Shown here: positions 1 through 64,000 of the stretch, piece after piece
Position numbering within the stretch: position 1 is the stretch's first letter
Layout of the letters: each line of letters begins with the position of its first letter
Assembly (NCBI RefSeq): GCF_021608265.1
Contig: NZ_JAKIHP010000002.1
Span: 124,001-188,000 of the forward strand
Reading direction: 5' to 3'
DNA length: 64,000 nucleotides
Source: Flavobacterium wongokense
GTDB taxonomy: Bacteria; Bacteroidota; Bacteroidia; Flavobacteriales; Flavobacteriaceae
Notes under the pieces: generated by a model
Told to the model about the DNA's origin: nothing
Database searches by the model: none
Seen by the model: only the letters and a program-made list of their open reading frames with translations
Program-made: the position numbers and the translations under genes

Positions 1-2307
1 TTTTTCGGCTTCCCCATCATCTTCCTTAAACTGGCTTTCCCGTCGGTCACTCAAATCGGTATTGGTTCCGAATAAATCATCTTCGCGGCCTCCGTTTCGT
101 TCACCCTGGCTGTTCTTCTTGTCACCGCTGCTGTCTTTGCTTGAAAAGGCATAATTCAGTGTCATGTTGGCACTAGTCATTCGGAACAAACTTCCACCGT
201 TATCAATATTCCATACATTGATACGCTGCCCCGAATTATTGATTGCATAAGGATCGAGGTTTGCCGCAAAGTTGATGTTCATTTTTTGATTGAACAGCTG
301 CGTTCCTCCGCTGATACGTAACGGAGACCATTTTAAGGAATCTGCTGTGATGTCGTAGCTGGTTTGGAAATTCAGGTTGTTCAACAACATGATTTTCTTA
401 GGTTCGGTTTTAGTCGAATCCTTATCGGTAACCTTTGCTTCAAAAGTATTGCTCAGGTTGAAATTCAAATTGTTTGACATATTCTTTCCCGGAGCACCAA
501 ATATCCCGCCGTCAAATCGGGTGTATTCCTTTATCATCGTTCCGGTGCCATCGGAATCGTAAGTGTCATAATATTTCGAAAAACTTGGCGTATAACTATA
601 GGAAATATTTGGGCGCATTACATGTCGGATTGCCTGGATTTTTTTCTTTTCACCAAAATTAAAGGTTCCGTAAAGCGTGGTACCCAATCCGGCGCTAAAG
701 GAATACGTCCTAAAAGCGTCAAATCCCTGTACTTCTGTGTCAACCACTTTATTTTGCGTGGCGTCATATTGCCTTTTGATGGTTTTTAAATACCAAACTT
801 CATTATAATTCAAGGAAGTTGTAGCACTAAAATATTTTAATACCTTGAAATTGGTACTCACCGGAATGCTGTGCTGGAAACCAACTTTGGCATCCCTGAA
901 CATTTGCGGTTTGAAGAAAAGGGAATCGGTGGTGCTAATCCTGTTTTCAGCCTTAACGCTATACTGGAAGTTGATATTTTTAAAAACTCCTTTTTTGATT
1001 CCATCTCCCGGAGCAAAGGGGAAAATCCTGTCAACACTTACCTGCATTGTTGGAAGGGTCATGTTGATTTGCTCTGTATTGGTATTTTGGGAGTGTGTTG
1101 CTGCCAAAGTCAGGTTTACCTGCGGCACCGAATTGAAGGTTTTTGAATACGAAATAGAGGAGCTCAGCGTATTATTAAGCCTGGAACCAACATTCGACTG
1201 ATTGATGGAATTTACAAAATACTTACTACTCCCTAAGTTCACCGAAGCAGAAAACCTCGAATTGGGATTGGATTTTACATCTTTGGAATGTGACCATTGA
1301 ATGTTGTAGATATTGGTCCTTGAATAGTCGGGATATCCTCTTTCGCTATTGATTAGGTTTTCAAAACGGACATTGATGTTTCCCCTAAACTTATACTTCT
1401 TTGCATACGAGGATTCAAATCGCATGGCATAACTTCCATTGGTGTAATAATCCCCAAGGATTGCCAAATCGTAATTGTCGCTCAGTGCAAAGTAATAACC
1501 ACCATTCTGCAATGAAAAACCTCTGGTATTACTGTCGTTATATGATGGGATGATAATTCCCGAACGGCTTTTTTCAGTCATTGGGAAAAAGGCAAATGGT
1601 AACGCAAGCGGAGTAGGAACATCGGCGATGACCATATTGGTGAAACCAACAACTACTTTTTTTCCGGGTACAAATTTTACCTTATTCGTTTGAAAATAAT
1701 ATTCGGGATCATCAATGTCTTTGGCTGTTGTAAAACGGGCACCTTTCATAAAATAAACCGAGTCATTTTCCTTTTTGGTAATTTCAGCTTTTACGTTAAA
1801 TTCCCCTTGATTAGTCCTTGAATTCCAGACTAATGCTTTTTTGGTTTTAAAGTTGAATCGAATCGAATCGGGCTCAACCACATTATTACCCTGTTTGAAA
1901 ATAGGCCTTTGTGTCAAGGTTCCCGTCGAGTCCTTTATCCTTCCGGCATAGACTTCGCTTTTTTCGTAATCAATGACTATGATTCCCGATTTTAGTTCTA
2001 TATCCTGGTAATACACTTCCGCCTTATTGTAAAGCGTGATGAGTTTTTTCTTCTGGTCAAACTTTTCAAAATCAAGAGCCTTTCTTTTTATTTTGCTTTC
2101 TAAGATTGGCTTTTTCTTTTTGATGCTGTCCAGCTTGATGGTATCGGTAACCTTTAATGCATTTTGGGTAACAACTTTCGTTGTATCTGGCTGGTTTTTA
2201 GGAGCAAAGGTTTTGCTTTTCCGCCTGCCATCTTGTGAGTACGTTTTTGCGTTTCCCAATGTTAGGAAAATTGTTAAAAAAACGATATAAAATAAGTTTC
2301 TTTGCAA
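1..2307 (-). CDS. lptD: LPS-assembly outer membrane protein LptD (3' end cut by window)
   Basis: The minus strand reads open for 769 codons to the window edge without a stop, so the C-terminus is missing. The proposed TTG start at 2307 gives a signal peptide (MQRNLFYIVFLTIFLTLGNA, then KTYSQ). A short OstA/LptA-like region around residues 75-200 is followed by a long stretch rich in alternating polar and aromatic residues typical of a beta-barrel, including the LptD-like segment PTPLALPFAFFP near residue 230. LptD inserts lipopolysaccharide into the outer leaflet of the outer membrane. It diverges from a peptidoglycan amidase. No in-frame ATG gives a better start; another TTG lies about 12-15 codons upstream. 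Family call is firm; the exact start is not. Confidence 0.88.
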   Translation of the reverse strand, partial: MQRNLFYIVFLTIFLTLGNAKTYSQDGRRKSKTFAPKNQPDTTKVVTQNALKVTDTIKLDSIKKKKPILESKIKRKALDFEKFDQKKKLITLYNKAEVYYQDIELKSGIIVIDYEKSEVYAGRIKDSTGTLTQRPIFKQGNNVVEPDSIRFNFKTKKALVWNSRTNQGEFNVKAEITKKENDSVYFMKGARFTTAKDIDDPEYYFQTNKVKFVPGKKVVVGFTNMVIADVPTPLALPFAFFPMTEKSRSGIIIPSYNDSNTRGFSLQNGGYYFALSDNYDLAILGDYYTNGSYAMRFESSYAKKYKFRGNINVRFENLINSERGYPDYSRTNIYNIQWSHSKDVKSNPNSRFSASVNLGSSKYFVNSINQSNVGSRLNNTLSSSISYSKTFNSVPQVNLTLAATHSQNTNTEQINMTLPTMQVSVDRIFPFAPGDGIKKGVFKNINFQYSVKAENRISTTDSLFFKPQMFRDAKVGFQHSIPVSTNFKVLKYFSATTSLNYNEVWYLKTIKRQYDATQNKVVDTEVQGFDAFRTYSFSAGLGTTLYGTFNFGEKKKIQAIRHVMRPNISYSYTPSFSKYYDTYDSDGTGTMIKEYTRFDGGIFGAPGKNMSNNLNFNLSNTFEAKVTDKDSTKTEPKKIMLLNNLNFQTSYDITADSLKWSPLRISGGTQLFNQKMNINFAANLDPYAINNSGQRINVWNIDNGGSLFRMTSANMTLNYAFSSKDSSGDKKNSQGERNGGREDDLFGTNTDLSDRRESQFKEDDGEAEK

Positions 2308-2440
2308 AGGTTTAGTACTATTTTTGTAGAAATATGGCTTGATTTTTGACGAGGCAAACTTACACAATATTTTTGGTCAAAAATAAGGAAATATTGGTTT
2401 TATAAGCTTTCGCTTTTAATTAAAATTAACTTTTGGATTC

Positions 2441-3580
2441 ATGAGATTTTCTAATTATATAAAAAGCTGTTTTACAATACTTTTCGTTTTTAGTATTTTA
2501 AATGTCTTCGGGCAAGGTGCTTCCAATAAATTTGTATTGGTATTGGATGCAGGGCATGGCGGAAAAGATCCGGGCAATTCCTATCACGGTTATGTAGAGA
2601 AGGATATTGCCTTAAAGACGACACTTAAAGTGGGTAAATTCCTTGAAAGGGAAGAGGGTTTTCAGGTGACTTATACCCGTAAAACCGATGAATTCATAGA
2701 GTTGGTCAACCGACCAAAAATTGCCAATAAGATTAATGCCGATTTATTTGTTTCCATTCATTGCAATTCCGTTAAGAACTTTGAACCCGAAGGAACCGAG
2801 ACCTTTGTAATGGGGCTTTCCCGTACCAATATGAACATGGAGGTTGCCAAAAGCGAGAACTCGGTAATATTACTCGAGGAAAATTACAAACAGACTTATA
2901 AGGGATTTGACCCAAACAAACCGGAAAACTTAATCGGGCTAAAAATAATGCAGGAGGAAAACCTGTACAGCAGCATCAATCTTGCCACAACAATCCAGGA
3001 AAATTTTACCAACAAGCTAAGCCGAAAAACCAGAGGTGTTAAACAACAGCCTTTATGGGTTTTGGATGCTGCTAAGATGCCGGGAGTATTGATTGAATTA
3101 GGATTTTTATCCAATAAAGAGGAAGGTGAATACCTGAATTCTGATGAAGGACAAACAGAAATGGCTCGTCAAATCGCCAATTCCATCATTCATTACAAAA
3201 AAATGTATTTCAATGAACCGGAAAGCGTAAACGATTCAAGAGTTGTTGAAAAGCCATACAGACCTGAACCAAAAGTGGTTGTTGAGGATACTGTGGTTAA
3301 ATCCAACGATACGATAGCAGCTGCTGAAGTTATTGAAGGACAGGGGATTTATAAAGTCCAGTTGTTTGCCAGCTCTAAAAAGAAGGATATTTATTCAAAA
3401 GACTTTAAGGGATTGAACAATATCTCAGTTACTTTTGAAAACAACCTTTACCGTTACTATTACGGTAAATCATACGATTTGAATATTGCAAAAAGATTGA
3501 ATAGTGAAGCTAAAAGCCACGGTTTCCCGGATGCATTTATAGTCGTTTTTGCCGATGGAAAAGTATCTGCCTTAAAATAA
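2441..3580 (+). CDS. N-acetylmuramoyl-L-alanine amidase (Amidase_3) with SPOR-like tail
   Basis: A 379-residue secreted amidase that should cut the lactyl-amide bond between N-acetylmuramic acid and the stem peptide in the periplasm. Residues 1-25 form a signal peptide ending FGQ. Zinc ligands are visible as H39 (DAGHGG), E53 (VEKD) and H107 (SIHCNS), and the catalytic glutamate is E219 (IELGF). After a linker at about 255-300, residues 304-379 resemble a SPOR domain (KVQLFAS, a YYYG turn, AFIVVFADGK), which would target denuded septal glycan. The next gene is a clear paralogue 18-36 bases downstream. A role in daughter-cell separation is inference from the family. Confidence 0.92.
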   Translation: MRFSNYIKSCFTILFVFSILNVFGQGASNKFVLVLDAGHGGKDPGNSYHGYVEKDIALKTTLKVGKFLEREEGFQVTYTRKTDEFIELVNRPKIANKINADLFVSIHCNSVKNFEPEGTETFVMGLSRTNMNMEVAKSENSVILLEENYKQTYKGFDPNKPENLIGLKIMQEENLYSSINLATTIQENFTNKLSRKTRGVKQQPLWVLDAAKMPGVLIELGFLSNKEEGEYLNSDEGQTEMARQIANSIIHYKKMYFNEPESVNDSRVVEKPYRPEPKVVVEDTVVKSNDTIAAAEVIEGQGIYKVQLFASSKKKDIYSKDFKGLNNISVTFENNLYRYYYGKSYDLNIAKRLNSEAKSHGFPDAFIVVFADGKVSALK

Positions 3581-3616
3581 TTAATTAGAATACATATTTT
3601 GAAAATAATAAAAGAA

Positions 3617-4774
3617 ATGAAGACGTTAACCTTGGCAGTAACCACTATTTTGGTTTTTACTTCTAGCGTAATATACTCCCAAAAATTTAAAGTAACACTC
3701 GATGCCGGCCACGGTGACCATGACTATGGCGCTGTATACCATGGGCATATCGAAAAGAACATTGCCTTAGCCGTAGTTTTGAAAGTGGGTAGGATTCTGG
3801 AAAAAAGGTCGGATATTGACGTGATTTATACCCGTAAAACAGACCAATTCATTGATCTTGTTGAACGTGCCAATATTGCCAACCGTGCTGATGCGAATAT
3901 TTTTGTTTCGATTCACTGCAATGCCAATCCTAACAATGCTGCCGATGGTTGCGAGACTTATGTAATGGGTTTATCCAAAAATGCATCCAACCTTGAAGCG
4001 GCAAAAAGGGAAAACTCGGTAATCACTTTAGAGAAAGATTATAAGCAGAAATATGAAGGTTTTGATCCAAAGTCACCCGAATCAATGATTGGCCTGACTA
4101 TGATGGGTGAAGAATACCTTAACAATAGTATTTCACTTGCAGGTAAAGTCCAGGAGCAATTTATGAATGTTGGCAAAAAAAGCCGTGGTGTGAAACAGGC
4201 ACCCTATATGGTTTTGCACAAAGCGTACATGCCAAGGGTTCTGATTGAAATGGGGTTCATTTCCAACCCAACTGAAGGGGCAAAACTAGATTCGGAAGCA
4301 GGACAACAGGAAATCGCAGAATCCATAGCCAATGCCATCATTGGGTACAAAAAGGAAAATTTTGAAACAGGAAATGACGACGCAGTTAAGCCTTCCCAAA
4401 AGGTAGAACCAATAAAGGTTGTCGATTCAGCAGTTAAAAAACCAACGGCGAAAATTCCGGAAATCAAAAAGCCGGAAGCATCCAAACCAGAAATAAAACC
4501 AGAACCGGTAAGCACAGGTGTTGCAACATTCAAGGTGCAGCTTTCAGCAAGTGGAACCAGATTGGATACTACACCAAGCAATTTTAAAGGCCTGAGCAAT
4601 ATCTCAGTTTCGTCTGAAGGGAGTTTGTACAAATATATGTATGGCGAAACCAGCAGCTATGATGAAGCAAAAAGATTGCTGTCGGAAGCCAAAGCTAAAG
4701 GATATGGATCAGCATTTATAATAGCATACAGGAATGGTAAAAAAGTTTCTGTCCAGGAAGCTTTAAAACAATAA
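3617..4774 (+). CDS. N-acetylmuramoyl-L-alanine amidase (Amidase_3), tandem paralogue
   Basis: Second amidase of a tandem pair, 385 residues from the ATG at 3617. A TTG at 3599 would add six residues, but the ATG puts the signal peptide (MKTLTLAVTTILVFTSSVIYSQ region, about 22 residues) in standard form. Zinc ligands H32, E46 and H100 and the IEMGF catalytic motif are present. Relative to the first copy the linker is longer and rich in Lys, Pro and Glu (about residues 255-305), followed by the same SPOR-like domain (FKVQLSAS, YMYGE, AFIIAYRNGK). The pair probably arose by duplication. Whether the two differ in substrate or timing cannot be read from the sequence. Confidence 0.92.
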   Translation: MKTLTLAVTTILVFTSSVIYSQKFKVTLDAGHGDHDYGAVYHGHIEKNIALAVVLKVGRILEKRSDIDVIYTRKTDQFIDLVERANIANRADANIFVSIHCNANPNNAADGCETYVMGLSKNASNLEAAKRENSVITLEKDYKQKYEGFDPKSPESMIGLTMMGEEYLNNSISLAGKVQEQFMNVGKKSRGVKQAPYMVLHKAYMPRVLIEMGFISNPTEGAKLDSEAGQQEIAESIANAIIGYKKENFETGNDDAVKPSQKVEPIKVVDSAVKKPTAKIPEIKKPEASKPEIKPEPVSTGVATFKVQLSASGTRLDTTPSNFKGLSNISVSSEGSLYKYMYGETSSYDEAKRLLSEAKAKGYGSAFIIAYRNGKKVSVQEALKQ

Positions 4775-4799
4775 TATCAGGAGTTTTAAGAATTTAGTT

Positions 4800-4807
4800 T
4801 AACTTTG
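4800..4807 (+). promoter_or_regulatory. Candidate -7 box (TAACTTTG) upstream of the MCE gene
   Basis: An exact match to the Bacteroidota -7 consensus TAnnTTTG lies 50 bases before the TTG start at 4858. A matching -33 TTTG is not clear. It would allow the MCE and Fe-S genes to be transcribed apart from the amidases. The leader then contains a small GACC-GAAA-GGTC hairpin at 4816-4827. Confidence 0.4.
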
Positions 4808-4857
4808 CCACACGAGACCGAAAGGTCGAACTGTATGAAATAAAAAACAATCTACCA

Positions 4858-5838
4858 TTGAAAATCACTAGAGAAATCAAGACCGCGATATTAGTTATTG
4901 CCTCTATTTTATTATTTATTTGGGGTTACAGTTTCCTAAAAGGAAGGGACTTACTTTCCAATTATAAGGAATTCTATGTTCAGTACGATAATGTAGAAGG
5001 TTTGATGAGCTCAGCACCTGTAACCATTAACGGTCTTACAGTGGGTAAGGTGAGCAGCATCAAATTCCTGAATGATACCGGGAAAATCCAGGTCCAACTC
5101 CAAATCAAGAATGATTTTCCTTTTTCAAAATCAAGTGTGGCTTCCATTTACGAGCCAGGGTTGATTGGAGGAAAACAGATTATGATTACACCCAATTTTG
5201 AAGATAAAACCATTGCCGAATCGGGCGCAACTTTAGTGGGTGATGTCAAGCCAGGTTTGACTTCGCTCGTTGCTGACCGTTTGACGCCTTTACAGGAAAA
5301 AGTAGAGAAAATGGTTGTTTCTGCCGATGTGTTGTTAAAAAATGTCAATTCCATTTTGGATGCTAAAACCAAAGCCGACCTAAAAAGCAGCGTTGCCAAT
5401 CTGAATGAAACTTTGGCCGAATTCAAGGTGGCTTCCAAAAGCGTAAACGAAATGTTGGCCGATAACAAAGGCAAAATCAATTCGACAATGTCGAATGTGG
5501 ATAAAGCTTCGGCAAACTTTGCAAAGATTTCCGATTCTATATCCAAAGCCAATATTGGCAAAACTGTTAAAAGCTTAGAAAAAACACTTGCCAGTGTTGA
5601 TAAGATAATGGCTGATGTCCAGGCAGGAAAAGGAACTTTGGGCAAACTTGCCAAAGATGAAACCATGTATGCCAATCTGACCAAATCTTCAAAGGAACTG
5701 GAATTATTGCTGCAGGATTTTCGTTTGAATCCAACGCGATATGTAAATGTTTCGCTGTTTGGGAAGAAGAACAAGCCCTATAAAGCGCCCACTGCTGAGC
5801 AAATAAAAACAGACTCGATTGTTAAAAAGAAAGAATAG
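4858..5838 (+). CDS. MlaD/MCE-family lipid transport protein
   Basis: 326 residues from a TTG start; no in-frame ATG would preserve the N-terminus. A single membrane anchor spans residues 9-26 (AILVIASILLFIWGYSF), followed by an MCE domain at about 38-118 with the typical YDNVEGLMSSAPVTINGL and GLIGGKQI stretches. The rest is a long Ala/Ser/Lys-rich helical region (about 130-300) that probably forms the coiled-coil tube or needle of MCE proteins. The family carries phospholipids between membranes with an MlaE/MlaF ABC transporter, but neither partner is in this window. It sits between amidase and Fe-S genes, a neighbourhood common in flavobacteria. Confidence 0.9.
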   Translation: MKITREIKTAILVIASILLFIWGYSFLKGRDLLSNYKEFYVQYDNVEGLMSSAPVTINGLTVGKVSSIKFLNDTGKIQVQLQIKNDFPFSKSSVASIYEPGLIGGKQIMITPNFEDKTIAESGATLVGDVKPGLTSLVADRLTPLQEKVEKMVVSADVLLKNVNSILDAKTKADLKSSVANLNETLAEFKVASKSVNEMLADNKGKINSTMSNVDKASANFAKISDSISKANIGKTVKSLEKTLASVDKIMADVQAGKGTLGKLAKDETMYANLTKSSKELELLLQDFRLNPTRYVNVSLFGKKNKPYKAPTAEQIKTDSIVKKKE

Positions 5839-5840
5839 TT

Positions 5841-7145
5841 ATGATGTATATTGACAACATACTTTTTGCTATAATCCTGATTGCGGGAATTGGTTTTTTT
5901 GTTCAAAATGTCAAAAAACTAAAACGCAACATTAACCTTGGCCACGATGTTAACCGTACTGATAATCCATCAGCGCGTTGGAAAAACATGGCGATGATTG
6001 CGTTAGGGCAATCCAAAATGGTCAAACGACCGGTTGCCGGATTTTTGCACATCATCGTTTATGCAGGTTTTATCATTATCAATCTGGAAGTCCTTGAAAT
6101 CATCATTGACGGACTTTTCGGAACGCACAGGATATTTTCATTCCTTGGCGGATTTTATAGTTTCCTGATTGGTTCGTTTGAAATCCTGGCTGTTTTGGTT
6201 TTGGTTTCTGTTATTGTTTTCTGGATTAGAAGGAATATTATCCGATTGAAACGTTTTGCGAGCTCCGATTTGAAAGGTGCACCAAAGAAAGACGCTGATA
6301 CGATTCTGTATTTCGAAATGGTTTTGATGTCGTTATTCCTGATTATGAATGCGACCGATTTGCATTTCCAGGCAATGAATTCCGGGAATGTGATTTCACA
6401 ATACCTTAATCCATTATTTTCATCTCTGGACTTGGTTCAGGTTGAAATCATCGAAAGGACAGCATGGTGGTTCCATATTATTGGAATCCTGTTGTTCCTA
6501 AATTATTTATACTATTCAAAGCATTTGCATATCCTTTTGGCTTTCCCAAATACGTATTTCGCCGATTTGAATCCGAAAGGACAATTCGACAACCTGGAAA
6601 GCGTTACCAAAGAGGTAAAACTGATGATGGATCCAAATGCCGACCCATTTGCAGCGCAGCCTGTTGATGAGAACGCTGGTCCGCATAAATTTGGCGCTTC
6701 GGATGTGCAGGATTTGAATTGGGTTCAATTATTAAATGCCTACACCTGTACTGAGTGCGGTCGTTGTACATCATCATGTCCAGCAAATCAAACCGGAAAA
6801 AAACTCTCCCCACGTAAAATCATGATGGATACGCGTGACCGATTGGAAGAAGTAGGAAGAAACATCGATGCCAACAAAGGTGTTTTTGTTCCTGATAATA
6901 AATCCTTGCTGAATGATTACATAACTCCCGAAGAACTTTGGGCATGTACATCCTGTAACGCCTGTGTTGAAGAATGCCCTGTAAACATCAGCCCGTTATC
7001 AATCATTATGGATATGAGAAGGTATTTGGTAATGGAGCAAAGTGCGGCGCCACAGTCATTGAATGCGATGATGACCAACATTGAGAATAATGGTGCACCT
7101 TGGCAGTACAATCAGCAGGATCGATTAAACTGGAAGAACGAATAA
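5841..7145 (+). CDS. Membrane Fe-S oxidoreductase, HdrC/HdrE-like subunit
   Basis: 434 residues, starting at tandem ATGs two bases after the MCE stop. The N-terminal half has about five hydrophobic helices (residues 5-22, 68-95, 103-130, 155-172, 210-228), resembling the haem b-binding HdrE/NarI-like part. The C-terminal half carries two [4Fe-4S] motifs, CTECGRCTSSCP near residue 303 and CTSCNACVEECP near 370. Its partner is the CCG-domain protein encoded at 7733. Together they look like a quinone-linked electron carrier of unknown donor. The usual database label is simply (Fe-S)-binding protein. Family call is firm; physiological substrate unknown. Confidence 0.88.
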   Translation: MMYIDNILFAIILIAGIGFFVQNVKKLKRNINLGHDVNRTDNPSARWKNMAMIALGQSKMVKRPVAGFLHIIVYAGFIIINLEVLEIIIDGLFGTHRIFSFLGGFYSFLIGSFEILAVLVLVSVIVFWIRRNIIRLKRFASSDLKGAPKKDADTILYFEMVLMSLFLIMNATDLHFQAMNSGNVISQYLNPLFSSLDLVQVEIIERTAWWFHIIGILLFLNYLYYSKHLHILLAFPNTYFADLNPKGQFDNLESVTKEVKLMMDPNADPFAAQPVDENAGPHKFGASDVQDLNWVQLLNAYTCTECGRCTSSCPANQTGKKLSPRKIMMDTRDRLEEVGRNIDANKGVFVPDNKSLLNDYITPEELWACTSCNACVEECPVNISPLSIIMDMRRYLVMEQSAAPQSLNAMMTNIENNGAPWQYNQQDRLNWKNE

Positions 7146-7226
7146 GACAAAAATAAAAAACAAATTTGCCATAAACGTGAGACTTGGGAATTTGTCTAAT
7201 GAATGTGAAATATTAAAATTAAAAAA

Positions 7227-7673
7227 ATGAAAGCGGAAGACATTGACAAAAGCTTGCAGAGTATCACCCAAAACGGACAGCATCTGAGTCCGATTTTACC
7301 AAAAGGGATTAAGAACTATTTAATTGACATTGACGGAACAGTTTGCGACGATATTCCAAACGAAGAGCCTGAAAGAATGCTGACTGCAGAGGTTTATCCT
7401 GATGCATTGGCAACATTAAACAAATGGTATGACGAAGGACACATTATATTTTTCTTTACTTCAAGAACTGAAGCACATAGGGAATATACTGAGATTTGGT
7501 TGAAAAAACACGGATTCAAATACCACGGAATTTTATTTGGGAAACCTCGTGGCGGTAATTACCACTGGATTGATAACCACTTAGTAAAAGCAACCCGTTA
7601 CAGAGGGAAGTTCACCAATTTAGTTGAAAAAGAAGTAACCATCCAGGTGTTTGATGACGAGCACCACGATTAA
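7227..7673 (+). CDS. HAD-superfamily-like small phosphatase
   Basis: 148 residues. The segment YLIDIDGTVCDD (near residues 31-42) is the DxD nucleophile motif of HAD phosphatases, followed by FFFTSRTEAHREYTEIWLKKHGF, matching the second HAD motif (hhhT/S) and the helix after it. A late acidic pair (WIDNH near residue 112) could be motif IV. The short form and lack of a clear cap suggest an LNS2/polynucleotide-phosphatase-like or C0-type member; similar proteins are sometimes labelled phosphoheptose isomerase, which the motifs do not support. It lies between the two halves of the Fe-S oxidoreductase, so it may be co-expressed with them. Substrate unknown. Confidence 0.72.
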   Translation: MKAEDIDKSLQSITQNGQHLSPILPKGIKNYLIDIDGTVCDDIPNEEPERMLTAEVYPDALATLNKWYDEGHIIFFFTSRTEAHREYTEIWLKKHGFKYHGILFGKPRGGNYHWIDNHLVKATRYRGKFTNLVEKEVTIQVFDDEHHD

Positions 7674-7685
7674 GTTTAGATTTCA

Positions 7686-7720
7686 AACTTTGCAACTTTG
7701 CAGCTTTGCAACTTTGCAAC
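7686..7720. repeat. Octamer tandem repeat (AACTTTGC x4)
   Basis: Four consecutive copies of AACTTTGC, the third with one change (AGCTTTGC), plus a partial fifth, sit in the 59-base gap before the CCG-domain gene. Each unit contains TTTG, the core of the Bacteroidota promoter boxes. A related array occurs at 61524-61563. Confidence 0.85.
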
Positions 7721-7732
7721 TAAAATAAAAAT

Positions 7733-8524
7733 ATGTCAGAAGTATTAAATGTGCCTACAATGGCAGAAATGATGGCTCAAGGCAAACAACCCGAAGTATT
7801 GTTCTGGGTTGGTTGTGCTGGTAGTTTTGACGACAGGGCAAAGAAAATAACCAAAGCATTCGTTCGTATCCTGAACAGGGCAAATGTAGAGTTTGCGGTT
7901 TTGGGTACAGAAGAAAGTTGCAATGGTGACCCGGCAAAACGCGCCGGAAATGAATTCTTGTTTCAAATGCAGGCAATGATGAACATTGAAGTCCTGAATG
8001 CCTACGAAGTCAAAAAAATAGTAACTGCCTGCCCGCATTGTTTTAATACCCTGAAAAATGAATACCCGGATTTGGGTGGGAATTACGAAGTAGTCCACCA
8101 CACTCAATTCTTGAAATCATTACTGGATTCTGGACGCCTTACTATTGAAGGTGGTCAGTTCAAAGGGAAAAGGATTACGTTTCACGACCCATGTTATCTA
8201 GGAAGGGCCAACAATGTTTACGAAGCACCAAGGGATTTAATCCAGAAGCTGGATGCCGAATTGGTTGAAATGAAACGCTCACGTGCAAACGGTTTATGTT
8301 GTGGTGCCGGTGGTGCACAAATGTTTAAGGAACCTGAGCCGGGAAACAAAGACATCAATGTCGAAAGGACCGAAGATGCTTTGGAAACCCAACCGGAAAT
8401 TATTGCGGCTGGATGCCCATTCTGCAATACGATGATGACTGATGGTGTAAAAGCCAAAGAAAAAGAAGGAGAAATCAAGGTGATGGATGTTGCCGAATTG
8501 ATTGCAAATGCTCAGGATTTATAA
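7733..8524 (+). CDS. CCG-domain Fe-S protein, HdrB-like subunit
   Basis: 263 residues with two cysteine-rich CCG repeats. The first runs from FWVGCAGSFD (about residue 24) through ESCNGDPAKRAGNE to TACPHCFNTLKNEYP (about residue 100); the second has FHDPCYLGR, GLCCGAGGAQ and GCPFCNTMMTDG (about 140-245). This arrangement is found in HdrB, GlpC and LutA-type proteins, where it binds an unusual Fe-S cluster. It is soluble and very likely pairs with the membrane HdrC/E-like protein encoded at 5841, separated only by the HAD-like gene. The electron donor is not known. Confidence 0.9.
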   Translation: MSEVLNVPTMAEMMAQGKQPEVLFWVGCAGSFDDRAKKITKAFVRILNRANVEFAVLGTEESCNGDPAKRAGNEFLFQMQAMMNIEVLNAYEVKKIVTACPHCFNTLKNEYPDLGGNYEVVHHTQFLKSLLDSGRLTIEGGQFKGKRITFHDPCYLGRANNVYEAPRDLIQKLDAELVEMKRSRANGLCCGAGGAQMFKEPEPGNKDINVERTEDALETQPEIIAAGCPFCNTMMTDGVKAKEKEGEIKVMDVAELIANAQDL

Positions 8525-8575
8525 TCCGGTATTTCAATTAAACCCATAATTTATAAATCATAACTCATAATTCGA

Positions 8576-9058
8576 ATGTACGTTCCTTTTGAAAATTTAC
8601 CAGAAGATTCCAAAATTTGGATTTACCAATCCAACCGAAAATTTTCAGATGATGAAATGTCCGAAATCGAAAATGATTTGAAAGCATTTATCGAAAACTG
8701 GGCAGCACACGGAACCGGATTGGAAGCTTCCTATTTATTAAAATACAACCGCTTTATTGTTCTTGCCGTCAATCAGGAAGTACAGCAGGCAACAGGCTGT
8801 TCGATAGATTCGTCAGTGGCATTTATCCAAAACCTGGAACAGAAATATAAAGTTGACTTATTGGATAAAATGAATGTAACCTTCAGGAATGGTGAGCACA
8901 TAGCCCACAAATCCCTGATTGATTTTAAACGAATGGCCAAGGAGAAAGCCGTTACCCAAAATACTATTGTTTTCAATAATTTAGTAAATACCATCGAAGA
9001 ATTCAACGAAAACTGGGAAGTTCCGGCTGGAGACAGCTGGCACAGCCGTTTCTTTTAA
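8576..9058 (+). CDS. Conserved small flavobacterial protein (often mislabelled ABC transporter ATPase)
   Basis: 160 residues beginning MYVPFENLPEDSKIWIYQS and ending GDSWHSRFF. I recall close relatives in Flavobacteriaceae being annotated as ABC transporter ATPase. This sequence has no Walker A, Walker B or signature motif, and is too short for an ATPase domain, so the name is unjustified. No signal peptide or membrane helix is seen. It follows the Fe-S oxidoreductase genes by about 50 bases and precedes the GH3 gene by 12. Function unknown. Confidence 0.8.
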   Translation: MYVPFENLPEDSKIWIYQSNRKFSDDEMSEIENDLKAFIENWAAHGTGLEASYLLKYNRFIVLAVNQEVQQATGCSIDSSVAFIQNLEQKYKVDLLDKMNVTFRNGEHIAHKSLIDFKRMAKEKAVTQNTIVFNNLVNTIEEFNENWEVPAGDSWHSRFF

Positions 9059-9070
9059 GCCCTAAATTTT

Positions 9071-12000
9071 ATGAAAAGGTTTTTGCTCAGAAGTGTTTCA
9101 TTATTTGGATTGTTGCTTTTGGTTTCGAATTGTTCGTCAACCAAAGTCAGCAAACCCGCTCCTGCAGTTGTTGCAAAAACCGAGGTAGTTGCTCCCGTTG
9201 ATGAAACAGCTTACGTACCACAAACCAAAAAGAACTTTTTCCCCGAAACAGAAGCCGAAACCCGTTGGGTTGACAGTATTTATAATCAAATGTCTTTTGA
9301 CCAAAAAGTAGGGCAGCTGTTTATGGTTGCGGCTTATTCCAATAAGGATGCTGCACACGTAGCTGACGTTGAAAAATTGGTTACCGAAAATAAGGTTGGC
9401 GGATTGATTTTCTTTCAGGGCGGACCAATGCGCCAGGCGTTGTTAACCAACAGGTATCAATCCCTTGCTAAAGTCCCTTTATTTATAGGCATTGATGCCG
9501 AATGGGGTTTGAGCATGCGTATTGACTCAACATTCCGTTATCCTTTTAATATGACTTTGGGTGCCATCAAAGACCTCAATCTGGTTCAGAAGGTTGGAAC
9601 TGCCATGGCTAAGGAGAGCAAAAGAATGGGAATCCATTTCAATTTTGCACCTGTTTTGGATATCAATACCAATCCCAAAAATCCAATCATTGGGTACCGT
9701 TCTTTTGGTGAAAACAAAGTCAATGTTACTGAACATGCCATTGCATTAATGAGTGGGGCACAAGGGCAGGGAATATTCTCAACAGGAAAACACTTTCCCG
9801 GCCACGGAGATACAGCAACCGATTCGCACAGCACGCTTCCGGTAGTCAACGCTACTTTAGACCATTTGGAAAAAGTGGAACTCTATCCTTATAAAAGAAT
9901 GTTCGATGAAGGGTTGGTGTCGGTGATGGTAGCTCATTTGAATGTGCCAAGCCTTGAGCCTCGTGAAGGTTATCCCACTTCGGTTTCGAAACATGTGGTT
10001 ACTGATGTATTGAAAGGCGAACTTGGTTTTGACGGACTTATCTTTACCGACGCACTGAACATGAAAGGCGCAGCCAATTTCAGAAAGCCGGGAGAACTCG
10101 ACTTGGAAGCTTTCCTTGCCGGAAATGACATTTTGCTTTTTGCCGAAAATGTACCACTTGCCGAAGAAAAAATATGCATGGCGTATCAGGATAGTTTATT
10201 AACAGATGCCCGATTGGCGCAGTCGGTGAAAAAGATATTGCATTATAAATTCAAGGCAGGCCTAAACAAATACAAACCCATCGAAGGCATCAATCTTTAT
10301 AACGATTTGAATCCGAAGTCGAATGAGACTTTGCAATATGAGCTGTATGAAAATGCGGTTACTGTTGTAAAAAATGATGGGAACATTTTGCCTATCAAAA
10401 ACCTGAATCAAAAAATTGCCTACGTAAAAATGGGCGATGATACCAACAGTTCCTTTGTAAATACCTTAAAAAAATATACCGAAGTCACCGAAGTCGCCGA
10501 TGCCAATATCGACACATTGATGACCAAGCTGACCAATTATGAAACCATCATCATTGGTTATCATAAATCGGATAAATCGTGGTGGAAATCACCCGAGCTG
10601 ACAGTTCCTGAATTGCAGATCATTGATTCCATTTCAAAAAAGAAAAAAGTAATCATTGACTGTTTTGCCAAACCATATTCCTTATCCAAGATTTTGAATT
10701 TCGGAGAACTGGAAGGTGTAATTGTTTCCTATCAGAATGGTGACATTGCACAGGAAGTTTCAGCAGAATTGATTTTTGGTGCTGTGGATGCCAAAGGATT
10801 GCTTCCCGTTTCGATCAACAGTACTTATAGCGCTGGCTATGGAATAACAACCCAGAAATTAAACCGTTTGGGTTTTGGTACACCGGAAAGTGTGGGAATG
10901 AATTCCGAAAAACTGAAGCAGATTGAGACCTATGCCCAAAAAGCCATTGATGGAAAAATGGCGCCGGGAATGCAGGTTCTTGTCGCACGAAAAGGAAAAG
11001 TCATTTACCAGAAATCATTTGGGAAACAAACCTATGAAGGTGATGTAAAGGTTAAAAATTCGGATTTATACGATGTGGCCTCATTGACCAAAATGGTTGC
11101 GACCTTACCCAATGTAATGCAGGTTTATGACCAAAAGAAAGTTACCCTTGAAACCACTTTGGGTGATATGCTGCCCAATTTCAAAGGTTCGAATAAAGAC
11201 AAAATGACTTTTAAGGAATTGCTTTCGCACTATGGCAGGATGCAGGCCTGGATTCCGTTTTATAAAGCTACTGTTGATTCGGCAAAAATGCCAATGGACA
11301 AATATTACAAAAAAGTATACTCTGAAGGATTTACCAAAAGAGTTTCAGACAGCCTGTATCTGAGAGATGATTATCACGATACCATCATGAAGCAAATTAT
11401 CAACAGTCCACTGATTGATAAAAAAGAGTACCGCTACAGCGATTTTACATTCATAATCCTAAAACAATATTTGGAAAGAATAATGGGCAGGCATTTAGAC
11501 GAATTGGCAACAGACAATTTCTACAAAACGCTCGGCATGAATAATACGACTTACAATCCGTTGACCAGGTTTGACAAAGCACGGATTGCTCCAACTGAAA
11601 TTGATACCTATTTCCGCCATGATTTGATTCAGGGATATGTTCATGATATGGAAGCGGCGATGGAAGAAGGAGTAGGAGGTCATGCCGGAATTTTTTCAAA
11701 TGCAATGGATATTGCCAAGATGATGCAGATGTATCTGCAGAAAGGAAATTATGGAGGTATTCAATATTTTAGCGAAGACACTTTCAATACGTTTAATACA
11801 AGTTGGTTTTATGGAGAAGGTGTACGTCGCGGACTTGGATTTGATAAACCACAGATAAGTGGTGGCGGTCCAACATGTGGCTGCGTATCGATGTCGAGTT
11901 TTGGGCATACAGGATTTACAGGAACCATGGCCTGGGCTGATCCGGCAACAGATATTGTTTACGTATTCCTTTCAAACCGCACTTATCCTGATTCTAATCT

Positions 12001-12076
12001 GCCCAACAAATTATCACAGCAGAACATTCGTGAAGACATTCAGCGTGTGATTCAGGATGCGATATTGGACAAATAA
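9071..12076 (+). CDS. Lipoprotein fusing GH3 glycosidase and beta-lactamase-fold serine hydrolase
   Basis: 1001 residues. A lipoprotein signal ends VSNC with the lipidated cysteine at 21. Residues about 60-400 form a GH3 domain of the NagZ type: KHFPGHGDTATDSH near residue 240 carries the catalytic Asp/His loop and GLIFTDALNMKGA near residue 325 the nucleophile Asp. A GH3 C-terminal-like segment follows to about 600. Residues 610-1001 are a class C beta-lactamase/PBP-like domain with SLTK near 671-674, YSD near 797 and GHTGFTG near 946. Probable role: recycling or trimming peptidoglycan at the outer membrane, with the second domain a D-amino-acid peptidase or esterase. Expected catalytic motifs are intact in both halves. 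Confidence 0.9.
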   Translation: MKRFLLRSVSLFGLLLLVSNCSSTKVSKPAPAVVAKTEVVAPVDETAYVPQTKKNFFPETEAETRWVDSIYNQMSFDQKVGQLFMVAAYSNKDAAHVADVEKLVTENKVGGLIFFQGGPMRQALLTNRYQSLAKVPLFIGIDAEWGLSMRIDSTFRYPFNMTLGAIKDLNLVQKVGTAMAKESKRMGIHFNFAPVLDINTNPKNPIIGYRSFGENKVNVTEHAIALMSGAQGQGIFSTGKHFPGHGDTATDSHSTLPVVNATLDHLEKVELYPYKRMFDEGLVSVMVAHLNVPSLEPREGYPTSVSKHVVTDVLKGELGFDGLIFTDALNMKGAANFRKPGELDLEAFLAGNDILLFAENVPLAEEKICMAYQDSLLTDARLAQSVKKILHYKFKAGLNKYKPIEGINLYNDLNPKSNETLQYELYENAVTVVKNDGNILPIKNLNQKIAYVKMGDDTNSSFVNTLKKYTEVTEVADANIDTLMTKLTNYETIIIGYHKSDKSWWKSPELTVPELQIIDSISKKKKVIIDCFAKPYSLSKILNFGELEGVIVSYQNGDIAQEVSAELIFGAVDAKGLLPVSINSTYSAGYGITTQKLNRLGFGTPESVGMNSEKLKQIETYAQKAIDGKMAPGMQVLVARKGKVIYQKSFGKQTYEGDVKVKNSDLYDVASLTKMVATLPNVMQVYDQKKVTLETTLGDMLPNFKGSNKDKMTFKELLSHYGRMQAWIPFYKATVDSAKMPMDKYYKKVYSEGFTKRVSDSLYLRDDYHDTIMKQIINSPLIDKKEYRYSDFTFIILKQYLERIMGRHLDELATDNFYKTLGMNNTTYNPLTRFDKARIAPTEIDTYFRHDLIQGYVHDMEAAMEEGVGGHAGIFSNAMDIAKMMQMYLQKGNYGGIQYFSEDTFNTFNTSWFYGEGVRRGLGFDKPQISGGGPTCGCVSMSSFGHTGFTGTMAWADPATDIVYVFLSNRTYPDSNLPNKLSQQNIREDIQRVIQDAILDK

Positions 12077-12110
12077 TCCACAGATAATATATTAATAATC
12101 AAACGATAAA

Positions 12111-12134
12111 CCTCAAGTAATCTTGAGGTTTTTT
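12111..12134 (+). terminator. Intrinsic terminator after GH3 fusion gene
   Basis: CCTCAAG-TAAT-CTTGAGG hairpin followed by TTTTTT, 35 bases downstream of the stop codon. Confidence 0.8.
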
Positions 12135-12243
12135 ATTTGTACTCCCTCCGACATGGGATATATATAAACAATCAGATTAATCATGTAATGCGTTTCGGAG
12201 CAGAGTTAGCCAACTTTGTAATACAATCAAAAACAAAGAAACT

Positions 12244-12495
12244 ATGAAACCAAACGAAGTACAGGAAGCTTTTAAAATTCCCAGCGATTGGGATGTAAAA
12301 GCAAAACTATTGCGAAGGAGATTCCCGCAGCTTACATCATCAGATTTAGAGATCGATGAAAAGGAAGACGAAAATAGTTTGTTAAAGCGGATTGAAATCC
12401 GACTCAACAAAAAAAGGAATGAAGTAATAGAAATTATCAAAAACACAATACCAAACAAATTCATTAATAATTTAAAAATTCAATATCATGAGTAA
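12244..12495 (+). CDS. CsbD-like general stress protein
   Basis: 83 residues. The pattern IPSDWDVKAKLLRRRFPQLT, then a DL-E spacing, LLKRIEIRLNKKRNEVIEII matches the CsbD-like fold seen in Bacteroidota (W..K.KL..F..LT..DL...LL.RI..K..EV..II). No signal or membrane segment. The last eight bases overlap the next gene. It opens a cluster of stress-type genes (Lmo0937, YtxH, DUF1469) and is probably induced by osmotic or envelope stress; no operator was recognised. Confidence 0.72.
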   Translation: MKPNEVQEAFKIPSDWDVKAKLLRRRFPQLTSSDLEIDEKEDENSLLKRIEIRLNKKRNEVIEIIKNTIPNKFINNLKIQYHE

Positions 12496-12643
12496 TCTAC
12501 TTTATACAATAGCAATCATCTTAGTAATATTATGGGCATTAGGTTTTTTTGCCTACGGAATGGGAAATTTAATCCACATCCTTTTGGTCATCGCAATCAT
12601 TGCCATTCTATTCAGAGTAATTAAAGGAAAAGATCCGGTATAG
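12488..12643 (+). CDS. Lmo0937-type small membrane protein
   Basis: A 51-residue gene overlapping the end of the CsbD-like gene by eight bases. It translates as MSNLLYTIAIILVILWALGF followed by FAYGMGNLIHILLVIAIIAI and LFRVIKGKDPV. Two hydrophobic helices (residues 4-23 and 29-43) separated by a Gly-rich turn and a GxLIHILLVIA motif match the Lmo0937 / DUF5670 family. These peptides commonly accompany CsbD and YtxH stress genes. Molecular role unknown. Confidence 0.82.
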   Translation: MSNLLYTIAIILVILWALGFFAYGMGNLIHILLVIAIIAILFRVIKGKDPV

Positions 12644-12701
12644 TCATACCCTCAGGATTTCCCAAATCCAACAAAATTTAACCTATTAAATAAAAACAAA
12701 A

Positions 12702-13343
12702 ATGAAAAAGAGAATTTTTACAGTTTTTGCAGCTATTGCTATGGTTTTTACTGCAAAAGCACAGGAAACAACAACGAATACCGACACCAGGAGCAATTTT
12801 GTTTTGGGTGCCAAATTAGGGGTCAATTATTCCAATGTTTATGACAGCGAAGGAGAAGACTTTGTTGCCGATCCAAAAGTGGGCTTTGTAGCCGGTGGAT
12901 TTGTTACGCTGCCATTAACACAATGGTTTGCAATACAGCCTGAGGTTTTATATTCCCAAAAAGGATTCAAAGGTTCGGGAACATTATTAGGAAACCCTTA
13001 TAGTTATGAACGTACCACGGATCACTTAGACGTTCCGATTTATTTTGCATTCAGACCGATTGAGTATTTGTCAATTTTGGCCGGACCTCAGTTTTCTTAT
13101 CTGTTAAGTGAGAAAAATGAATTCAACGGAGCTATTGACCAAACACAGGAGGAAGCATTCAATAATGACAATATCAGAAAAAACACTTTTAGTGTAATTG
13201 GTGGTGTCGATGTAAATGTTTCAAAATTGGTTATCGGTGCAAGAGCCGGTTGGGATTTAAAAGAGAATAGAGGTGATGGTACTTCTGATACACCACGTTA
13301 TAAAAATTACTGGTATCAGTTAACCTTGGGTTACAAATTTTAA
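12702..13343 (+). CDS. Outer membrane beta-barrel protein (PorT/OMP_b-brl family)
   Basis: 213 residues with a 20-residue signal peptide (MKKRIFTVFAAIAMVFTAKAQ). The mature part has alternating strands such as LGAKLGVNYSNVY, FVAGGFVTLPL and FAIQPEVLYSQKGF and ends with YQLTLGYKF, an aromatic C-terminal strand typical of outer membrane barrels. A predicted eight-stranded barrel of the OMP_b-brl_2 type. It lies between stress genes, so it may be co-induced; ligand unknown. Confidence 0.85.
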   Translation: MKKRIFTVFAAIAMVFTAKAQETTTNTDTRSNFVLGAKLGVNYSNVYDSEGEDFVADPKVGFVAGGFVTLPLTQWFAIQPEVLYSQKGFKGSGTLLGNPYSYERTTDHLDVPIYFAFRPIEYLSILAGPQFSYLLSEKNEFNGAIDQTQEEAFNNDNIRKNTFSVIGGVDVNVSKLVIGARAGWDLKENRGDGTSDTPRYKNYWYQLTLGYKF

Positions 13344-13382
13344 AAAATAAAATAAATATATAATAATTAAAAATCAAGTAAA

Positions 13383-13739
13383 ATGAAAAGTTCAGGTAAC
13401 ATGAAAGTAGTAGGTGCCCTAGTTTTAGGAGCAGCTGCAGGAGCCGCATTAGGAGTATTATTTGCACCTAAAAAAGGTTCAGAAACAAGAAAGGATATTG
13501 CTGACAATGCAAAAAAAATGTCCAAAAACTTAAAAGACAAATTTCAAGGACAGGTAGATGATTTAAAAGACCAGGTTGCAAAAGCCGAAAAATTCCTTGA
13601 AAAAAACGCTTCAAATATCAGGGATAATGTTGAAGAAAGATTTGCGGATGCAAAAAGTTCTGTAGAAGACAGAGTATCCAGCGCAAAAAACAATATTGAA
13701 CATAAAATCAGTAATGCCGCAAGCGCAGCAAAATCATAA
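13383..13739 (+). CDS. YtxH domain protein
   Basis: 118 residues. An N-terminal hydrophobic segment (residues 7-28, VVGALVLGAAAGAALGVLFAP) is followed by KKGSETRKDIADNAKK, the typical YtxH signature, and then a highly charged amphipathic helical region (about 35-118) likely forming a coiled coil. ATG codons exist at 13383 and 13401; the first was kept. YtxH proteins are general stress proteins in Bacillus and are common in Bacteroidota next to holin-like DUF1469 genes, as here. Confidence 0.88.
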   Translation: MKSSGNMKVVGALVLGAAAGAALGVLFAPKKGSETRKDIADNAKKMSKNLKDKFQGQVDDLKDQVAKAEKFLEKNASNIRDNVEERFADAKSSVEDRVSSAKNNIEHKISNAASAAKS

Positions 13740-13772
13740 AATTAACCTAGTAACCTTTTATTGTCATTAGCT

Positions 13773-14135
13773 ATGCAACTCAATGAAAAATTAGAAGCGT
13801 TAACAGATAGCCTTAAAGAGTATGCAGATACTAATTACGAGCTTATCAAATTGGAAGTTATTGACCATTCCTCAACCATAATTTCTGGAATTGTCACTAC
13901 ACTTATAATTACGGTCGTATTAGTTCTGTTTGCTTTTTTCGGCAGTATGTATCTGGCTTATTATTTGTCGGACCTACTCGATATCGATTACATTGGGTTT
14001 GCCATTATTGGTGGATTTTACCTGCTTCTGGCAATTATCATCTACATCAATAAAAAGAGCATGATCGAAAAACCGGTTTGCGATAGTTTTATCGGTAAAC
14101 GAATGACAGTCAAACCAGAATCAACAACTGAATAG
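13773..14135 (+). CDS. Holin-like membrane protein (DUF1469 / putative holin superfamily III)
   Basis: About 120 residues from the ATG at 13773; a TTG at 13761 would add four. A charged N-terminal helix (residues 1-35) is followed by two strong transmembrane helices (about 40-62 and 76-96) and a short basic tail. The arrangement fits the DUF1469 / phage_holin_3_6 family, which despite the name is mostly chromosomal and stress-linked. It stands two bases from the next gene. No lysis genes are nearby, so a phage role is unlikely. Confidence 0.8.
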   Translation: MQLNEKLEALTDSLKEYADTNYELIKLEVIDHSSTIISGIVTTLIITVVLVLFAFFGSMYLAYYLSDLLDIDYIGFAIIGGFYLLLAIIIYINKKSMIEKPVCDSFIGKRMTVKPESTTE

Positions 14136-14137
14136 TT

Positions 14138-14473
14138 ATGGGAGCAACAGCCAAACCTTGCCAAGCAAGCTTACTCAGCAGAATTGATGAGTTACGTATT
14201 CTAAAAGCCGAACAGGAAGCACAGATAAGCCAGCAGTTTCAGGATTTAAAAAATTCAATTACTGTTGGTAACATCTTAAAAGAATCCATTTCCCATATTG
14301 CTGAAGACAAGGATACCCAAAAGGATATCGTAAAAATTGCTGCTACAACGGGTACTAATTTCCTGATTGAGAAATTGCTCGGTAGTAACAACAGCATCAA
14401 AGGTTACCTTGGTTCCCTCTTGGCTGAAAAGGTCTCAGGCTCTTTTATTGGTAAATGGATTTCCAAGTTTTAA
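14138..14473 (+). CDS. Conserved hypothetical protein of the YtxH-holin cluster
   Basis: 111 residues with no recognised domain. It begins MGATAKPCQASLLSRIDELR, has a helical charged first half (about 15-50), and a second half with small-residue-rich stretches (IAATTGTNFLIEKLLG, LAEKVSGSFIGKWISKF) that could be membrane-associated amphipathic helices. Position directly after the DUF1469 gene, with a two-base gap, indicates one operon with the YtxH and holin-like genes. Function unknown. Confidence 0.72.
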   Translation: MGATAKPCQASLLSRIDELRILKAEQEAQISQQFQDLKNSITVGNILKESISHIAEDKDTQKDIVKIAATTGTNFLIEKLLGSNNSIKGYLGSLLAEKVSGSFIGKWISKF

Positions 14474-14485
14474 TAACCTTTAGCC

Positions 14486-15523
14486 ATGGTAAATGTAAAG
14501 AAAGAAGGTATCCTGTTAGCAAAAACCGATTTGGAATTTGAGCAGGAAGGTGTTCTCAACCCCGGAGTAGTCCAGGAAGGAAATGACGTTCATATTTTTT
14601 ACAGGGCTTTGAATAAAGGTAATCGTTCCACCATTGGATACTGTAGATTAAATGGACCACTAACTGTTGCCGAACGCAGCAAAGAGCCGGTCATTAGCCC
14701 GGAATTTGATTATGATTCCCAAGGTGTTGAGGATGCGAGGGTTGTTAAGATTGATGGCGAATACCACATTACCTATACTTCTTATAACGGAGTCAACGCA
14801 TTGGGTACTTTGGCAACTTCCACCGATTTGAAAAAGTGGGAAAATAAAAGGATTATAGTTCCGCAGATTACTTATGAAGAGTTCAATCATATTGCGAAAT
14901 TCAACCGTTACATTACTGAAAAGTACCAATATTTTTACCTGCGCCATAAACCTGAAAGTGAACTTGAAAAATCAATGCTGCTGTGGGATAAAAACGTGGT
15001 CTTCTTCCCAAGGAAAATAAACAATTACTATTATTTCTTTCATAGGATACTTCCTGAGATACAGCTTGTAAAAGTCAAAAGGCTCGAAGATTTAACCAAA
15101 GAATATTGGCATGATTATTTTCTGACTGTTGATAAACATGTGGTGCTGACTCCAAAATACGGGCATGAAATCAGCTATATAGGTGGCGGATGTCCTCCAA
15201 TTGAAACCGAAGCGGGTTGGGTGGTAATTTACCACGGAGTCCACGATGTAAAAGGCGGGCACATTTATACAGCCTGCGCAGCCTTACTCGATTTAGATAA
15301 TCCTGGGATTGAATTATCCCGTTTGCCCTATGCCCTCTTTGTTCCCGATCAGGAATGGGAGTTGATAGGAATAGTAAACAATGTGGTTTTTCCAAGCGGA
15401 ACAGCGTTATTCGGAGATACCTTATATGTTTATTACGGCGCTGCCGACAAGCTTATAGGCACAGCGTCCATGAGCCTTAAGGAATTGGTAGCCGAATTGG
15501 TTCACTATAAAAAATTCAAATAA
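14486..15523 (+). CDS. GH130-family glycoside phosphorylase/hydrolase
   Basis: 345 residues, no signal peptide, five-bladed propeller pattern. Residues about 70-100 read SQGVEDARVVKIDGEYHITYTSYNG; the E-D-A-R element corresponds to the conserved GH130 motif with the catalytic Asp. GGGCPPIETEAGWVVIYHGV (about 232-250) is the second hallmark. GH130 enzymes phosphorolyse or hydrolyse beta-mannosides. It is followed after 45 bases by a large glycosyltransferase, so the pair may make and recycle a cytosolic mannose-type glycan. Proteins of this kind are sometimes mislabelled pesticidal protein Cry7Aa. Substrate not determinable here. Confidence 0.85.
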   Translation: MVNVKKEGILLAKTDLEFEQEGVLNPGVVQEGNDVHIFYRALNKGNRSTIGYCRLNGPLTVAERSKEPVISPEFDYDSQGVEDARVVKIDGEYHITYTSYNGVNALGTLATSTDLKKWENKRIIVPQITYEEFNHIAKFNRYITEKYQYFYLRHKPESELEKSMLLWDKNVVFFPRKINNYYYFFHRILPEIQLVKVKRLEDLTKEYWHDYFLTVDKHVVLTPKYGHEISYIGGGCPPIETEAGWVVIYHGVHDVKGGHIYTACAALLDLDNPGIELSRLPYALFVPDQEWELIGIVNNVVFPSGTALFGDTLYVYYGAADKLIGTASMSLKELVAELVHYKKFK

Positions 15524-15568
15524 CCAAACCTCATTTTAAACTATTAACTATAAATACTTTTAATTGTC

Positions 15569-17989
15569 ATGGCAAATAATTTAGTGGAAAGAAAAGGTAA
15601 AACTTTACTTTTAAACAAATCCGGAATCAAAACTAAACCTACTAAAACTTTATTATTCAAAACTGACAAAAATGGTGGTATTGCCAAAATGGTAAAATCG
15701 CCAAAACCTTTACCCGAAATTTTATTCATTACTTCTTATCCTAATCGTGAGTGCGGCATTGCTACTTACACTCAGGATTTGATCCATGCGATTAAAAACA
15801 AATTTGGGCATACCTATGCCTTGAAAGTTTGTGCCCTCGAAGAGAAAGACAGGGAATACAAGTATCCTGAAGAGGTAAAATACGTTTTGCAGACTTCTGA
15901 TTTGATGCGCTATTATGCCATGGCTCAAAAAATCAATGACGACAAGAAAGTCAATTTGGTTGTGGTGGAACATGAATTTGGCTTGTTTGGAGGGGAATAT
16001 GGCGATTACTACATCAAATTATTATCCTTAATCAAAAAACCGGTAATCACCAGTTTCCACACTGTTTTGCCAAACCCTGATGAGAAAAGGAAAAACGATG
16101 TAAAAACAATTTCTGATCTGTCTGCTTCTGTAATTGTAATGACTGAAACTTCTAAGTCGCTGCTGGAAAAAGATTATAATGTCCCAAGTGATAAAGTGCA
16201 GGTGATACAGCATGGAACCCATTTGGTAAAATCAGGTGGACCAAGCCTCAAAAATGACAAATACCACTTTGGTGACCGTTTTGTATTTTCTACCTTCGGG
16301 TTGTTGAATTCAGGAAAATGCATCGAAACAGCACTGGACGCTTTACCAACCATCATCAACAAATTCCCCAACGTTCTGTACCTTATCATTGGAAAAACAC
16401 ATCCAACAGTTAAGGCAAATGAAGGCGAAAAATATCGAAATTTCCTCGAAGATAAAGTAGTCAGCCTCGGATTGCAGGGACATGTCAAATTCATTGACAA
16501 ATACCTCGACCTCGAAGATCTGCTGGCTTATCTTCAACGCACGAATATCTACCTGTTTACCTCAAAAGACCCATTCCAGGCAGTCAGTGGCACTTTTTCC
16601 TACGCTATGGCTTGTGGCTGCCCAATTATTTCGACACCAATTCCGCATGCTACTGAAATGCTTAAAGACGGAGCGGGATTGATTGTTGATTTTGAAAACC
16701 CAACACAATTAGCTCAGGCAGTAATCAAACTACTATATGACCCGATTTTGTTGGAACAAATGAGTTTGAACGGACTTCACAAAATAGCGCCTACAGCTTG
16801 GGAAAATTCAGCAATTGCCCATGTGGAGTTAATCAACAAACACCTAAAAAACAACGCAAAGAAAATTCATTACGAATTGCCCGAAATATCTTTGGAACAC
16901 ATCAAAAGGCTTACTACCGAAACCGGAATGATCCAGTTTTCCAAAATTGGAGTTCCCGATTTGTCTAGTGGATTTACATTGGATGATAACGCGCGTGCTT
17001 TAATAGCTGTGGCTAAACATTACCAAATGACCGGTGATGAAGCTGATTTGCGTTTGATTGATATTTACCTCGACTTTATCATTTTCTGTCAACAGGAAGA
17101 TGGCACCTTTATGAATTATGTCGACCACGATGGTACTTATTTTGATAAAAACCGGGATGAAAACCTGGAAGATTCAAACGGGCGTGCCATTTGGGCATTG
17201 GGTGAATTTTGCTCCTACGATTGTTTGTTCAGTTATGCGAATTTAAGACGTGCTGAAATTGCGCTCGAAATAGCTTTGCCCAACATTCCGAACCTTACTT
17301 CTCCAAGAGCCATGGCTTTTGCCATAAAAGGCTTGTACCATTATAATATCAAAAACAATGATTCCGCTATTCAAAACCTAATTACTTCATTAGCTGATAA
17401 TCTGGTTTCAAAATTTAGGGGAGTTTCAGATTCAAATTGGAGATGGTTTGAAGATTACCTGACTTATGCAAACAGCGTTTTACCCGAAGCCATGTTGTAT
17501 GCTTATTTGGCAACTGGCAACACGGTTTTTGAAAAAACGGCCATCATGTCATTTGATTTCCTGCTATCCCTTATTTATAAAAACAAACAGATTAAGGTAA
17601 TTTCGAATCAGGGTTGGCATAACAAAGGAAAAATTTCGCACACATTTGGAGAACAACCCATTGATGTTGCCTACACCATAATGTCACTCGGATTGTTTTA
17701 CGACACCTTTGGCGATAAATCCTATCTGAAAAAAATGATTAATGCATTTAACTGGTATCTGGGCAAAAACCATTTGAATAAAATAATTTACAATCCCTGC
17801 ACTGGTGGCTGTTTTGATGGTTTGGAAGAGCATCATGTAAATTTGAACCAAGGCGCGGAATCGACAGTAAGTTATCTAATGGCAAGGCTTCATGTTGAAA
17901 AATATAACAGTAAAAATCAAATTATATACATGCCACTGGAATCAATGATGAATTATCCAGAAACAATGGCAAATGAATTTACATACTAA
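15569..17989 (+). CDS. Two-domain GT4 glycosyltransferase with C-terminal helical toroid domain
   Basis: 806 residues. After a basic N-terminal stretch, residues about 48-425 form a GT4/GT-B glycosyltransferase: NRECGIATYTQDL, then the acceptor domain, and the donor-site region GTFSYAMACGCPIISTPIPHATEML near residue 345-370. Residues about 440-790 resemble an alpha/alpha toroid (LDDNARALIAVAKHY, ICQQ-like FCQQEDGTF, NSNWRWFEDYL, EPIDVAYT-like EQPIDVAY), seen in this class of bacterial glycosyltransferases. No signal peptide. It probably acts with the GH130 enzyme just upstream. Product glycan unknown. Confidence 0.85.
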   Translation: MANNLVERKGKTLLLNKSGIKTKPTKTLLFKTDKNGGIAKMVKSPKPLPEILFITSYPNRECGIATYTQDLIHAIKNKFGHTYALKVCALEEKDREYKYPEEVKYVLQTSDLMRYYAMAQKINDDKKVNLVVVEHEFGLFGGEYGDYYIKLLSLIKKPVITSFHTVLPNPDEKRKNDVKTISDLSASVIVMTETSKSLLEKDYNVPSDKVQVIQHGTHLVKSGGPSLKNDKYHFGDRFVFSTFGLLNSGKCIETALDALPTIINKFPNVLYLIIGKTHPTVKANEGEKYRNFLEDKVVSLGLQGHVKFIDKYLDLEDLLAYLQRTNIYLFTSKDPFQAVSGTFSYAMACGCPIISTPIPHATEMLKDGAGLIVDFENPTQLAQAVIKLLYDPILLEQMSLNGLHKIAPTAWENSAIAHVELINKHLKNNAKKIHYELPEISLEHIKRLTTETGMIQFSKIGVPDLSSGFTLDDNARALIAVAKHYQMTGDEADLRLIDIYLDFIIFCQQEDGTFMNYVDHDGTYFDKNRDENLEDSNGRAIWALGEFCSYDCLFSYANLRRAEIALEIALPNIPNLTSPRAMAFAIKGLYHYNIKNNDSAIQNLITSLADNLVSKFRGVSDSNWRWFEDYLTYANSVLPEAMLYAYLATGNTVFEKTAIMSFDFLLSLIYKNKQIKVISNQGWHNKGKISHTFGEQPIDVAYTIMSLGLFYDTFGDKSYLKKMINAFNWYLGKNHLNKIIYNPCTGGCFDGLEEHHVNLNQGAESTVSYLMARLHVEKYNSKNQIIYMPLESMMNYPETMANEFTY

Positions 17990-18006
17990 ATAACAACTCA
18001 ACCACG

Positions 18007-18038
18007 AAAAAGGCACTCTGAAAAGAGCGCCTTTTTTT
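18007..18038. terminator. Bidirectional terminator between convergent genes
   Basis: AAAAGGCACTCT-GAAA-AGAGCGCCTTTTTTT forms a hairpin with one mismatch and A/T tails on both sides, between the glycosyltransferase (+) and the DUF5661 gene (-). Confidence 0.85.
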
Positions 18039-18043
18039 ATTTC

Positions 18044-18691
18044 TTAATCCCCAATTTTGTCTAAGGGTGGAATGTCGTCCATTTTATCCAATCGTTCTGA
18101 TAGTTCTTTTTTAAAGCCAATCAATTCCTTTTCGGCATCAATCAAGGCTTTGTGTAATTCTTCCTTACCGCTTTTTGTTTTACCCAGCTTTCGCAGGATT
18201 TCAAAAATTTCACCTTCTGCTTCCATTACCTGAAGCCTTTTGTAATAGGTAAGGGTTTCGGTCATGTGTGCCAATACAATCATTGCAGTCAGGAACGGAT
18301 GGTTGTTGGTGACATTGGCAGCCTTCAGTCTTCCGTGCTCGAGTTCCACTTTCAAAGCATAGGCAAACTCTTCCATATTAAACCCCTCATATTTACTTTT
18401 CGGGTTGAAATAGGCTTTGATGCATTCAACATTATTTAGTGTAGACAAATCTACCGAAGTGTCATTTTTCTTATATAAATCTTTGTAAAGGACGTTACGT
18501 ATTGCCCTTGCTTCTTCAATTGTAGGATCGTTTTTTGGATTCTCGAAATCGCGTTCCGACCAATCCCAATTTTTGGGATGGACTGGTTTGATGTATTTTT
18601 CGCAAAATTCGGTGACGTCATTTTTAAGGCTGATAAGCGTTCCGTCTCTTCTGATATAAACGTCCTGATAGGTTCCTGGAATTGTTTTCAT
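18044..18691 (-). CDS. DUF5661-like protein
   Basis: 215 residues. The segment FAYALKVELEHGRLKAANVTNNHP then FLTAMIVLAHMTETLTYYKR (about residues 107-150) fits DUF5661, whose members share a VExEHG...NVTxxxP...AHL pattern. The C-terminus is a charged helix (about 160-205). The N-terminus has a PGTYQDVYIRRDGTLI stretch. No signal peptide or membrane helix. It is alone on the minus strand. Function unknown. Confidence 0.68.
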   Translation of the reverse strand: MKTIPGTYQDVYIRRDGTLISLKNDVTEFCEKYIKPVHPKNWDWSERDFENPKNDPTIEEARAIRNVLYKDLYKKNDTSVDLSTLNNVECIKAYFNPKSKYEGFNMEEFAYALKVELEHGRLKAANVTNNHPFLTAMIVLAHMTETLTYYKRLQVMEAEGEIFEILRKLGKTKSGKEELHKALIDAEKELIGFKKELSERLDKMDDIPPLDKIGD

Positions 18692-18824
18692 ATTTGATTT
18701 TCTTATAAAGTTAACACTTTTAAAAACACCATTTTACGAACCGTTAAACTATGTAAATCTTTGCAAAAATCTTATAACCCCGGCTAATTGTTGTAGCGGT
18801 AACTTTAAGTAAAAATAAAAAGCC

Positions 18825-19061
18825 ATGATACTACAATTAGAGCCTTCAATATTAGTCGAAACGCCATTGGGAACTGGTCAGGCCATGTTCATCATTGATT
18901 ATGGAATGCACCAAAACACCTGTTGGGTTGTGGCATTGCAAAAAGACGGAGTCATAAAACATTTCGACTGCAACGACGTGATACTTTCAACGAATTATAC
19001 CTATGGCATGAATCTGAGAAAAAACAATTTTAACAATAAAGAAAAATCCGCAGACAGGTGA
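18825..19061 (+). CDS. Small conserved hypothetical protein
   Basis: 78 residues, likely a small beta-barrel-like fold: LVETPLGTGQAMFIIDYGMH and CWVVALQKDGVIKHFDCNDV resemble SH3/KOW-type strands that sense or bind, with an Asn/Lys-rich tail. No domain was recognised. It precedes bshA by 75 bases on the same strand but a separate promoter-like box lies in the gap. Confidence 0.65.
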   Translation: MILQLEPSILVETPLGTGQAMFIIDYGMHQNTCWVVALQKDGVIKHFDCNDVILSTNYTYGMNLRKNNFNNKEKSADR

Positions 19062-19110
19062 CATAGATTAGTTTTAACTAATTTTTAAAGGAGCACTAAC
19101 CATTTTTCCT

Positions 19111-19118
19111 TAAATTCG
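19111..19118 (+). promoter_or_regulatory. Candidate -7 box (TAAATTCG) for bshA
   Basis: A TAnnTTCG variant of the Bacteroidota -7 box, 18 bases before the bshA ATG. The same variant precedes the T9SS gene at 24714. No clear -33 element. Confidence 0.4.
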
Positions 19119-19136
19119 TAGCACTAAAAGCAACAC

Positions 19137-20273
19137 ATGAAAATAGCCATCGTATGCTATCCGACCTTTGGTGGTAGTGGAGTAGTAGCAACCGAATTAG
19201 GTCTTGAACTTGCCCGTCGTGGACACGAAATCCATTTTATTACCTACCGTCAGCCTGTTCGCCTGGCGCTGTTAAATTCCAATGTGCATTATCACGAAGT
19301 TAATGTTCCCGAATATCCTTTATTCCATTATCAACCTTATGAGTTGGCGCTTTCGAGTAAACTTGTTGATATGGTAAAGCTTTATAAAATTGAATTGCTT
19401 CACGTGCATTATGCCATACCGCACGCTTATGCAGGTTATATGGCTAAGCAGATGTTGAAGGGAGAAGGTATTTCAATTCCAATGGTTACCACACTTCACG
19501 GAACCGATATCACACTGGTTGGAAACCATCCGGTTTATAAGCCTGCAGTTACGTTTAGCATCAATAAATCGGATATTGTAACATCGGTTTCCCAAAGCCT
19601 TAAAGACGACACCAATCAGTTATTTAAGATTAAAAGGGAAATCCATGTGATTCCCAATTTCATAGAGCTGGATAAAATACGCAACGAAAGCCAAATTTCC
19701 TGCCACCGTTCGGTTATGGCAAAGAAGGAAGAACGTATCGTTACACACATCAGTAACTTCCGAAAAGTAAAACGCATCCCGGATATTATTAGGATATTTG
19801 AAAAAATCCAGCAAAAAATCCCAGCTAAACTAATGATGGTAGGCGATGGTCCCGAAAAAAGAGGAGCAGAGCAGTTGTGTAAGGAGTTGGGCATTGAGGA
19901 CAAGGTAATCTTTTTTGGAAATAGTAATGAGATTGACCAAATCCTATCCTATTCCGATTTGTTCCTGTTGCCGTCTGAAACCGAGAGTTTTGGTTTGGCT
20001 GCACTCGAAGCCATGGCATGGAGCGTACCGGTAATTTCGAGTAATTCCGGAGGTTTGCCTGAAGTTAATTTTGATGGGGTTTCGGGTTATCTAAGCAATG
20101 TGGGCGATGTAAACAGCATGGCTGAAAATGCCTTAAAAATCCTTTCGGATGATGTTGTTTTAGCTGAGTTTAAACAGAAAGCGCTGACCGTTGCCAAACA
20201 ATTTGACATCAAAAACATTTTGCCCCTTTATGAAGATTTATACCAACAAGCTATAAACAATTCCAAAAAATGA
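19137..20273 (+). CDS. bshA: N-acetyl-alpha-D-glucosaminyl L-malate synthase BshA
   Basis: 378 residues, GT4 family. The N-terminus MKIAIVCYPTFGGSGVVATE and the region HVHYAIPHAYAGYMAKQ (about 84-100) are diagnostic of BshA. The donor-binding motif is PSETESFGLAALEAMAWSVPVISS (about 280-303), with the E-x7-E pair of GT4 enzymes. It transfers GlcNAc from UDP-GlcNAc to L-malate, the first step of bacillithiol synthesis. bshB and bshC are not in this window. The next gene overlaps its stop by four bases. Confidence 0.95.
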   Translation: MKIAIVCYPTFGGSGVVATELGLELARRGHEIHFITYRQPVRLALLNSNVHYHEVNVPEYPLFHYQPYELALSSKLVDMVKLYKIELLHVHYAIPHAYAGYMAKQMLKGEGISIPMVTTLHGTDITLVGNHPVYKPAVTFSINKSDIVTSVSQSLKDDTNQLFKIKREIHVIPNFIELDKIRNESQISCHRSVMAKKEERIVTHISNFRKVKRIPDIIRIFEKIQQKIPAKLMMVGDGPEKRGAEQLCKELGIEDKVIFFGNSNEIDQILSYSDLFLLPSETESFGLAALEAMAWSVPVISSNSGGLPEVNFDGVSGYLSNVGDVNSMAENALKILSDDVVLAEFKQKALTVAKQFDIKNILPLYEDLYQQAINNSKK

Positions 20274-20695
20274 AAAAATACATTTCAATACTAGCAATCG
20301 TGCTGCTGTATTCCTGTTCACCAACAAAGAATGCTGTGAGCAGACCATTGTATGAAGTACTAACGGTCAATAATGATGGTGGTGCCAATATTAAATTTTA
20401 TGAAGTATTGTCGGAAGAAAAAGAAATCAAAATGCTTTTGGGAGACGAGACTTTGGCCAAATTGATAAAACCAAAGGATATAGTCGAGAGTAGTTTTCTG
20501 GTTCTTAATACGGGTCCAACCAAGGAAAGCCTGAACAGGATGAAGATTGAAAAAATAGTGGAAACACCAACACAAATTGAAGTTTATCTCAAGGACACCC
20601 AAAAAAACCTCGATGTAACGCAGCTTGATGATGAAACTAAATATCCGTACACGGTTGTAAAAGTAAATTCCAAGAAACCCATAGTTTTTAAATAA
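20270..20695 (+). CDS. Hypothetical lipoprotein
   Basis: 141 residues with a lipoprotein signal: MKKYISILAIVLLYSCSPTK, lipidated Cys at 16. The mature part is Lys/Glu/Thr-rich, with no recognised domain, ending YTVVKVNSKKPIVFK. ATG overlaps the bshA stop (ATGA), suggesting translational coupling. Function unknown; the link to bacillithiol is only positional. Confidence 0.8.
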   Translation: MKKYISILAIVLLYSCSPTKNAVSRPLYEVLTVNNDGGANIKFYEVLSEEKEIKMLLGDETLAKLIKPKDIVESSFLVLNTGPTKESLNRMKIEKIVETPTQIEVYLKDTQKNLDVTQLDDETKYPYTVVKVNSKKPIVFK

Positions 20696-20728
20696 AAAAA
20701 TCCCGTCTGAAATAGACGGGATTTTTTG
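20694..20728. terminator. Bidirectional terminator
   Basis: AAAAAAATCCCGTCT-GAAAT-AGACGGGATTTTTTG hairpin between the lipoprotein gene (+) and the convergent beta-barrel gene (-). Confidence 0.9.
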
Positions 20729-20743
20729 TTTATCATCGTTTGA

Positions 20744-21253
20744 TTAAAATCTGTAACGAATTCCAAGTGCGATGTCCGGACCAAAACTGTCGTAGTCATC
20801 AAAGTCACTTCTGTTGTCTCCAAAATACAATTCAGGTCTAAAGTCTAGAGATAACTGAATTGGAGCCTCTTCAAAATCGTACTCAATTCCGATATCTCCT
20901 GCAGCTAGAAGGAATGTTCCTCCATCCGGATCCGGATCACCAGGACCATCGTAGCTCCAGCTACCAATTCCGGCTCCTACACCGGCATACCAATTGAAAC
21001 CTCCGTCGATGTTCCAAACCCATTGGTATAAACCTACCAACTTGATCGCATCAATGTTTTTGCTGTTTCGCCACCCCAAATCGAACTCTAAACGGTTGTC
21101 TTTAGATGCAATCTGTCTTTGGTACGAAATCTCTCCACCAAATCCGTCGTTGTCACCCAAACGTAAACCTAAAGCATTCTTTGAAATGGTCTGAGCTTGT
21201 GCGCTAAATGCTAATCCGATTAGCATGAAAGCAGATAAAATGATTTTTTTCAT
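20744..21253 (-). CDS. Outer membrane beta-barrel protein
   Basis: 169 residues with a signal peptide (MKKIILSAFMLIGLAFSAQAQ). The mature sequence has alternating strands (LGLRLGDNDGFGGEISYQRQ, WYAGVGAGIGSW, LSLDFRPELYFG) and an Asp/Gly-rich loop with DPDPDGG; it ends DIALGIRYRF, a C-terminal aromatic strand for outer membrane insertion. A small porin-like or OmpW/OmpA-like barrel of unknown ligand. A good promoter match lies upstream. Confidence 0.85.
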   Translation of the reverse strand: MKKIILSAFMLIGLAFSAQAQTISKNALGLRLGDNDGFGGEISYQRQIASKDNRLEFDLGWRNSKNIDAIKLVGLYQWVWNIDGGFNWYAGVGAGIGSWSYDGPGDPDPDGGTFLLAAGDIGIEYDFEEAPIQLSLDFRPELYFGDNRSDFDDYDSFGPDIALGIRYRF

Positions 21254-21320
21254 CGTTTGTGTTTTAAATTAGATACTACAAATGTCATCATTATTATGAT
21301 AAATGACTTATATAATATGG

Positions 21321-21348
21321 CAAACTTATTACACAATTTTTAACCAAA
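21321..21348 (-). promoter_or_regulatory. Candidate promoter of the beta-barrel gene
   Basis: On the minus strand a TTTG (21348-21345) and a TAAGTTTG -7 box (21328-21321) are separated by 16 bases, close to the TTG-N17-23-TAnnTTTG arrangement. It is about 68 bases before the start codon. Confidence 0.5.
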
Positions 21349-21366
21349 CTAATGAGTTGAATTATT

Positions 21367-22194
21367 TTATTCCTTAGAAAATATTATCGAAGCGATAAGT
21401 TGCTGACTGATATAATCTTCCATTTCAAATAAATCTTCTTCTTCACGTTCGGTATGGTCTTCATACTTGTAAAGTTTCCATCTGCGGTTATTGTATTCCA
21501 AAGCTGTGAGGTTTTCAACCCAATCTCCCGAATTTAAGTATAGCGTCGAACCATTCTTATTTTCCTTCTCGATGATTTTAGGCTCATGGATATGCCCACA
21601 GATAACATAATCATAACCTTTTTCTATGGCCAAATCGGTTGCAGTGGTTTCAAAATCGGAAATATGCTTCACAGCAGATTTAACGCTCGCTTTGATTTTT
21701 TTCGAAAAAGAGTAAGGTTCCTTTCCCATTCTTTTAAGGCACCAATTCACAAATCGGTTTATTAATATCAAATAATCATAACCCAAACCTCCAAGTTTTG
21801 CAATCCATTTGGAATGTTGTACCGATGCATCAAATACATCCCCGTGGAAAATCCACGCTTTCTTATAATCCAAATCCAAAACAAGTTTGTCTACAATCGA
21901 GAAATTTCCAATGCCCGAATCACTGAATTTGCGCAGCATCTCATCGTGGTTACCGGTTACATAATACACTTTGGTACCTTTGGAAGCCATATCAACTATA
22001 CGTTTGATGACTTTTAAATGTGCTTTGGGGAAATAGGATTTTCTGAATTGCCAAATGTCGATAATGTCACCGTTTAAAACTAAAATCTTTGGCTTGATAG
22101 AGGATAAGTAATAGTTCAGTTCGTGTGCATGTGAGCCAAAAGTTCCTAAATGAACATCTGAAATCACGACTAAATCTAATTTTCTTTTTTTCAA
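21367..22194 (-). CDS. LpxH-like UDP-2,3-diacylglucosamine diphosphatase / metallophosphoesterase
   Basis: 275 residues with the five calcineurin-fold motifs: SDVHLG (D13, H15), LNGDIID (D43), VTGNHDE (N82, H83), IFHGDVFD (H117) and CGHIHEP (about 205-210). This form belongs to the COG2908 group that includes LpxH, the enzyme making lipid X in lipid A synthesis. The C-terminus is an acidic helix (REEEDLFEMEDYISQQ). Membrane-associated cytosolic activity is expected. LpxH activity is inference; some relatives are uncharacterised phosphoesterases. Confidence 0.82.
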   Translation of the reverse strand: MKKRKLDLVVISDVHLGTFGSHAHELNYYLSSIKPKILVLNGDIIDIWQFRKSYFPKAHLKVIKRIVDMASKGTKVYYVTGNHDEMLRKFSDSGIGNFSIVDKLVLDLDYKKAWIFHGDVFDASVQHSKWIAKLGGLGYDYLILINRFVNWCLKRMGKEPYSFSKKIKASVKSAVKHISDFETTATDLAIEKGYDYVICGHIHEPKIIEKENKNGSTLYLNSGDWVENLTALEYNNRRWKLYKYEDHTEREEEDLFEMEDYISQQLIASIIFSKE

Positions 22195-22300
22195 AATGAA
22201 TGAATTTAGAGTTTAACAAATTAAGAAAGAGCATATTATTTCAAGTTTATCCCAAGGTTAACTTTTGGACAATAATCTTTTTCACTTTTAAACTTTCACC

Positions 22301-22308
22301 TATATTTG
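22301..22308 (+). promoter_or_regulatory. Candidate -7 box (TATATTTG) for aroC
   Basis: Exact TAnnTTTG match 16 bases before the aroC ATG; -33 element not clear. Confidence 0.5.
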
Positions 22309-22324
22309 TTTAAAACAACGGAAC

Positions 22325-23389
22325 ATGGCCGGAAATAGTTACGGAACGCTTTTTAAACTCACGACTTTTGGCGAATCACATGGCGAAGCTTTAGGCGGAA
22401 TCATTGATGGCTGCCCCGCAGGAATCACACTTGACTTTGATGCAATCCAAACCGAAATGCAGCGCAGGAAACCAGGCCAGTCTTCAATTGTTACCCAACG
22501 TAAGGAAGAGGATGAAGTGCAGTTTCTTTCGGGTTTGTTTGAAGGCAAAACTACCGGCACGCCAATCGGTTTTATCATTCCGAATACCAATCAGAAGTCA
22601 GATGATTACTCGCATATAAAAGACAGTTACCGTCCAAGCCATGCCGATTATGTTTATGAAAAGAAATACGGTATCCGTGATTATCGAGGTGGTGGAAGAA
22701 GTTCGGCGCGGGAAACTGCCTGTCGTGTTGTTGCCGGAGCCATTGCCAAACAGGTTTTAACCAATATCAAAATCAATGCTTTTGTTTCTTCTGTTGGAGA
22801 AATTTTTATTGACAAGCCTTACCAGGCTTTGGATTTTTCATTAACCGAAACCAATGCGGTGCGCTGTCCTGATTTGGCTACAGCCGAAAAAATGGAAAAC
22901 CATATCAAGGAAATCCGAAAAGAAGGCGATACCGTTGGCGGAACGATTACCTGTGTTTTGCAAAATGTACCTATAGGTTTGGGCGAACCTGTATTTGATA
23001 AGCTTCACGCCGAATTAGGAAAAGCAATGCTTTCCATCAATGCGGTACACGGATTTGAATACGGCAGCGGTTTTTGTGGCGCCAAAATGAAAGGCAGCGA
23101 GCACAACGATTTATACAACGAAGACGGATCAACCAAAACCAATCTTTCAGGCGGAATCCAAGGCGGTATTTCAAACGGAATGGATATTTATTTCAGGGTG
23201 GCCTTCAAACCGGTGGCAACCTTAATACAGAAACAGGAAGTACTGACCAATCAAAATACTTTAGTAGAACAACAAGGTAAAGGCAGGCACGATCCGTGCG
23301 TAGTCCCAAGAGCAGTTCCCATTGTGGAAGCTATGGCAGCCATTGTTCTGGCCGATTTTTATTTACTAAACAAAACCTACCAAAAATAA
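22325..23389 (+). CDS. aroC: Chorismate synthase
   Basis: 354 residues. The family signatures are clear: [20 protein letters not shown] (residues 3-21), the [12 protein letters not shown] segment (about 121-132), and [18 protein letters not shown] near residue 320-338. It converts 5-enolpyruvylshikimate-3-phosphate to chorismate using reduced FMN, the last step of the shikimate pathway. Full length for the family. The next gene begins directly after its stop codon. Confidence 0.97.
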
Positions 23390-24646
23390 ATGAGCACAAC
23401 CAAAACCCAAAAGAAATCATTCTTTTCCAATCTTACGGTTCAGATTCTTATTGCAATGCTTCTTGGAGCCTTTTTAGGGATTTTTGTCCATTATAATTAT
23501 ACTGAGGACATTGCCAAGGATTTTAGTGGCTATATCAAAATGCTGGCTACAATTTTCATCCGATTGGTGCAGATGATCATATCGCCGTTGGTATTTACAA
23601 CCCTTGTTGTTGGAATAGCCAAATTAGGTGACATCAAAGTTGTAGGCAGGATAGGAGGAAAGGCCTTAGGCTGGTTTTTTACCGCTTCGTTTATTTCATT
23701 ATTGATTGGAATGTTTTGGGTCAACACGCTTCAGCCGGGACATGGTTTGGAGCTTGGAAGCGTAGATGTTTCAGCTGCCAGTGAAGTAGTAGAGAAAACA
23801 GATGGTTTTTCGGCCCAGAATTTTGTCGAGCACATTATCCCTAAAAGTATCATTGAAGCCATGGCTACCAATGAAATATTGCAGATTGTGATTTTTTCAA
23901 TATTCTTCGGATTGGCAGCTGCATCAATTGGCGAAACCGCAAAACCAGTCGTGAATGGCCTGGATAAGGCTTCACACATTGTTTTAAAAATGGTAAACTA
24001 TGTAATGAAATTTGCTCCTGTTGGGGTATTCGGGGCTATAGCCGGAGTTTTTGCCATTAGGGATATAGATGATTTATTACTGACTTACGCGAAGTTTTTC
24101 GGGTCGTTTTTAGTCGGGATTTCAACGCTTTGGTTTGTATTGCTATTGATAGGTTATATTTTCCTCAAGGACCGAATGACCGCATTGCTGAAACACATAG
24201 TGAGTCCGCTGATCATCGCTTTTGGAACTACAAGTTCGGAAGCCGTTTTTCCTAAACTTACCGAAGAATTGGAGCGATTTGGCGTAAAGAATAAAATCGT
24301 TTCCTTCATGCTGCCATTGGGCTATTCCTTCAACCTTGACGGAAGCATGATGTATATGACTTTTGCCAGCATTTTCATTGCACAGGCTTATGGCGTTCCA
24401 CTTGATTTTGGTACACAAATGACAATGCTTTTGGTGCTAATGCTTACCAGCAAAGGAATCGCAGGAGTTCCCAGAGCGAGCCTTGTTGTGGTAGCCGCAA
24501 CCTGCGGAATGTTTAAGATTCCGGTTGAAGGCATTGCGTTGATACTTCCGATTGATCATTTCTGCGATATGTTCCGAAGCGCCACAAATGTTTTGGGGAA
24601 TGCACTGGCTACATCGGTAGTCGGCAAATGGGAAAAGGACAAATAA
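23390..24646 (+). CDS. Dicarboxylate/amino acid:cation symporter (DAACS/SDF family)
   Basis: 418 residues with about eight membrane helices and two re-entrant loops. Diagnostic motifs are FGTTSSEAVFPKL (serine-rich HP1 tip, about 284-295) and LPLGYSFNLDGSMMYMTF (the NMDGT-like metal-binding turn, about 307-324), then GVPRASLVV (HP2). It imports C4-dicarboxylates, glutamate or aspartate with Na+ or H+. The N-D-G variant (NLDG for NMDG) is tolerated in the family. It immediately follows aroC, so co-transcription is likely. Confidence 0.93.
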   Translation: MSTTKTQKKSFFSNLTVQILIAMLLGAFLGIFVHYNYTEDIAKDFSGYIKMLATIFIRLVQMIISPLVFTTLVVGIAKLGDIKVVGRIGGKALGWFFTASFISLLIGMFWVNTLQPGHGLELGSVDVSAASEVVEKTDGFSAQNFVEHIIPKSIIEAMATNEILQIVIFSIFFGLAAASIGETAKPVVNGLDKASHIVLKMVNYVMKFAPVGVFGAIAGVFAIRDIDDLLLTYAKFFGSFLVGISTLWFVLLLIGYIFLKDRMTALLKHIVSPLIIAFGTTSSEAVFPKLTEELERFGVKNKIVSFMLPLGYSFNLDGSMMYMTFASIFIAQAYGVPLDFGTQMTMLLVLMLTSKGIAGVPRASLVVVAATCGMFKIPVEGIALILPIDHFCDMFRSATNVLGNALATSVVGKWEKDK

Positions 24647-24673
24647 AAAATATTTTTTAAGAATTCTTTTTTT

Positions 24674-24681
24674 TAAATTCG
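24674..24681 (+). promoter_or_regulatory. Candidate -7 box (TAAATTCG) for T9SS protein
   Basis: TAnnTTCG variant 33 bases before the preferred ATG, same as ahead of bshA. Confidence 0.4.
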
Positions 24682-24713
24682 CACCTTATAACTAAAAAAA
24701 CAAAATGTATTTT

Positions 24714-26228
24714 ATGAAAAAACTATTACTATTATCTACGATTATCGGTTTCGCTTTTACAGCAAACAGCCAGGTTGTATTTAGCGAAAACTTTGACGGA
24801 ATCGGTCCTGGAATGTCTGGATGGACATTATACAACGTTGATGGGCTTACGCCAAATGCAGGTGTTGCTTTTGTAAACGCTGCCTGGGTTGCTACTCCAT
24901 CTGAATTTGACAACAATGTTGCTATGAGTACTTCATGGTATACGCCGGCTGGAACTTCAAACGACTGGTTGGTTTCACCAGCAATCACTTTACCTGCTGG
25001 AACCAATATGTTATATTGGGATGGTCTTACTTATGACCCAACTTACCCGGATTCTTATAAAGTTTATATTTCAACTACCGGAAACGCTGTAGGTGATTTT
25101 ACAGAATTATTAAATGTTGACCCTGAAGATACTACTGACTGGGTAAGACATGCGCTTGATTTAAGTAATTTTTCAGGACAAACGGTTTACATTGCTTTCC
25201 AAAACTATTCTTCTGACATGTATTTATTGGCTTTGGATAACATCGCAGTTATCAATAATGATATCTGCATTGCTCCGGATAGAGGAATCACAAGCAGTAC
25301 AACTACAACTACTGCAACTATCGAGTGGACAGGTGTTGGTGATTTTGATGTAGCTCTTGGAACTCCAGGTTTTACACCAACTGTTACAGATACTGCAAAC
25401 GGCGGACCTACTTATACTGCTACAGGTTTGACACCTAACACACGTTACCAATTTTACGTAAGAGGAATGTGTGGAAGCCAATGGATTGGACCATACTCTG
25501 TATTTACAGCGAATACTTTACCATATGCTTACGGATTTGATACTGTTGGAGGATTTGCACAGGACGGATGGTCTGGTGGATTCAGTCTTGGAACCACGGC
25601 TGCAAATGCACAGGCAGGAACTCAATACGTATTCTCTAATAATTCTACTACAGCTGCTACAAACAGATCGGTATTTACAAGACCAATTTCTATGCAGGCT
25701 GGACAACAGGCTACAGTTAGCTTCTGGCACAGAGAAAGCTCTGCTACTGCTAACCGTTCATTGAGATTAAGAGTTTATCCTCCGGGAGCAACTACAGGAA
25801 CTGTAGTGTGGACAGGAACAGCTTTGAGCAGTAATACTGCATACGTTCAGGTAACTGCACCAGTTTTTACTGCAACTACAGCTGGAACTTATTTCTTTGA
25901 ATTCAATGATTTCAGTGGTGCAGGTGCTGCTTCTACATTGAGATTGGATTCAGTTGCGATTACTACCAATTTGGCAACAAGCGAAGTTTTGGCAAACAAT
26001 TTTTCAGTTTACCCTAATCCTGCAAATAACGTAATCAACTTTTCTAACACTATTAATGCAGTAGTGAATACAGTTGAAATGAGTGATTTGAACGGAAGAG
26101 TAGTTAAATCATCTAAAGTTAATGCTACAGAAGGTCAAATTTCTATCAGCGATTTAGCTGCTGGTGTTTATATGATGAAAATCAGTACTGACCAAGGCGT
26201 TGCAACTAAGAAAGTTGTTAAGCAATAA
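24714..26228 (+). CDS. Secreted cleaved-adhesin/choice-of-anchor protein with T9SS sorting domain
   Basis: About 504 residues from the ATG at 24714 (an ATG at 24705 adds three). Signal peptide MKKLLLLSTIIGFAFTANSQ. Residues about 20-165 are a cleaved-adhesin/choice-of-anchor J jelly roll (FSENFDGIGPGMSGWTLYN, DWLVSPAITLP, YIAFQNYSSD, LALDNIAV). A fibronectin type III-like module follows at about 175-260 (ATIEWTGVGDFDVAL, LTPNTRYQFYVRGMC), then a second jelly-roll-like module to about 415. Residues 425-504 are a type A T9SS C-terminal domain (FSVYPNPANNVINFSN, LAAGVYMMKIS, KKVVKQ). Exported by the type IX machine to the cell surface or medium. Ligand unknown. Confidence 0.9.
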   Translation: MKKLLLLSTIIGFAFTANSQVVFSENFDGIGPGMSGWTLYNVDGLTPNAGVAFVNAAWVATPSEFDNNVAMSTSWYTPAGTSNDWLVSPAITLPAGTNMLYWDGLTYDPTYPDSYKVYISTTGNAVGDFTELLNVDPEDTTDWVRHALDLSNFSGQTVYIAFQNYSSDMYLLALDNIAVINNDICIAPDRGITSSTTTTTATIEWTGVGDFDVALGTPGFTPTVTDTANGGPTYTATGLTPNTRYQFYVRGMCGSQWIGPYSVFTANTLPYAYGFDTVGGFAQDGWSGGFSLGTTAANAQAGTQYVFSNNSTTAATNRSVFTRPISMQAGQQATVSFWHRESSATANRSLRLRVYPPGATTGTVVWTGTALSSNTAYVQVTAPVFTATTAGTYFFEFNDFSGAGAASTLRLDSVAITTNLATSEVLANNFSVYPNPANNVINFSNTINAVVNTVEMSDLNGRVVKSSKVNATEGQISISDLAAGVYMMKISTDQGVATKKVVKQ

Positions 26229-26247
26229 TCCTTACTTCACATAATAG

Positions 26248-26277
26248 AAAAGCCATCAGGAATGATGGCTTTTTTTA
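26248..26277. terminator. Bidirectional terminator
   Basis: AAAAGCCATC-AGGAAT-GATGGCTTTTTTT hairpin after the T9SS gene; its T-tail overlaps the stop codon of the convergent DCC gene. Confidence 0.88.
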
Positions 26278-26697
26278 TGCTAAAAATTTAGATTGCAATT
26301 CGGGTGTAGGAACCATGCAGCTTTCTTTTTGGCCAAACCATTTATACCTTCTTTTGGCAACATAATCATAGACAAAATCTAAAAATGATTTTGGCAGGAC
26401 TGAAAACACCAGCAAAATTTTATGGATTCCGCTGATTTCCTTTAGAATCTTAAACGCAACATCAGATTTGTAATAATAAGCCTTTGCGGGTTCATACAAA
26501 ATGGTGCTGTCAATTTTGGAATCTGAGATTCCGATGTGATTAATGATTTTTTGGCCCAATTCCGACTGTAGCGCAACAAACCGGAAAATGTCCTTTTTAT
26601 CATGCCTGATGACAAACTGGACCGAAGAATCACAAAGATTACAAACCCCGTCAAACAGGATTATTTTTTTGTCTTTAGGTAAGTTTGAAATTTCCAT
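26275..26697 (-). CDS. DCC-family thiol-disulfide oxidoreductase-like protein (DUF393)
   Basis: 140 residues. The motif ILFDGVCNLCDSSVQFVIRHD (about residues 13-32) is the DxxCxxC signature of the DCC family, followed by FRFVALQSELGQKI and the family's C-terminal RYKWFG segment. Predicted thioredoxin-like fold, redox function unproven. It stands six bases after mutS2 on the same strand, so it is probably co-transcribed with it. Confidence 0.88.
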   Translation of the reverse strand: MEISNLPKDKKIILFDGVCNLCDSSVQFVIRHDKKDIFRFVALQSELGQKIINHIGISDSKIDSTILYEPAKAYYYKSDVAFKILKEISGIHKILLVFSVLPKSFLDFVYDYVAKRRYKWFGQKESCMVPTPELQSKFLA

Positions 26698-26703
26698 TGG
26701 TTA

Positions 26704-28872
26704 TTATTTTGCCTGAACATATTCGAGTTCTTCAAGGCTTACCTTAGAAGTAAAAATCCCGTAGTTTACTACAGCTTTATTTTTTTCAATTTTATCGATG
26801 GTTCCAATTGATTTTCCGTCAACCATTCGAACCCTGTCCCCAATTTTCAAGGTGACTTTCGGTTTTTCAGCTTCGGCTTTTTGGGCTTTTATCTTTTTCT
26901 CCTTTTTGGCAACACGGATTTCCTCTACCTTAACCTTAACCTCCTCAATTACCTTTTTCTGGATGATTTCCTTTTGTTTTTTCTCTTGGACTGTTGCTTT
27001 TTTACGTTTGGAATTTTCTATTTCAACCATCTTTAAAAACTCGCCAATTAAGACTTTTTTGTCTTTGTTGTTAAAGTATTTTTCGGAAATGTCATCCACT
27101 TTCTGCCCCATATAAATCAGGCGCTGGTTGGCATCATACAATTCCTGGTAACGCTCGAGTTTCTCCTGTATTTTTGTATTGATGCTTTCCATTTTTTTGC
27201 CTTCTTCACGTGCTTTGGTTTCTTCTTCCTTGAGGTTTAACGAAGTTTTCTCGAGTTTGGAACGCTCTTTCTGAAGCGTGGCAATCGTTTTGTCAAAGCG
27301 TACTTTACCGCCTTCAATCTTCTTTTTCGCGCGATTGATTAGTCCAAATGGGATTCCGTTTTTCTGTGCGACTTCAAAAGTAAACGAACTTCCGGCCTGC
27401 CCAAGGATTAATTTATACATTGGTTCCAATGATTTTTCATCAAAAAGCATATTGGCATTGGATGCAAATGGCAATTCATTGGCCAGCATTTTTAAATTGG
27501 AATAATGCGTAGTTATAATTCCGAATGCCTCCCTATGATAGAATTCTTCCAGGAAAACTTCCGCCAGAGCGCCACCCAATTCGGGATCGGAACCGGTTCC
27601 AAATTCATCAATCAGGAATAAGGTTTTATCATTGCACTTCTTCAAAAAATAATTCATGTTCTTGAGTCGGTAACTATAGGTACTCAAATGATTTTCAATA
27701 GATTGATTGTCACCAATATCAGTTAGAATCCTGTCGAATAAAAAGGTTTTGCTGCGCTCATGAACCGGAATCAGAATACCGCATTGCAGCATCAATTGTA
27801 ATAAACCAACGGTTTTCAACGAGATGGTTTTTCCTCCTGCATTGGGTCCGGAAATCACAATAATCCGGCTCGAATCTTTAAGCTCAATAGTTTGAGGAAA
27901 TGTCTTTTCCTTCTTCAGCAGATTATTCAGATACAAAATAGGATGGAAGGCATCCCTGAAAAAAAGTTCTTTCTTATCTGTGATTGCGGGCAGGATTGCG
28001 TTGATTTTATGGGCATATCTGGCTTTAGCCGCAACTACATCCACATCGCTCAAAAACTCCTGATACAGAAATAATAGTTCCAGATAAGGGCGGATTTCAT
28101 TTGATAATTTTTTCAATATCCTGGTAATTTCCTCACGCTCTTCGTATTCCAGATTACTCAATTCCCTCGAATAGCGAAGCGTTGCTTCAGGTTCGATATA
28201 CGCTATACTTCCTGTTTTGGAGCTTCCCAAAATTGAACCTTTCACTTTTCGTCGGTACATTGCCAAAACAGCCAAAACCCTGCGGTTTTCTACAATGCTT
28301 TCGCGGATTTCGTCAAGGTAACCCAAGGAGTTGTATTGGCTTAATGCCTGTCCGAAACTTTGGTTGACCTTGCCACGAACCAGATTCATCGCACGTCGTG
28401 TTTCGTTTAACTGAGGCGAAGCATTGTCTTTGATTTCGCCATATTTATCAACGATTTCATCTATTTTCTGAATAATGAATTTAGTATATTCAACCTGTGC
28501 TGCTTTTTCGTTCAGCTTTGGATAATAGTCGTGGAATTTTTTAAGGAACAGCAATAAAGCATTTACCGTTTCCGAAAGCGTGGCTATCTTCCTGAAACTA
28601 CCAACTTCCAGAAAGCTATCTTCTATGGCTAGGAATTTCAAATCGTTGGTAAGATTGTCAAATCCGTGGTTGGGTATAGCGTTATTATTGGTAAATGACG
28701 AAAGATATTCAGACGTTTGCAGCAATGAATCCATCAGTGTTTCCTTGTTGCTGAACGGAACAATTTCAAGCGCTTTCTGCTTTCCGATTTCAGTGGTGCA
28801 TTTATCTGAAATGGTTTGTAGAACGGTATTAAATTCTAAATCCTGTAATGTCTTTTTGGTAATTGAAATCAT
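26704..28872 (-). CDS. MutS2-type ATPase lacking a C-terminal Smr domain
   Basis: 722 residues. A MutS core/clamp region (about 1-300) precedes the ATPase domain with Walker A GPNAGGKT near residue 342, Walker B LFLIDEFGTGSDP near 425 and a GIITTHYSNLK sensor region. A long charged coiled coil (about 515-670) follows. The C-terminal 50 residues (LKIGDRVRMVDGKSIGTIDKI) are a small KOW/SH3-like fold. The usual Smr endonuclease domain of MutS2 is absent; an Smr protein is encoded separately at 60913. MutS2 acts on recombination intermediates or collided ribosomes; which applies here is unknown. Confidence 0.88.
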   Translation of the reverse strand: MISITKKTLQDLEFNTVLQTISDKCTTEIGKQKALEIVPFSNKETLMDSLLQTSEYLSSFTNNNAIPNHGFDNLTNDLKFLAIEDSFLEVGSFRKIATLSETVNALLLFLKKFHDYYPKLNEKAAQVEYTKFIIQKIDEIVDKYGEIKDNASPQLNETRRAMNLVRGKVNQSFGQALSQYNSLGYLDEIRESIVENRRVLAVLAMYRRKVKGSILGSSKTGSIAYIEPEATLRYSRELSNLEYEEREEITRILKKLSNEIRPYLELLFLYQEFLSDVDVVAAKARYAHKINAILPAITDKKELFFRDAFHPILYLNNLLKKEKTFPQTIELKDSSRIIVISGPNAGGKTISLKTVGLLQLMLQCGILIPVHERSKTFLFDRILTDIGDNQSIENHLSTYSYRLKNMNYFLKKCNDKTLFLIDEFGTGSDPELGGALAEVFLEEFYHREAFGIITTHYSNLKMLANELPFASNANMLFDEKSLEPMYKLILGQAGSSFTFEVAQKNGIPFGLINRAKKKIEGGKVRFDKTIATLQKERSKLEKTSLNLKEEETKAREEGKKMESINTKIQEKLERYQELYDANQRLIYMGQKVDDISEKYFNNKDKKVLIGEFLKMVEIENSKRKKATVQEKKQKEIIQKKVIEEVKVKVEEIRVAKKEKKIKAQKAEAEKPKVTLKIGDRVRMVDGKSIGTIDKIEKNKAVVNYGIFTSKVSLEELEYVQAK

Positions 28873-28913
28873 AAATGTGGCAAAGGTTCAAAGTTACAAA
28901 GTTTTAAAGTATC

Positions 28914-28921
28914 TATATTTG
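28914..28921 (+). promoter_or_regulatory. Candidate -7 box (TATATTTG) for ung
   Basis: Exact TAnnTTTG match 14 bases before the ung ATG, in the divergent mutS2-ung gap that also holds CAAAGTT-like repeats. Confidence 0.5.
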
Positions 28922-28935
28922 TAAAAAATAATTAA

Positions 28936-29601
28936 ATGGACGTTAAAATACATTCATCCTGGCAAAAGATGCTTTCGGGCGAGTTTGAGAAACCTTACTT
29001 TCAGCACTTAATTTCATTTGTTAAAAATGAATATGTTACGAGAAGGTGTTTTCCAAAAGGAAGCGAAATCTTCGCAGCATTCGACCATTGCCATTTTGAA
29101 GATGTCAAGGTTGTAATTATAGGCCAGGATCCGTATCACGGATTTGGGCAGGCTAACGGTTTGTGTTTTTCGGTGAATGACGGTATTGGTTTTCCTCCAT
29201 CTTTAATCAATATTTTTAAGGAAATTGAAGCTGATCTGAGCAAGCCTTTTCCAAAAACAGGAAACCTCGAGCGCTGGGCAGACCAGGGAGTTTTATTGCT
29301 CAATGCAACGCTGACTGTTAGGGAAAGCGAAGCAGGAAGCCATCAGAATCAGGGTTGGGAAACATTTACCGATGCAGTAATCCAAAAAATCTCAGACGAA
29401 AAACAAAATGTCGTATTCCTTCTTTGGGGCGGATTTGCCAAGAAAAAAGGCGCACGCATTGACCGAAGCAAACACCATGTCTTGGAAACCGGGCATCCTT
29501 CCCCGTTGAGTGCTAACCGCGGTTTGTGGTTTGGCAATAAGCATTTCAGCAAAACCAATGTTTACCTGGAAAGTTTAGGAAAAAAAACGATTGAATGGTA
29601 A
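28936..29601 (+). CDS. ung: Uracil-DNA glycosylase
   Basis: 221 residues, family 1. The water-activating loop is IGQDPYHGFGQANGLCFSV with catalytic D65; LLLNATLTV supplies the uracil-recognising N123; the DNA-intercalation loop is GHPSPLSANRG with H187. It removes uracil from DNA to start base-excision repair. Full length, no oddities. It converges with a lipoprotein gene two bases away with no visible terminator between. Confidence 0.97.
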   Translation: MDVKIHSSWQKMLSGEFEKPYFQHLISFVKNEYVTRRCFPKGSEIFAAFDHCHFEDVKVVIIGQDPYHGFGQANGLCFSVNDGIGFPPSLINIFKEIEADLSKPFPKTGNLERWADQGVLLLNATLTVRESEAGSHQNQGWETFTDAVIQKISDEKQNVVFLLWGGFAKKKGARIDRSKHHVLETGHPSPLSANRGLWFGNKHFSKTNVYLESLGKKTIEW

Positions 29602-29602
29602 G

Positions 29603-30187
29603 CTAGTTTACCGTAAAGTGGTAATAACCTGCAGCGTCAATTCCGGTTACCAATGAATCTATGTTTAAAAACAAACGCGTTGGAGGGCTTATCGAACGTA
29701 TTTCTACACTGTTCAAGGATTCACTGTTGTAGCCATAACTCAAACGATAGGTTCCGGCTGCCAGCAATGGGAATCCCATGCGGTATTCATAAGTTTCGTC
29801 GACATCATTGTATTCACAAATGGCATAAACATACGGGCCACTACTGTAGGCGTTTCCTTTTACGATATCCAATAGGTTTTCATCAAGGCTTACCGTTTCC
29901 CAATCACCTCCGCTGATTTGCTTCTCGATTACATAAGAAAAAGCAAATTCTGTCGCGCCTGTGGTTTCGAAAGCATCCAAAGTCCTTATGCCATCTGGAA
30001 GGTATCTTGAAAAATCTGCACTCAGGTATAATTTTTCTCCAACAGTGTACGTATTAGAATGTGCGTCCATTGCTACCAGATTAGGCACTTCAGCATAAAC
30101 GTTGTTATAAAAACCATCGTCGTTGGTGTCACAATCAGCAAATAAAAATGCAACTGCAATCAGGGCTATATAATGTAATTTTTTCAT
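29603..30187 (-). CDS. Hypothetical lipoprotein
   Basis: 194 residues. Lipoprotein signal MKKLHYIALIAVAFLFADCD with Cys at 19, followed by an Asp/Asn-rich start (TNDDGFYNN). The rest looks beta-rich (YTVGEKLYLSADFSRYLPDG, YVYAICEYNDVDETYEYRMGFPLL), resembling an Ig-like or jelly-roll module, ending YYHFTVN. No domain recognised. It lies 11 bases after the beta-barrel gene at 30199 and probably shares an operon with it. Confidence 0.82.
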   Translation of the reverse strand: MKKLHYIALIAVAFLFADCDTNDDGFYNNVYAEVPNLVAMDAHSNTYTVGEKLYLSADFSRYLPDGIRTLDAFETTGATEFAFSYVIEKQISGGDWETVSLDENLLDIVKGNAYSSGPYVYAICEYNDVDETYEYRMGFPLLAAGTYRLSYGYNSESLNSVEIRSISPPTRLFLNIDSLVTGIDAAGYYHFTVN

Positions 30188-30198
30188 CTTTATCTGTA

Positions 30199-30777
30199 TT
30201 AAAATCGGTAACCTAAATTTAAGCCAACCCTTGAAATCACGTCAGGGCTTTTATCACGATTGGTAAGGTTGGAACCAAATCCAACAATGAATTCCAAAGC
30301 GATACTGTCCTTGAAATACATCTTGTAACCCAAACTTCCTCCAAGTCCAAAATCGGTATATTTTGATTTTTTTGTAGTGTAATAATCATTCCCGACTTCA
30401 TCGGTCAAACGTATGATTTCCTTGTAATCACCGCCATTATAGGAACCAAAGACTTCGGCAAAATAATAGCGCGATTTGCTTTTGGAAAGCGCATACCTCA
30501 AATACGGATTGAATTCAAACTTAGGGACATTGTTTCGGTACCCTTTGTCAAAATCATCGTTGAGTTTATTGCTGTTGGAAAAGTTCACATTGAAACCGGT
30601 TGACCAATCCTTTCCGAAGAAACGCTCGTAACTCAAACTCGCTTTTGCATATACTATGGCAGACAAAACGTCTACACGGAATTCGTTCTTTTTATTGGCA
30701 AGTACCGTATTTTCTGCACCTTCTTGTGCGAGCAAAGCCAGTGGCAACAAGAGCATTAGGCAAAATAGCTTTTTCAT
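30199..30777 (-). CDS. Outer membrane beta-barrel protein
   Basis: 192 residues. Signal peptide MKKLFCLMLLLPLALLAQ. Alternating strands follow (FRVDVLSAIVYAKASLSYERFF, STGFNVNFSNSNKL, FEFNPYLRYALSK, YYFAEVFGSYNGG, LGGSLGYKMYF), ending VGLNLGYRF with the C-terminal aromatic expected of outer membrane barrels. DUF3575-like. Operon partner of the lipoprotein gene downstream; together they may form a surface lipoprotein-barrel pair, but this is only positional. Confidence 0.83.
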   Translation of the reverse strand: MKKLFCLMLLLPLALLAQEGAENTVLANKKNEFRVDVLSAIVYAKASLSYERFFGKDWSTGFNVNFSNSNKLNDDFDKGYRNNVPKFEFNPYLRYALSKSKSRYYFAEVFGSYNGGDYKEIIRLTDEVGNDYYTTKKSKYTDFGLGGSLGYKMYFKDSIALEFIVGFGSNLTNRDKSPDVISRVGLNLGYRF

Positions 30778-30871
30778 TATAGGATGTTTTATTGAAAACG
30801 AATATAGTAAATAAAATGGCGATTAGCAGATTCCCAATTATGAATTATGAACGAGTTATTAACCCGAAATT

Positions 30872-31804
30872 CTAATCTAAAGTCAATGCTCCGAGGATTT
30901 CCTCATTCATAAAAGGGCCTCCGGGATATTTGGCAGTATAATCTAAATTAAGCCAAACATTCCCGCGTTCATCAATGTGGTAATTGATGGGTTTGTTTTT
31001 ACTTTCCTTTACAAATAAAACCTTTTTGATGGCGTAGTTGATGTGCTCCAAATCCTTTTTGGTTCCAATGAGCAGCTCAGGGTAAATATGCCCTTTGGTA
31101 TGGATCAATCGGGTAGTGCCGCCAATCGATTTAATACAGGCCGCCATGAAGACCGAATGGTCATCACAATCGCCCGAAAGATATTGTAATGACTCTGTGG
31201 CTTTGGCAATATAATCATGTCCTTTTGGGTCGCTGACGTAATTCCAACGGCTGTTGATTTCCTTAAAAATGGCAAACGACTGAATGATAATATAATAATC
31301 ATAGTAGCCTTTAACATCCTTAAAATTCTTGTTGATTGCCATGATCGCAAAGTTTCGGATTTTAGGATTTTGGTATTCTACTGCATCCAGGATTTTGGAT
31401 TTATTTGGAAACGGAAGCAGTTTGGTGATGATAATATCCTGCGGATAAGGATTCTCATCCATGGTGTACATCATTGAACGGTAATCCTCAAACACTCTTT
31501 GAAAGCTATATTTCCCGGAAACTGTCCCAAAAAGAAGAAAGAGCAGATACAATATCACCGATATCAAAGTTACCCTTCTCATGGCTCTTAAAATGAGTTG
31601 GATTGCAACAAGAATAACGATAAACATCAAAACCCTATCGGCATAATGTGCCCACTCGAGCAAAATAAGGTTGTGGTGCAGGATAATAAAAATAGGAATG
31701 GTTATCAGGATGTTTAGGATGAAAATGATAATCATGTCCCATGGACTTTTTATCCTGAATTTTTCCCTAAGTTGTTGATAAGTAAGATTCCCAATTTTTA
31801 TCAT
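30872..31804 (-). CDS. Membrane-anchored transglutaminase-like protein
   Basis: 310 residues. Three hydrophobic helices at about 23-45, 55-74 and 77-95, then a periplasmic or cytosolic transglutaminase-core domain with the triad C213 (YLSGDCDDHSVFMA), H239 (THTKGHIYPE-like HTKGHIYPELL) and an Asp in VWLNLDYTAKY near residue 289. The catalytic motif spacing is intact, so it may be a protease or acyltransferase. It is the last gene of a minus-strand run (GNAT, GNAT, substrate-binding protein), 17 bases downstream. Substrate unknown. Confidence 0.85.
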   Translation of the reverse strand: MIKIGNLTYQQLREKFRIKSPWDMIIIFILNILITIPIFIILHHNLILLEWAHYADRVLMFIVILVAIQLILRAMRRVTLISVILYLLFLLFGTVSGKYSFQRVFEDYRSMMYTMDENPYPQDIIITKLLPFPNKSKILDAVEYQNPKIRNFAIMAINKNFKDVKGYYDYYIIIQSFAIFKEINSRWNYVSDPKGHDYIAKATESLQYLSGDCDDHSVFMAACIKSIGGTTRLIHTKGHIYPELLIGTKKDLEHINYAIKKVLFVKESKNKPINYHIDERGNVWLNLDYTAKYPGGPFMNEEILGALTLD

Positions 31805-31821
31805 ATTGCCTTTGGCAAAAG

Positions 31822-32673
31822 CTAAACGGCTTTTACTATTTCAGCAAAAGTACCCTTTTTATCGATTATTTTGAGGTCAAACAATTGATTTTGGATATTG
31901 TTTAACACTTTTTCTTCCAATGGTTTTTGCGACCATTTGGTAAGTTGGAGCCATTGCTGAATATCCTCCAATTTCTGATTGAATCTTGAAGCTAAAGTCC
32001 GGTCAATGCTTGGAATCTCTTTGAATTCCTGCGTTGTGTGGTTTATGGTTTCCAAAATGAGCGCCACCGATTGTTTGTTGTTTTGCAGGAATTCGTTCCT
32101 AACGACAATTACAAAGCTGGGCCATGGCGTAGGGCAGTCGGCAACACGGCGGAAGATTCCTTTGTCAACCAATGGTTTGGTCATAAAACGTTCCCACATA
32201 AAATAATCGGCAGAACCATTTGTCAGCGATTCTACAGCGCCGTCAATGGTGTTTACAATTTCAAACTGCAGGTTTTCGGCATCCCAATTTTGGTTTTGTG
32301 CATTGACATACGCCATTAAATGGGAACCCGAGCCATAACGTGAAATAGCCACTTTTGTGTTTTCCAAATCATTCAGCGAATTGTATTTTGAATTCGCACC
32401 AACATGGATTCCCCAAATCAACGGACTTTCAACATACACCTGAACAATTGAACAATCGTTTCCTGCAATAATATCCTTTACAATGCCTTCTGTCAGGATG
32501 ACAGCCATATCGGTTTCGCCATCACGCAGCATTTGGCACATTTTGCCTGTTCCTTCAGGAATATCAGTCCATTGCAAATCAATTCCAATTTCCTCAAACT
32601 CGCCGTTTTCAACGCACAATTGCCAAGGCAGGTTAAAATGTTCGGGAACGCCTGCTATTTTTATGGTTTTCAT
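31822..32673 (-). CDS. Orphan periplasmic-binding-protein-fold protein (NMT1/THI5-like), no signal peptide
   Basis: 283 residues. MKTIKIAGVPEHFNLPWQLC, DMAVILTEGIVKDII, VAISRYGSGSHLMAY and ADYFMWERFMTKPLVD match type II substrate-binding proteins of the NMT1/THI5/TauA group, with the usual two-lobe pattern. There is no signal peptide or lipobox, and no permease or ATPase gene nearby, so it probably stays in the cytosol as a sensor or enzyme. Its ATG overlaps the TGA of the upstream GNAT (ATGA), implying coupled translation. Confidence 0.8.
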   Translation of the reverse strand: MKTIKIAGVPEHFNLPWQLCVENGEFEEIGIDLQWTDIPEGTGKMCQMLRDGETDMAVILTEGIVKDIIAGNDCSIVQVYVESPLIWGIHVGANSKYNSLNDLENTKVAISRYGSGSHLMAYVNAQNQNWDAENLQFEIVNTIDGAVESLTNGSADYFMWERFMTKPLVDKGIFRRVADCPTPWPSFVIVVRNEFLQNNKQSVALILETINHTTQEFKEIPSIDRTLASRFNQKLEDIQQWLQLTKWSQKPLEEKVLNNIQNQLFDLKIIDKKGTFAEIVKAV

Positions 32674-33197
32674 TGTAATTTATTTTTTAATTCATACCAA
32701 TAACACGGAATGCCTTGGTGTGAGTATTGTTCTTTTTGCTGCAGCCCAATTTTCTTCAGTATTGTATTGGAGCCAATATTATCAATATGTGCCGACGCAT
32801 ATATTGTTGTAATTTTCATTTCATTGAAAGCGTAAACGAGCCAGGCTTTTGCACCTTCAGAAGCATACCCTTTTCCCCAAAACTCTTTCCTTAACCGATA
32901 GCCAATGTCATAAAAATTGATATGGCTGTTTTCTTCTTCTGTAATGAATTTCAAGCCAATCCAGCCTATGACTTCTTTGGTCTCTTTAATCTCAGTGATG
33001 AAACGGCCAATGCCATTCTGAGTATATTGATTTTGGATGCTTTTGATATAATCGTGAACCTGCTCGATTTCAGTCAACGGATTGTTTCCAAGGAATTCAT
33101 GAACCTTTGGATTGCTGTCCATGGCAAACAAGGCATCGGCGTCTGAAAACTTAAAAGGACGCATAATCAGCCGCTCTGTTTCGAGAATGAGATTCAT
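32670..33197 (-). CDS. GNAT family N-acetyltransferase (RimJ/RimL type)
   Basis: 175 residues: MNLILETERLIMRPFKFSDA start, GYRLRKEFWGKGYASEGAKAW (about 89-110, the acetyl-CoA pyrophosphate loop region) and NTILKKIGLQQ near 150. RimJ/RimL-like acetyltransferase 3 family. It is a paralogue of the upstream gene with the same length and same start motif, and the two are directly adjacent. Target unknown, possibly a ribosomal protein N-terminus or small amine. Confidence 0.9.
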   Translation of the reverse strand: MNLILETERLIMRPFKFSDADALFAMDSNPKVHEFLGNNPLTEIEQVHDYIKSIQNQYTQNGIGRFITEIKETKEVIGWIGLKFITEEENSHINFYDIGYRLRKEFWGKGYASEGAKAWLVYAFNEMKITTIYASAHIDNIGSNTILKKIGLQQKEQYSHQGIPCYWYELKNKLQ

Positions 33198-33725
33198 TTA
33201 TTTTAAATTGTGTTTTTCAATTTTATACCAATTGTGTGGCTCATTGTTGGCCATATATTCATTCGTGAATTCAAAGCCCAACTTCTGTAAAACCTTGTTG
33301 GAACCAATATTGTCTTTTACCGCACACGCATGGATGACCGATAATTTCATTTCGTTAAATCCGTATTTGAGCCAGGCTTGAGCTGCTTCGGTGGCAAAAC
33401 CTTGGTGCCAGTGTTCTTCAGCAAAACGGTATCCCAAATCATAAACATTTTCATACCCATTCTCTGCGTTGGCGCGAAGTTTCAAGCCCGAAAAACCTAT
33501 CAGATTATTGGTGTTTTTCAAAACGACTGCGAATCTTCCGATGCCGTTTTTTTGATATTCGTTGATGATTTTCCGGATGTATGCTTCGGCTTCACCTCTT
33601 GTTTTGAGCGGAATCCGAAGGTATTTGCTGACATTCGGATTGTCATTCATAGCAAAGAAACCGTCAACATCGGAAAGTTCCAATGGGCGAAGGATTAATC
33701 GTTCGGTTTCAAGGATTAGGTTCAT
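33198..33725 (-). CDS. GNAT family N-acetyltransferase, tandem paralogue
   Basis: 175 residues from the ATG at 33725 (MNLILETERLILRPLELSDV), which matches the start and length of its neighbour; the frame is open upstream to 33776, but that N-terminal extension is unlike the paralogue. The acetyl-CoA motif is GYRFAEEHWHQGFATEAAQAW, followed by NKVLQKLGFE. First gene of a compact minus-strand run of four. Function unknown beyond acyl transfer. Confidence 0.88.
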   Translation of the reverse strand: MNLILETERLILRPLELSDVDGFFAMNDNPNVSKYLRIPLKTRGEAEAYIRKIINEYQKNGIGRFAVVLKNTNNLIGFSGLKLRANAENGYENVYDLGYRFAEEHWHQGFATEAAQAWLKYGFNEMKLSVIHACAVKDNIGSNKVLQKLGFEFTNEYMANNEPHNWYKIEKHNLK

Positions 33726-33808
33726 TTTAAACTGTTTTCTAGCCCGGATTGCAACGGCATCCTTTTGCTTTAGCAAAAGATATAGTGGAAAGCCGGATTA
33801 GCTCCTAA

Positions 33809-34675
33809 TTACTCAACAAATTTCCCCAAAGTATACTGAATCAAAGCGTCAACTGCTTTGTATGGATCGGCGCTAAAGGTTCCGTTGGCGCGGTTTGCGA
33901 TGATGGCGTTAAGCGACAAACAGTTGTGTCCCAAAAGTTTACCTAAGCCATATATAGCCGAAGTTTCCATTTCAAGATTTGCCATTCGGGTTTCTCCGAA
34001 TTTGAAGTTATCCATTTTTCCATTCAGTTCCGGATCTTGAATATCCAAACGCAAAACACGTCCTTGTGGACCGTAAAAACCTCCGGCAGTTCCTGTGATT
34101 CCTTTGTGGATTTGGTCGCTGTCGAATTTGTTTTTCATTGTTTCAGAACAGGCAAAGATGTAAGGCGTTCCTTTTTTCAAATCCCAGTTGGTGTGTTTGA
34201 TGAAGGCCTTTTCCATGTCTTTTTCAACGATGTCCTCAATAAGGTACGAGCGCATCATATTGTCAAGGCCCAATCCGAATTCGCCCATTACAAAGCTGTC
34301 AACCGGAATGTCCTTCTGCAACGAGCCTGAAGTTCCGATACGGACAATGTTAAGCGATGTCAGCTCTTTTTTTGGTTTACGCGTTTCCAAATCGATGTTT
34401 ACCAAAGCATCCAATTCGTTCATCGTGATGTCGATGTTGTCCGGGCCAATTCCGGTTGACATTACGGTAATCCTTTTGCCTTTGTAGGTTCCGGTTTGGG
34501 TTTTGAATTCGCGTTTTTGGGTTGAAAATTCGATATTGTCAAAAAACTGCGTAATTTTTTCCACACGGTTTTGATCACCAACAAAGATGATGTCGTGTGC
34601 GATATGTTCTGGTTTCAGGTTTAGGTGATAAACACTTCCGTCTGGGTTTAATATTAATTCTGATGATTTAATCAT
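33809..34675 (-). CDS. Nucleoside phosphorylase (PNP/UDP family)
   Basis: 288 residues. HDIIFVGDQNRVEKI (near 27-41, phosphate-binding start), VMSTGIGPDNIDI, IVRIGTSGSLQ and FGETRMANLEMETSAIYGLG (about 226-245, the Met-Glu-Thr/Ser pocket) identify the uridine/purine phosphorylase fold. It should split a nucleoside with phosphate into base and ribose-1-phosphate; the sequence resembles the uridine phosphorylase branch more than purine, but specificity is not certain. No signal peptide; single gene with its own leader, followed by a REP-like repeat upstream of it on the plus strand. Confidence 0.88.
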   Translation of the reverse strand: MIKSSELILNPDGSVYHLNLKPEHIAHDIIFVGDQNRVEKITQFFDNIEFSTQKREFKTQTGTYKGKRITVMSTGIGPDNIDITMNELDALVNIDLETRKPKKELTSLNIVRIGTSGSLQKDIPVDSFVMGEFGLGLDNMMRSYLIEDIVEKDMEKAFIKHTNWDLKKGTPYIFACSETMKNKFDSDQIHKGITGTAGGFYGPQGRVLRLDIQDPELNGKMDNFKFGETRMANLEMETSAIYGLGKLLGHNCLSLNAIIANRANGTFSADPYKAVDALIQYTLGKFVE

Positions 34676-34713
34676 GGTTGGTTTTATTCGTTAATGTGGT
34701 TATTTGTTTTTTC

Positions 34714-34780
34714 TGTCATTCCCGCGAAAGCGGGAATCTATTTTATTTATTTGTGGATTCCCGCCTTCGCGGGAATGACA
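34714..34780. repeat. REP-like nested palindromic repeat
   Basis: TGTCATTCCCGCGAAAGCGG begins a 67-base element whose two GC-rich hairpins (CCCGCGAAAGCGGG and CCCGCCTTCGCGGG) are inverted with respect to each other, so the whole folds as one long inverted repeat joined by an A/T-rich centre. This is the widespread CATTCCCGCGAAAGCGGGAATC type. GC content stands out from the surrounding DNA. It lies in the gap between the phosphorylase and SUI1 genes, both minus strand. Confidence 0.92.
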
Positions 34781-34786
34781 AAAGGT

Positions 34787-35119
34787 TTATCCGCCGACAC
34801 GTTTGACTTTGAAGCCTTTGTCCTTAAGCAGGTTCATGATCTTGTCGCGATAATCGCCCTGTATGATGATGGAGCTGCCCTTAAAAGTTCCGCCTACGCT
34901 GAGTTTGGTTTTTAATTCCTTTGCCAAAACCTTGAAATCCTCATCGCTGCCTTCATAGCCTTCAATGATGGTGGTGGCTTTGCCTTTTCGCTTTTCGTAT
35001 TTGCAGATCATGGGTTCCTTTTGAATGAAAAGAACGTGGTCCTGTTCTTCAACAGCTTCAGGTTCGTTTGAAGGTTCGTGGTCTGGGAATAGTTTCTTTA
35101 ATTGTTCCTGTAAATCCAT
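34787..35119 (-). CDS. SUI1/eIF1-like translation factor (YciH family)
   Basis: 110 residues. An acidic N-terminal tail (about 1-40) precedes the SUI1 domain: RKGKATTIIEGYEGSDEDFK, LKTKLSVGGTFKG, SIIIQGDYRDKIMNLLKDKG, KVKRVGG. The KLSVGGTxK..-IxxQGD pattern is diagnostic. Bacterial SUI1 homologues influence start-codon choice, but their role in Bacteroidota is not established. Monocistronic by position. Confidence 0.93.
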   Translation of the reverse strand: MDLQEQLKKLFPDHEPSNEPEAVEEQDHVLFIQKEPMICKYEKRKGKATTIIEGYEGSDEDFKVLAKELKTKLSVGGTFKGSSIIIQGDYRDKIMNLLKDKGFKVKRVGG

Positions 35120-35199
35120 AGTTTAAAAAATACAAAAAGTAAAAATCCAAATCCCGACGCAAATCGAGATTTGGAAATTACTAATTCAAAGATATAGAT

Positions 35200-36153
35200 T
35201 TATTTTTTGATTAAGCCTAATTCTACCAATCTTTCGTGAAGGAATTCACCAGCGGTAGTATCTTCATATTGTTTAGGATGTTCTGCATCAATACATTCAG
35301 GCAGGCAGTTTAATGACATATCGCTAACCGGATGCATGAAAAATGGTATAGAATAACGGGATGAACCCCATAATTCCCTTGCAGGATTCACAACCTGGTG
35401 GATTGTTGATTTCAGTTTGTTGTTGGTGTGCCTTGACAACATATCGCCAACATTAATCATCAATTCGTCTGGTTCAGCCATCGCATCAACCCATTCACCA
35501 TCGTGGTTCATCACCTGCAATCCTTTGCCTTGAGCACCCATCAAAAGGGTAATCAGGTTGATGTCGCCATGAGCAGCTGCACGTACAGCACCGTCTTTAG
35601 GTTCGTCTGTAATTGGCGGATAATGAATAGGGCGTAGGATGCTGTTTCCGTCCTTTACATATTTGTCGAAATAGAATTCATCCAAACCTAAATGCAAAGC
35701 TAAAGCCCTTAGTACATAAACTCCGGTTTTTTCGATCATTTGAAATGCTTCCTTACCAATAGTATTGAACTTTGGCAGTTCTTTCACCTCAACATTGTCA
35801 GGATATTGGCCTTCGTATTTGGAACCTTCGCTAACGTATTGTCCAAAATGCCAAAACTCCTTCAAATCTCCCGCAGAACGGCCTTTGGCTGATTCCTTTC
35901 CAAAAGAAACATAGCCTCTTTGCCCTCCAATTCCTGGGATTTCATACTTTTCTTTGGTTTCGAGAGGAAGATTAAAGAAGTTGCGCACTTCTTCATACAG
36001 ATTCTCAACCAATTGGTCATCCAAAAAATGACCTTTTAATGCTACGAAGCCAATGTCTTCGTATGCTTTTCCGATTTCATTTACAAACTTTTGTTTACGT
36101 GCCGGATCGTCCGACAGGAAATCACGTAAGTCAACACTTGGGATTTGTTGCAT
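35200..36153 (-). CDS. Fe(II)/2-oxoglutarate-dependent oxygenase (isopenicillin N synthase family)
   Basis: 317 residues from the ATG at 36153 (MQQIPSVDLRDFLSDD); an ATG at 36198 adds 15 residues that do not look family-like. DIN_N-type domain at about 2-120, then the iron-binding facial triad H195 and D197 (AAAHGDINLITLL) and H252 (TIHQVVNP), with the 2-oxoglutarate or substrate-binding RxS pair R266/S268 (SRYSIPFF). Common in flavobacteria; substrate unknown, not evidence for antibiotic production. Cytosolic. Confidence 0.9.
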   Translation of the reverse strand: MQQIPSVDLRDFLSDDPARKQKFVNEIGKAYEDIGFVALKGHFLDDQLVENLYEEVRNFFNLPLETKEKYEIPGIGGQRGYVSFGKESAKGRSAGDLKEFWHFGQYVSEGSKYEGQYPDNVEVKELPKFNTIGKEAFQMIEKTGVYVLRALALHLGLDEFYFDKYVKDGNSILRPIHYPPITDEPKDGAVRAAAHGDINLITLLMGAQGKGLQVMNHDGEWVDAMAEPDELMINVGDMLSRHTNNKLKSTIHQVVNPARELWGSSRYSIPFFMHPVSDMSLNCLPECIDAEHPKQYEDTTAGEFLHERLVELGLIKK

Positions 36154-36248
36154 ACCGTTAAATGATTTTTGGGAAGTTTCCCTAATTAAAGGGTACAAAG
36201 ATAAAGTTTTTCTACGTTATAGTGTTAACGGAATGCTAAGTTTGAAAG

Positions 36249-36713
36249 TTATTTGATACTCATCCGCATTTCAATCATATGCCTGGAGAAGCCAAATTTT
36301 TCATAAGCACTAATCGCTGGACTATTATCGAAATAGACTTCCAGCCTTAATTCTGTTATTTCCTGAGACTGCGCCCAATCCTTTAAATAATCAATGATCT
36401 TACGGTTTATGCCTTGTCCGCGATATTCGGGAAGAACATACATAAAACCTAGGTAAGCATGTTTCTCATGTTGCAGATAAGGCTCTGAAGTTTCTATTCT
36501 GGCATAACCCGAAGCAATTATTTCATGATTGACTTCTGCCACAGCAAACTGAATATGGGGCATCGTCAGCATTTCTTCGAGATTGTAATATTTGGCATCA
36601 TGGGTTTTTAAAGTGCTGTCAAAAGCACGTTCAGCGTCAATTACTCCCTGTTCAAAATCCAGGAGTGTTTTCAAATCCTCAAAAGAGGCTTTTCTTATCG
36701 TAATGTTATCCAT
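36249..36713 (-). CDS. GNAT family N-acetyltransferase
   Basis: 154 residues from ATG 36713 (MDNITIRKASFEDLKTLLDF). An ATG at 36767 would start inside the terminator hairpin, so the inner start is preferred. The acetyl-CoA loop is YVLPEYRGQGINRKIIDYLK (about 90-110) and the C-terminal motif is DNSPAISAYEKFGF. Generic GNAT acyltransferase; substrate unknown. It follows a bidirectional terminator. Confidence 0.9.
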   Translation of the reverse strand: MDNITIRKASFEDLKTLLDFEQGVIDAERAFDSTLKTHDAKYYNLEEMLTMPHIQFAVAEVNHEIIASGYARIETSEPYLQHEKHAYLGFMYVLPEYRGQGINRKIIDYLKDWAQSQEITELRLEVYFDNSPAISAYEKFGFSRHMIEMRMSIK

Positions 36714-36767
36714 TGATATTTTTTTTAGTTTGCCTGTGGTAAAGATAAGCTTAATAAGTGCAAACAA

Positions 36768-36803
36768 AAAACCTCAAAGTAAGGGGATTGCTTTGAGGTT
36801 TTT
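36768..36803. terminator. Terminator hairpin between GNAT and response regulator genes
   Basis: AAACCTCAAAG-TAAGGGGATTG-CTTTGAGGTTTTT hairpin with A- and T-tails; it should stop the response regulator transcript on the minus strand (and could act on either strand). Confidence 0.85.
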
Positions 36804-36821
36804 AAAAGTAAGTAAGAAGAG

Positions 36822-37262
36822 TTATTTATATAGAAAAGTTTTTGGGTCATGTTTATGATTTTCCCAATTTATCTTGATGAAGTCTGAAATGATTTTCAAC
36901 AATTCATTGAATTCATAAGGCTTTACAACATAATAATTGGCACCCAAATCCTGGCTCTTGTCAATATTATCCTGATTGGAACTCGTAGAATACATAATGA
37001 CAGGAAACTCTTTGGTCTCCGGGTTTTTACGGATTTCTTCCAGAAGCTGGAAACCCGACTTAAAAGGCATGTTGATATCCATGAAAACAAAGCCTTGTGC
37101 CTGCTTATTCTTTTTGATGTTTTCTATGAGGCTTTCCCCATTTTTATGAAGATGTAAATGGATGGTGCTTTCAGAATCAGTAGAGATTTTTTCTATAGCT
37201 TCATTAAAAAGCATCAAATCATCCTCATCATCGTCAGCATAAAAAATAGTAATTTTCTTCAT
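36822..37262 (-). CDS. Single-domain response regulator (CheY-like)
   Basis: 146 residues, receiver domain only. Acidic pocket D10-D11-D12 (FYADDDEDD), phosphoacceptor D62 (FVFMDINMP), signalling residues in YSTSS (about 91-95) and K114 (VVKPYE). No output domain. Such stand-alone receivers with the FxxD(x)5P spacing are often shared by histidine kinases (Rcp1-like) in Bacteroidota. No kinase lies nearby, so the partner is elsewhere. Confidence 0.92.
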   Translation of the reverse strand: MKKITIFYADDDEDDLMLFNEAIEKISTDSESTIHLHLHKNGESLIENIKKNKQAQGFVFMDINMPFKSGFQLLEEIRKNPETKEFPVIMYSTSSNQDNIDKSQDLGANYYVVKPYEFNELLKIISDFIKINWENHKHDPKTFLYK

Positions 37263-37345
37263 TGACCCTTATTAAAAATTGTTGAGTAAAATTATATTTT
37301 TTAATCAGTAAAGACTTGTAATTTTATAAATGAAATTTCTAAATT

Positions 37346-37918
37346 TTACTGTTTTTTCTTGGTTAATTCCTGAACGGTCAACCTTCTTTTATTTTTTAGT
37401 TTTTTAAAATGTGTCGGATTGTAACCTGTGATTTTTTTGAATTGTGTAGAAAAGGCCGATAAATTATTGAAGTTTAGCATGGCTGCAATTTCCGAAAAAT
37501 TATAATCCTCAAACAAGATCATTTCCTTTGCCTTCTCAACTTTTAAAAGATTGATGTAATGTACAATGGTACACGATTCAACTTCTGAAAACAGGTTTGA
37601 CAGGTAATTGTAATCCTTATCGAGTTTGTGGGATAAATATTCGGAGATATTGACTTTTATTAATTTTTCTGAAATGACATATTCCTTGCAGTAATGCTTG
37701 ACTTTTTCAATAAGGATTTCGCCTTTGTTTTCAACAATCTGAAGGCCAACCTTGTTGATCAAGGCATCGAGTTTTTGCTTTTTGGCATCGGTTAAATCTC
37801 CTTTTATTTCAGCTTCGCCAAGTTCAATTTTAACAGGTTGGATATTTAATTTTATGAGTGCATCCCTTAGAACTACTTTACAGCTTTCGCAAGCCATATT
37901 CCTAATGTAGATTTTCAT
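37346..37918 (-). CDS. HMA-like/AraC fusion regulator, copy 1
   Basis: 190 residues. The first about 70 residues resemble a heavy-metal-associated domain (MKIYIRNMACESCKVV, with C10 and C13), followed by a linker and an AraC/XylS DNA-binding domain (about 100-180) with YINLLKVEKAKEMI, the recognition-helix region NFSEIAAMLNFNNLSAFSTQ, then FKKITGYNPTHFKK. The closest neighbours are a paralogue 94 bases upstream and no metal transporter. The design suggests a regulator responding to copper or another metal via the CxxC site, but this is inference from domain content. Confidence 0.88.
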   Translation of the reverse strand: MKIYIRNMACESCKVVLRDALIKLNIQPVKIELGEAEIKGDLTDAKKQKLDALINKVGLQIVENKGEILIEKVKHYCKEYVISEKLIKVNISEYLSHKLDKDYNYLSNLFSEVESCTIVHYINLLKVEKAKEMILFEDYNFSEIAAMLNFNNLSAFSTQFKKITGYNPTHFKKLKNKRRLTVQELTKKKQ

Positions 37919-38012
37919 TTATATTTCAAATTAAAAGTTAGGTTTTCGTGTAACAATATTATTGTTTTTAATAATAAATTACTTCTACTTTTATATTTGA
38001 AATTTCTAAATT

Positions 38013-38588
38013 TTACTGATTTTCCTTGGTAAGTTTTTGGATTGCAATCCTCCTTTTGTGTTTTAGGTTTTTAAAATGCGTTGGGTTATATCCGGTGATT
38101 TTCTTAAACTGGGTTGAGAACGCAGACAAGCTGTTAAAGTTGAGTTTGTGGGCGATTTCGGTTAAATTATTATCCTCAAAAAGAATCATTTCCTTGGCTC
38201 TTTCAATTTTCAGCAGATTGATATAATGAACAATGGTGCATAATTCTACTTCCGAAAAGATATTCGATAAATAATTATAGTCGCGGTCTAATTTTTTAGA
38301 AAGGAATTCGGAGATGTTGACCTTTACGTGTTTTTCGGAAACCACATATTCCTGGCAGTAGTTCTTGATTTTCTCAATCAATATTCCGCCTTTGCTTTCT
38401 ACAATTTCGAGACCGGCCTTGTTAATCAGGGCGTCAAGTTTCTTTTTTTTGGCCTCTGTAAGTTCTTCCTTTATTTCTGCCTGGCCAAGGCTTACCTTTA
38501 CCGGATTGAGGTCAAGGTCCTTGAGGGCTTCCCGTACTACAATCATACAGCTTTCGCAAGCCATATTTCGGATATAGATTTTCATCAT
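38013..38588 (-). CDS. HMA-like/AraC fusion regulator, copy 2
   Basis: 191 residues, highly similar to copy 1 over its whole length. C11 and C14 in NMACESC form the metal-binding site of the HMA-like part; KKLDALINKAGLEIVE follows, then the AraC-type helix-turn-helix domain (EIAHKLNFNSLSAFSTQFKK, ITGYNPTHFK). ATGs are tandem at the start (MMKIYIRN). The two genes point the same way and are separated by a 94-base A/T-rich gap; each may control the other or share a promoter. Confidence 0.88.
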   Translation of the reverse strand: MMKIYIRNMACESCMIVVREALKDLDLNPVKVSLGQAEIKEELTEAKKKKLDALINKAGLEIVESKGGILIEKIKNYCQEYVVSEKHVKVNISEFLSKKLDRDYNYLSNIFSEVELCTIVHYINLLKIERAKEMILFEDNNLTEIAHKLNFNSLSAFSTQFKKITGYNPTHFKNLKHKRRIAIQKLTKENQ

Positions 38589-38686
38589 AATTTCAAAGTT
38601 GGTTTTAGAAGAATAAAGGTAAAAAAATTATCAAAAATTTTATATTTTATATTAAAAAATTACTGCTCCAATCCTAATCGTTTTTA

Positions 38687-38694
38687 TATTTTTG
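38687..38694 (+). promoter_or_regulatory. Candidate -7 box (TATTTTTG) for the E1 dehydrogenase gene
   Basis: Exact TAnnTTTG match 20 bases before the ATG at 38715; no clear -33. Confidence 0.45.
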
Positions 38695-38714
38695 CGGAGC
38701 TTAAATAAAACGAG

Positions 38715-40691
38715 ATGAATTTCGATAGAAAAGACTTATCCAATGTACAGTTATTGGACTTATATAAAAGATTGCTGAAACCAAGGCTTATTGAAGAAAA
38801 GATGCTTATCCTGCTACGTCAGGGAAAGGTTTCCAAATGGTTTTCGGGAATAGGGCAGGAAGCTATTTCAGTAGGGATAACAGCTGCTTTGGACAAGGAT
38901 GAATACATACTTCCGATGCACAGAAATTTGGGAGTTTTTACAGGACGAGACATTCCACTGCACCGATTGTTTTCGCAATGGCAGGGAAAGAAAACCGGAT
39001 TTACCAAAGGACGTGACCGTAGTTTCCACTTTGGGACGCAGGAATTCAAAATCATCGGAATGATTTCGCACTTGGGCCCACAAATGGGTGTTGCCGACGG
39101 AATTGCTTTAGCAAACAAACTAAAGAAAAACGGAAAAGTTACTGCGGTATTTACCGGTGAAGGAGCAACTTCTGAAGGTGATTTCCACGAAGCTTTAAAT
39201 ATTGCTGCAGTTTGGGATTTGCCGGTTTTATTCGTAATCGAAAATAACGGTTATGGTTTGTCAACGCCAACAAATGAGCAATACCGTTGTGAAAATTTGG
39301 CTGATAAAGGTGTGGGTTACGGAATGGAAAGCCACATCATTGACGGGAATAATATTCTCGAGGTTTTTACCAAAATCGCTGAATTAAAAGCATCGATGGT
39401 TGAGAATCCAAGACCGGTATTGTTGGAATTCAAAACATTTAGGATGCGTGGCCACGAAGAGGCTAGTGGAACCAAATATGTTCCGCAGGAGCTGATGGAT
39501 ATGTGGGCAATCAAGGATCCGATTTCAAATTATAAGGAATACCTTCTTCAGATTAGCGTGCTTTCTGAAGAGGAAGATGAAAAGATTACCAAAGCAATCA
39601 AGAAGGAAATTGATGAAAATTGGGCAATTACCCAAGCCGAACCAGATATTACGGCTAGTTTGGAAGAAGAATTAGGTGATGTTTACAAACCGTATGATTT
39701 TGAAGAAGTTAATCCTTCTGATACAACTGAAAATATTCGTGTGGTGGATGCCATTTCCAATGCATTGAGACAGTCTATGGAACGCCATGGGAATTTGGTG
39801 ATTATGGGTCAGGATATTGCCGAATATGGTGGAGCATTTAAAATCACCGATGGCTTTGTAGCACAGTTTGGGAAAGAAAGAGTCAGGAATACGCCAATTT
39901 GTGAAAGTGCTGTAGTTTCTGCAGGAATGGGATTGTCCATCAATGGGCATAAGGCTGTTGTTGAAATGCAGTTTGCCGATTTCGTTTCTACCGGATTCAA
40001 CCCAATCGTAAACTTATTGGCAAAACAGCATTACCGTTGGAATGAAAAAGCCGATGTAGTTGTGCGAATGCCTTGCGGTGGTGGAACACAGGCCGGGCCA
40101 TTCCACTCGCAGACCAATGAAGCCTGGTTTACCAAAACTCCGGGTCTGAAAGTAGTTTACCCTGCATTTCCATACGATGTAAAAGGCTTGTTGAATACAG
40201 CAATAAACGACCCAAATCCGGTGATGTTCTTTGAGCACAAGCAATTATACCGTTCGGTTTACCAGGATGTGCCAACAGATTATTACACAATTCCTTTTGG
40301 AAAAGCGGCTTTGCTGAAAGAAGGAACGCAGGTAACAATTATTTCGTTTGGTGCAGGTGTGCATTGGGCTTTGGAAACCTTAAACAAACATTCAGGTATT
40401 AGTGCAGATTTATTGGATTTAAGAACCTTACAGCCTTTAGATACTGAAGCCATTTTTGCATCGGTTAAGAAAACGAATAAAGTAATCATACTTCAGGAAG
40501 ATACCTTATTTGGAGGTGTTGCCAGCGATATTTCGGCGATGATAATGGAACAGTGTTTCGAGCATTTAGATGCACCTGTCAAAAGGGTAGGAAGCCTGGA
40601 GAGTGCCATTCCATTTGTAAAATCATTGGAAGACCAATATCTGCCAAAGGAACGATTTGAGAAAACCTTATTGGAACTTTTAGAATATTAA
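38715..40691 (+). CDS. Fused alpha-beta 2-oxoacid dehydrogenase E1
   Basis: 658 residues. Residues about 1-330 are the E1 alpha part with the thiamine diphosphate motif ([17 protein letters not shown], then NNGYG) and the [11 protein letters not shown] phosphorylation-loop equivalent; residues 345-658 are the E1 beta part ([40 protein letters not shown]). Such fused E1 proteins act in branched-chain 2-oxoacid or related dehydrogenase complexes in Bacteroidota. Lipoyl E2 and E3 partners are not in this window. The motifs point to the branched-chain/acetoin type rather than AceE. Confidence 0.92.
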
Positions 40692-40695
40692 AATA

Positions 40696-40723
40696 AAAAA
40701 GACGCTGATTAAAGCGTCTTTTT
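40696..40723. terminator. Bidirectional terminator
   Basis: AAAAAGACGCT-GATTAA-AGCGTCTTTTT between the E1 gene (+) and the protease gene (-). Confidence 0.9.
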
Positions 40724-40726
40724 CAT

Positions 40727-41755
40727 TTACTGTGAGGTGTGTTTTTCAAGCCTTTCACGGATAATCTGCAAGGGCGAAGCAATGGCATTAATGTATTGAA
40801 AATTCCCATCGCGTTGGTTGTTGATGGAAAGCTGTATCGGGCATGCTTCGCTTTGCACGGCATTGACCTTGAATTTGTCTGCGGCAGCATCATAAACCAC
40901 ATAAGGTGCGCCCGAAGAACCAAACCTAAAATATCCCTTAATCAGGTAACGCAAACCTTCAAGGTTGTAATTTCCTTCAAAACGTTCCTGGAAAATAGCA
41001 AAATGTTCGGTAAAGCCATCAATTTGTGCTTTGTTGAGGAGCTTGCCAATTTCACTTGTAGGCGAACTTTGCAGGCAGTAATAATTTTCCTGATTGTCAT
41101 CCAAAAGCGTGTAATCAATTTCAAGGCTTGGCATGGCGTCAATTACAGCTTGTGGCGTGTTGATGATTTTATATAGTGCGATGTCTTCATTGTAAAATGC
41201 TTCAACCAATTCCACTTCAACCAAAAAGGTATGACGCTGTATGGCCGGTTCGGCAAAATAAGTCGCCTGATTGAAATGCGCCGAAAGTTCAGGTTTGTTA
41301 AAGAACAGGTTATTCTTGAATTGGATGACCAAATGCGGCCTGCAGATTCTGCGGTTCATCATCGTAATCCAACGCGAATCGAAATTGATCTGTTTGAGTA
41401 AATTAATGATGGTTTGATAATCATTAGGATTGGTAATATTGGCATAACGCCTTTGATTTCCGGGTTCTAAAGGGTAACAGCTCTCAAACAGCTGCGCCTG
41501 TTCGGAATTCAGGTATGGAAAAATATCCGTCAGGTATTGCCCGTTTTCAATCGATTTAAAAATATTGGCTTCAACCTTCAGATTATGCGCCACCGAAAGT
41601 ATAAATCCGTTGCCGATGTGGAACGCGCAAATGTTATTTTCAAAATGGCGCCTGTGAGGCTCATCGCGGTTTTGTATCCACATAATCCGGAATAGAGGAG
41701 AGGTTTGTTCGTTGGTCAATTCGAGTTGTTTATTGAGCTTGTTATTTGGTGTCAT
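40727..41755 (-). CDS. Trypsin-fold serine protease-like protein without signal peptide
   Basis: 342 residues. No homologue is recalled, but the chymotrypsin-fold triad is readable: GNGFILSVAHNL with H57, YNEDIALYKI with D191, and FRFGSSGAPYVVY with S281 in a GxSGxP-like context. The large insertion between H57 and D191 (about 130 residues) is unusual. It is cytosolic by lack of a signal. It could be an active intracellular protease or a phage-defence-type protease; context gives no substrate. The open frame is intact. Confidence 0.7.
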   Translation of the reverse strand: MTPNNKLNKQLELTNEQTSPLFRIMWIQNRDEPHRRHFENNICAFHIGNGFILSVAHNLKVEANIFKSIENGQYLTDIFPYLNSEQAQLFESCYPLEPGNQRRYANITNPNDYQTIINLLKQINFDSRWITMMNRRICRPHLVIQFKNNLFFNKPELSAHFNQATYFAEPAIQRHTFLVEVELVEAFYNEDIALYKIINTPQAVIDAMPSLEIDYTLLDDNQENYYCLQSSPTSEIGKLLNKAQIDGFTEHFAIFQERFEGNYNLEGLRYLIKGYFRFGSSGAPYVVYDAAADKFKVNAVQSEACPIQLSINNQRDGNFQYINAIASPLQIIRERLEKHTSQ

Positions 41756-41810
41756 ACTATTTTGGGTAAATAATTTTTAAGGCAAAATCAAATATATACA
41801 AAGAAAGGAA

Positions 41811-42185
41811 TCAACTGTTTTTTTGCCTTGCTTTTTCGATAATAAGCACAATAAGAACGCCAACTAGATAACACAGGATGTCCATCCATTCAAACGAAGT
41901 GCCAATGGCAGTCCGCGCAACATCGGAACTTTTGAGTTTGAGTTTTTCTACAATGTTGATATACTGAAGCGTTTCGATTGCAAATGCAAACAGCAGTACA
42001 AAAACAGCTGTTGGTAAAACCCTTGCATTTAGGAAAGATTTAATGAAGCAGTAAATAAGGATCACCACCAAAACATCACCCATATAAGGCCTGACAAAAC
42101 TATCATGCACATAAAGGGCTATCAGCACTTCTGTAATAAACAGCAATACAGTTAAGGCAAAATAGGTTTTATTGAATCTTAGCAT
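41811..42185 (-). CDS. DUF2809 membrane protein
   Basis: 124 residues with four hydrophobic helices (about 9-26, 35-50, 57-75, 97-116) and the DUF2809 features RPYMGDVLVVILIYCFIKSF and GTSFEWMDILCYLVG. Members are integral membrane proteins of unknown function. It lies just downstream of the divergent promoter region for the CcsA-type gene. Confidence 0.88.
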   Translation of the reverse strand: MLRFNKTYFALTVLLFITEVLIALYVHDSFVRPYMGDVLVVILIYCFIKSFLNARVLPTAVFVLLFAFAIETLQYINIVEKLKLKSSDVARTAIGTSFEWMDILCYLVGVLIVLIIEKARQKNS

Positions 42186-42290
42186 AGTGGTTTTGTTCCC
42201 TGCAATATATGAAAAATCCGCATCGGTTTCGATGTCTTAAAAAAGTATTAAAACCCAAAATAAATGCGGTAGAAATCTATTTATTTACGC

Positions 42291-42298
42291 TATTTTTG
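42291..42298 (+). promoter_or_regulatory. Candidate -7 box (TATTTTTG) for the ResB-CcsA gene
   Basis: Exact TAnnTTTG match 29 bases before the ATG at 42328. Confidence 0.45.
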
Positions 42299-42327
42299 TA
42301 GCACTTTTTAAAATCCAATTCCAACTT

Positions 42328-45300
42328 ATGGAAAAGAAAATATACTCTATTTTATTCTCTACACGATTAATGGCGCTTTTGTTTATTGGTTTTGCTGTAG
42401 CGATGGCAATCGGAACATTTATCGAAAGCAAGTACAATACTGATACAGCAAGGATTTGGATATACAACTCCTGGTGGTTTGAGGCAATCATGTTGTTTTT
42501 TGTGATTAATTTCATTGGAAACATCAAGCGTTACCAACTCTACAAAAGAGAAAAATGGCCTACATTACTGCTGCATTTGTCTTTTATCCTTATCATTTCA
42601 GGAGCGTTCATCACACGATACATCAGTTACGAAGGCATGATGCGCATCCGCGAAGGCGAAAGCTCTAACCAGTTCTTATCAGAGAAAACCAATCTGAGTG
42701 TTTTTGTGGACGGAATCCACGAAGGCAAAATGATGCGCCGCATTATTGAAAGGCCATTATTGCTTTCTCCAGTGACCAATAATCATTTTTCGATTAATGA
42801 AAAGTTTGACGACATCCCTTTTGAAATTGAATACAAAGACTTTGTGCTTGATGCGAAGGAAACCATTAAGGAAGACGCAAAAGGAGCTGTTTATCTTAAG
42901 TTAGTAGAATCCGGTGGCGGAACAAGGCACGAGCACATGCTGAAGGAAGGCGAAATCCAGGACATTCACAATGTCTTGTTTTCGGTAGATAAGTTTGTAA
43001 AAGGAGCCATCAATATCGACACCAAAAACAACACCATCAGTTCACCTTTTGACGGCCAGTTCATGCGTATGGCTGATAAAATGCAGGGAACCGTAACCAA
43101 GGATTCTGTTCAGCCGTTGATGTATCGTTCGTTATATAATGTTGGCGGAGCGCAATTCGTTATTCCCGACCAGCCTAAAAGAGGATTCAAGTCGTATAAA
43201 CCAAGTGGTGATTTCAAAGCCAAAAAAGGAGAAGATGTCATTACGCTGCTTGTAAAAACGGGTGGAAAGGAAGAAGAGGTTACGCTTGTAGGTTCGAAAG
43301 GAGCAACGGGTGAGCCTAAATCAATCAAGCTGGGCAAGTTGGAATTTACTTTAAGTTATGGGAGCAAAGCTTATACTTTGCCATTTAGCATAAAACTGAA
43401 TGATTTCGTCGCCGAAAAATATCCGGGAACCGAAAAAAGTTATTCTTCCTATGAAAGTAAGGTAACCGTTCAGGATGGAGGCAAAAATGAAGACCATCGA
43501 ATTTATATGAACCATATTTTGGATCATAAAGGTTATCGTTTCTTCCAGGCGTCATTTGACCCTGATGAAAAGGGAACCGTACTTTCGGTGAACCATGATT
43601 TCTGGGGAACTACCATAACCTATGCAGGCTACTTTTTGTTATTCTTCTGCTTAATGCTGATATTGTTTGTAAAAGGTTCGCGTTTTACCGATTTGAAACG
43701 AAAGCTGGAAAATGTGAAGAGGAAGAAAGCCAAGCTTTCCGCTATGATTGTTTTGCTGGTTTCGTTTAACGGATTGGCTCAAAACCATCCGAACCATACC
43801 AACGCTTTGCCAACGCAAAAACAAATCGATTCCATTCTTAATAAATACAAGGTTTCCGAAAGGCATGCTGCACAGTTTGGCCGTTTGGTTATCCAGGATG
43901 AAGGTGGAAGGATGAAGCCTATCAATACGTTTTCATCTGAATTATTGCGAAAAGTAAGCCACAAGGACACGTATAACGGATTGAATTCCGATCAGGCATT
44001 TATATCGATGACGCAGTTTCCGACGGTTTGGTTTGAAACACCATTGATTTACATCAAAAGTGGCAATGACAGCATCCGCAAGATATTGGGAATTCCGGCT
44101 GATGCCAAATATGCAACCTTCCGTTCCTGCTTTGACGAAAAAGGAAATTATAAATTATCACCTTATCTCGATGAAGCCTACAAAGCGGCCAATCCAAATA
44201 ACTTCGAAAAGGATTTTGTGGAAACCGATAAGAAAGTCAATCTTCTGAATTCGGCATTAAGCGGGAAAATCCTGCGCATCTTCCCAATACCGAAAGACCC
44301 AAACAATAAATGGCTTTCCTTTTTGGAATTAAACCATGCAACAGGAACAGCTTTGGATACGATCAGGCTAGCGTTGCCGGCTTATCTGAATTCGGTCATG
44401 AAAGCCAGCCAGGACAATGATTATACGATGGCAAATACCTATTTGGTGGGAATGGAAAACTACCAAAAGAAATTTGGTAAAGCCGTTCGCCCTTCGGATA
44501 AAAAAATTGATTGCGAAATATTATACAATAAATACGATGTGCTGCAAAAACTGCCTTATTGGTATTTAACTGCTGCAGGTTTGATGTTTTTATTTGTAAT
44601 GATCAATATTTTTAAGGAGCGGAAAGCAGTTAATATTTTAATCAGCATTACCCACATAGCAATCGGATTGCTGTTTGTCCTGCACACAGTTGCATTAATC
44701 TTCAGATGGTATATTTCGGGCCATGCGCCTTGGAGTAATGCTTATGAAGCGATAGTTTATGTAGCCTGGTCAACAATGTTCTTTGGATTGGCCTTTGCCT
44801 GGGAAAAAAGAAAACCAGCACTTTCCGGGAAATTCATATTTGATACGTTTTTTGGATTGTTCTTCAAAAGCAACTCCAAACTTACGGTCGCTTCCTGTGC
44901 GTTTGTATCGGCGATGATATTAACAGCAGCTTACGCGAATTGGATCGACCCTGAAATTGCAAACCTACAGCCGGTTTTGAATTCGTACTGGCTGATGATA
45001 CACGTTGCGGTAATTGTGGCAAGTTACGGGCCTTTCGCAGTAGGTATGATTTTAGGTTTTGTCTCTTTACTATTGATGTTTTGCACTACCGAAAAGAACA
45101 AAGCCAAAATGGAACTGCACATCAAGGAAGTTACAATTATTAACGAAATGGCTTTAACGATTGGACTGGTGATGCTTACCATTGGAAACTTTTTAGGAGG
45201 ACAATGGGCAAATGAGAGTTGGGGACGTTATTGGGGTTGGGACCCAAAAGAAACCTGGGCTTTGATCAGCATCATGGTTTATGCTTTTGTCATTCACATG

Positions 45301-45531
45301 CGTTTTGTTCCTGCAATGCGCAATAAATGGTTGTTCAACCTGATGTCAATGTATGCATTCCTATCGATTTTGTTTACCTATTACGGAGTAAACTTCCACT
45401 TGGTCGGCCTGCATTCGTATGCGAGTGGAGAAGCGAAGTCACTAAGCTGGATTTGGTATTCCCTGGGAACGATTTCAATAATTGGTTTGTTGACCTATCC
45501 GAAGTATCGCAAGCATTACAGAAAGAAATAA
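42328..45531 (+). CDS. Fused ResB-CcsA cytochrome c maturation protein (System II)
   Basis: 1067 residues. The N-terminal part (about 1-460) resembles ResB, with helices at 12-30, 49-65, 71-91 and 434-452 and a large periplasmic domain. The C-terminal part (about 750-1067) is CcsA/CcmC-like, with the haem-handling motif WGRYWGWDPKETWALI near residue 970 and histidines in MIHVAVI and FHLVGLHSY. A middle periplasmic region (about 490-745) has GRLVIQDEGGRMKPI. It should attach haem to c-type cytochromes at the outer face of the inner membrane. Fused ResB-CcsA proteins of this size are common in Bacteroidota and epsilon-proteobacteria. Confidence 0.92.
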   Translation: MEKKIYSILFSTRLMALLFIGFAVAMAIGTFIESKYNTDTARIWIYNSWWFEAIMLFFVINFIGNIKRYQLYKREKWPTLLLHLSFILIISGAFITRYISYEGMMRIREGESSNQFLSEKTNLSVFVDGIHEGKMMRRIIERPLLLSPVTNNHFSINEKFDDIPFEIEYKDFVLDAKETIKEDAKGAVYLKLVESGGGTRHEHMLKEGEIQDIHNVLFSVDKFVKGAINIDTKNNTISSPFDGQFMRMADKMQGTVTKDSVQPLMYRSLYNVGGAQFVIPDQPKRGFKSYKPSGDFKAKKGEDVITLLVKTGGKEEEVTLVGSKGATGEPKSIKLGKLEFTLSYGSKAYTLPFSIKLNDFVAEKYPGTEKSYSSYESKVTVQDGGKNEDHRIYMNHILDHKGYRFFQASFDPDEKGTVLSVNHDFWGTTITYAGYFLLFFCLMLILFVKGSRFTDLKRKLENVKRKKAKLSAMIVLLVSFNGLAQNHPNHTNALPTQKQIDSILNKYKVSERHAAQFGRLVIQDEGGRMKPINTFSSELLRKVSHKDTYNGLNSDQAFISMTQFPTVWFETPLIYIKSGNDSIRKILGIPADAKYATFRSCFDEKGNYKLSPYLDEAYKAANPNNFEKDFVETDKKVNLLNSALSGKILRIFPIPKDPNNKWLSFLELNHATGTALDTIRLALPAYLNSVMKASQDNDYTMANTYLVGMENYQKKFGKAVRPSDKKIDCEILYNKYDVLQKLPYWYLTAAGLMFLFVMINIFKERKAVNILISITHIAIGLLFVLHTVALIFRWYISGHAPWSNAYEAIVYVAWSTMFFGLAFAWEKRKPALSGKFIFDTFFGLFFKSNSKLTVASCAFVSAMILTAAYANWIDPEIANLQPVLNSYWLMIHVAVIVASYGPFAVGMILGFVSLLLMFCTTEKNKAKMELHIKEVTIINEMALTIGLVMLTIGNFLGGQWANESWGRYWGWDPKETWALISIMVYAFVIHMRFVPAMRNKWLFNLMSMYAFLSILFTYYGVNFHLVGLHSYASGEAKSLSWIWYSLGTISIIGLLTYPKYRKHYRKK

Positions 45532-45533
45532 TA

Positions 45534-45563
45534 AAAAAGTCCCGGTATTTACCGGGACTTTTC
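45534..45563. terminator. Bidirectional terminator
   Basis: AAAAAGTCCCGGT-ATTT-ACCGGGACTTTT between the CcsA gene (+) and the anti-sigma gene (-). Confidence 0.9.
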
Positions 45564-45595
45564 CGTTTGACTTGCGTCAACTTTGACAGTGGGAT

Positions 45596-46384
45596 TTAGA
45601 CTTTCCCCAAAGTATATAATTGTTCCATTGTTGGTGTTGGGCTTCCTCCGGCTGGTTCAAGCGTTATTCCAAATGCTTCTGCATCTCCTGTCTTTTCAAC
45701 AGCGAAAACCTTGCTTCGGTTGTCTTTGAAATTGGCCAAAGTTCCAATGCTGGTTGGCGTCAACTGTGGCTGTAATTTCAACGACCAGATTTGGTATTCC
45801 TTTCCTTCCGGTGGTGTTGGCAATCCGCTGGCGTCTACATACACGACCTGAGTTTGTTTGTTCCAGTATATTTTTGCTTTGGCAGTTGGCGCTACAGCCT
45901 GTCCGGCAAGAGCTACTACAGTATTGGTTTCGTCACGAACCACATTCAGGACGGTTTCTGTTTGCTTGTTTTTTGTTTCCAAATCTACTACAGTTTCCTG
46001 TAATTTTGATTTTTCCTTTTCTATCGTTGCCACCTGATTGTTCGCCTGGTTCACTTTTGAATATTGGTAGCCAATTCCGATTAGTAGTAGTATTGAAGCA
46101 GCCCATCCTATGTAAGCAGACCAATTGCTTCGGTCTCTCATGGTTACGACTTTTCCGTGTTTCAGCTCGAGCTGTGCCTTGATTTTTTCGAACTGGCTAT
46201 GCGAAATAAAAGGAGAGAAGCTACTTGACAGGTTTATGATTGCCTTTTCAATAGCGAGGATTTCAGTCTTTATTTCCGGGTTTTTATTGGACATTGCAGC
46301 AACTTCATCATTTTCTGATTCGCTAAGCAAACCATAAACATAGAGTTCCAATATTCCTGATTCTATATATTCTTTACTTTCCAT
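45596..46384 (-). CDS. RskA-type anti-sigma factor
   Basis: 262 residues from the ATG at 46384, which overlaps the sigma gene stop by one base (TAATG). An N-terminal cytosolic part (MESKEYIESGILELYVYGLL, about 1-90) is followed by one transmembrane helix at about 94-112 (YIGWAASILLLIGIGYQYS), a coiled coil (about 113-155), and a periplasmic RskA C-terminal domain (IYWNKQTQVVYVDASGLP, EYQIWSLKLQ, FAVTLEP-like FGITLEPAGGSPTPT). It should hold the sigma factor encoded just upstream until an envelope signal releases it. Confidence 0.9.
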   Translation of the reverse strand: MESKEYIESGILELYVYGLLSESENDEVAAMSNKNPEIKTEILAIEKAIINLSSSFSPFISHSQFEKIKAQLELKHGKVVTMRDRSNWSAYIGWAASILLLIGIGYQYSKVNQANNQVATIEKEKSKLQETVVDLETKNKQTETVLNVVRDETNTVVALAGQAVAPTAKAKIYWNKQTQVVYVDASGLPTPPEGKEYQIWSLKLQPQLTPTSIGTLANFKDNRSKVFAVEKTGDAEAFGITLEPAGGSPTPTMEQLYTLGKV

Positions 46385-46914
46385 TACACTTTTAAAAAAT
46401 TTCGTAGGTCGTTGATACAATTTCGATTTTGGGTCTTAACAGTTCCAAGCGGCATTTTTAATTCATCCGAAGCTTCCTGTTGCGTGAATCCTTTGAAGAA
46501 CAGCAGGTCAATTAACTGAATGCATTTTGGCTTGAGTTTGTTGACAAATTCCCTTAGTCCAATGCTGTCTATCCTATTGGTCAGCTTGTTGCTGTCATCC
46601 AACAGATGTACGAAATTATCAGAGGATAGGTTTTTCTGGCTGTTGTTAAAACCTTTGGAACGCAGCTTGTCAATCGCAGCGTTGCGGGTGATGTTGAGCA
46701 TCCATGTATATAATCTTCCTTTGCTTTGATTATAGGTTTCGATGTTTTTCCAGATTTTGACAAACACTTCCTGAAGCACATCTTCGGCTTCTTCACGGTC
46801 GCTTATCAAATTAGTAATGATACTAAAAAGGCTTTTGGAATACATATCGTATAAAAGGGTAAATGCCCTTTCTTCCTTTCTTAAGAGCAATGGTAATAGT
46901 TCTTCCTGTGTCAT
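46384..46914 (-). CDS. ECF-type RNA polymerase sigma factor
   Basis: 176 residues. Region 2: FTLLYDMYSKSLFSIITNLI then AEDVLQEVFVKIWKNIETYN and GRLYTWMLNITRNAAIDKLR (about 15-95). Region 4: IQLIDLLFFKGFTQQEASDE and PLGTVKTQNRNCINDLRNFL (about 130-175). Paired with the anti-sigma gene by a one-base stop/start overlap. Regulon not deducible; the A/T-rich gap upstream holds a probable structured RNA transcribed the other way. Confidence 0.93.
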   Translation of the reverse strand: MTQEELLPLLLRKEERAFTLLYDMYSKSLFSIITNLISDREEAEDVLQEVFVKIWKNIETYNQSKGRLYTWMLNITRNAAIDKLRSKGFNNSQKNLSSDNFVHLLDDSNKLTNRIDSIGLREFVNKLKPKCIQLIDLLFFKGFTQQEASDELKMPLGTVKTQNRNCINDLRNFLKV

Positions 46915-47046
46915 ACTTTAAAATGTTTATTGTAAAAATAGAATGTTTTGCCTTTAAACAGTTGTTAAATATAGAATTAAATTTTAACATTTCCTTAAAC
47001 CTTTTTGCAAACAATGCTTCAAAATCGTTAATTGAATGTCAAGTGG

Positions 47047-47203
47047 TAGGGTATACGAAACCCTAACTGTTTTTATAGCGTATATGACGTCAGGGAAGAT
47101 TTGCTATGAAAATATTTCTTTCGAGGTTTTGGTAATAGAAAGGTTTTCTATTATGTTTTGTTAGGGGAACCCAGCGGATGATTAGACGCTGGGTTCTTTT
47201 TTG
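47047..47203 (+). ncRNA. Candidate structured RNA or leader element
   Basis: Seven-base closing stem CCCTAAC (47061-47067) with GTTAGGG (47160-47166). Inside it: ATAGC (47075-47079) with GCTAT (47103-47107), and a perfect 9-bp hairpin TAATAGAAA/TTTCTATTA (47133-47153, loop GGT). TAGGG (47047-47051) can also pair with CCCTA (47061-47065), competing with the closing stem, which would give a two-state fold. A terminator follows immediately. No plus-strand gene lies upstream for this terminator, so a small RNA or a leader controlling the peroxidase gene is plausible. It could be a known flavobacterial RNA family. Confidence 0.45.
47167..47202 (+). terminator. Intrinsic terminator ending the candidate RNA
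   Basis: GAACCCAGCG-GATGATTAGA-CGCTGGGTTC followed by TTTTTT; a 10-bp GC-rich stem 68 bases before the peroxidase start. Confidence 0.85.
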
Positions 47204-47270
47204 TTTACAATTTTAAGGAATGTATAACAGTAACTCTTGAAATTATCATTAATTTTATCAAAAATTATGT

Positions 47271-47852
47271 ATGAAAAAGTTCTCTCTATTCGTAACAATA
47301 TTAACGCTATTCAGCTGCCAGAATCAGGCGCAAAACAATAAAAAAATGGAAACACAAGCACCAATAAAAACGGAAACAATCTATCAGTTTAAGGTAACCG
47401 ATTTGTACGGCAAGGAATTCGACTTTGCCTCACTTAAAGGTAAAAAAATACTAATCGTCAATACGGCTTCTGAATGTGGTTTGACACCACAATACAAAGA
47501 CCTGGAAGCCATTTATGAAAAATATAAAGATAAAAATTTTGTCATCATAGGTTTCCCTGCCAATAATTTTGGCGCACAGGAACCTGGAAGCAATGACCAG
47601 ATTGCCAAATTCTGTGAAATGAATTACGGCGTTACTTTCCCAATGATGGGCAAGATATCGGTAAAAGGGGATGACATGCATTCGGTTTATAAATTCCTTA
47701 CCCAGAAAAGCAAAAACGGATTGCAGGACAGCGAAGTGGAATGGAACTTTCAAAAATACCTGATCAATGAGCAGGGTGAATTGGTGAAAGTATTATCTCC
47801 AAGAATATTGCCAACAGATGCGGCCATTGTAGGCTGGATTAACGGAAAATAA
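47271..47852 (+). CDS. Glutathione-peroxidase-family lipoprotein (Cys type)
   Basis: 193 residues. A lipoprotein signal (MKKFSLFVTILTLFSC, Cys at 16) precedes a GPx fold: peroxidatic C69 in NTASECGLTPQ, FPANNFGAQEPG with Q103, and WNFQKYLI with the Trp/Asn pair. It uses cysteine, not selenocysteine, so it is probably thioredoxin-dependent, reducing lipid or organic peroxides in the periplasm or at the membrane. It is preceded by the candidate structured RNA. Confidence 0.92.
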   Translation: MKKFSLFVTILTLFSCQNQAQNNKKMETQAPIKTETIYQFKVTDLYGKEFDFASLKGKKILIVNTASECGLTPQYKDLEAIYEKYKDKNFVIIGFPANNFGAQEPGSNDQIAKFCEMNYGVTFPMMGKISVKGDDMHSVYKFLTQKSKNGLQDSEVEWNFQKYLINEQGELVKVLSPRILPTDAAIVGWINGK

Positions 47853-47862
47853 GTATCTGGTT

Positions 47863-48096
47863 ATGTCTAAACAAACGAAAGCATTCATTTATAACTTTCT
47901 CAGCTTTGCAGCATTCTTCCTGCCGATTTATTACCTTATTAAATCGTATACCGGTTTAACCGGATTCTGGATTCCTGTAACTTCGGGTGTGGTATCAACG
48001 TTATTGGCACCCAAATTCCAATCGATTAAAACACGTGATGGTGAGAAGCTTTTTATGAAGTGGATTTTCAGCAGGGAAGTGAAGGAGCTTAAATAA
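47863..48096 (+). CDS. Small membrane protein
   Basis: 77 residues with two hydrophobic segments (FIYNFLSFAAFFLPIYYLI at about 8-26; FWIPVTSGVVSTLLAP at about 35-50) and a basic tail ending FSREVKELK. No domain recognised. It follows the peroxidase gene by ten bases and is probably co-transcribed with it. Confidence 0.75.
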   Translation: MSKQTKAFIYNFLSFAAFFLPIYYLIKSYTGLTGFWIPVTSGVVSTLLAPKFQSIKTRDGEKLFMKWIFSREVKELK

Positions 48097-48159
48097 TTTT
48101 TTAAGTTATGAATTATGGGTTAAAAAGATTCATAGTAACAATTACTTATAATTCATAAC

Positions 48160-48942
48160 TTATTTCTTTTTCTTTTCCGCTTTCTCTTTTGCTTTTACCG
48201 TCGATTTGTAAAGTGGAATGAAATACGAAACGGTATAATTGAACCCAACGCCAAAATCTCCATTATAAGTCCTGTTGAAACCCGGAATATAAAGATTGTC
48301 AAAGTTATTTGGCAGTTTCTGTGAAACCAAACGGTTCAGCCTTACACTAAATCCAACAAAGATGTTGTTGAACACTTCAGTTTTCATTCCGGCAACGACT
48401 TCAATCCATTGTGCAGATAAGCCTTTAAATTCTTCACCAGAAGGAATTTCCTGTGCCTGTCCAAAGTATGGGTTCGGATTGTAAACGGTATAACTGTTCA
48501 ACGTCTGGGTGAAACTACTCACACCATAACGCAGTCCAACAGAAATGATATTTTCCATGTTGAGCCAGTTTTCATAAGTATTGTAATCAAAACCAACTTT
48601 TAAATAGCTTCCTTTTGTAGTAAAGTTGAGCATATCATCATCAACAGTCTTGTCTTCGTTACCAATTTCTCCCGCCAAATAATATCTTCGTGTCAAACGA
48701 TAATCACCGACTAATTCCAATCCGCGATAATCCGTTTCGTAAAATGATTTAGTCAGTTTGAATAAATCGACACCCACACGTAAACCGTAACGTTCCTTTT
48801 TTACCGGAATGCTGTCTGTTTTCTCTACGCTCTTTCCGGCTGTTCCTTTTGCGGGTTTAAAGTTTATTTCCTCCTGTGCATTGCCTGTAAATGAAAGCAA
48901 TACCAAGAATAGGCTAAAATAAAATCTTGATATGTGTTTCAT
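48160..48942 (-). CDS. DUF6048 outer-membrane-type protein
   Basis: 260 residues with signal peptide MKHISRFYFSLFLVLLSFTG (cut near NAQ). The body is beta-barrel-like (YGLRVGVDLFKLTKSFYE, YYLAGEIGNEDK, YLKVGFDYNTYE, IISVGLRYGVSSF, FGVGFNYTVSYFIPLY) and ends with a Lys/Glu-rich tail (KAKEKAEKKKK). It matches the DUF6048 family found beside DUF6452 and rlmD in flavobacteria. It overlaps the DUF6452 gene by 29 bases. Function unknown. Confidence 0.78.
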   Translation of the reverse strand: MKHISRFYFSLFLVLLSFTGNAQEEINFKPAKGTAGKSVEKTDSIPVKKERYGLRVGVDLFKLTKSFYETDYRGLELVGDYRLTRRYYLAGEIGNEDKTVDDDMLNFTTKGSYLKVGFDYNTYENWLNMENIISVGLRYGVSSFTQTLNSYTVYNPNPYFGQAQEIPSGEEFKGLSAQWIEVVAGMKTEVFNNIFVGFSVRLNRLVSQKLPNNFDNLYIPGFNRTYNGDFGVGFNYTVSYFIPLYKSTVKAKEKAEKKKK

Positions 48943-49408
48943 TTTCAGTTTCGATGTTTGGTGTTAAAACGTTGACATCCTGCATCCAGAATGTGTCCGG
49001 TGTTGCCGAATCGGTTAGTGTAACCCCGTTAGGATTATTCAGTGTGAAGATGGTTTTGTAACCACAGGCTCTTGATACAAATACATCCTCATGGGTATAG
49101 TCAAACTGGAGTACGTCTTCATTAGGATTTGCAGCGGTGCTGTTTAATATCAGGCTGTATTTGGTCATCAAATCGTCAATTTTCAAGGGCAATTCAACTT
49201 TGCTGCCATTAAAGGTTCCCAAATCCAAATCATTGAACGCCCCAACTCCCTTGACTTTAAGGTTGACTACATTTTTCAATGTTCCCGGATTGGAAACATC
49301 ATAAAATTCCAATATCAGCCGTGGTGTGGTTTCTTCGGTGCAGATGTCGTCCTTTTCGCAACTTGAAAAGGCTATGGCAATTAATAATAGGGCAAGTATT
49401 TTTTTCAT
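48914..49408 (-). CDS. DUF6452 lipoprotein
   Basis: 164 residues. Lipoprotein signal MKKILALLLIAIAFSSCEKD (Cys at 17). The mature part contains DICTEETTPRLILEFYDVSN and a later SRACGYKTIFTLNN, features I associate with DUF6452. It lies between rlmD (seven bases upstream) and DUF6048 (overlapping), so the three form one operon. Role unknown. Confidence 0.8.
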   Translation of the reverse strand: MKKILALLLIAIAFSSCEKDDICTEETTPRLILEFYDVSNPGTLKNVVNLKVKGVGAFNDLDLGTFNGSKVELPLKIDDLMTKYSLILNSTAANPNEDVLQFDYTHEDVFVSRACGYKTIFTLNNPNGVTLTDSATPDTFWMQDVNVLTPNIETENETHIKILF

Positions 49409-49415
49409 TTAAATT

Positions 49416-50831
49416 TTATCTTTTTACCAAAAGTACAACATTTTCCACATGGTGCGTCTGCGGAAACATATCCACAGGGCGAACGCGTGTCACTTTGTAA
49501 TGTTCGTCCATCAACGCCAAATCCCTTGCCTGTGTAGCCGAGTTACAGCTAACATATACAATCTTATCGGCACCAATTTTTAATAACTGCTCCACAACAT
49601 CCTTGTGCATTCCGTCTCTTGGCGGATCGGTGATGACCACGTCAGGTTGGCCATGCTGTGCTATGAAAGCGTCGTTGAATACATTTTTCATATCGCCAAC
49701 ATAGAACTCACAGTTGGTAATATTGTTGCGTTTTGCATTTTCTTTGGCGTCAGCAATCGCTTCGGGAACGGCTTCAACGCCGATTACCTTTTTTGCTTTT
49801 TTGGAAACGAATTGTGCAATGGTTCCGGTTCCCGTATATAAATCATAAACCACTTCATTGCCGGTTAGCCCTGCGAATTCGCGTGTGATTTTGTACAATT
49901 CGTATGCCTGGTCTGAATTGGTCTGGTAAAACGATTTGGCATTGATGCTAAACTGCAGGCCTTCCATTTCTTCCAGTATGTAATCACGGCCTTTGTACAG
50001 TTTGATGTCCTGGTCGTACAGCGTATCATTCGCTTTGCTGTTGATGACATATTGTAGAGACGTAATCTGTGGAAAAGTTGCGTAGATATGGTCGAGCAGC
50101 AATTCCCTTTGTTTTTTATCTTCTTTGTAAAACTGGATTAGGGCCATGATTTCTCCGGTTGACGCAGTCCGAATCATCAGCGTGCGCAACAAGCCTTCGT
50201 GGTTTCGTGCATTGAAGAACTCCATGTGGTTTTCGGTTGCGAATCGTTTGATTTCGTTGCGGATGGCGTTTGACGGGTCTTCCTGTAAATGGCATTTCTC
50301 GATATCCAGGATTTTATCCCACATCCTTGGAATGTGAAAACCCAAAGCAGGTTTTTTACTTAAGGATTGGTCTTCCGATTTGATTTCGATATCGCTTAAC
50401 CAACGCGTATCCGAAAATCCAAACTCCATTTTGTTGCGGTAGAAAAATTGCTTTTCAGAACCCAATATCGGTTCAAAGTCGGGCAATTCAATTTTGCCAA
50501 TGCGTTTCAGGTTATTATAAACTTCCTGGTTTTTGTAAAATAATTGTTGTTCGTATTTCATATTCTGCCATTTGCAGCCACCACAGGCGCCAAAATGCTG
50601 GCAGACCGGCTCAATGCGGTTTTCAGAATAGGAGTGGAACTTTATGGCTTTGCCTTCAAAATAGGACTTTCTTTTCTTTAAGGTCTGCACGTCTACCACA
50701 TCGCCCGGAACGACGTTGGGTATGAAGATTACCTGGCCTTCGGGTGCTTTTGCCACCGATACGCCTTTGGCTCCGGCATCAAGTACGGTTACGTTTTCAA
50801 AAATGACTTTGTTGGTTTGTTTTCTTCCCAT
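49416..50831 (-). CDS. rlmD: 23S rRNA (uracil-5-)-methyltransferase RlmD
   Basis: 471 residues from the ATG at 50831 (MGRKQTNKVIFEN); the frame is open six codons further to 50849. TRAM domain (about 6-65), Fe-S cluster cysteines in CQHFGACGGCKWQNMKYEQQ (about 85-105), SAM-binding VVYDLYTGTGTIAQF (about 310-325), then VITDPPRDGMHK and the catalytic cysteine in YVSCNSATQARDL (about 425). Methylates U1939 of 23S rRNA. It leads the DUF6452-DUF6048 operon. Confidence 0.94.
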   Translation of the reverse strand: MGRKQTNKVIFENVTVLDAGAKGVSVAKAPEGQVIFIPNVVPGDVVDVQTLKKRKSYFEGKAIKFHSYSENRIEPVCQHFGACGGCKWQNMKYEQQLFYKNQEVYNNLKRIGKIELPDFEPILGSEKQFFYRNKMEFGFSDTRWLSDIEIKSEDQSLSKKPALGFHIPRMWDKILDIEKCHLQEDPSNAIRNEIKRFATENHMEFFNARNHEGLLRTLMIRTASTGEIMALIQFYKEDKKQRELLLDHIYATFPQITSLQYVINSKANDTLYDQDIKLYKGRDYILEEMEGLQFSINAKSFYQTNSDQAYELYKITREFAGLTGNEVVYDLYTGTGTIAQFVSKKAKKVIGVEAVPEAIADAKENAKRNNITNCEFYVGDMKNVFNDAFIAQHGQPDVVITDPPRDGMHKDVVEQLLKIGADKIVYVSCNSATQARDLALMDEHYKVTRVRPVDMFPQTHHVENVVLLVKR

Positions 50832-50884
50832 GGCGCAAAAATAAGGCATTATTTTAAATTTTGAATTTTAAATTTTGAATTAAG

Positions 50885-50957
50885 GAAGTAATGCATTCTA
50901 CATGCACTATGTATGCATTATCTATGCTTTGTCTATGGAGTATCTATGCTTTATCCT
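50885..50957. repeat. Short degenerate TCTATG/TATGC repeats
   Basis: The gap upstream of the FRG gene holds repeated TGCATTATCTATGC, TTGTCTATGG and GTATCTATGC segments: about five imperfect copies of a TCTATGCTTT-like unit over some 70 bases. No hairpin or gene; could be a remnant of an insertion junction. Confidence 0.55.
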
Positions 50958-51080
50958 TTGATGAATTATGGAAATTTTGATAGTTGTTAGAGTAAATTAT
51001 TATATTTGATTGTTACTCAAATTGAGAGTTTGATTTGAGTAGGAACAAATTAACAGGATTTAACAATACAATTTTAGCTT

Positions 51081-51833
51081 ATGAGCAAATGGAATCGAAT
51101 AAACAAAGATGGGCTATGTACAGTAGAATTATCTTCTTGGAAACATTTTGCAGATTTTGTTAACCAAGATTTCCTAAGTAGTACAGAATATATTTTTCGA
51201 GGACATCAAGATAGTAATTGGAAATTAGAATCAACTTTTGACAGGCTCATACCAATTAACTCCAAAGAATATTTGAAAAGAAGAAATGAGCATTTAGAAA
51301 AGTTTAAATATTTTTCAAGAGGACGATTAAAATTTGAACACAGAAATCAATTGATTTCTGAGAATGACTGGTGGGCTATAGGTCAACACAATGGACTTGC
51401 AACTCCTTTGTTGGATTGGACTGAATCACCTTTTATTGCGGCATATTTTGCATTTCAAGTTGAAAATTTTTCTTTCCCTAATAAAAGAGTTATTTATTCC
51501 ATTGCTACTGATTATATTACTGAACATTCAGATGACAAAATAGAACTATTTTATTCACACAATGATGAAAATCCTAGATTAATCAATCAGCGAGGGTTAT
51601 TTACAATAACAAAAGGGAAAATTGATATTGTAGAACATATAAACAAAAATTTTAAACATAAGGCAGACCTTACGGCTATTTATAGAATTGAGATTGAAGA
51701 AAAAAGCTCTCAAGACAGAATAGAGTTTCTTAAGTTTTTGAATAGAATGAATATTAATGATTTGACTTTATTTCCAGATTTAATAGGTACAGGTAATTAC
51801 TGTAATAAAACATTAATGATAGAAAAATACTAA
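51081..51833 (+). CDS. FRG-domain protein
   Basis: 250 residues with the FRG domain signature EYIFRGHQDSNWKLESTFDR (about residues 33-52) and WWAIGQHNGLATPLLDWTES (about 94-113), followed by PFIAAYFAF. FRG domains are found in phage-defence and toxin contexts and as stand-alone proteins; activity is not established. The gene is visibly richer in A and T than its neighbours and is preceded by degenerate repeats. It stands alone between the rlmD operon and the RCC1 gene. Likely horizontally acquired. Confidence 0.85.
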   Translation: MSKWNRINKDGLCTVELSSWKHFADFVNQDFLSSTEYIFRGHQDSNWKLESTFDRLIPINSKEYLKRRNEHLEKFKYFSRGRLKFEHRNQLISENDWWAIGQHNGLATPLLDWTESPFIAAYFAFQVENFSFPNKRVIYSIATDYITEHSDDKIELFYSHNDENPRLINQRGLFTITKGKIDIVEHINKNFKHKADLTAIYRIEIEEKSSQDRIEFLKFLNRMNINDLTLFPDLIGTGNYCNKTLMIEKY

Positions 51834-51955
51834 TCCAAACTACAACTAATACCTTCGATATTTGACTGGCGCGACGTCTATTGTTGAATGTTGACCACAT
51901 AAACATCCATATCATCAGCGTAGAAATAAAGGATACAAATAACGGCGGTTTTTAA

Positions 51956-51963
51956 TACATTTG
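51956..51963 (+). promoter_or_regulatory. Candidate -7 box (TACATTTG) for the RCC1-DUF1697 genes
   Basis: Exact TAnnTTTG match 18 bases before the ATG at 51981. Confidence 0.5.
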
Positions 51964-51980
51964 ACCTTTTAAAAAATACA

Positions 51981-53354
51981 ATGAAACATAAACTACTTCA
52001 TATTATAACCGCAATGCTTTTGTGCCTTGCCGGATTCAGTTACGCCCAACCCATCGCAGCAGGCGGCAATCATTCGCATTTTGTATGTACAGCAGGAATA
52101 GTGCAGGGCGTAGGGACTAATTTTTCAGGCCAGCTTGGGGATAACACCCTTACGGATAGAAAGATTCCGACCAACGCTTCGGGGCTTACCGGGATTTTAG
52201 CGGTGGGTGCAGGATATTCGCATACGGTTTACCTTAAGGATGACGGTACTGTTTGGGCCAGCGGTAGCAATGGTTATGGCCAGCTTGGCGATGGAACCAC
52301 TGTTTCAAAACGCGTTGCCGTGCAGGTAGTGGGACTTACCAATATTATTGCCATCGCGGTGGGTGACAATCATTCGGTTTTCCTAAAGAGTGACGGGACC
52401 GTTTGGGCGGTTGGCTGGAATACCGGAGGACAATTGGGCGACGGAACCACTGTAGATAAAAGCACTCCGGTGCAGGTGACCGGGCTTAGCGGAATTACAG
52501 CTATCAGTGCAGGTATGTTCCATACCCTTTGCCTGAAGAATGACGGAACCGCATGGGCAACAGGTGGTAATTACTACGGACAGGTAGGAAACGCACCCTT
52601 ATTCGGCACCAATATTCCGGTACAGATTGATGTTACAGGAATCACCAAGATTTCTGCGGGAGCTACCTTTTCGCTCTTCCTTAAGGGCGACGGAACGGTA
52701 TGGGGGGTTGGGTCTAATCAATACGGAGAAATGGGCGCTTCCAATCCGGGTATGAATTACACGCCGTTCCAGATTGCCGGACTTAGCGGCATCACAGCAA
52801 TGTGTGGTGGATTCCTGCATTCGCTTTTCCTTAAAAATAACGGTACCGTTTGGGCAATAGGAGATAATAATTATGGACAGCTTGGAGACGGAACAACCAC
52901 CCAAAGGCATACTCCGTTCCAGATAGCGGGACTGACTGGCATTACAGCAATAGCTGCCGGAAAGTACCATTCACTTTTCCTAAAGAACAATTTTACATCC
53001 TGGGCAACCGGATTGAACAATGCCGGACAGCTTGGCGACGGAACCTTGATTGACAAACATGCACCTGTACAGGTAAATGGGGTATGTTTTGTAGCCTTGG
53101 AAACTGAGGAACATACTATCGAAAATAGTGTTTCGGTTTATCCTAATCCCTGCCACGAACAATTATCCATTCAATTAAACGACTATAATAATACGATTGC
53201 AGAAATATATAATTTACAGGGACAGCTGTTGCAAAGTATCAAATTGCAGTCATCCAATACGGCAATTTCGGTTAGTGATTTGCAGACAGGAGTTTATTTG
53301 GTTCACCTAAAAAATCCCAAAGGGACAATTGTAGAAAAAATAATCAAGGATTAA
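51981..53354 (+). CDS. Secreted RCC1-like seven-bladed propeller with T9SS sorting domain
   Basis: 457 residues. Signal peptide MKHKLLHIITAMLLCLAGFS, then seven RCC1-type repeats of about 50 residues, each ending near a GQLGDG-like turn (SGQLGDN, YGQLGDG, GGQLGDG, YGQVGN, YGEMGAS, YGQLGDG, AGQLGDG), filling residues about 25-370. Residues 380-457 are a T9SS C-terminal domain (VSVYPNPCHEQLSIQ, LQTGVYLVHL, VEKIIKD). It should be exported to the cell surface and bind protein or carbohydrate. Its stop overlaps the DUF1697 start by one base. Confidence 0.9.
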   Translation: MKHKLLHIITAMLLCLAGFSYAQPIAAGGNHSHFVCTAGIVQGVGTNFSGQLGDNTLTDRKIPTNASGLTGILAVGAGYSHTVYLKDDGTVWASGSNGYGQLGDGTTVSKRVAVQVVGLTNIIAIAVGDNHSVFLKSDGTVWAVGWNTGGQLGDGTTVDKSTPVQVTGLSGITAISAGMFHTLCLKNDGTAWATGGNYYGQVGNAPLFGTNIPVQIDVTGITKISAGATFSLFLKGDGTVWGVGSNQYGEMGASNPGMNYTPFQIAGLSGITAMCGGFLHSLFLKNNGTVWAIGDNNYGQLGDGTTTQRHTPFQIAGLTGITAIAAGKYHSLFLKNNFTSWATGLNNAGQLGDGTLIDKHAPVQVNGVCFVALETEEHTIENSVSVYPNPCHEQLSIQLNDYNNTIAEIYNLQGQLLQSIKLQSSNTAISVSDLQTGVYLVHLKNPKGTIVEKIIKD

Positions 53355-53890
53355 TGAAAACCCACCTCGCATTGCTCCGTGGCATCAATGTTTCAGGGCA
53401 CAAAATGATTAAGATGGATCTGCTTAAAAAAGCACTCGAAGCCATTGGGTTTAACAATGTACGCACCTATATCAATTCGGGGAATGTTTTTGTCGATTCG
53501 AATGAAGATTCGGCTAAGGTTGGTTTTATGATAAAGCAGGAAATCTTCAAGGTTTTTGGGCACGATGTACCCACTTTTATGGTAAGTGAAGCCGATTTGA
53601 AATTCGCTTTGGAGAACAATCCGTTTTATAAGGAAGGCAAAGAAACCAAGCAGTTGTATGTTTGTTTTTTAACAGAGAAACCCACGCCAAACAGCATTCA
53701 GGAATTAAAGGATCAGGATTTTAAAGGTGATGTTTTTGAAGTGAAGGAAAGTTTTTTGTTCTTGAAATATGCCGACAGTGCTGCGAACACCAAACTTGAC
53801 AATAAAATCATCGAGAAGAAACTGAAGGTAAGTTCTACGACACGAAATTGGAATACCACCAATAAGTTGTACCAAATGTTCCGGGAGTAA
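53354..53890 (+). CDS. DUF1697 protein
   Basis: 178 residues, whole-length DUF1697: HLALLRGINVSGHKMIKMDL, NVRTYINSGNVFVDS, GHDVPTFMVSEADL, KLDNKIIEKKLKVSSTTRNW, ending LYQMFRE. The fold is known from structures but the activity is not. Start overlaps the RCC1 stop (TAATG). The C-terminal domain of the large protein encoded downstream is a clear relative with the same motifs in the same order. Confidence 0.9.
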   Translation: MKTHLALLRGINVSGHKMIKMDLLKKALEAIGFNNVRTYINSGNVFVDSNEDSAKVGFMIKQEIFKVFGHDVPTFMVSEADLKFALENNPFYKEGKETKQLYVCFLTEKPTPNSIQELKDQDFKGDVFEVKESFLFLKYADSAANTKLDNKIIEKKLKVSSTTRNWNTTNKLYQMFRE

Positions 53891-53973
53891 TCTTAAAAAG
53901 GCCTTTTATCTATCGACATAATCCACCCTCAAAATTTTAGTAAGGAAATACAAAACTTATTGTAGGAATTTTG

Positions 53974-53981
53974 TAAGTTTG
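53974..53981 (+). promoter_or_regulatory. Candidate -7 box (TAAGTTTG) for the Roco-TIR gene
   Basis: Exact TAnnTTTG match only eight bases before the GTG at 53989 and 17 before the ATG at 53998. If used, the transcript would have almost no leader and translation from GTG would be nearly leaderless. Confidence 0.45.
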
Positions 53982-53988
53982 GCTAAAT

Positions 53989-56900
53989 GTGATGGTTATG
54001 GATATATCTGAAAGTATTTTAAGATTAGAAGAGGAATTGAATACCACCCTTACAAAAGGCAATCCAGCAAAAACCGTAGGCAGGAATTCTTACTGCGTTG
54101 ACGAAAATAATGAAGTCATTATACTTAATTTAAGTAAAAATCATTTGGAGGTACTACCTGATTTAAGTGCATTCCCCAGGCTTCTCGAATTGGATTTAAG
54201 CTTTAATAAGCTAACGAATTGCCTGCCACTTAGAATTTTAAAGCGTTTGGTTAAGCTTAATATAAAGAATAATATCAATATTGTCAATATTGATTTCCTT
54301 GAAAACTGTGATAAAATCACATACCTGCATCTAGGCAGCAACAGCATTTCCGATATTTCACCAATCCAAAAATTACGCAATCTTGAGACACTGATACTCA
54401 ATAATAATAAAATTAGAAGCATTGAAAGCCTTAAGGAATTAATGTTTTTAACCGAATTGGATTTAAGTTTCAATGAAATAAACATCATCCCCAGCTTTAT
54501 TAATTTTAAAAGGCTTACTACGCTCTCGCTTACAAAGAATGGGATAGAGGATGTCTCATTTTTAGAAGGTTTAACCAGCCTGAGGAATCTATCCCTTTCC
54601 TCAAATCAAATTAAAGATATCTTTCCTTTGATTAATTTAAAAAACCTCAAAACCCTTGATTTGGATTATAATCAGATTGGAATTGTACCCATTGAACTCA
54701 GCAATTTTTTTATTGATTCAAGGAAAAACCTAATCAATCCTTTGGTTAGGCCTCCTAAATTGATTTTTGAGCAGGGCAGGGAACAAGTCCTTAAGTACTA
54801 TAAGGACATGGAAAGCCAGGACTGGACTGGCATTGAGATTGAAGGGCCGATTGATGAACCTGAAGAAATCTTTGGACGGATTAAAGGAAAAAAAACAGTA
54901 AAAAGCCCCAAAATCCCAAACGAACCTAAAAAGGAATACACAGCTCCTAAAACAACAGAAAGTTTAGGGAAGCCTATAGAAACCAAAAAGCCTGCAAAGA
55001 CATTGCCTATAAATGAGGCCAAGCTGATTTTTATTGGCAATGGCCGTGTTGGTAAAAGCTCCATCAGGACAAAGCTGATGAATAGAGAGGATAAACTACC
55101 GGAATTAAGTACTCATGGAATGGATGTTTTTGAATGGGACACCATAATCCAAAAGGAAAATAATCCTATCAAATTCAAGTTTAATATTTGGGATTTTGGC
55201 GGACAGGGTGAATACAGGACTGTGCAGCAGTTTTTTTGTGCCAGGAATTCCATATATGTCTATGTTACTTCGCATGACGACCAGACCATCAACCACAATG
55301 ATGAATACATCGATTTTGATTTTTGGTATCCTTTTGTAATGATTTACAGGAATGATACCGACAAGGAAAAATACAGTCCGTTAATACATGTACGCAACAA
55401 AACGGATGTTGGTGTACTTCCGTTAAATGAAAGCAGCTACAGGAAACTATATCCTAATATGTATCCCGAGTTCATACAGGTGAGTTGCAAGGATAATTCC
55501 AATATGGATGTGCTCGAGGAACTAATCAAAAAAGTATTGACGCAATTGGGCTCAGACATATTTAGTGAATATCCTGTTTCCTGGATGATGGCTAAAGCGG
55601 AGTTTGAAAAAATGAGGAACCACGAAGTCCCTTTTATAACAAGGGATTATTTTGATGAAATCTGCAAAAAGAACGGAATGGATGATGAAGCCATTGAAAT
55701 TTGGATTAGGATTCTTGACAGCATCGGTACGATTACCTATTTTGGAAAAATCGACAGGCTGAAGCACTTGGTAATCTTAAATCCGGAATGGCTTAAAGAG
55801 GCGGCTTACAGAGTGCTGAAGAAAAACCATATCCGCAATAATTATGGAGTTTTCAAGGATTTTGATGAAATATGGAAAGGAGCAAAATACCCTAAGGATC
55901 GATTTAAGGATTTAACCGAATTGATGCGGGCTTTCGAAATTTGCTATATAGGAAAAGACGAGAGAAACAATACGGCGTATTTCATACCCTCATTATTTGC
56001 CAAAAAAAGTGAGGACCAGCAGGATGTTTTTGATAAATTGGTTAGTGAACATTCTAAAGATGAAGAATGTTATCTGTTTAAAATTACTTACGATTTATAT
56101 ATGCCGGCAGGAATACTGCACAAATTAATGATTAGGCATAGCAATGAAATTGACAGCCGCCATAAATGGTCAGACAGTGTTATCTTTAATTATAAGGGAA
56201 CGTATGCCGAAGTAAGCGAAAATTGGAAGAAAAAAAGGATACTGATAAAAATCCAGGGTAAAAATCCCGGATACATTTACAGGTTTGTAACCAATGGGCT
56301 GAAAGTAATTGGAGAGGAATTGGTTGAAAGTAAATCCATAAGGCCTTTAAAATTCAGGACCACGGCGTTTTATAAAGGGAGTTACGAAAAAATAACTTCG
56401 TTAGAAAAGAACCCGTTGGCTGTAAAGCATTTCAATTTCCTGTTTGAAACAAACAGAAAGAAAAGGATATTCATAAGCTATTCGAAAGATGATTTAGACT
56501 GGGTGCTTTCATTTACCAGGAGCTTAAAGACATTACTGCAGGATAATCTTATCAGCGTTTGGTTTTGTACCGACATGATTCCGGGCGACGAGGTGGATAA
56601 AAAAATCAAGGAAGAGAGTGAAGGCGCCGATATCATCTGTTTTATGTGTTCGGATAAATTTTATGATACGCCATATATTATAGAAAATGAACTCAGACCT
56701 GCATTAAAAAGAAAAGAAGAAGGTGGCAAACAGATTTTACTGCCTATCATTGTAGATCATTGTAGATGGATTACAGACGATCCTGAAATAAATTTGGGAA
56801 AATATAACGCTCTTCCTTATAGGGCAAAACCGGTTTCCGATTTCGGGAATATCAGTTATGCATGGAAGCAGATCAATTGGTTCCTGGAACAGGTGGTTAA

Positions 56901-57552
56901 AAATAATTTCAATGGAGACATGTTGGATTTTGATTTGAATATGCCAGCGGAACTTAAAAAAATATTACAAAGGCAGATAAAAGGGGAATTGGATAAAAAG
57001 ACCAACCTGACCACTTATCTTGCATTATTCCGCGGCGTTAAAACTCCTGATAATAAGTCAATAAAAATGGGTGATTTAAAGCATTCAATGGAAGCTGCAG
57101 GATTTGTCAATGTACGCACTTATATTCAGTCAGGAAATGTATTTATTGATTCTGGTGAACCCAATCAAAATATAGTTTCTGATATTATCAGCAAAACAGT
57201 AATGGAATCGTTTGGCCTGGATGTACCGATACTCATAGCTACCAAAGAAGATATAAAAGCCTGTTTAGAGAACAATCATTTCCTCAGGGAAGAAGATGCT
57301 GATTTAAAAAACCTTTATGTTTCATTTATTTCCAATAAGGTTTCCAGCCAAACAGCTGCAAAGCTTGACCTGAGCTTCATTGAGCCCGATAAGATCCAAT
57401 TCGACGGAAGACGCATTTATTTAAAATACCTTACATCGAAAGCAGAGAGCAAACTCAATAATAATTGGATAGAAGAAAACCTGAACGTAATTTCAACTAT
57501 GCGGAATTGGGATACGATAGAAAAATTATACCAAATGTTCCAGGAGAAATAA
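53989..57552 (+). CDS. LRR-Roc-COR-TIR-DUF1697 multidomain protein
   Basis: 1187 codons from GTG; ATGs at 53992 and 53998 are alternatives. About nine leucine-rich repeats (residues 40-250). A charged linker (about 270-340) leads to a Roc GTPase: P-loop GNGRVGKSS near 349, switch THGMD, WDFGGQGEY, NKTD. A COR-like region runs from about 525 to 810. TIR domain from about 825 (RIFISYSKDDLDW) with candidate catalytic Glu899/Glu901 in IIENEL. DUF1697 fills residues 1009-1187. No signal peptide or membrane helix. Predicted role: nucleotide-switched sensor with an NADase-type TIR effector, probably in defence; the tail's role is unknown. Frame is intact. Confidence 0.9.
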   Translation: MMVMDISESILRLEEELNTTLTKGNPAKTVGRNSYCVDENNEVIILNLSKNHLEVLPDLSAFPRLLELDLSFNKLTNCLPLRILKRLVKLNIKNNINIVNIDFLENCDKITYLHLGSNSISDISPIQKLRNLETLILNNNKIRSIESLKELMFLTELDLSFNEINIIPSFINFKRLTTLSLTKNGIEDVSFLEGLTSLRNLSLSSNQIKDIFPLINLKNLKTLDLDYNQIGIVPIELSNFFIDSRKNLINPLVRPPKLIFEQGREQVLKYYKDMESQDWTGIEIEGPIDEPEEIFGRIKGKKTVKSPKIPNEPKKEYTAPKTTESLGKPIETKKPAKTLPINEAKLIFIGNGRVGKSSIRTKLMNREDKLPELSTHGMDVFEWDTIIQKENNPIKFKFNIWDFGGQGEYRTVQQFFCARNSIYVYVTSHDDQTINHNDEYIDFDFWYPFVMIYRNDTDKEKYSPLIHVRNKTDVGVLPLNESSYRKLYPNMYPEFIQVSCKDNSNMDVLEELIKKVLTQLGSDIFSEYPVSWMMAKAEFEKMRNHEVPFITRDYFDEICKKNGMDDEAIEIWIRILDSIGTITYFGKIDRLKHLVILNPEWLKEAAYRVLKKNHIRNNYGVFKDFDEIWKGAKYPKDRFKDLTELMRAFEICYIGKDERNNTAYFIPSLFAKKSEDQQDVFDKLVSEHSKDEECYLFKITYDLYMPAGILHKLMIRHSNEIDSRHKWSDSVIFNYKGTYAEVSENWKKKRILIKIQGKNPGYIYRFVTNGLKVIGEELVESKSIRPLKFRTTAFYKGSYEKITSLEKNPLAVKHFNFLFETNRKKRIFISYSKDDLDWVLSFTRSLKTLLQDNLISVWFCTDMIPGDEVDKKIKEESEGADIICFMCSDKFYDTPYIIENELRPALKRKEEGGKQILLPIIVDHCRWITDDPEINLGKYNALPYRAKPVSDFGNISYAWKQINWFLEQVVKNNFNGDMLDFDLNMPAELKKILQRQIKGELDKKTNLTTYLALFRGVKTPDNKSIKMGDLKHSMEAAGFVNVRTYIQSGNVFIDSGEPNQNIVSDIISKTVMESFGLDVPILIATKEDIKACLENNHFLREEDADLKNLYVSFISNKVSSQTAAKLDLSFIEPDKIQFDGRRIYLKYLTSKAESKLNNNWIEENLNVISTMRNWDTIEKLYQMFQEK

Positions 57553-57606
57553 TAATAGTATAATTAATAACAATGATTTCGTAACTTTAGGGACTGATTC
57601 AATCCT

Positions 57607-57614
57607 TACATTTG
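57607..57614 (+). promoter_or_regulatory. Candidate -7 box (TACATTTG) for osmC
   Basis: Exact TAnnTTTG match 27 bases before the osmC-family ATG. Confidence 0.45.
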
Positions 57615-57640
57615 ACAACAATTTTAATCAACATAACACC

Positions 57641-58051
57641 ATGAAAAGAAATGCAACCGCAGTTTGGAAAGGTTCCTTAAAAGAAGGAAAAGGAGCACTT
57701 ACCACCCAAAGTACCACATTAAACAATACACAATATTCATTCGGTTCCCGTTTTGAAGATGGTGTGGGAACCAATCCGGAAGAATTGGTAGCCGCAGCAC
57801 ATTCGGGTTGTTTTACGATGCAGCTTTCAGCATTTATTGGCGAAGCCGGATTTACACCAGACAGCATTGAAACGAAATGTGTCATCGATTTCCAGAACGG
57901 AAGCATTGTGAGTTCTACTTTGACCGTAGAAGCCAAAATCCCGGGAATCTCCAACGATACGTTCCAGGAATTGGTAACCAAAGCAGAGAAAAACTGCCCA
58001 ATCTCAAAATTATTGAATACCGAAATCAGCTCATCAGCAACCTTGGTATAA
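57641..58051 (+). CDS. OsmC-family peroxiredoxin
   Basis: 136 residues: MKRNATAVWKGSLKEGKGAL start, GVGTNPEELVAAAHSGCFTM with the peroxidatic C57, and resolving C119 in KAEKNCPIS. Both cysteines and the conserved Glu (E47/E48) are present. It reduces organic hydroperoxides using dihydrolipoyl or similar thiols. Single gene with its own promoter-like box and terminator. OsmC rather than Ohr by the EELVAAAHxxCF pattern, moderately sure. Confidence 0.93.
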   Translation: MKRNATAVWKGSLKEGKGALTTQSTTLNNTQYSFGSRFEDGVGTNPEELVAAAHSGCFTMQLSAFIGEAGFTPDSIETKCVIDFQNGSIVSSTLTVEAKIPGISNDTFQELVTKAEKNCPISKLLNTEISSSATLV

Positions 58052-58075
58052 CGAATCCAATAATCTACATAAATG

Positions 58076-58111
58076 AAGCCTCATTTCTTTTAAAGTTATG
58101 AGGCTTTTTTT
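58076..58111 (+). terminator. Intrinsic terminator after osmC
   Basis: AAGCCTCAT-TTCTTTTAAAGTT-ATGAGGCTT followed by TTTTT. Confidence 0.85.
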
Positions 58112-58141
58112 ATTTAAATTAGCACTAAAAATACTATCAAT

Positions 58142-58552
58142 ATGAATCTGGAAAAAGAACTCGCTAAGAAGATAATTTCTGAAGAAGAGGAAATAGACAA
58201 CCGCACTTTTGGAGAAAGGGTAGCAGATAAAGTCGCCGATTTTGGCGGCAGCTGGACATTCATCATTTCATTCCTGATATTCATAGTGATTTGGATTGGC
58301 GTCAATGTCTTTATTTACGTAAACAAGGAGTTTGACCCGTATCCGTTTATACTGCTCAACCTGATATTATCGTGTGTGGCTTCGCTACAGGCGCCTATCA
58401 TCATGATGAGCCAAAACCGGCAGGAAGACAAGGACCGTGAACGTGCAAAAAAGGATTTCGAAATCAACCTCAAATCGGAAATGGAGATTTGCGAGATCAA
58501 CCGAAAGCTGGATATGCTTATAAAGCATTATAAATTGGAAGAAAAGAAGTAA
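58142..58552 (+). CDS. DUF1003 membrane protein
   Basis: 136 residues. The sequence RVADKVADFGGSWTFIISFL (about 26-45), WIGVNVFIYVNKEFDPYPF, LNLILSCVASLQAPIIMMSQNRQ matches DUF1003: two transmembrane helices (about 38-60 and 72-94) and a conserved QAPIIMMSQNRQ before the cytoplasmic tail, which is charged and helical. Function unknown, possibly ion or stress related. Confidence 0.92.
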   Translation: MNLEKELAKKIISEEEEIDNRTFGERVADKVADFGGSWTFIISFLIFIVIWIGVNVFIYVNKEFDPYPFILLNLILSCVASLQAPIIMMSQNRQEDKDRERAKKDFEINLKSEMEICEINRKLDMLIKHYKLEEKK

Positions 58553-58580
58553 TTACGAATTATATAAATAACTGTGTAAT

Positions 58581-58781
58581 ATGGTATTAATAGATAATGT
58601 CTGGAAAAGACTAATCATTTGTTTGATTTTTTCTGGTTTTATAAGCAAGATTGTAACCAAGATTATAGCCAATCTAACAGACTGGAAAGTTAAATTTAGC
58701 GCTTTATTTATAGGTATGATATTGTATTTCATATTGGCAGGCATTTATAGAAGGCATGAAAGGCGGATGAACAATCCGTAA
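58581..58781 (+). CDS. Small hypothetical membrane protein
   Basis: 66 residues with two hydrophobic helices (about 10-26 and 40-57) separated by a short basic loop and a basic C-terminus (RRHERRMNNP). It follows the DUF1003 gene by 28 bases on the same strand. No family recognised; coding status is plausible but less certain than neighbours. Confidence 0.55.
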   Translation: MVLIDNVWKRLIICLIFSGFISKIVTKIIANLTDWKVKFSALFIGMILYFILAGIYRRHERRMNNP

Positions 58782-58901
58782 AATATACTTTAAATTCATA
58801 ATTATATTTTACTTTTGCTAACAATGGATGATTTCTCTCCAATAAGAAGGAATTGATATTTTGGAATAGCCCATAACGAGTTTGGGTACAAATTAAAGAT
58901 T

Positions 58902-60146
58902 ATGTCAGTTTTAGAAAAAATGAGTTCAGCCGAAGCAATTGCTTTAGAAAACAAGTATGGTGCGCACAATTACCATCCGTTACCGGTAGTTTTGAGCAAA
59001 GGAGAAGGGGTTTATGTTTGGGATGTGGAAGGAAAAAAATACTACGATTTCCTGTCAGCCTATTCAGCAGTAAACCAAGGGCACTGCCATCCAAAAATCG
59101 TTGGCGCCATGTTGGAGCAGGCGCAGACTTTGACGCTTACCTCGAGAGCTTTTTACAATGATAAATTAGGAGTTTACGAAGAATATATTACCAAATATTT
59201 TGGTTTTGATAAGGTATTGCCAATGAATACCGGAGCTGAAGCGGTGGAAACAGCTTTGAAGCTTTGTCGTAAATGGGCTTACGAAAAGAAAGGAATCAAC
59301 GAAAACGAAGCGCAGATTATTGTTTGTGACGGAAACTTCCACGGAAGGACTACAACCATCATTTCGTTTTCAAATGATGAAAATGCCCGTAAAAACTTTG
59401 GCCCCTACACAGCAGGATTCATAAAAATTGCCTACGACGATATCGATGCTTTGGAAAAAGCCATCACTTCCTCAAAAAATATTGCAGGTTTCCTTGTAGA
59501 ACCAATACAGGGTGAAGCCGGGGTTTATGTGCCAAGCGAAGGTTATCTGGCGAAGGCCAAAGCTTTGTGCGAAGCAAATAATGTATTGTTCATTGCAGAT
59601 GAAGTTCAAACCGGAATCGCACGTACCGGGAAATTATTGGCAGTAAACCACGAAAACGTTCAGCCTGACATTTTGATTTTAGGTAAAGCCATTTCGGGTG
59701 GAGCTTATCCTGTTTCGGCAGTCTTGGCAAATGATTCGGTTATGAATGTCATCAAACCGGGACAACACGGTTCTACTTTTGGTGGAAACCCGGTTGCGGC
59801 AGCTGTTGCCATTGCGGCACTTGATGTTGTAAAAGATGAAAAACTGGCTGAGAATGCTGAGAGATTAGGAAAAATATTCCGTTCCGAATTGGCAAAATAT
59901 ATTGAAACCTCAAACATTGCGACTCTGGTTCGTGGAAAAGGCTTGCTGAATGCAGTTGTAATCAACGACACCGAAGAAAGCGATACGGCCTGGAACATCT
60001 GCATGGCTTTGCGCGACAATGGTTTGCTGGCAAAACCGACCCACGGAAACATTATCCGTTTTGCACCACCTTTGGTAATGAATGAAGAGCAGTTATTGGA
60101 TTGCGTTTCAATCATCATCAAAACACTAAAGCAATTTGAAAGATAA
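58902..60146 (+). CDS. rocD: Ornithine--oxo-acid aminotransferase
   Basis: 414 residues, class III PLP aminotransferase. [20 protein letters not shown] at the start, [16 protein letters not shown] (phosphate-binding), [31 protein letters not shown], and the PLP lysine in [17 protein letters not shown]. These match ornithine delta-aminotransferase more closely than acetylornithine or GABA aminotransferases. It converts ornithine and 2-oxoglutarate to glutamate-5-semialdehyde and glutamate. A possible -7 box TACTTTTG is at 58810-58817. Confidence 0.93.
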
Positions 60147-60177
60147 TCCAACAATCTAAAAATCTAACAATCTATTT

Positions 60178-60654
60178 ATGGAAGACCAAAACAAATTAAG
60201 TTTAGACCATTTAGCTGTTCAGGCGCTGAGGGAAAGTGCCAAATGGTGCATGTTTTTAGCGATTGTCGGATTCATTTTCATCGGATTGATGGTAATGGCA
60301 GGAGTTTTCATGACTATTGTTATGTCGGCTATGCCTGCAAACTTACCAAATGATCCTTATGCACAATTGGGTATGGACAATCCTTTCATGAAGATTAAAA
60401 ATTATATTGGGATAATTTACTTTGTATTTGGACTTATTAATTTCTTCCCGGTTTATTATTTGTTCAATTATGCCAAAGGCACTAAAGATGCTTTGGACAG
60501 CGGAAGGGAAGAAGTGTTGAGCAATGCTTTGGTGAATTTGAAATCACACCACAAATATTTAGGGATATTTACGATTGTAATGCTTTCGCTTTATGTAATC
60601 GGAATTATTGCTTTGATTGGTTTCGCCGCTTCGTATGCAAGCTCGGGACTCTAA
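60178..60654 (+). CDS. DUF5362-type membrane protein
   Basis: 158 residues with about four transmembrane helices (about 25-47, 75-97, 123-145) and a short cytosolic linker (NYAKGTKDALDSGREEVLSN). Matches the flavobacterial DUF5362 group. It follows rocD by 31 bases on the same strand and ends before a strong terminator. Function unknown. Confidence 0.8.
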   Translation: MEDQNKLSLDHLAVQALRESAKWCMFLAIVGFIFIGLMVMAGVFMTIVMSAMPANLPNDPYAQLGMDNPFMKIKNYIGIIYFVFGLINFFPVYYLFNYAKGTKDALDSGREEVLSNALVNLKSHHKYLGIFTIVMLSLYVIGIIALIGFAASYASSGL

Positions 60655-60676
60655 CCAAGTTAAAATATAATCATTT

Positions 60677-60704
60677 AAAACCAGCTTATTCAGCTGGTTT
60701 TTTT
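60677..60704 (+). terminator. Intrinsic terminator
   Basis: AAAACCAGC-TTATTCA-GCTGGTTTTTTT hairpin after the DUF5362 gene. Confidence 0.88.
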
Positions 60705-60731
60705 ATTTTTGAAGAAGTGAAAATCCATACA

Positions 60732-60920
60732 ATGAAAAAACTTCTTATTCCTTTAATGTTCGTGGCAATCATTGTTGGTTTGTTTGAGCAATCCAAAGAC
60801 AAACCCAACATTTATATCTTGTGCGCAGCAGTTGCGGTGTTTATGTATGGAATGATGGTATTGACCTCAAAAGTTCCGAGTAAGGATAAGAAAGAAGAAA
60901 TGGAGGACGAAGATGAATAA
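60732..60920 (+). CDS. Small two-helix membrane protein
   Basis: 62 residues from ATG 60732 (MKKLLIPLMFVAIIVGLFEQ); a GTG at 60717 would extend it by five. Two hydrophobic segments (about 4-18 and 26-45) precede an acidic tail ending EEMEDEDE. Its end overlaps the Smr-protein start by eight bases, so the two are translationally coupled. Function unknown. Confidence 0.72.
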   Translation: MKKLLIPLMFVAIIVGLFEQSKDKPNIYILCAAVAVFMYGMMVLTSKVPSKDKKEEMEDEDE

Positions 60921-61449
60921 AGGCGATAAGGTTTCGGTTTTGGATGATGCGATTGACGGAATTGTGGTTGATGTCAAAGGTTCTGATGTTACTATTGAAA
61001 CTACGGATGGTTTCAACCTGACGTTTAAAATTAATGAGCTCATCAGGATTGAAAGCAATCCGATGAATTTCAGCTTTAACAAAAACCAGGTGATAAGCGA
61101 GAAGGAAGTTGTGAAGCCCAACTATAGCAACAAAGCTCCAAAATCAAAAAAGGAAATCCCTGTTCCTGAATTTGACCTGCACATCGAGAAACTGGTCAAA
61201 AACCACAAATCGATGAACAATTATGACATCCTGACCAAACAGATTGACACGGCAAAATACCATATCGAATTTGCCATCAAAAACCGAATCCCAAAGATTG
61301 TATTCATTCACGGAGTTGGTGAAGGCGTGTTGAAATCAGACCTTGACTTCCTGTTGGGAAGGTACGATAATGTTGTTTTTCAAGATGCTAATTATCAGAA
61401 GTATGGACAAGGCGCAACAGAAGTTTACTTTAAGCAGAATGCGAAATAA
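60913..61449 (+). CDS. Stand-alone Smr-domain protein with N-terminal DUF2027/KOW-like part
   Basis: 178 residues. Residues 1-60 look like a KOW/SH3-type fold (KGDKVSVLDDAIDGIVVDVK, GSDVTIETTDGF). Residues about 90-175 are an Smr domain: FDLHIEKLVKNH, KIVFIHGVGEGVLKSDLDFL, and YQKYGQGATEVYF. The DLH and HGxGxGxL motifs are intact, so endonuclease activity is likely. Usually labelled as a MutS-like protein. It carries the domain missing from the MutS2 protein encoded at 26704. Confidence 0.9.
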   Translation: MNKGDKVSVLDDAIDGIVVDVKGSDVTIETTDGFNLTFKINELIRIESNPMNFSFNKNQVISEKEVVKPNYSNKAPKSKKEIPVPEFDLHIEKLVKNHKSMNNYDILTKQIDTAKYHIEFAIKNRIPKIVFIHGVGEGVLKSDLDFLLGRYDNVVFQDANYQKYGQGATEVYFKQNAK

Positions 61450-61523
61450 GTCACAAAGTTCCAAAGTAGCAGAGTCCCAAAGTTTTTTTGCTTTTCTTTT
61501 GTATGCTTCTGACACTTTATAAT

Positions 61524-61563
61524 TTTGCTACTTTGCTACTTTGCTACTTTGCTACTTTGCTAC
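61524..61563. repeat. Octamer tandem repeat (TTTGCTAC x5)
   Basis: Five perfect copies of TTTGCTAC in the gap before the convergent DUF3810 gene; related to the AACTTTGC array at 7686-7720. A second, weaker set of AAAGT-type words lies just before it (61451-61483). Confidence 0.9.
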
Positions 61564-61564
61564 T

Positions 61565-62626
61565 TTATAATTTCTCCAACTTATAGTAATTAATCAACAA
61601 ATCGACAAACTTACTGTAACTGTCAATGCCTTCTTCCTGCTGGTTTGCCTTTAGGTATTGATCATAAAAAGCATGGAAACCTTTATCGATAAAAGTGTCG
61701 TACTGCCTCCAGAAAAGCTCACTTTCCTTGTAATTGGCTAGGATTCCCGGATTTATTTTTGGCTTTAAAGCCTTGAATTTTGCTTCATCTTTCAAAAATA
61801 CATTCTCCAGGCAGTAACGCAGCGCATTGGAGTAAGCCGAATATTGAAAATACAAATCCTCATTTTTGATGCACGCCATAAAACCAATGAAATTGCATTC
61901 GCTTTCGCTGGCATAACCAATCTGATGCGCCATTTCGTGGCAGATTACATTTGGGAAACCATACATCGGCAGTTTGTAATTGACCTGAGATTCATTGGTA
62001 AACGGATTCAGGTAACCGCCAAATCCCATATAAGTCAGTGGCAGACTGAATAATGATTTCTTCCGGCTTGGAATTTCATACTTGAAATAAGGATGTATTC
62101 TGGCAAGGTTATCATAACCGTTCTGCGTCATAATGAAAATGCTGTCCTGCGAATACGGATTGATTACCTTTTGATTTTTGTTATGTGTAATGGCAAGCTG
62201 TACTTCGTTGGTTTTTACAATCAGTTTTTCGGTGAAGGCATATAAATCCTCGTTGGTGTATTCACGTTGGATCCTCATTTTTTCAAATAAAGGTTCGCGA
62301 TAATAATTCAGCGCCCATAAAATGTGGAACACAAAATAGAAAATGGAAAAGCCGCCTGCGATTTCCAAAAGATTATCTTTCCACTCACTGCGCCAGGTTT
62401 TTCGGTTTTTCCAAATGGAAGCCAGTAGATAAATAATCAGCAATCCATATAAAACATCTCCAACCGAAAACGGAATCCAACCCAAAAGGAATCGCTCAAC
62501 CTTTGAAGTGAAAGCATACAAACCATTGCTGTAATAACGCTCAATGACTTCAGGAAAGAAAGCCAAAACCTTTAGGAAAATGATCTGGAATAACAGGAAA
62601 AGAGGAAGAATGTATTTGCGTTTCAC
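61565..62626 (-). CDS. DUF3810 zinc-metallopeptidase-like membrane protein
   Basis: 353 residues. Three transmembrane helices near the N-terminus (about 6-22, 48-70, 89-110), then a soluble domain with the zinc motif VICHEMAHQIGYA (HExxH, about 230-240) and a downstream ESECNFIGFMAC glutamate that could be the third ligand. DUF3810 is a predicted peptidase family. It is convergent with the Smr gene and divergent from pepD. Substrate unknown. Confidence 0.9.
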   Translation of the reverse strand: MKRKYILPLFLLFQIIFLKVLAFFPEVIERYYSNGLYAFTSKVERFLLGWIPFSVGDVLYGLLIIYLLASIWKNRKTWRSEWKDNLLEIAGGFSIFYFVFHILWALNYYREPLFEKMRIQREYTNEDLYAFTEKLIVKTNEVQLAITHNKNQKVINPYSQDSIFIMTQNGYDNLARIHPYFKYEIPSRKKSLFSLPLTYMGFGGYLNPFTNESQVNYKLPMYGFPNVICHEMAHQIGYASESECNFIGFMACIKNEDLYFQYSAYSNALRYCLENVFLKDEAKFKALKPKINPGILANYKESELFWRQYDTFIDKGFHAFYDQYLKANQQEEGIDSYSKFVDLLINYYKLEKL

Positions 62627-62723
62627 TATGCAGATTTAAAATGTAAATATAATGACTAATTAATTTCTGAAGAAGTTAAACTTTGTAACTTTGTGCTCTT
62701 GAAAATTTAACTAATACTATATA

Positions 62724-64000
62724 ATGAGCCAGGAAATCAGAAACCTTGAACCCAAAGTGCTTTGGAATAAATTTGCCGACCTAAATGCAGTTCCGAGACC
62801 ATCTAAAAAAGAAGGAAGAGTAATTGAATTCATGAAAAAATTTGGCGAAAGCCTTGGATTGGAAACCTTTGAAGACGAAATCCGAAACGTAATCATCCGC
62901 AAACCGGCAACTAAAGGAATGGAAAACCGCAAAACCATTGTCCTGCAAGGGCATTTGGATATGGTGCACCAAAAAAACAACGATACCAATTTTGATTTTG
63001 ATACTCAGGGAATCGACATGTATGTTGACGGTGACTGGGTTCGTGCCAAAGGAACCACGCTTGGCGCGGATAACGGACTAGGAGTAGCAGCCATCATGGC
63101 AATTTTGGAAAGCAAGGACATTCCGCATCCTGCCATTGATGCACTGTTTACCATTGATGAGGAAACCGGAATGACCGGCGCATTAAATTTGAAAGGCGGA
63201 ATTCTAAAAGGTGAAATCCTTTTGAATTTGGATACGGAAGAAGACGATGAAATTGATATTGGCTGTGCCGGTGGAGTAGATGTTACCGCAACAAGAAGCT
63301 ATAATGAAGAGGAAACTCCTGAAGGTTCTGTGGGTTATACAATTACTGTGAAAGGTTTGAATGGTGGGCATTCGGGTATGGATATCCATAAAGGTTTGGG
63401 CAACGCCAACAAAATCATGAACCGTTTATTGTTTGACGGATTTGAGAATTTTGGTTTGCAGATTGCTGAAATCAACGGAGGAAGCCTGCGTAATGCTATT
63501 CCACGTGAGAGTGTGGCAAAAGTTATTGTAGCCGGAATGTACGATGAGGCTTTTGTGTTTGATATGCAGGAAATCATCAATGATATTAAATTTGAATTTA
63601 AAACCACTGAGCCAAATCTTGCTATTGAAATCGTAAAAGGCGATCTGCCTAAAAAAGTAATGGATTTAGGTGTTCAGGAAGGGTTGATTCGCTCGATTTA
63701 TGCTGCGCACAATGGCGTTTACCGAATGAGTGCCGATATGGCTGATTTGGTGGAGACTTCGAATAATATTTCAAAAGTTGTGGTAAAAGACGGAAACATT
63801 TCCATCCAAAACCTGACGCGCTCTTCGGTGGAAAGCTCTAAGTTTGATTTGGCAAATGCCTTGCGTTCGGCTTATGAATTGTTTGGCTGCGAAGTGGAAT
63901 TTGCAGGAAGTTATCCGGGTTGGACACCAAATGTCAAATCGGAAATCCTGGATGTCCTGGTTGACATTTACGAAAAACAAAACGGAGCAAAACCAAATGT
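62724..64000 (+). CDS. pepD: Aminoacyl-histidine dipeptidase PepD (3' end cut by window)
   Basis: The frame is open from ATG 62724 to the window end, 425 codons visible of an expected roughly 480. It begins MSQEIRNLEPKVLWNKFADL. M20-type zinc motifs: LQGHLDMVHQ (His and Asp ligands), GTTLGADNGLG (bridging Asp), FTIDEETGMTGA (catalytic and ligand Glu), NLDTEEDDE, and later GLNGGHSGMDIHKG. Cytosolic dipeptidase of the M20C group, hydrolysing Xaa-His dipeptides such as carnosine. No visible defect. Confidence 0.93.
   Translation, partial: MSQEIRNLEPKVLWNKFADLNAVPRPSKKEGRVIEFMKKFGESLGLETFEDEIRNVIIRKPATKGMENRKTIVLQGHLDMVHQKNNDTNFDFDTQGIDMYVDGDWVRAKGTTLGADNGLGVAAIMAILESKDIPHPAIDALFTIDEETGMTGALNLKGGILKGEILLNLDTEEDDEIDIGCAGGVDVTATRSYNEEETPEGSVGYTITVKGLNGGHSGMDIHKGLGNANKIMNRLLFDGFENFGLQIAEINGGSLRNAIPRESVAKVIVAGMYDEAFVFDMQEIINDIKFEFKTTEPNLAIEIVKGDLPKKVMDLGVQEGLIRSIYAAHNGVYRMSADMADLVETSNNISKVVVKDGNISIQNLTRSSVESSKFDLANALRSAYELFGCEVEFAGSYPGWTPNVKSEILDVLVDIYEKQNGAKPN

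Follow-up and report, generated by a model that had tools for sequence, protein, structure and literature searches.

A conserved predicted small RNA between divergent ECF sigma factor and glutathione peroxidase genes in Flavobacterium wongokense

The window is a 64,000-nt stretch of Flavobacterium wongokense DNA (assembly GCF_021608265.1, contig NZ_JAKIHP010000002.1, positions 124,001 to 188,000), and all positions below refer to it. It encodes an ECF sigma factor and an anti-sigma factor on the reverse strand and a glutathione peroxidase (GPx) on the forward strand. The gap between the sigma gene and the GPx gene is 356 nt. It contains the stretch 47047-47203, which a preliminary description had presented as a candidate structured RNA. 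The first half of this stretch (47047 to about 47088) is the promoter, and the second half (about 47089 to 47203) is the RNA. The locus contains the following features.

45596-46384, reverse strand: gene for an RskA-type anti-sigma factor (Pfam RskA_C, E = 4.3e-19), 3' of the sigma gene with a slight overlap.
46384-46914, reverse strand: gene for an ECF sigma factor (Pfam Sigma70_r2, E = 5.8e-18; Sigma70_r4; Sigma70_ECF), divergent from the RNA.
47058-47082, forward strand: ECF-type promoter of the RNA, with a -35 element AAACC (47058-47062), a 16-nt spacer and a -10 element CGTA (47079-47082).
47089-47203, forward strand: predicted small RNA of about 115 nt, its start placed from the promoter and its end in the T run.
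47094-47122, forward strand: H1, a weak 5' hairpin (GGAAGA at 47094-47099 with UCUUUC at 47117-47122; loop motif GCUAUG at 47103-47108), from the centroid fold of the window.
47123-47131, forward strand: linker 1, a GU-rich single strand with consensus GGUUUUUUGUUUUG; its unpaired columns are mostly conserved, with gaps, in 23 sequences.
47132-47154, forward strand: H2, a 9-bp hairpin; 98.4% of cells are paired and 6 of 8 pairs change on both sides (23 sequences).
47155-47162, forward strand: linker 2, the single strand GUUUUGUU, with consensus AUGUUUGUU and near-invariant columns.
47163-47202, forward strand: H3, an intrinsic terminator with a T run; 95.9% of cells are paired and 10 of 13 pairs change on both sides.
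47250-47257, forward strand: promoter-like -7 box TAATTTTA of the GPx gene, downstream of the terminator.
47271-47852, forward strand: gene for GPx (Pfam GSHPx, E = 1.6e-40), a separate downstream gene.

The full-length element is present as a single copy in its own genome, so a multi-copy or mobile-repeat reading was rejected. An Rfam search, suggested earlier with Flavo-1 in mind, returned no family at threshold within 47047-47203. The sole hit in the window was Flavo-1 itself (RF01705), a flavobacterial small RNA, which is clear at 33737-33803 on the forward strand (66.4 bits, cut-off 42). No Rfam 15 family reached its gathering score in 12 relatives' loci. In a permissive search of the stretch, the highest-scoring chance match was CopA, at 19.9 bits where 60 are required.

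Every string named in the preliminary description is present in the sequence. CCCTAAC (47061-47067) and GTTAGGG (47160-47166) are the arms of its 7-bp closing stem, and TAGGG (47047-47051) is the competing strand. TATAGC (47074-47079) and GCTATG (47103-47108) form its first hairpin. The 9-bp hairpin (47132-47154) contains one G-U pair, and the terminator is at 47163-47202. The region folds better than shuffled sequence (z = -4.3 for 47030-47210; z = -3.2 for the portion judged transcribed). Of the elements drawn earlier, only the 9-bp hairpin and the terminator hold up as RNA structure; the weak 5' hairpin H1, absent from that drawing, joins them. The closing stem, the competing stem and the first hairpin are not conserved. 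Taken in the best register, all 7 pairs of the closing stem form in the window alone, against 4-5 of 7 in the 10 other syntenic loci. Competing TAGGG pairs 5/5 only in the window and 1-4/5 in the 10 others, and the first hairpin 6/6 only in the window and 4-5/6 in the others, again in the best register. The 5' arms of all three sit in or just before the fixed-spacing ECF promoter. The proposed switch between competing stems is thus not borne out, since its arms are promoter DNA and their pairing is not conserved. A minus-strand RNA was also rejected. That strand folds about equally well (z = -5.1), as expected of hairpins, and the conserved promoter and T run are on the plus strand.

Below, L and G numbers denote loci and genomes. 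DNA similarity was of little use for collecting relatives: 98 of 100 genomes (own included) matched at E <= 1, and among the matches listed those outside the own locus were short. At E <= 1e-4, the RNA part alone matched only G367 and the own genome among 398. Loci were collected by synteny through the sigma gene. Each of the 398 genomes sampled from the genus, the own genome among them, has some homologue of it, and the 30 best loci were inspected. The order sigma gene, RNA, GPx is kept in 11 of these best 30, window included. A twelfth locus (L060) has the promoter and terminator with a longer, different insert. When the 11 syntenic gaps are aligned, the flank on the sigma side does not align; it is followed by A[AT]CC-N16-CG[AT]A and, after that, by the conserved RNA.

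The promoter was scored in 58 sigma-bearing neighbourhoods (of 60 fetched), classed by the content of the interval from the sigma gene to GPx. The strict motif was A[AT]CC-N16-CGTA within 500 nt of the sigma start. Of 36 loci carrying RNA or cargo, 33 have it, vs 0 of 22 loci without. By class, it was found in 9/10 RNA-only loci, 10/10 loci with a DUF4331 operon, 6/6 with small-protein cargo and 8/10 with other inserts. None of the 8 loci with GPx directly adjacent contains it, nor any of the 14 without GPx nearby. By chance, at most 0.03 loci would be expected in each class with the promoter. The spacer is 16 nt in 33 of the 36 RNA-or-cargo loci, and spacers of 17-22 nt occur in none of them. 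The only RNA-only locus lacking the strict motif, L095, comes from the genome that also carries L036; there CGAA stands at the 16-nt spacing. In L169 the spacer reads 17. A promoter of this kind is absent just upstream of the RNA in three loci (L189 copy B, L072 and L073). The RNA is thus preceded by a fixed-spacing ECF-type promoter, as expected of an ECF-sigma-dependent sRNA. AAACC-N16-CGTA is presumed to be the site of the divergently encoded ECF sigma factor. From its position, we infer that the RNA starts near 47089, within 3 nt. In F. psychrophilum, a CGT-type ECF promoter motif (SM6) is ascribed to ECF sigma factors, and the sRNA Rfp11 is listed under SM6 (PMC9723704). In many of the neighbourhoods L094-L153, a reverse-strand ECF-like match recurs about 250 nt into the sigma gene. 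It is probably a coding constraint and possibly an internal promoter.

A covariance model was built from 8 sequences and gathered 23 sequences from 22 of the 23 loci given to it. In the resulting alignment, which was fitted to the model's structure and flatters it (8 of the 23 rows built the model), 94.4% of cells are paired and 20 of 28 pairs change on both sides with pairing kept. Compensatory changes in the stems had been named earlier as the check; they are present in H2, the terminator and, less fully, H1. None of 500 shuffles reached any of five covariation measures. Sliding the partners by 1-3 columns lowered pairing to 41-55%. An earlier set of 17 sequences gave the same picture. In a plain MAFFT alignment of 11 sequences, 7 of 12 terminator pairs change on both sides, and H2 is missed. 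Single-sequence minimum-energy folds contain the terminator in 11/11 and H2 in 9/11 (z = -3.2 to -7.6). The exceptions are the window, where H2 appears in the centroid only, and L041, which favours another pairing.

H1 is the weakest part of the RNA. Its helices 1 and 2 are paired in 89% and 74% of cells, and 4 of 7 pairs change on both sides. Part of this covariation comes from operon-end rows in which the strand is partly receptor coding sequence. The H1 motif is absent from L039, L045 and L177. The RNA has a conserved structure and an intrinsic terminator with no conserved ORF (judged by eye on aligned sequences), as expected of an ECF-dependent sRNA. Its conserved unpaired linkers are what an accessible seed of a trans-acting, base-pairing sRNA would look like. 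Alternatively, the RNA could code for a short peptide from the conserved ATG of GCTATGA; most members with H1 have this ATG. We regard this as barely credible. The frames from the ATG vary from about 3 to 25 aa and share no common peptide (by eye, aligned sequences), and L044 lacks an ATG at that position.

Run on the 398 genomes, the covariance model matched 63 at E <= 0.05, and 12 of these were above 50 bits. Neighbourhoods of weak matches were read for 19 of the 22 loci L072-L093; L075, L081 and L084 are known copies. Ten of these matches (L078, L083, L085-L090, L092, L093) resemble ordinary gene-end terminators. Three others (L076, L080, L091) are operon ends with a GU tract but no clear H2. 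Both groups were kept out of the covariation set. In a family sample of 199 genomes, 198 besides the own and nearly all of other genera (at least G060 is of the same genus), the one other match at E <= 0.001 was an ordinary-looking terminator. The RNA-only loci number 16 once L169, L170, L171, L176 and L177 are added; L177 lies below the model threshold and was judged by eye. Carriers include F. terrisoli and F. dankookense, the latter in the form that lacks H1.

The module was compared with 179 strict terminators from the window and 60 neighbourhoods. Terminators were assigned to the site class by position alone, as upstream of GPx or behind a TonB receptor. A G/T run of at least 9 in the 45 nt before the stem was found in 20 of 23 site terminators vs 8 of 156 others. 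TTTGTT lies at most 25 nt ahead of 19 of 23 site terminators vs 3 of 156 others. The GU-rich tract before the terminator is specific to this site and rare among the other terminators.

GPx follows the RNA and most likely has a promoter of its own beyond the terminator, judging from the sequence there. The box TAATTTTA/TTACTTTT lies about 20 nt before the GPx start codon and is kept in loci with the RNA (by eye). Among 8 loci that lack the RNA and have GPx next to the sigma gene, 7 also contain the box (by eye; L114 is unclear). It is similar to the -7 consensus of flavobacteria, TAnnTTTG, and leaders there are usually short (PMC9723704). These observations bear on the second option of the preliminary description, a termination-control leader in which the ECF promoter would read through the terminator into GPx under some condition. 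Most verified RNAs do lie directly before GPx despite differing upstream neighbours (a cytochrome-assembly-like gene, a TonB receptor). GPx keeps its promoter-like box, also where the RNA is absent, so attenuation of GPx is very unlikely. The closing and competing stems drawn as the anti-terminator are found in the window only. An operon-end copy (L079) is followed by no GPx within about 1.5 kb, and the same is true of the terminator form without a clear H2 in L076/L113. A motif similar to AAAACTTTA-N4-TTGTATAAC is present at about 47205-47230 on the forward strand and lies between terminator and GPx in many GPx-linked loci. A similar string precedes the RNA promoter in L038. The motif is perhaps an operator of the peroxidase.

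The position of the module differs among relatives. In the window's clade, the ECF promoter lies directly before the RNA. In several relatives, the module is found only as an operon end. Copies in L074, L077 and L082 end an ECF-promoted DUF4331...TonB-receptor operon, which is about 5 kb in relatives; its Pfam labels were tested on the L105 operon, and the L082 contig ends about 120 nt past the module. The L079 copy is also behind a TonB receptor. In L072 the RNA lies before GPx and behind a TonB receptor, and the sigma gene of that genome is frameshifted. In L073 the RNA lies before GPx and follows a cytochrome-assembly-like gene; the 17 kb around it contain no sigma gene. F. paronense (L189, about 11988-12253, reversed) has two tandem modules between a TonB receptor and GPx, one operon-end copy and one H1-bearing copy. 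In both L189 and L072, the H1-bearing copy is downstream of an operon.

Two further observations concern these neighbourhoods. At L255 (G172; about 8600-9150, reversed), a frameshift interrupts the sigma gene, and the anti-sigma gene, operon and RNA are still there. The frameshift may be real or an assembly error. Loci L136, L138, L148-L150 and L153 contain inserts of several hundred bases between the ECF promoter and GPx, with no plus-strand ORF of 100 aa. Where the ends were seen (L136, L138, L153), the inserts finish in a GU-rich tract and terminator. These inserts may be other RNAs.

A protein tree of sigma and anti-sigma factors (59 rows) places the RNA-only loci in three groups. Two of these are sister to operon-bearing loci (support 98/96 and 93/92). 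This pattern fits repeated loss of the operon, with promoter and 3' module left behind, as well as its gain by exchange. The H1 strand resembles the receptor C-terminus in one frame (GKICY vs GKITYRF) in 13 of 16 H1 rows, against a receptor-end motif chosen after the sequences were seen. At the DNA level, the similarity of H1 to 13 receptor ends was equalled by 10 of 200 shuffles or fewer in only 4 of 16 rows (L041, L072, L073, L169), and it was below the shuffle mean in L035 and L170. The resemblance is suggestive of H1 as a relic of the TonB-receptor gene end, left by a deletion that ended inside the receptor gene.

Such a history would also fit an inert remnant, in which the operon was lost and its promoter and terminator stayed to stop read-through into GPx. 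A like terminator does end the DUF4331...TonB-receptor operon under the same promoter in relatives, RNA-only and operon forms alternate on the tree, and the H1 resemblance points the same way to the extent just given. We consider this reading unlikely: RNA-only loci retain the terminator, H2 and the two linkers, with compensatory changes. An RNA form is also still found next to an operon end in L189, in L073, which lacks a nearby sigma gene, and in L072, where that gene is frameshifted.

The module might also serve the operons themselves, as a 3'-end processing or stabilising element that sets mRNA stability or terminator strength and does not act in trans. The GU-rich tract and terminator end cargo operons, including small-protein cargo without H2 (L106, L112, L120, L121). 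A small-protein operon in the own genome ends in the same way. This reading is less likely still than an inert remnant, since the RNA-only form has no message to stabilise and keeps H2 and both linkers.

The reading we prefer, and think likely, is that 47089-47203 is a free-standing sRNA of about 115 nt, started by the neighbouring ECF sigma factor at AAACC-N16-CGTA and ended by its own terminator, with linkers that base-pair with other mRNAs. Synteny, promoter, covariation and conserved linkers all agree with the stand-alone RNA that the preliminary description had offered as its first option. The promoter motif, conserved structure, conserved linkers and terminator were computed; transcription, sigma identity, base pairing and targets are inferred. 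Release of the sigma factor by the RskA-type anti-sigma factor would come first. Polymerase with the ECF sigma factor would then start the RNA at the promoter, and transcription would end at H3. Being under the ECF sigma factor, the RNA would be made on anti-sigma release, together with the envelope or secreted-protein genes of the regulon. Its GU-rich single strands, placed between hairpins, would most likely pair with A/C-rich leaders of other mRNAs.

The promoter pattern has 12 hits in the own genome vs 19 for a reversed-pattern control, i.e. it is not enriched. Three of the 11 other hits (L158, L162, L163) precede a small-protein operon, a gene with a fasciclin domain (Pfam E = 7.9e-34) and a DUF4394 gene (Pfam E = 3.6e-145). 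Counted from the first base of the promoter motif, the fasciclin-domain and DUF4394 genes begin at 56-57 nt. In the small-protein operon, the first ORF (35 aa) is at 57 nt from the motif and a small-protein pair follows from 438 nt. Since the pattern is not above control, these three candidate assignments depend on gene context. The linker-2 pattern has 4 hits in the own genome (own site included) vs 2 in the control. One of these hits lies where the ECF-promoted small-protein operon ends.

In the own genome, sites nearly complementary to linker 1 or linker 2 do not exceed the control (96 vs 133 and 7 vs 9). Placing was attempted for 19 of 101 non-self sites; 17 were located, and 1 is near a start codon. 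The simple complementarity search of the own genome gave no convincing target. Hfq (PF17209) was not found in this genome, which is 99.94% complete; the control found Hfq in 5 of 14 genomes. Most Bacteroidota lack the usual Hfq and Shine-Dalgarno framework.

The predicted RNA can be compared with known systems of other bacteria. The sigma-E-dependent sRNAs (MicA, RybB, MicL; FoxJ of Fusobacterium) are short, carry their own terminator and are transcribed under an ECF sigma factor of envelope stress. The window RNA is predicted to share the ECF sigma factor and the terminator, and differs in that no Hfq was found here. GcvB has a G/U-rich single-stranded linker between hairpins, which is the proposed seed for A/C-rich mRNA leaders. 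The window RNA has a similar GU-rich linker between hairpins, with putative pairing by analogy. SigK/RskA of mycobacteria drives fasciclin-type antigens. The actinobacterial pair and that of the window are alike in combining an ECF sigma factor with an RskA_C anti-sigma factor, and a fasciclin-domain gene is among the candidate regulon here. We know of no sRNA that is part of the SigK-RskA regulon.

Closer in phylogeny are Rfp11 and Rfp18 of F. psychrophilum (PMC9723704), compared here by their published descriptions. Both are sRNAs from a flavobacterium and, like the window RNA, have a strong predicted structure. Rfp11 is listed under a CGT-type ECF promoter, SM6 (PMC9723704), the kind predicted for the window RNA. 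Rfp18 affects metalloprotease mRNAs and is described there as widely conserved in the genus (PMC9723704); strong matches to the window RNA are few, with 12 of 398 genomes above 50 bits. No description of the window RNA itself was found in the open-licence PMC literature on Flavobacterium sRNA and ECF, in the portions consulted.

On the sequence evidence, the conserved RNA appears to be real and is absent from Rfam. It is probably driven by an ECF sigma factor, and its regulatory function is putative. A wider reading is tentative and rather doubtful: a new sRNA family could alternate at one sigma locus between forming the 3' terminus of an ECF operon and, where the operon is absent, standing alone directly on the ECF promoter. 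Its 5' hairpin would perhaps be the receptor's last codons, and it would act through GU-rich linkers on A-rich, Shine-Dalgarno-free starts. If this is true, the RNA would be a hub regulator suited to flavobacterial translation starts without Hfq. The operon ends, tandem copies and stand-alone RNAs of related species form a natural series for a 3'-end RNA becoming an independent regulator. The regulatory RNAs of the Bacteroidota are poorly mapped, and this locus offers a covariation-backed RNA family with a predicted sigma factor, a promoter and candidate seeds.
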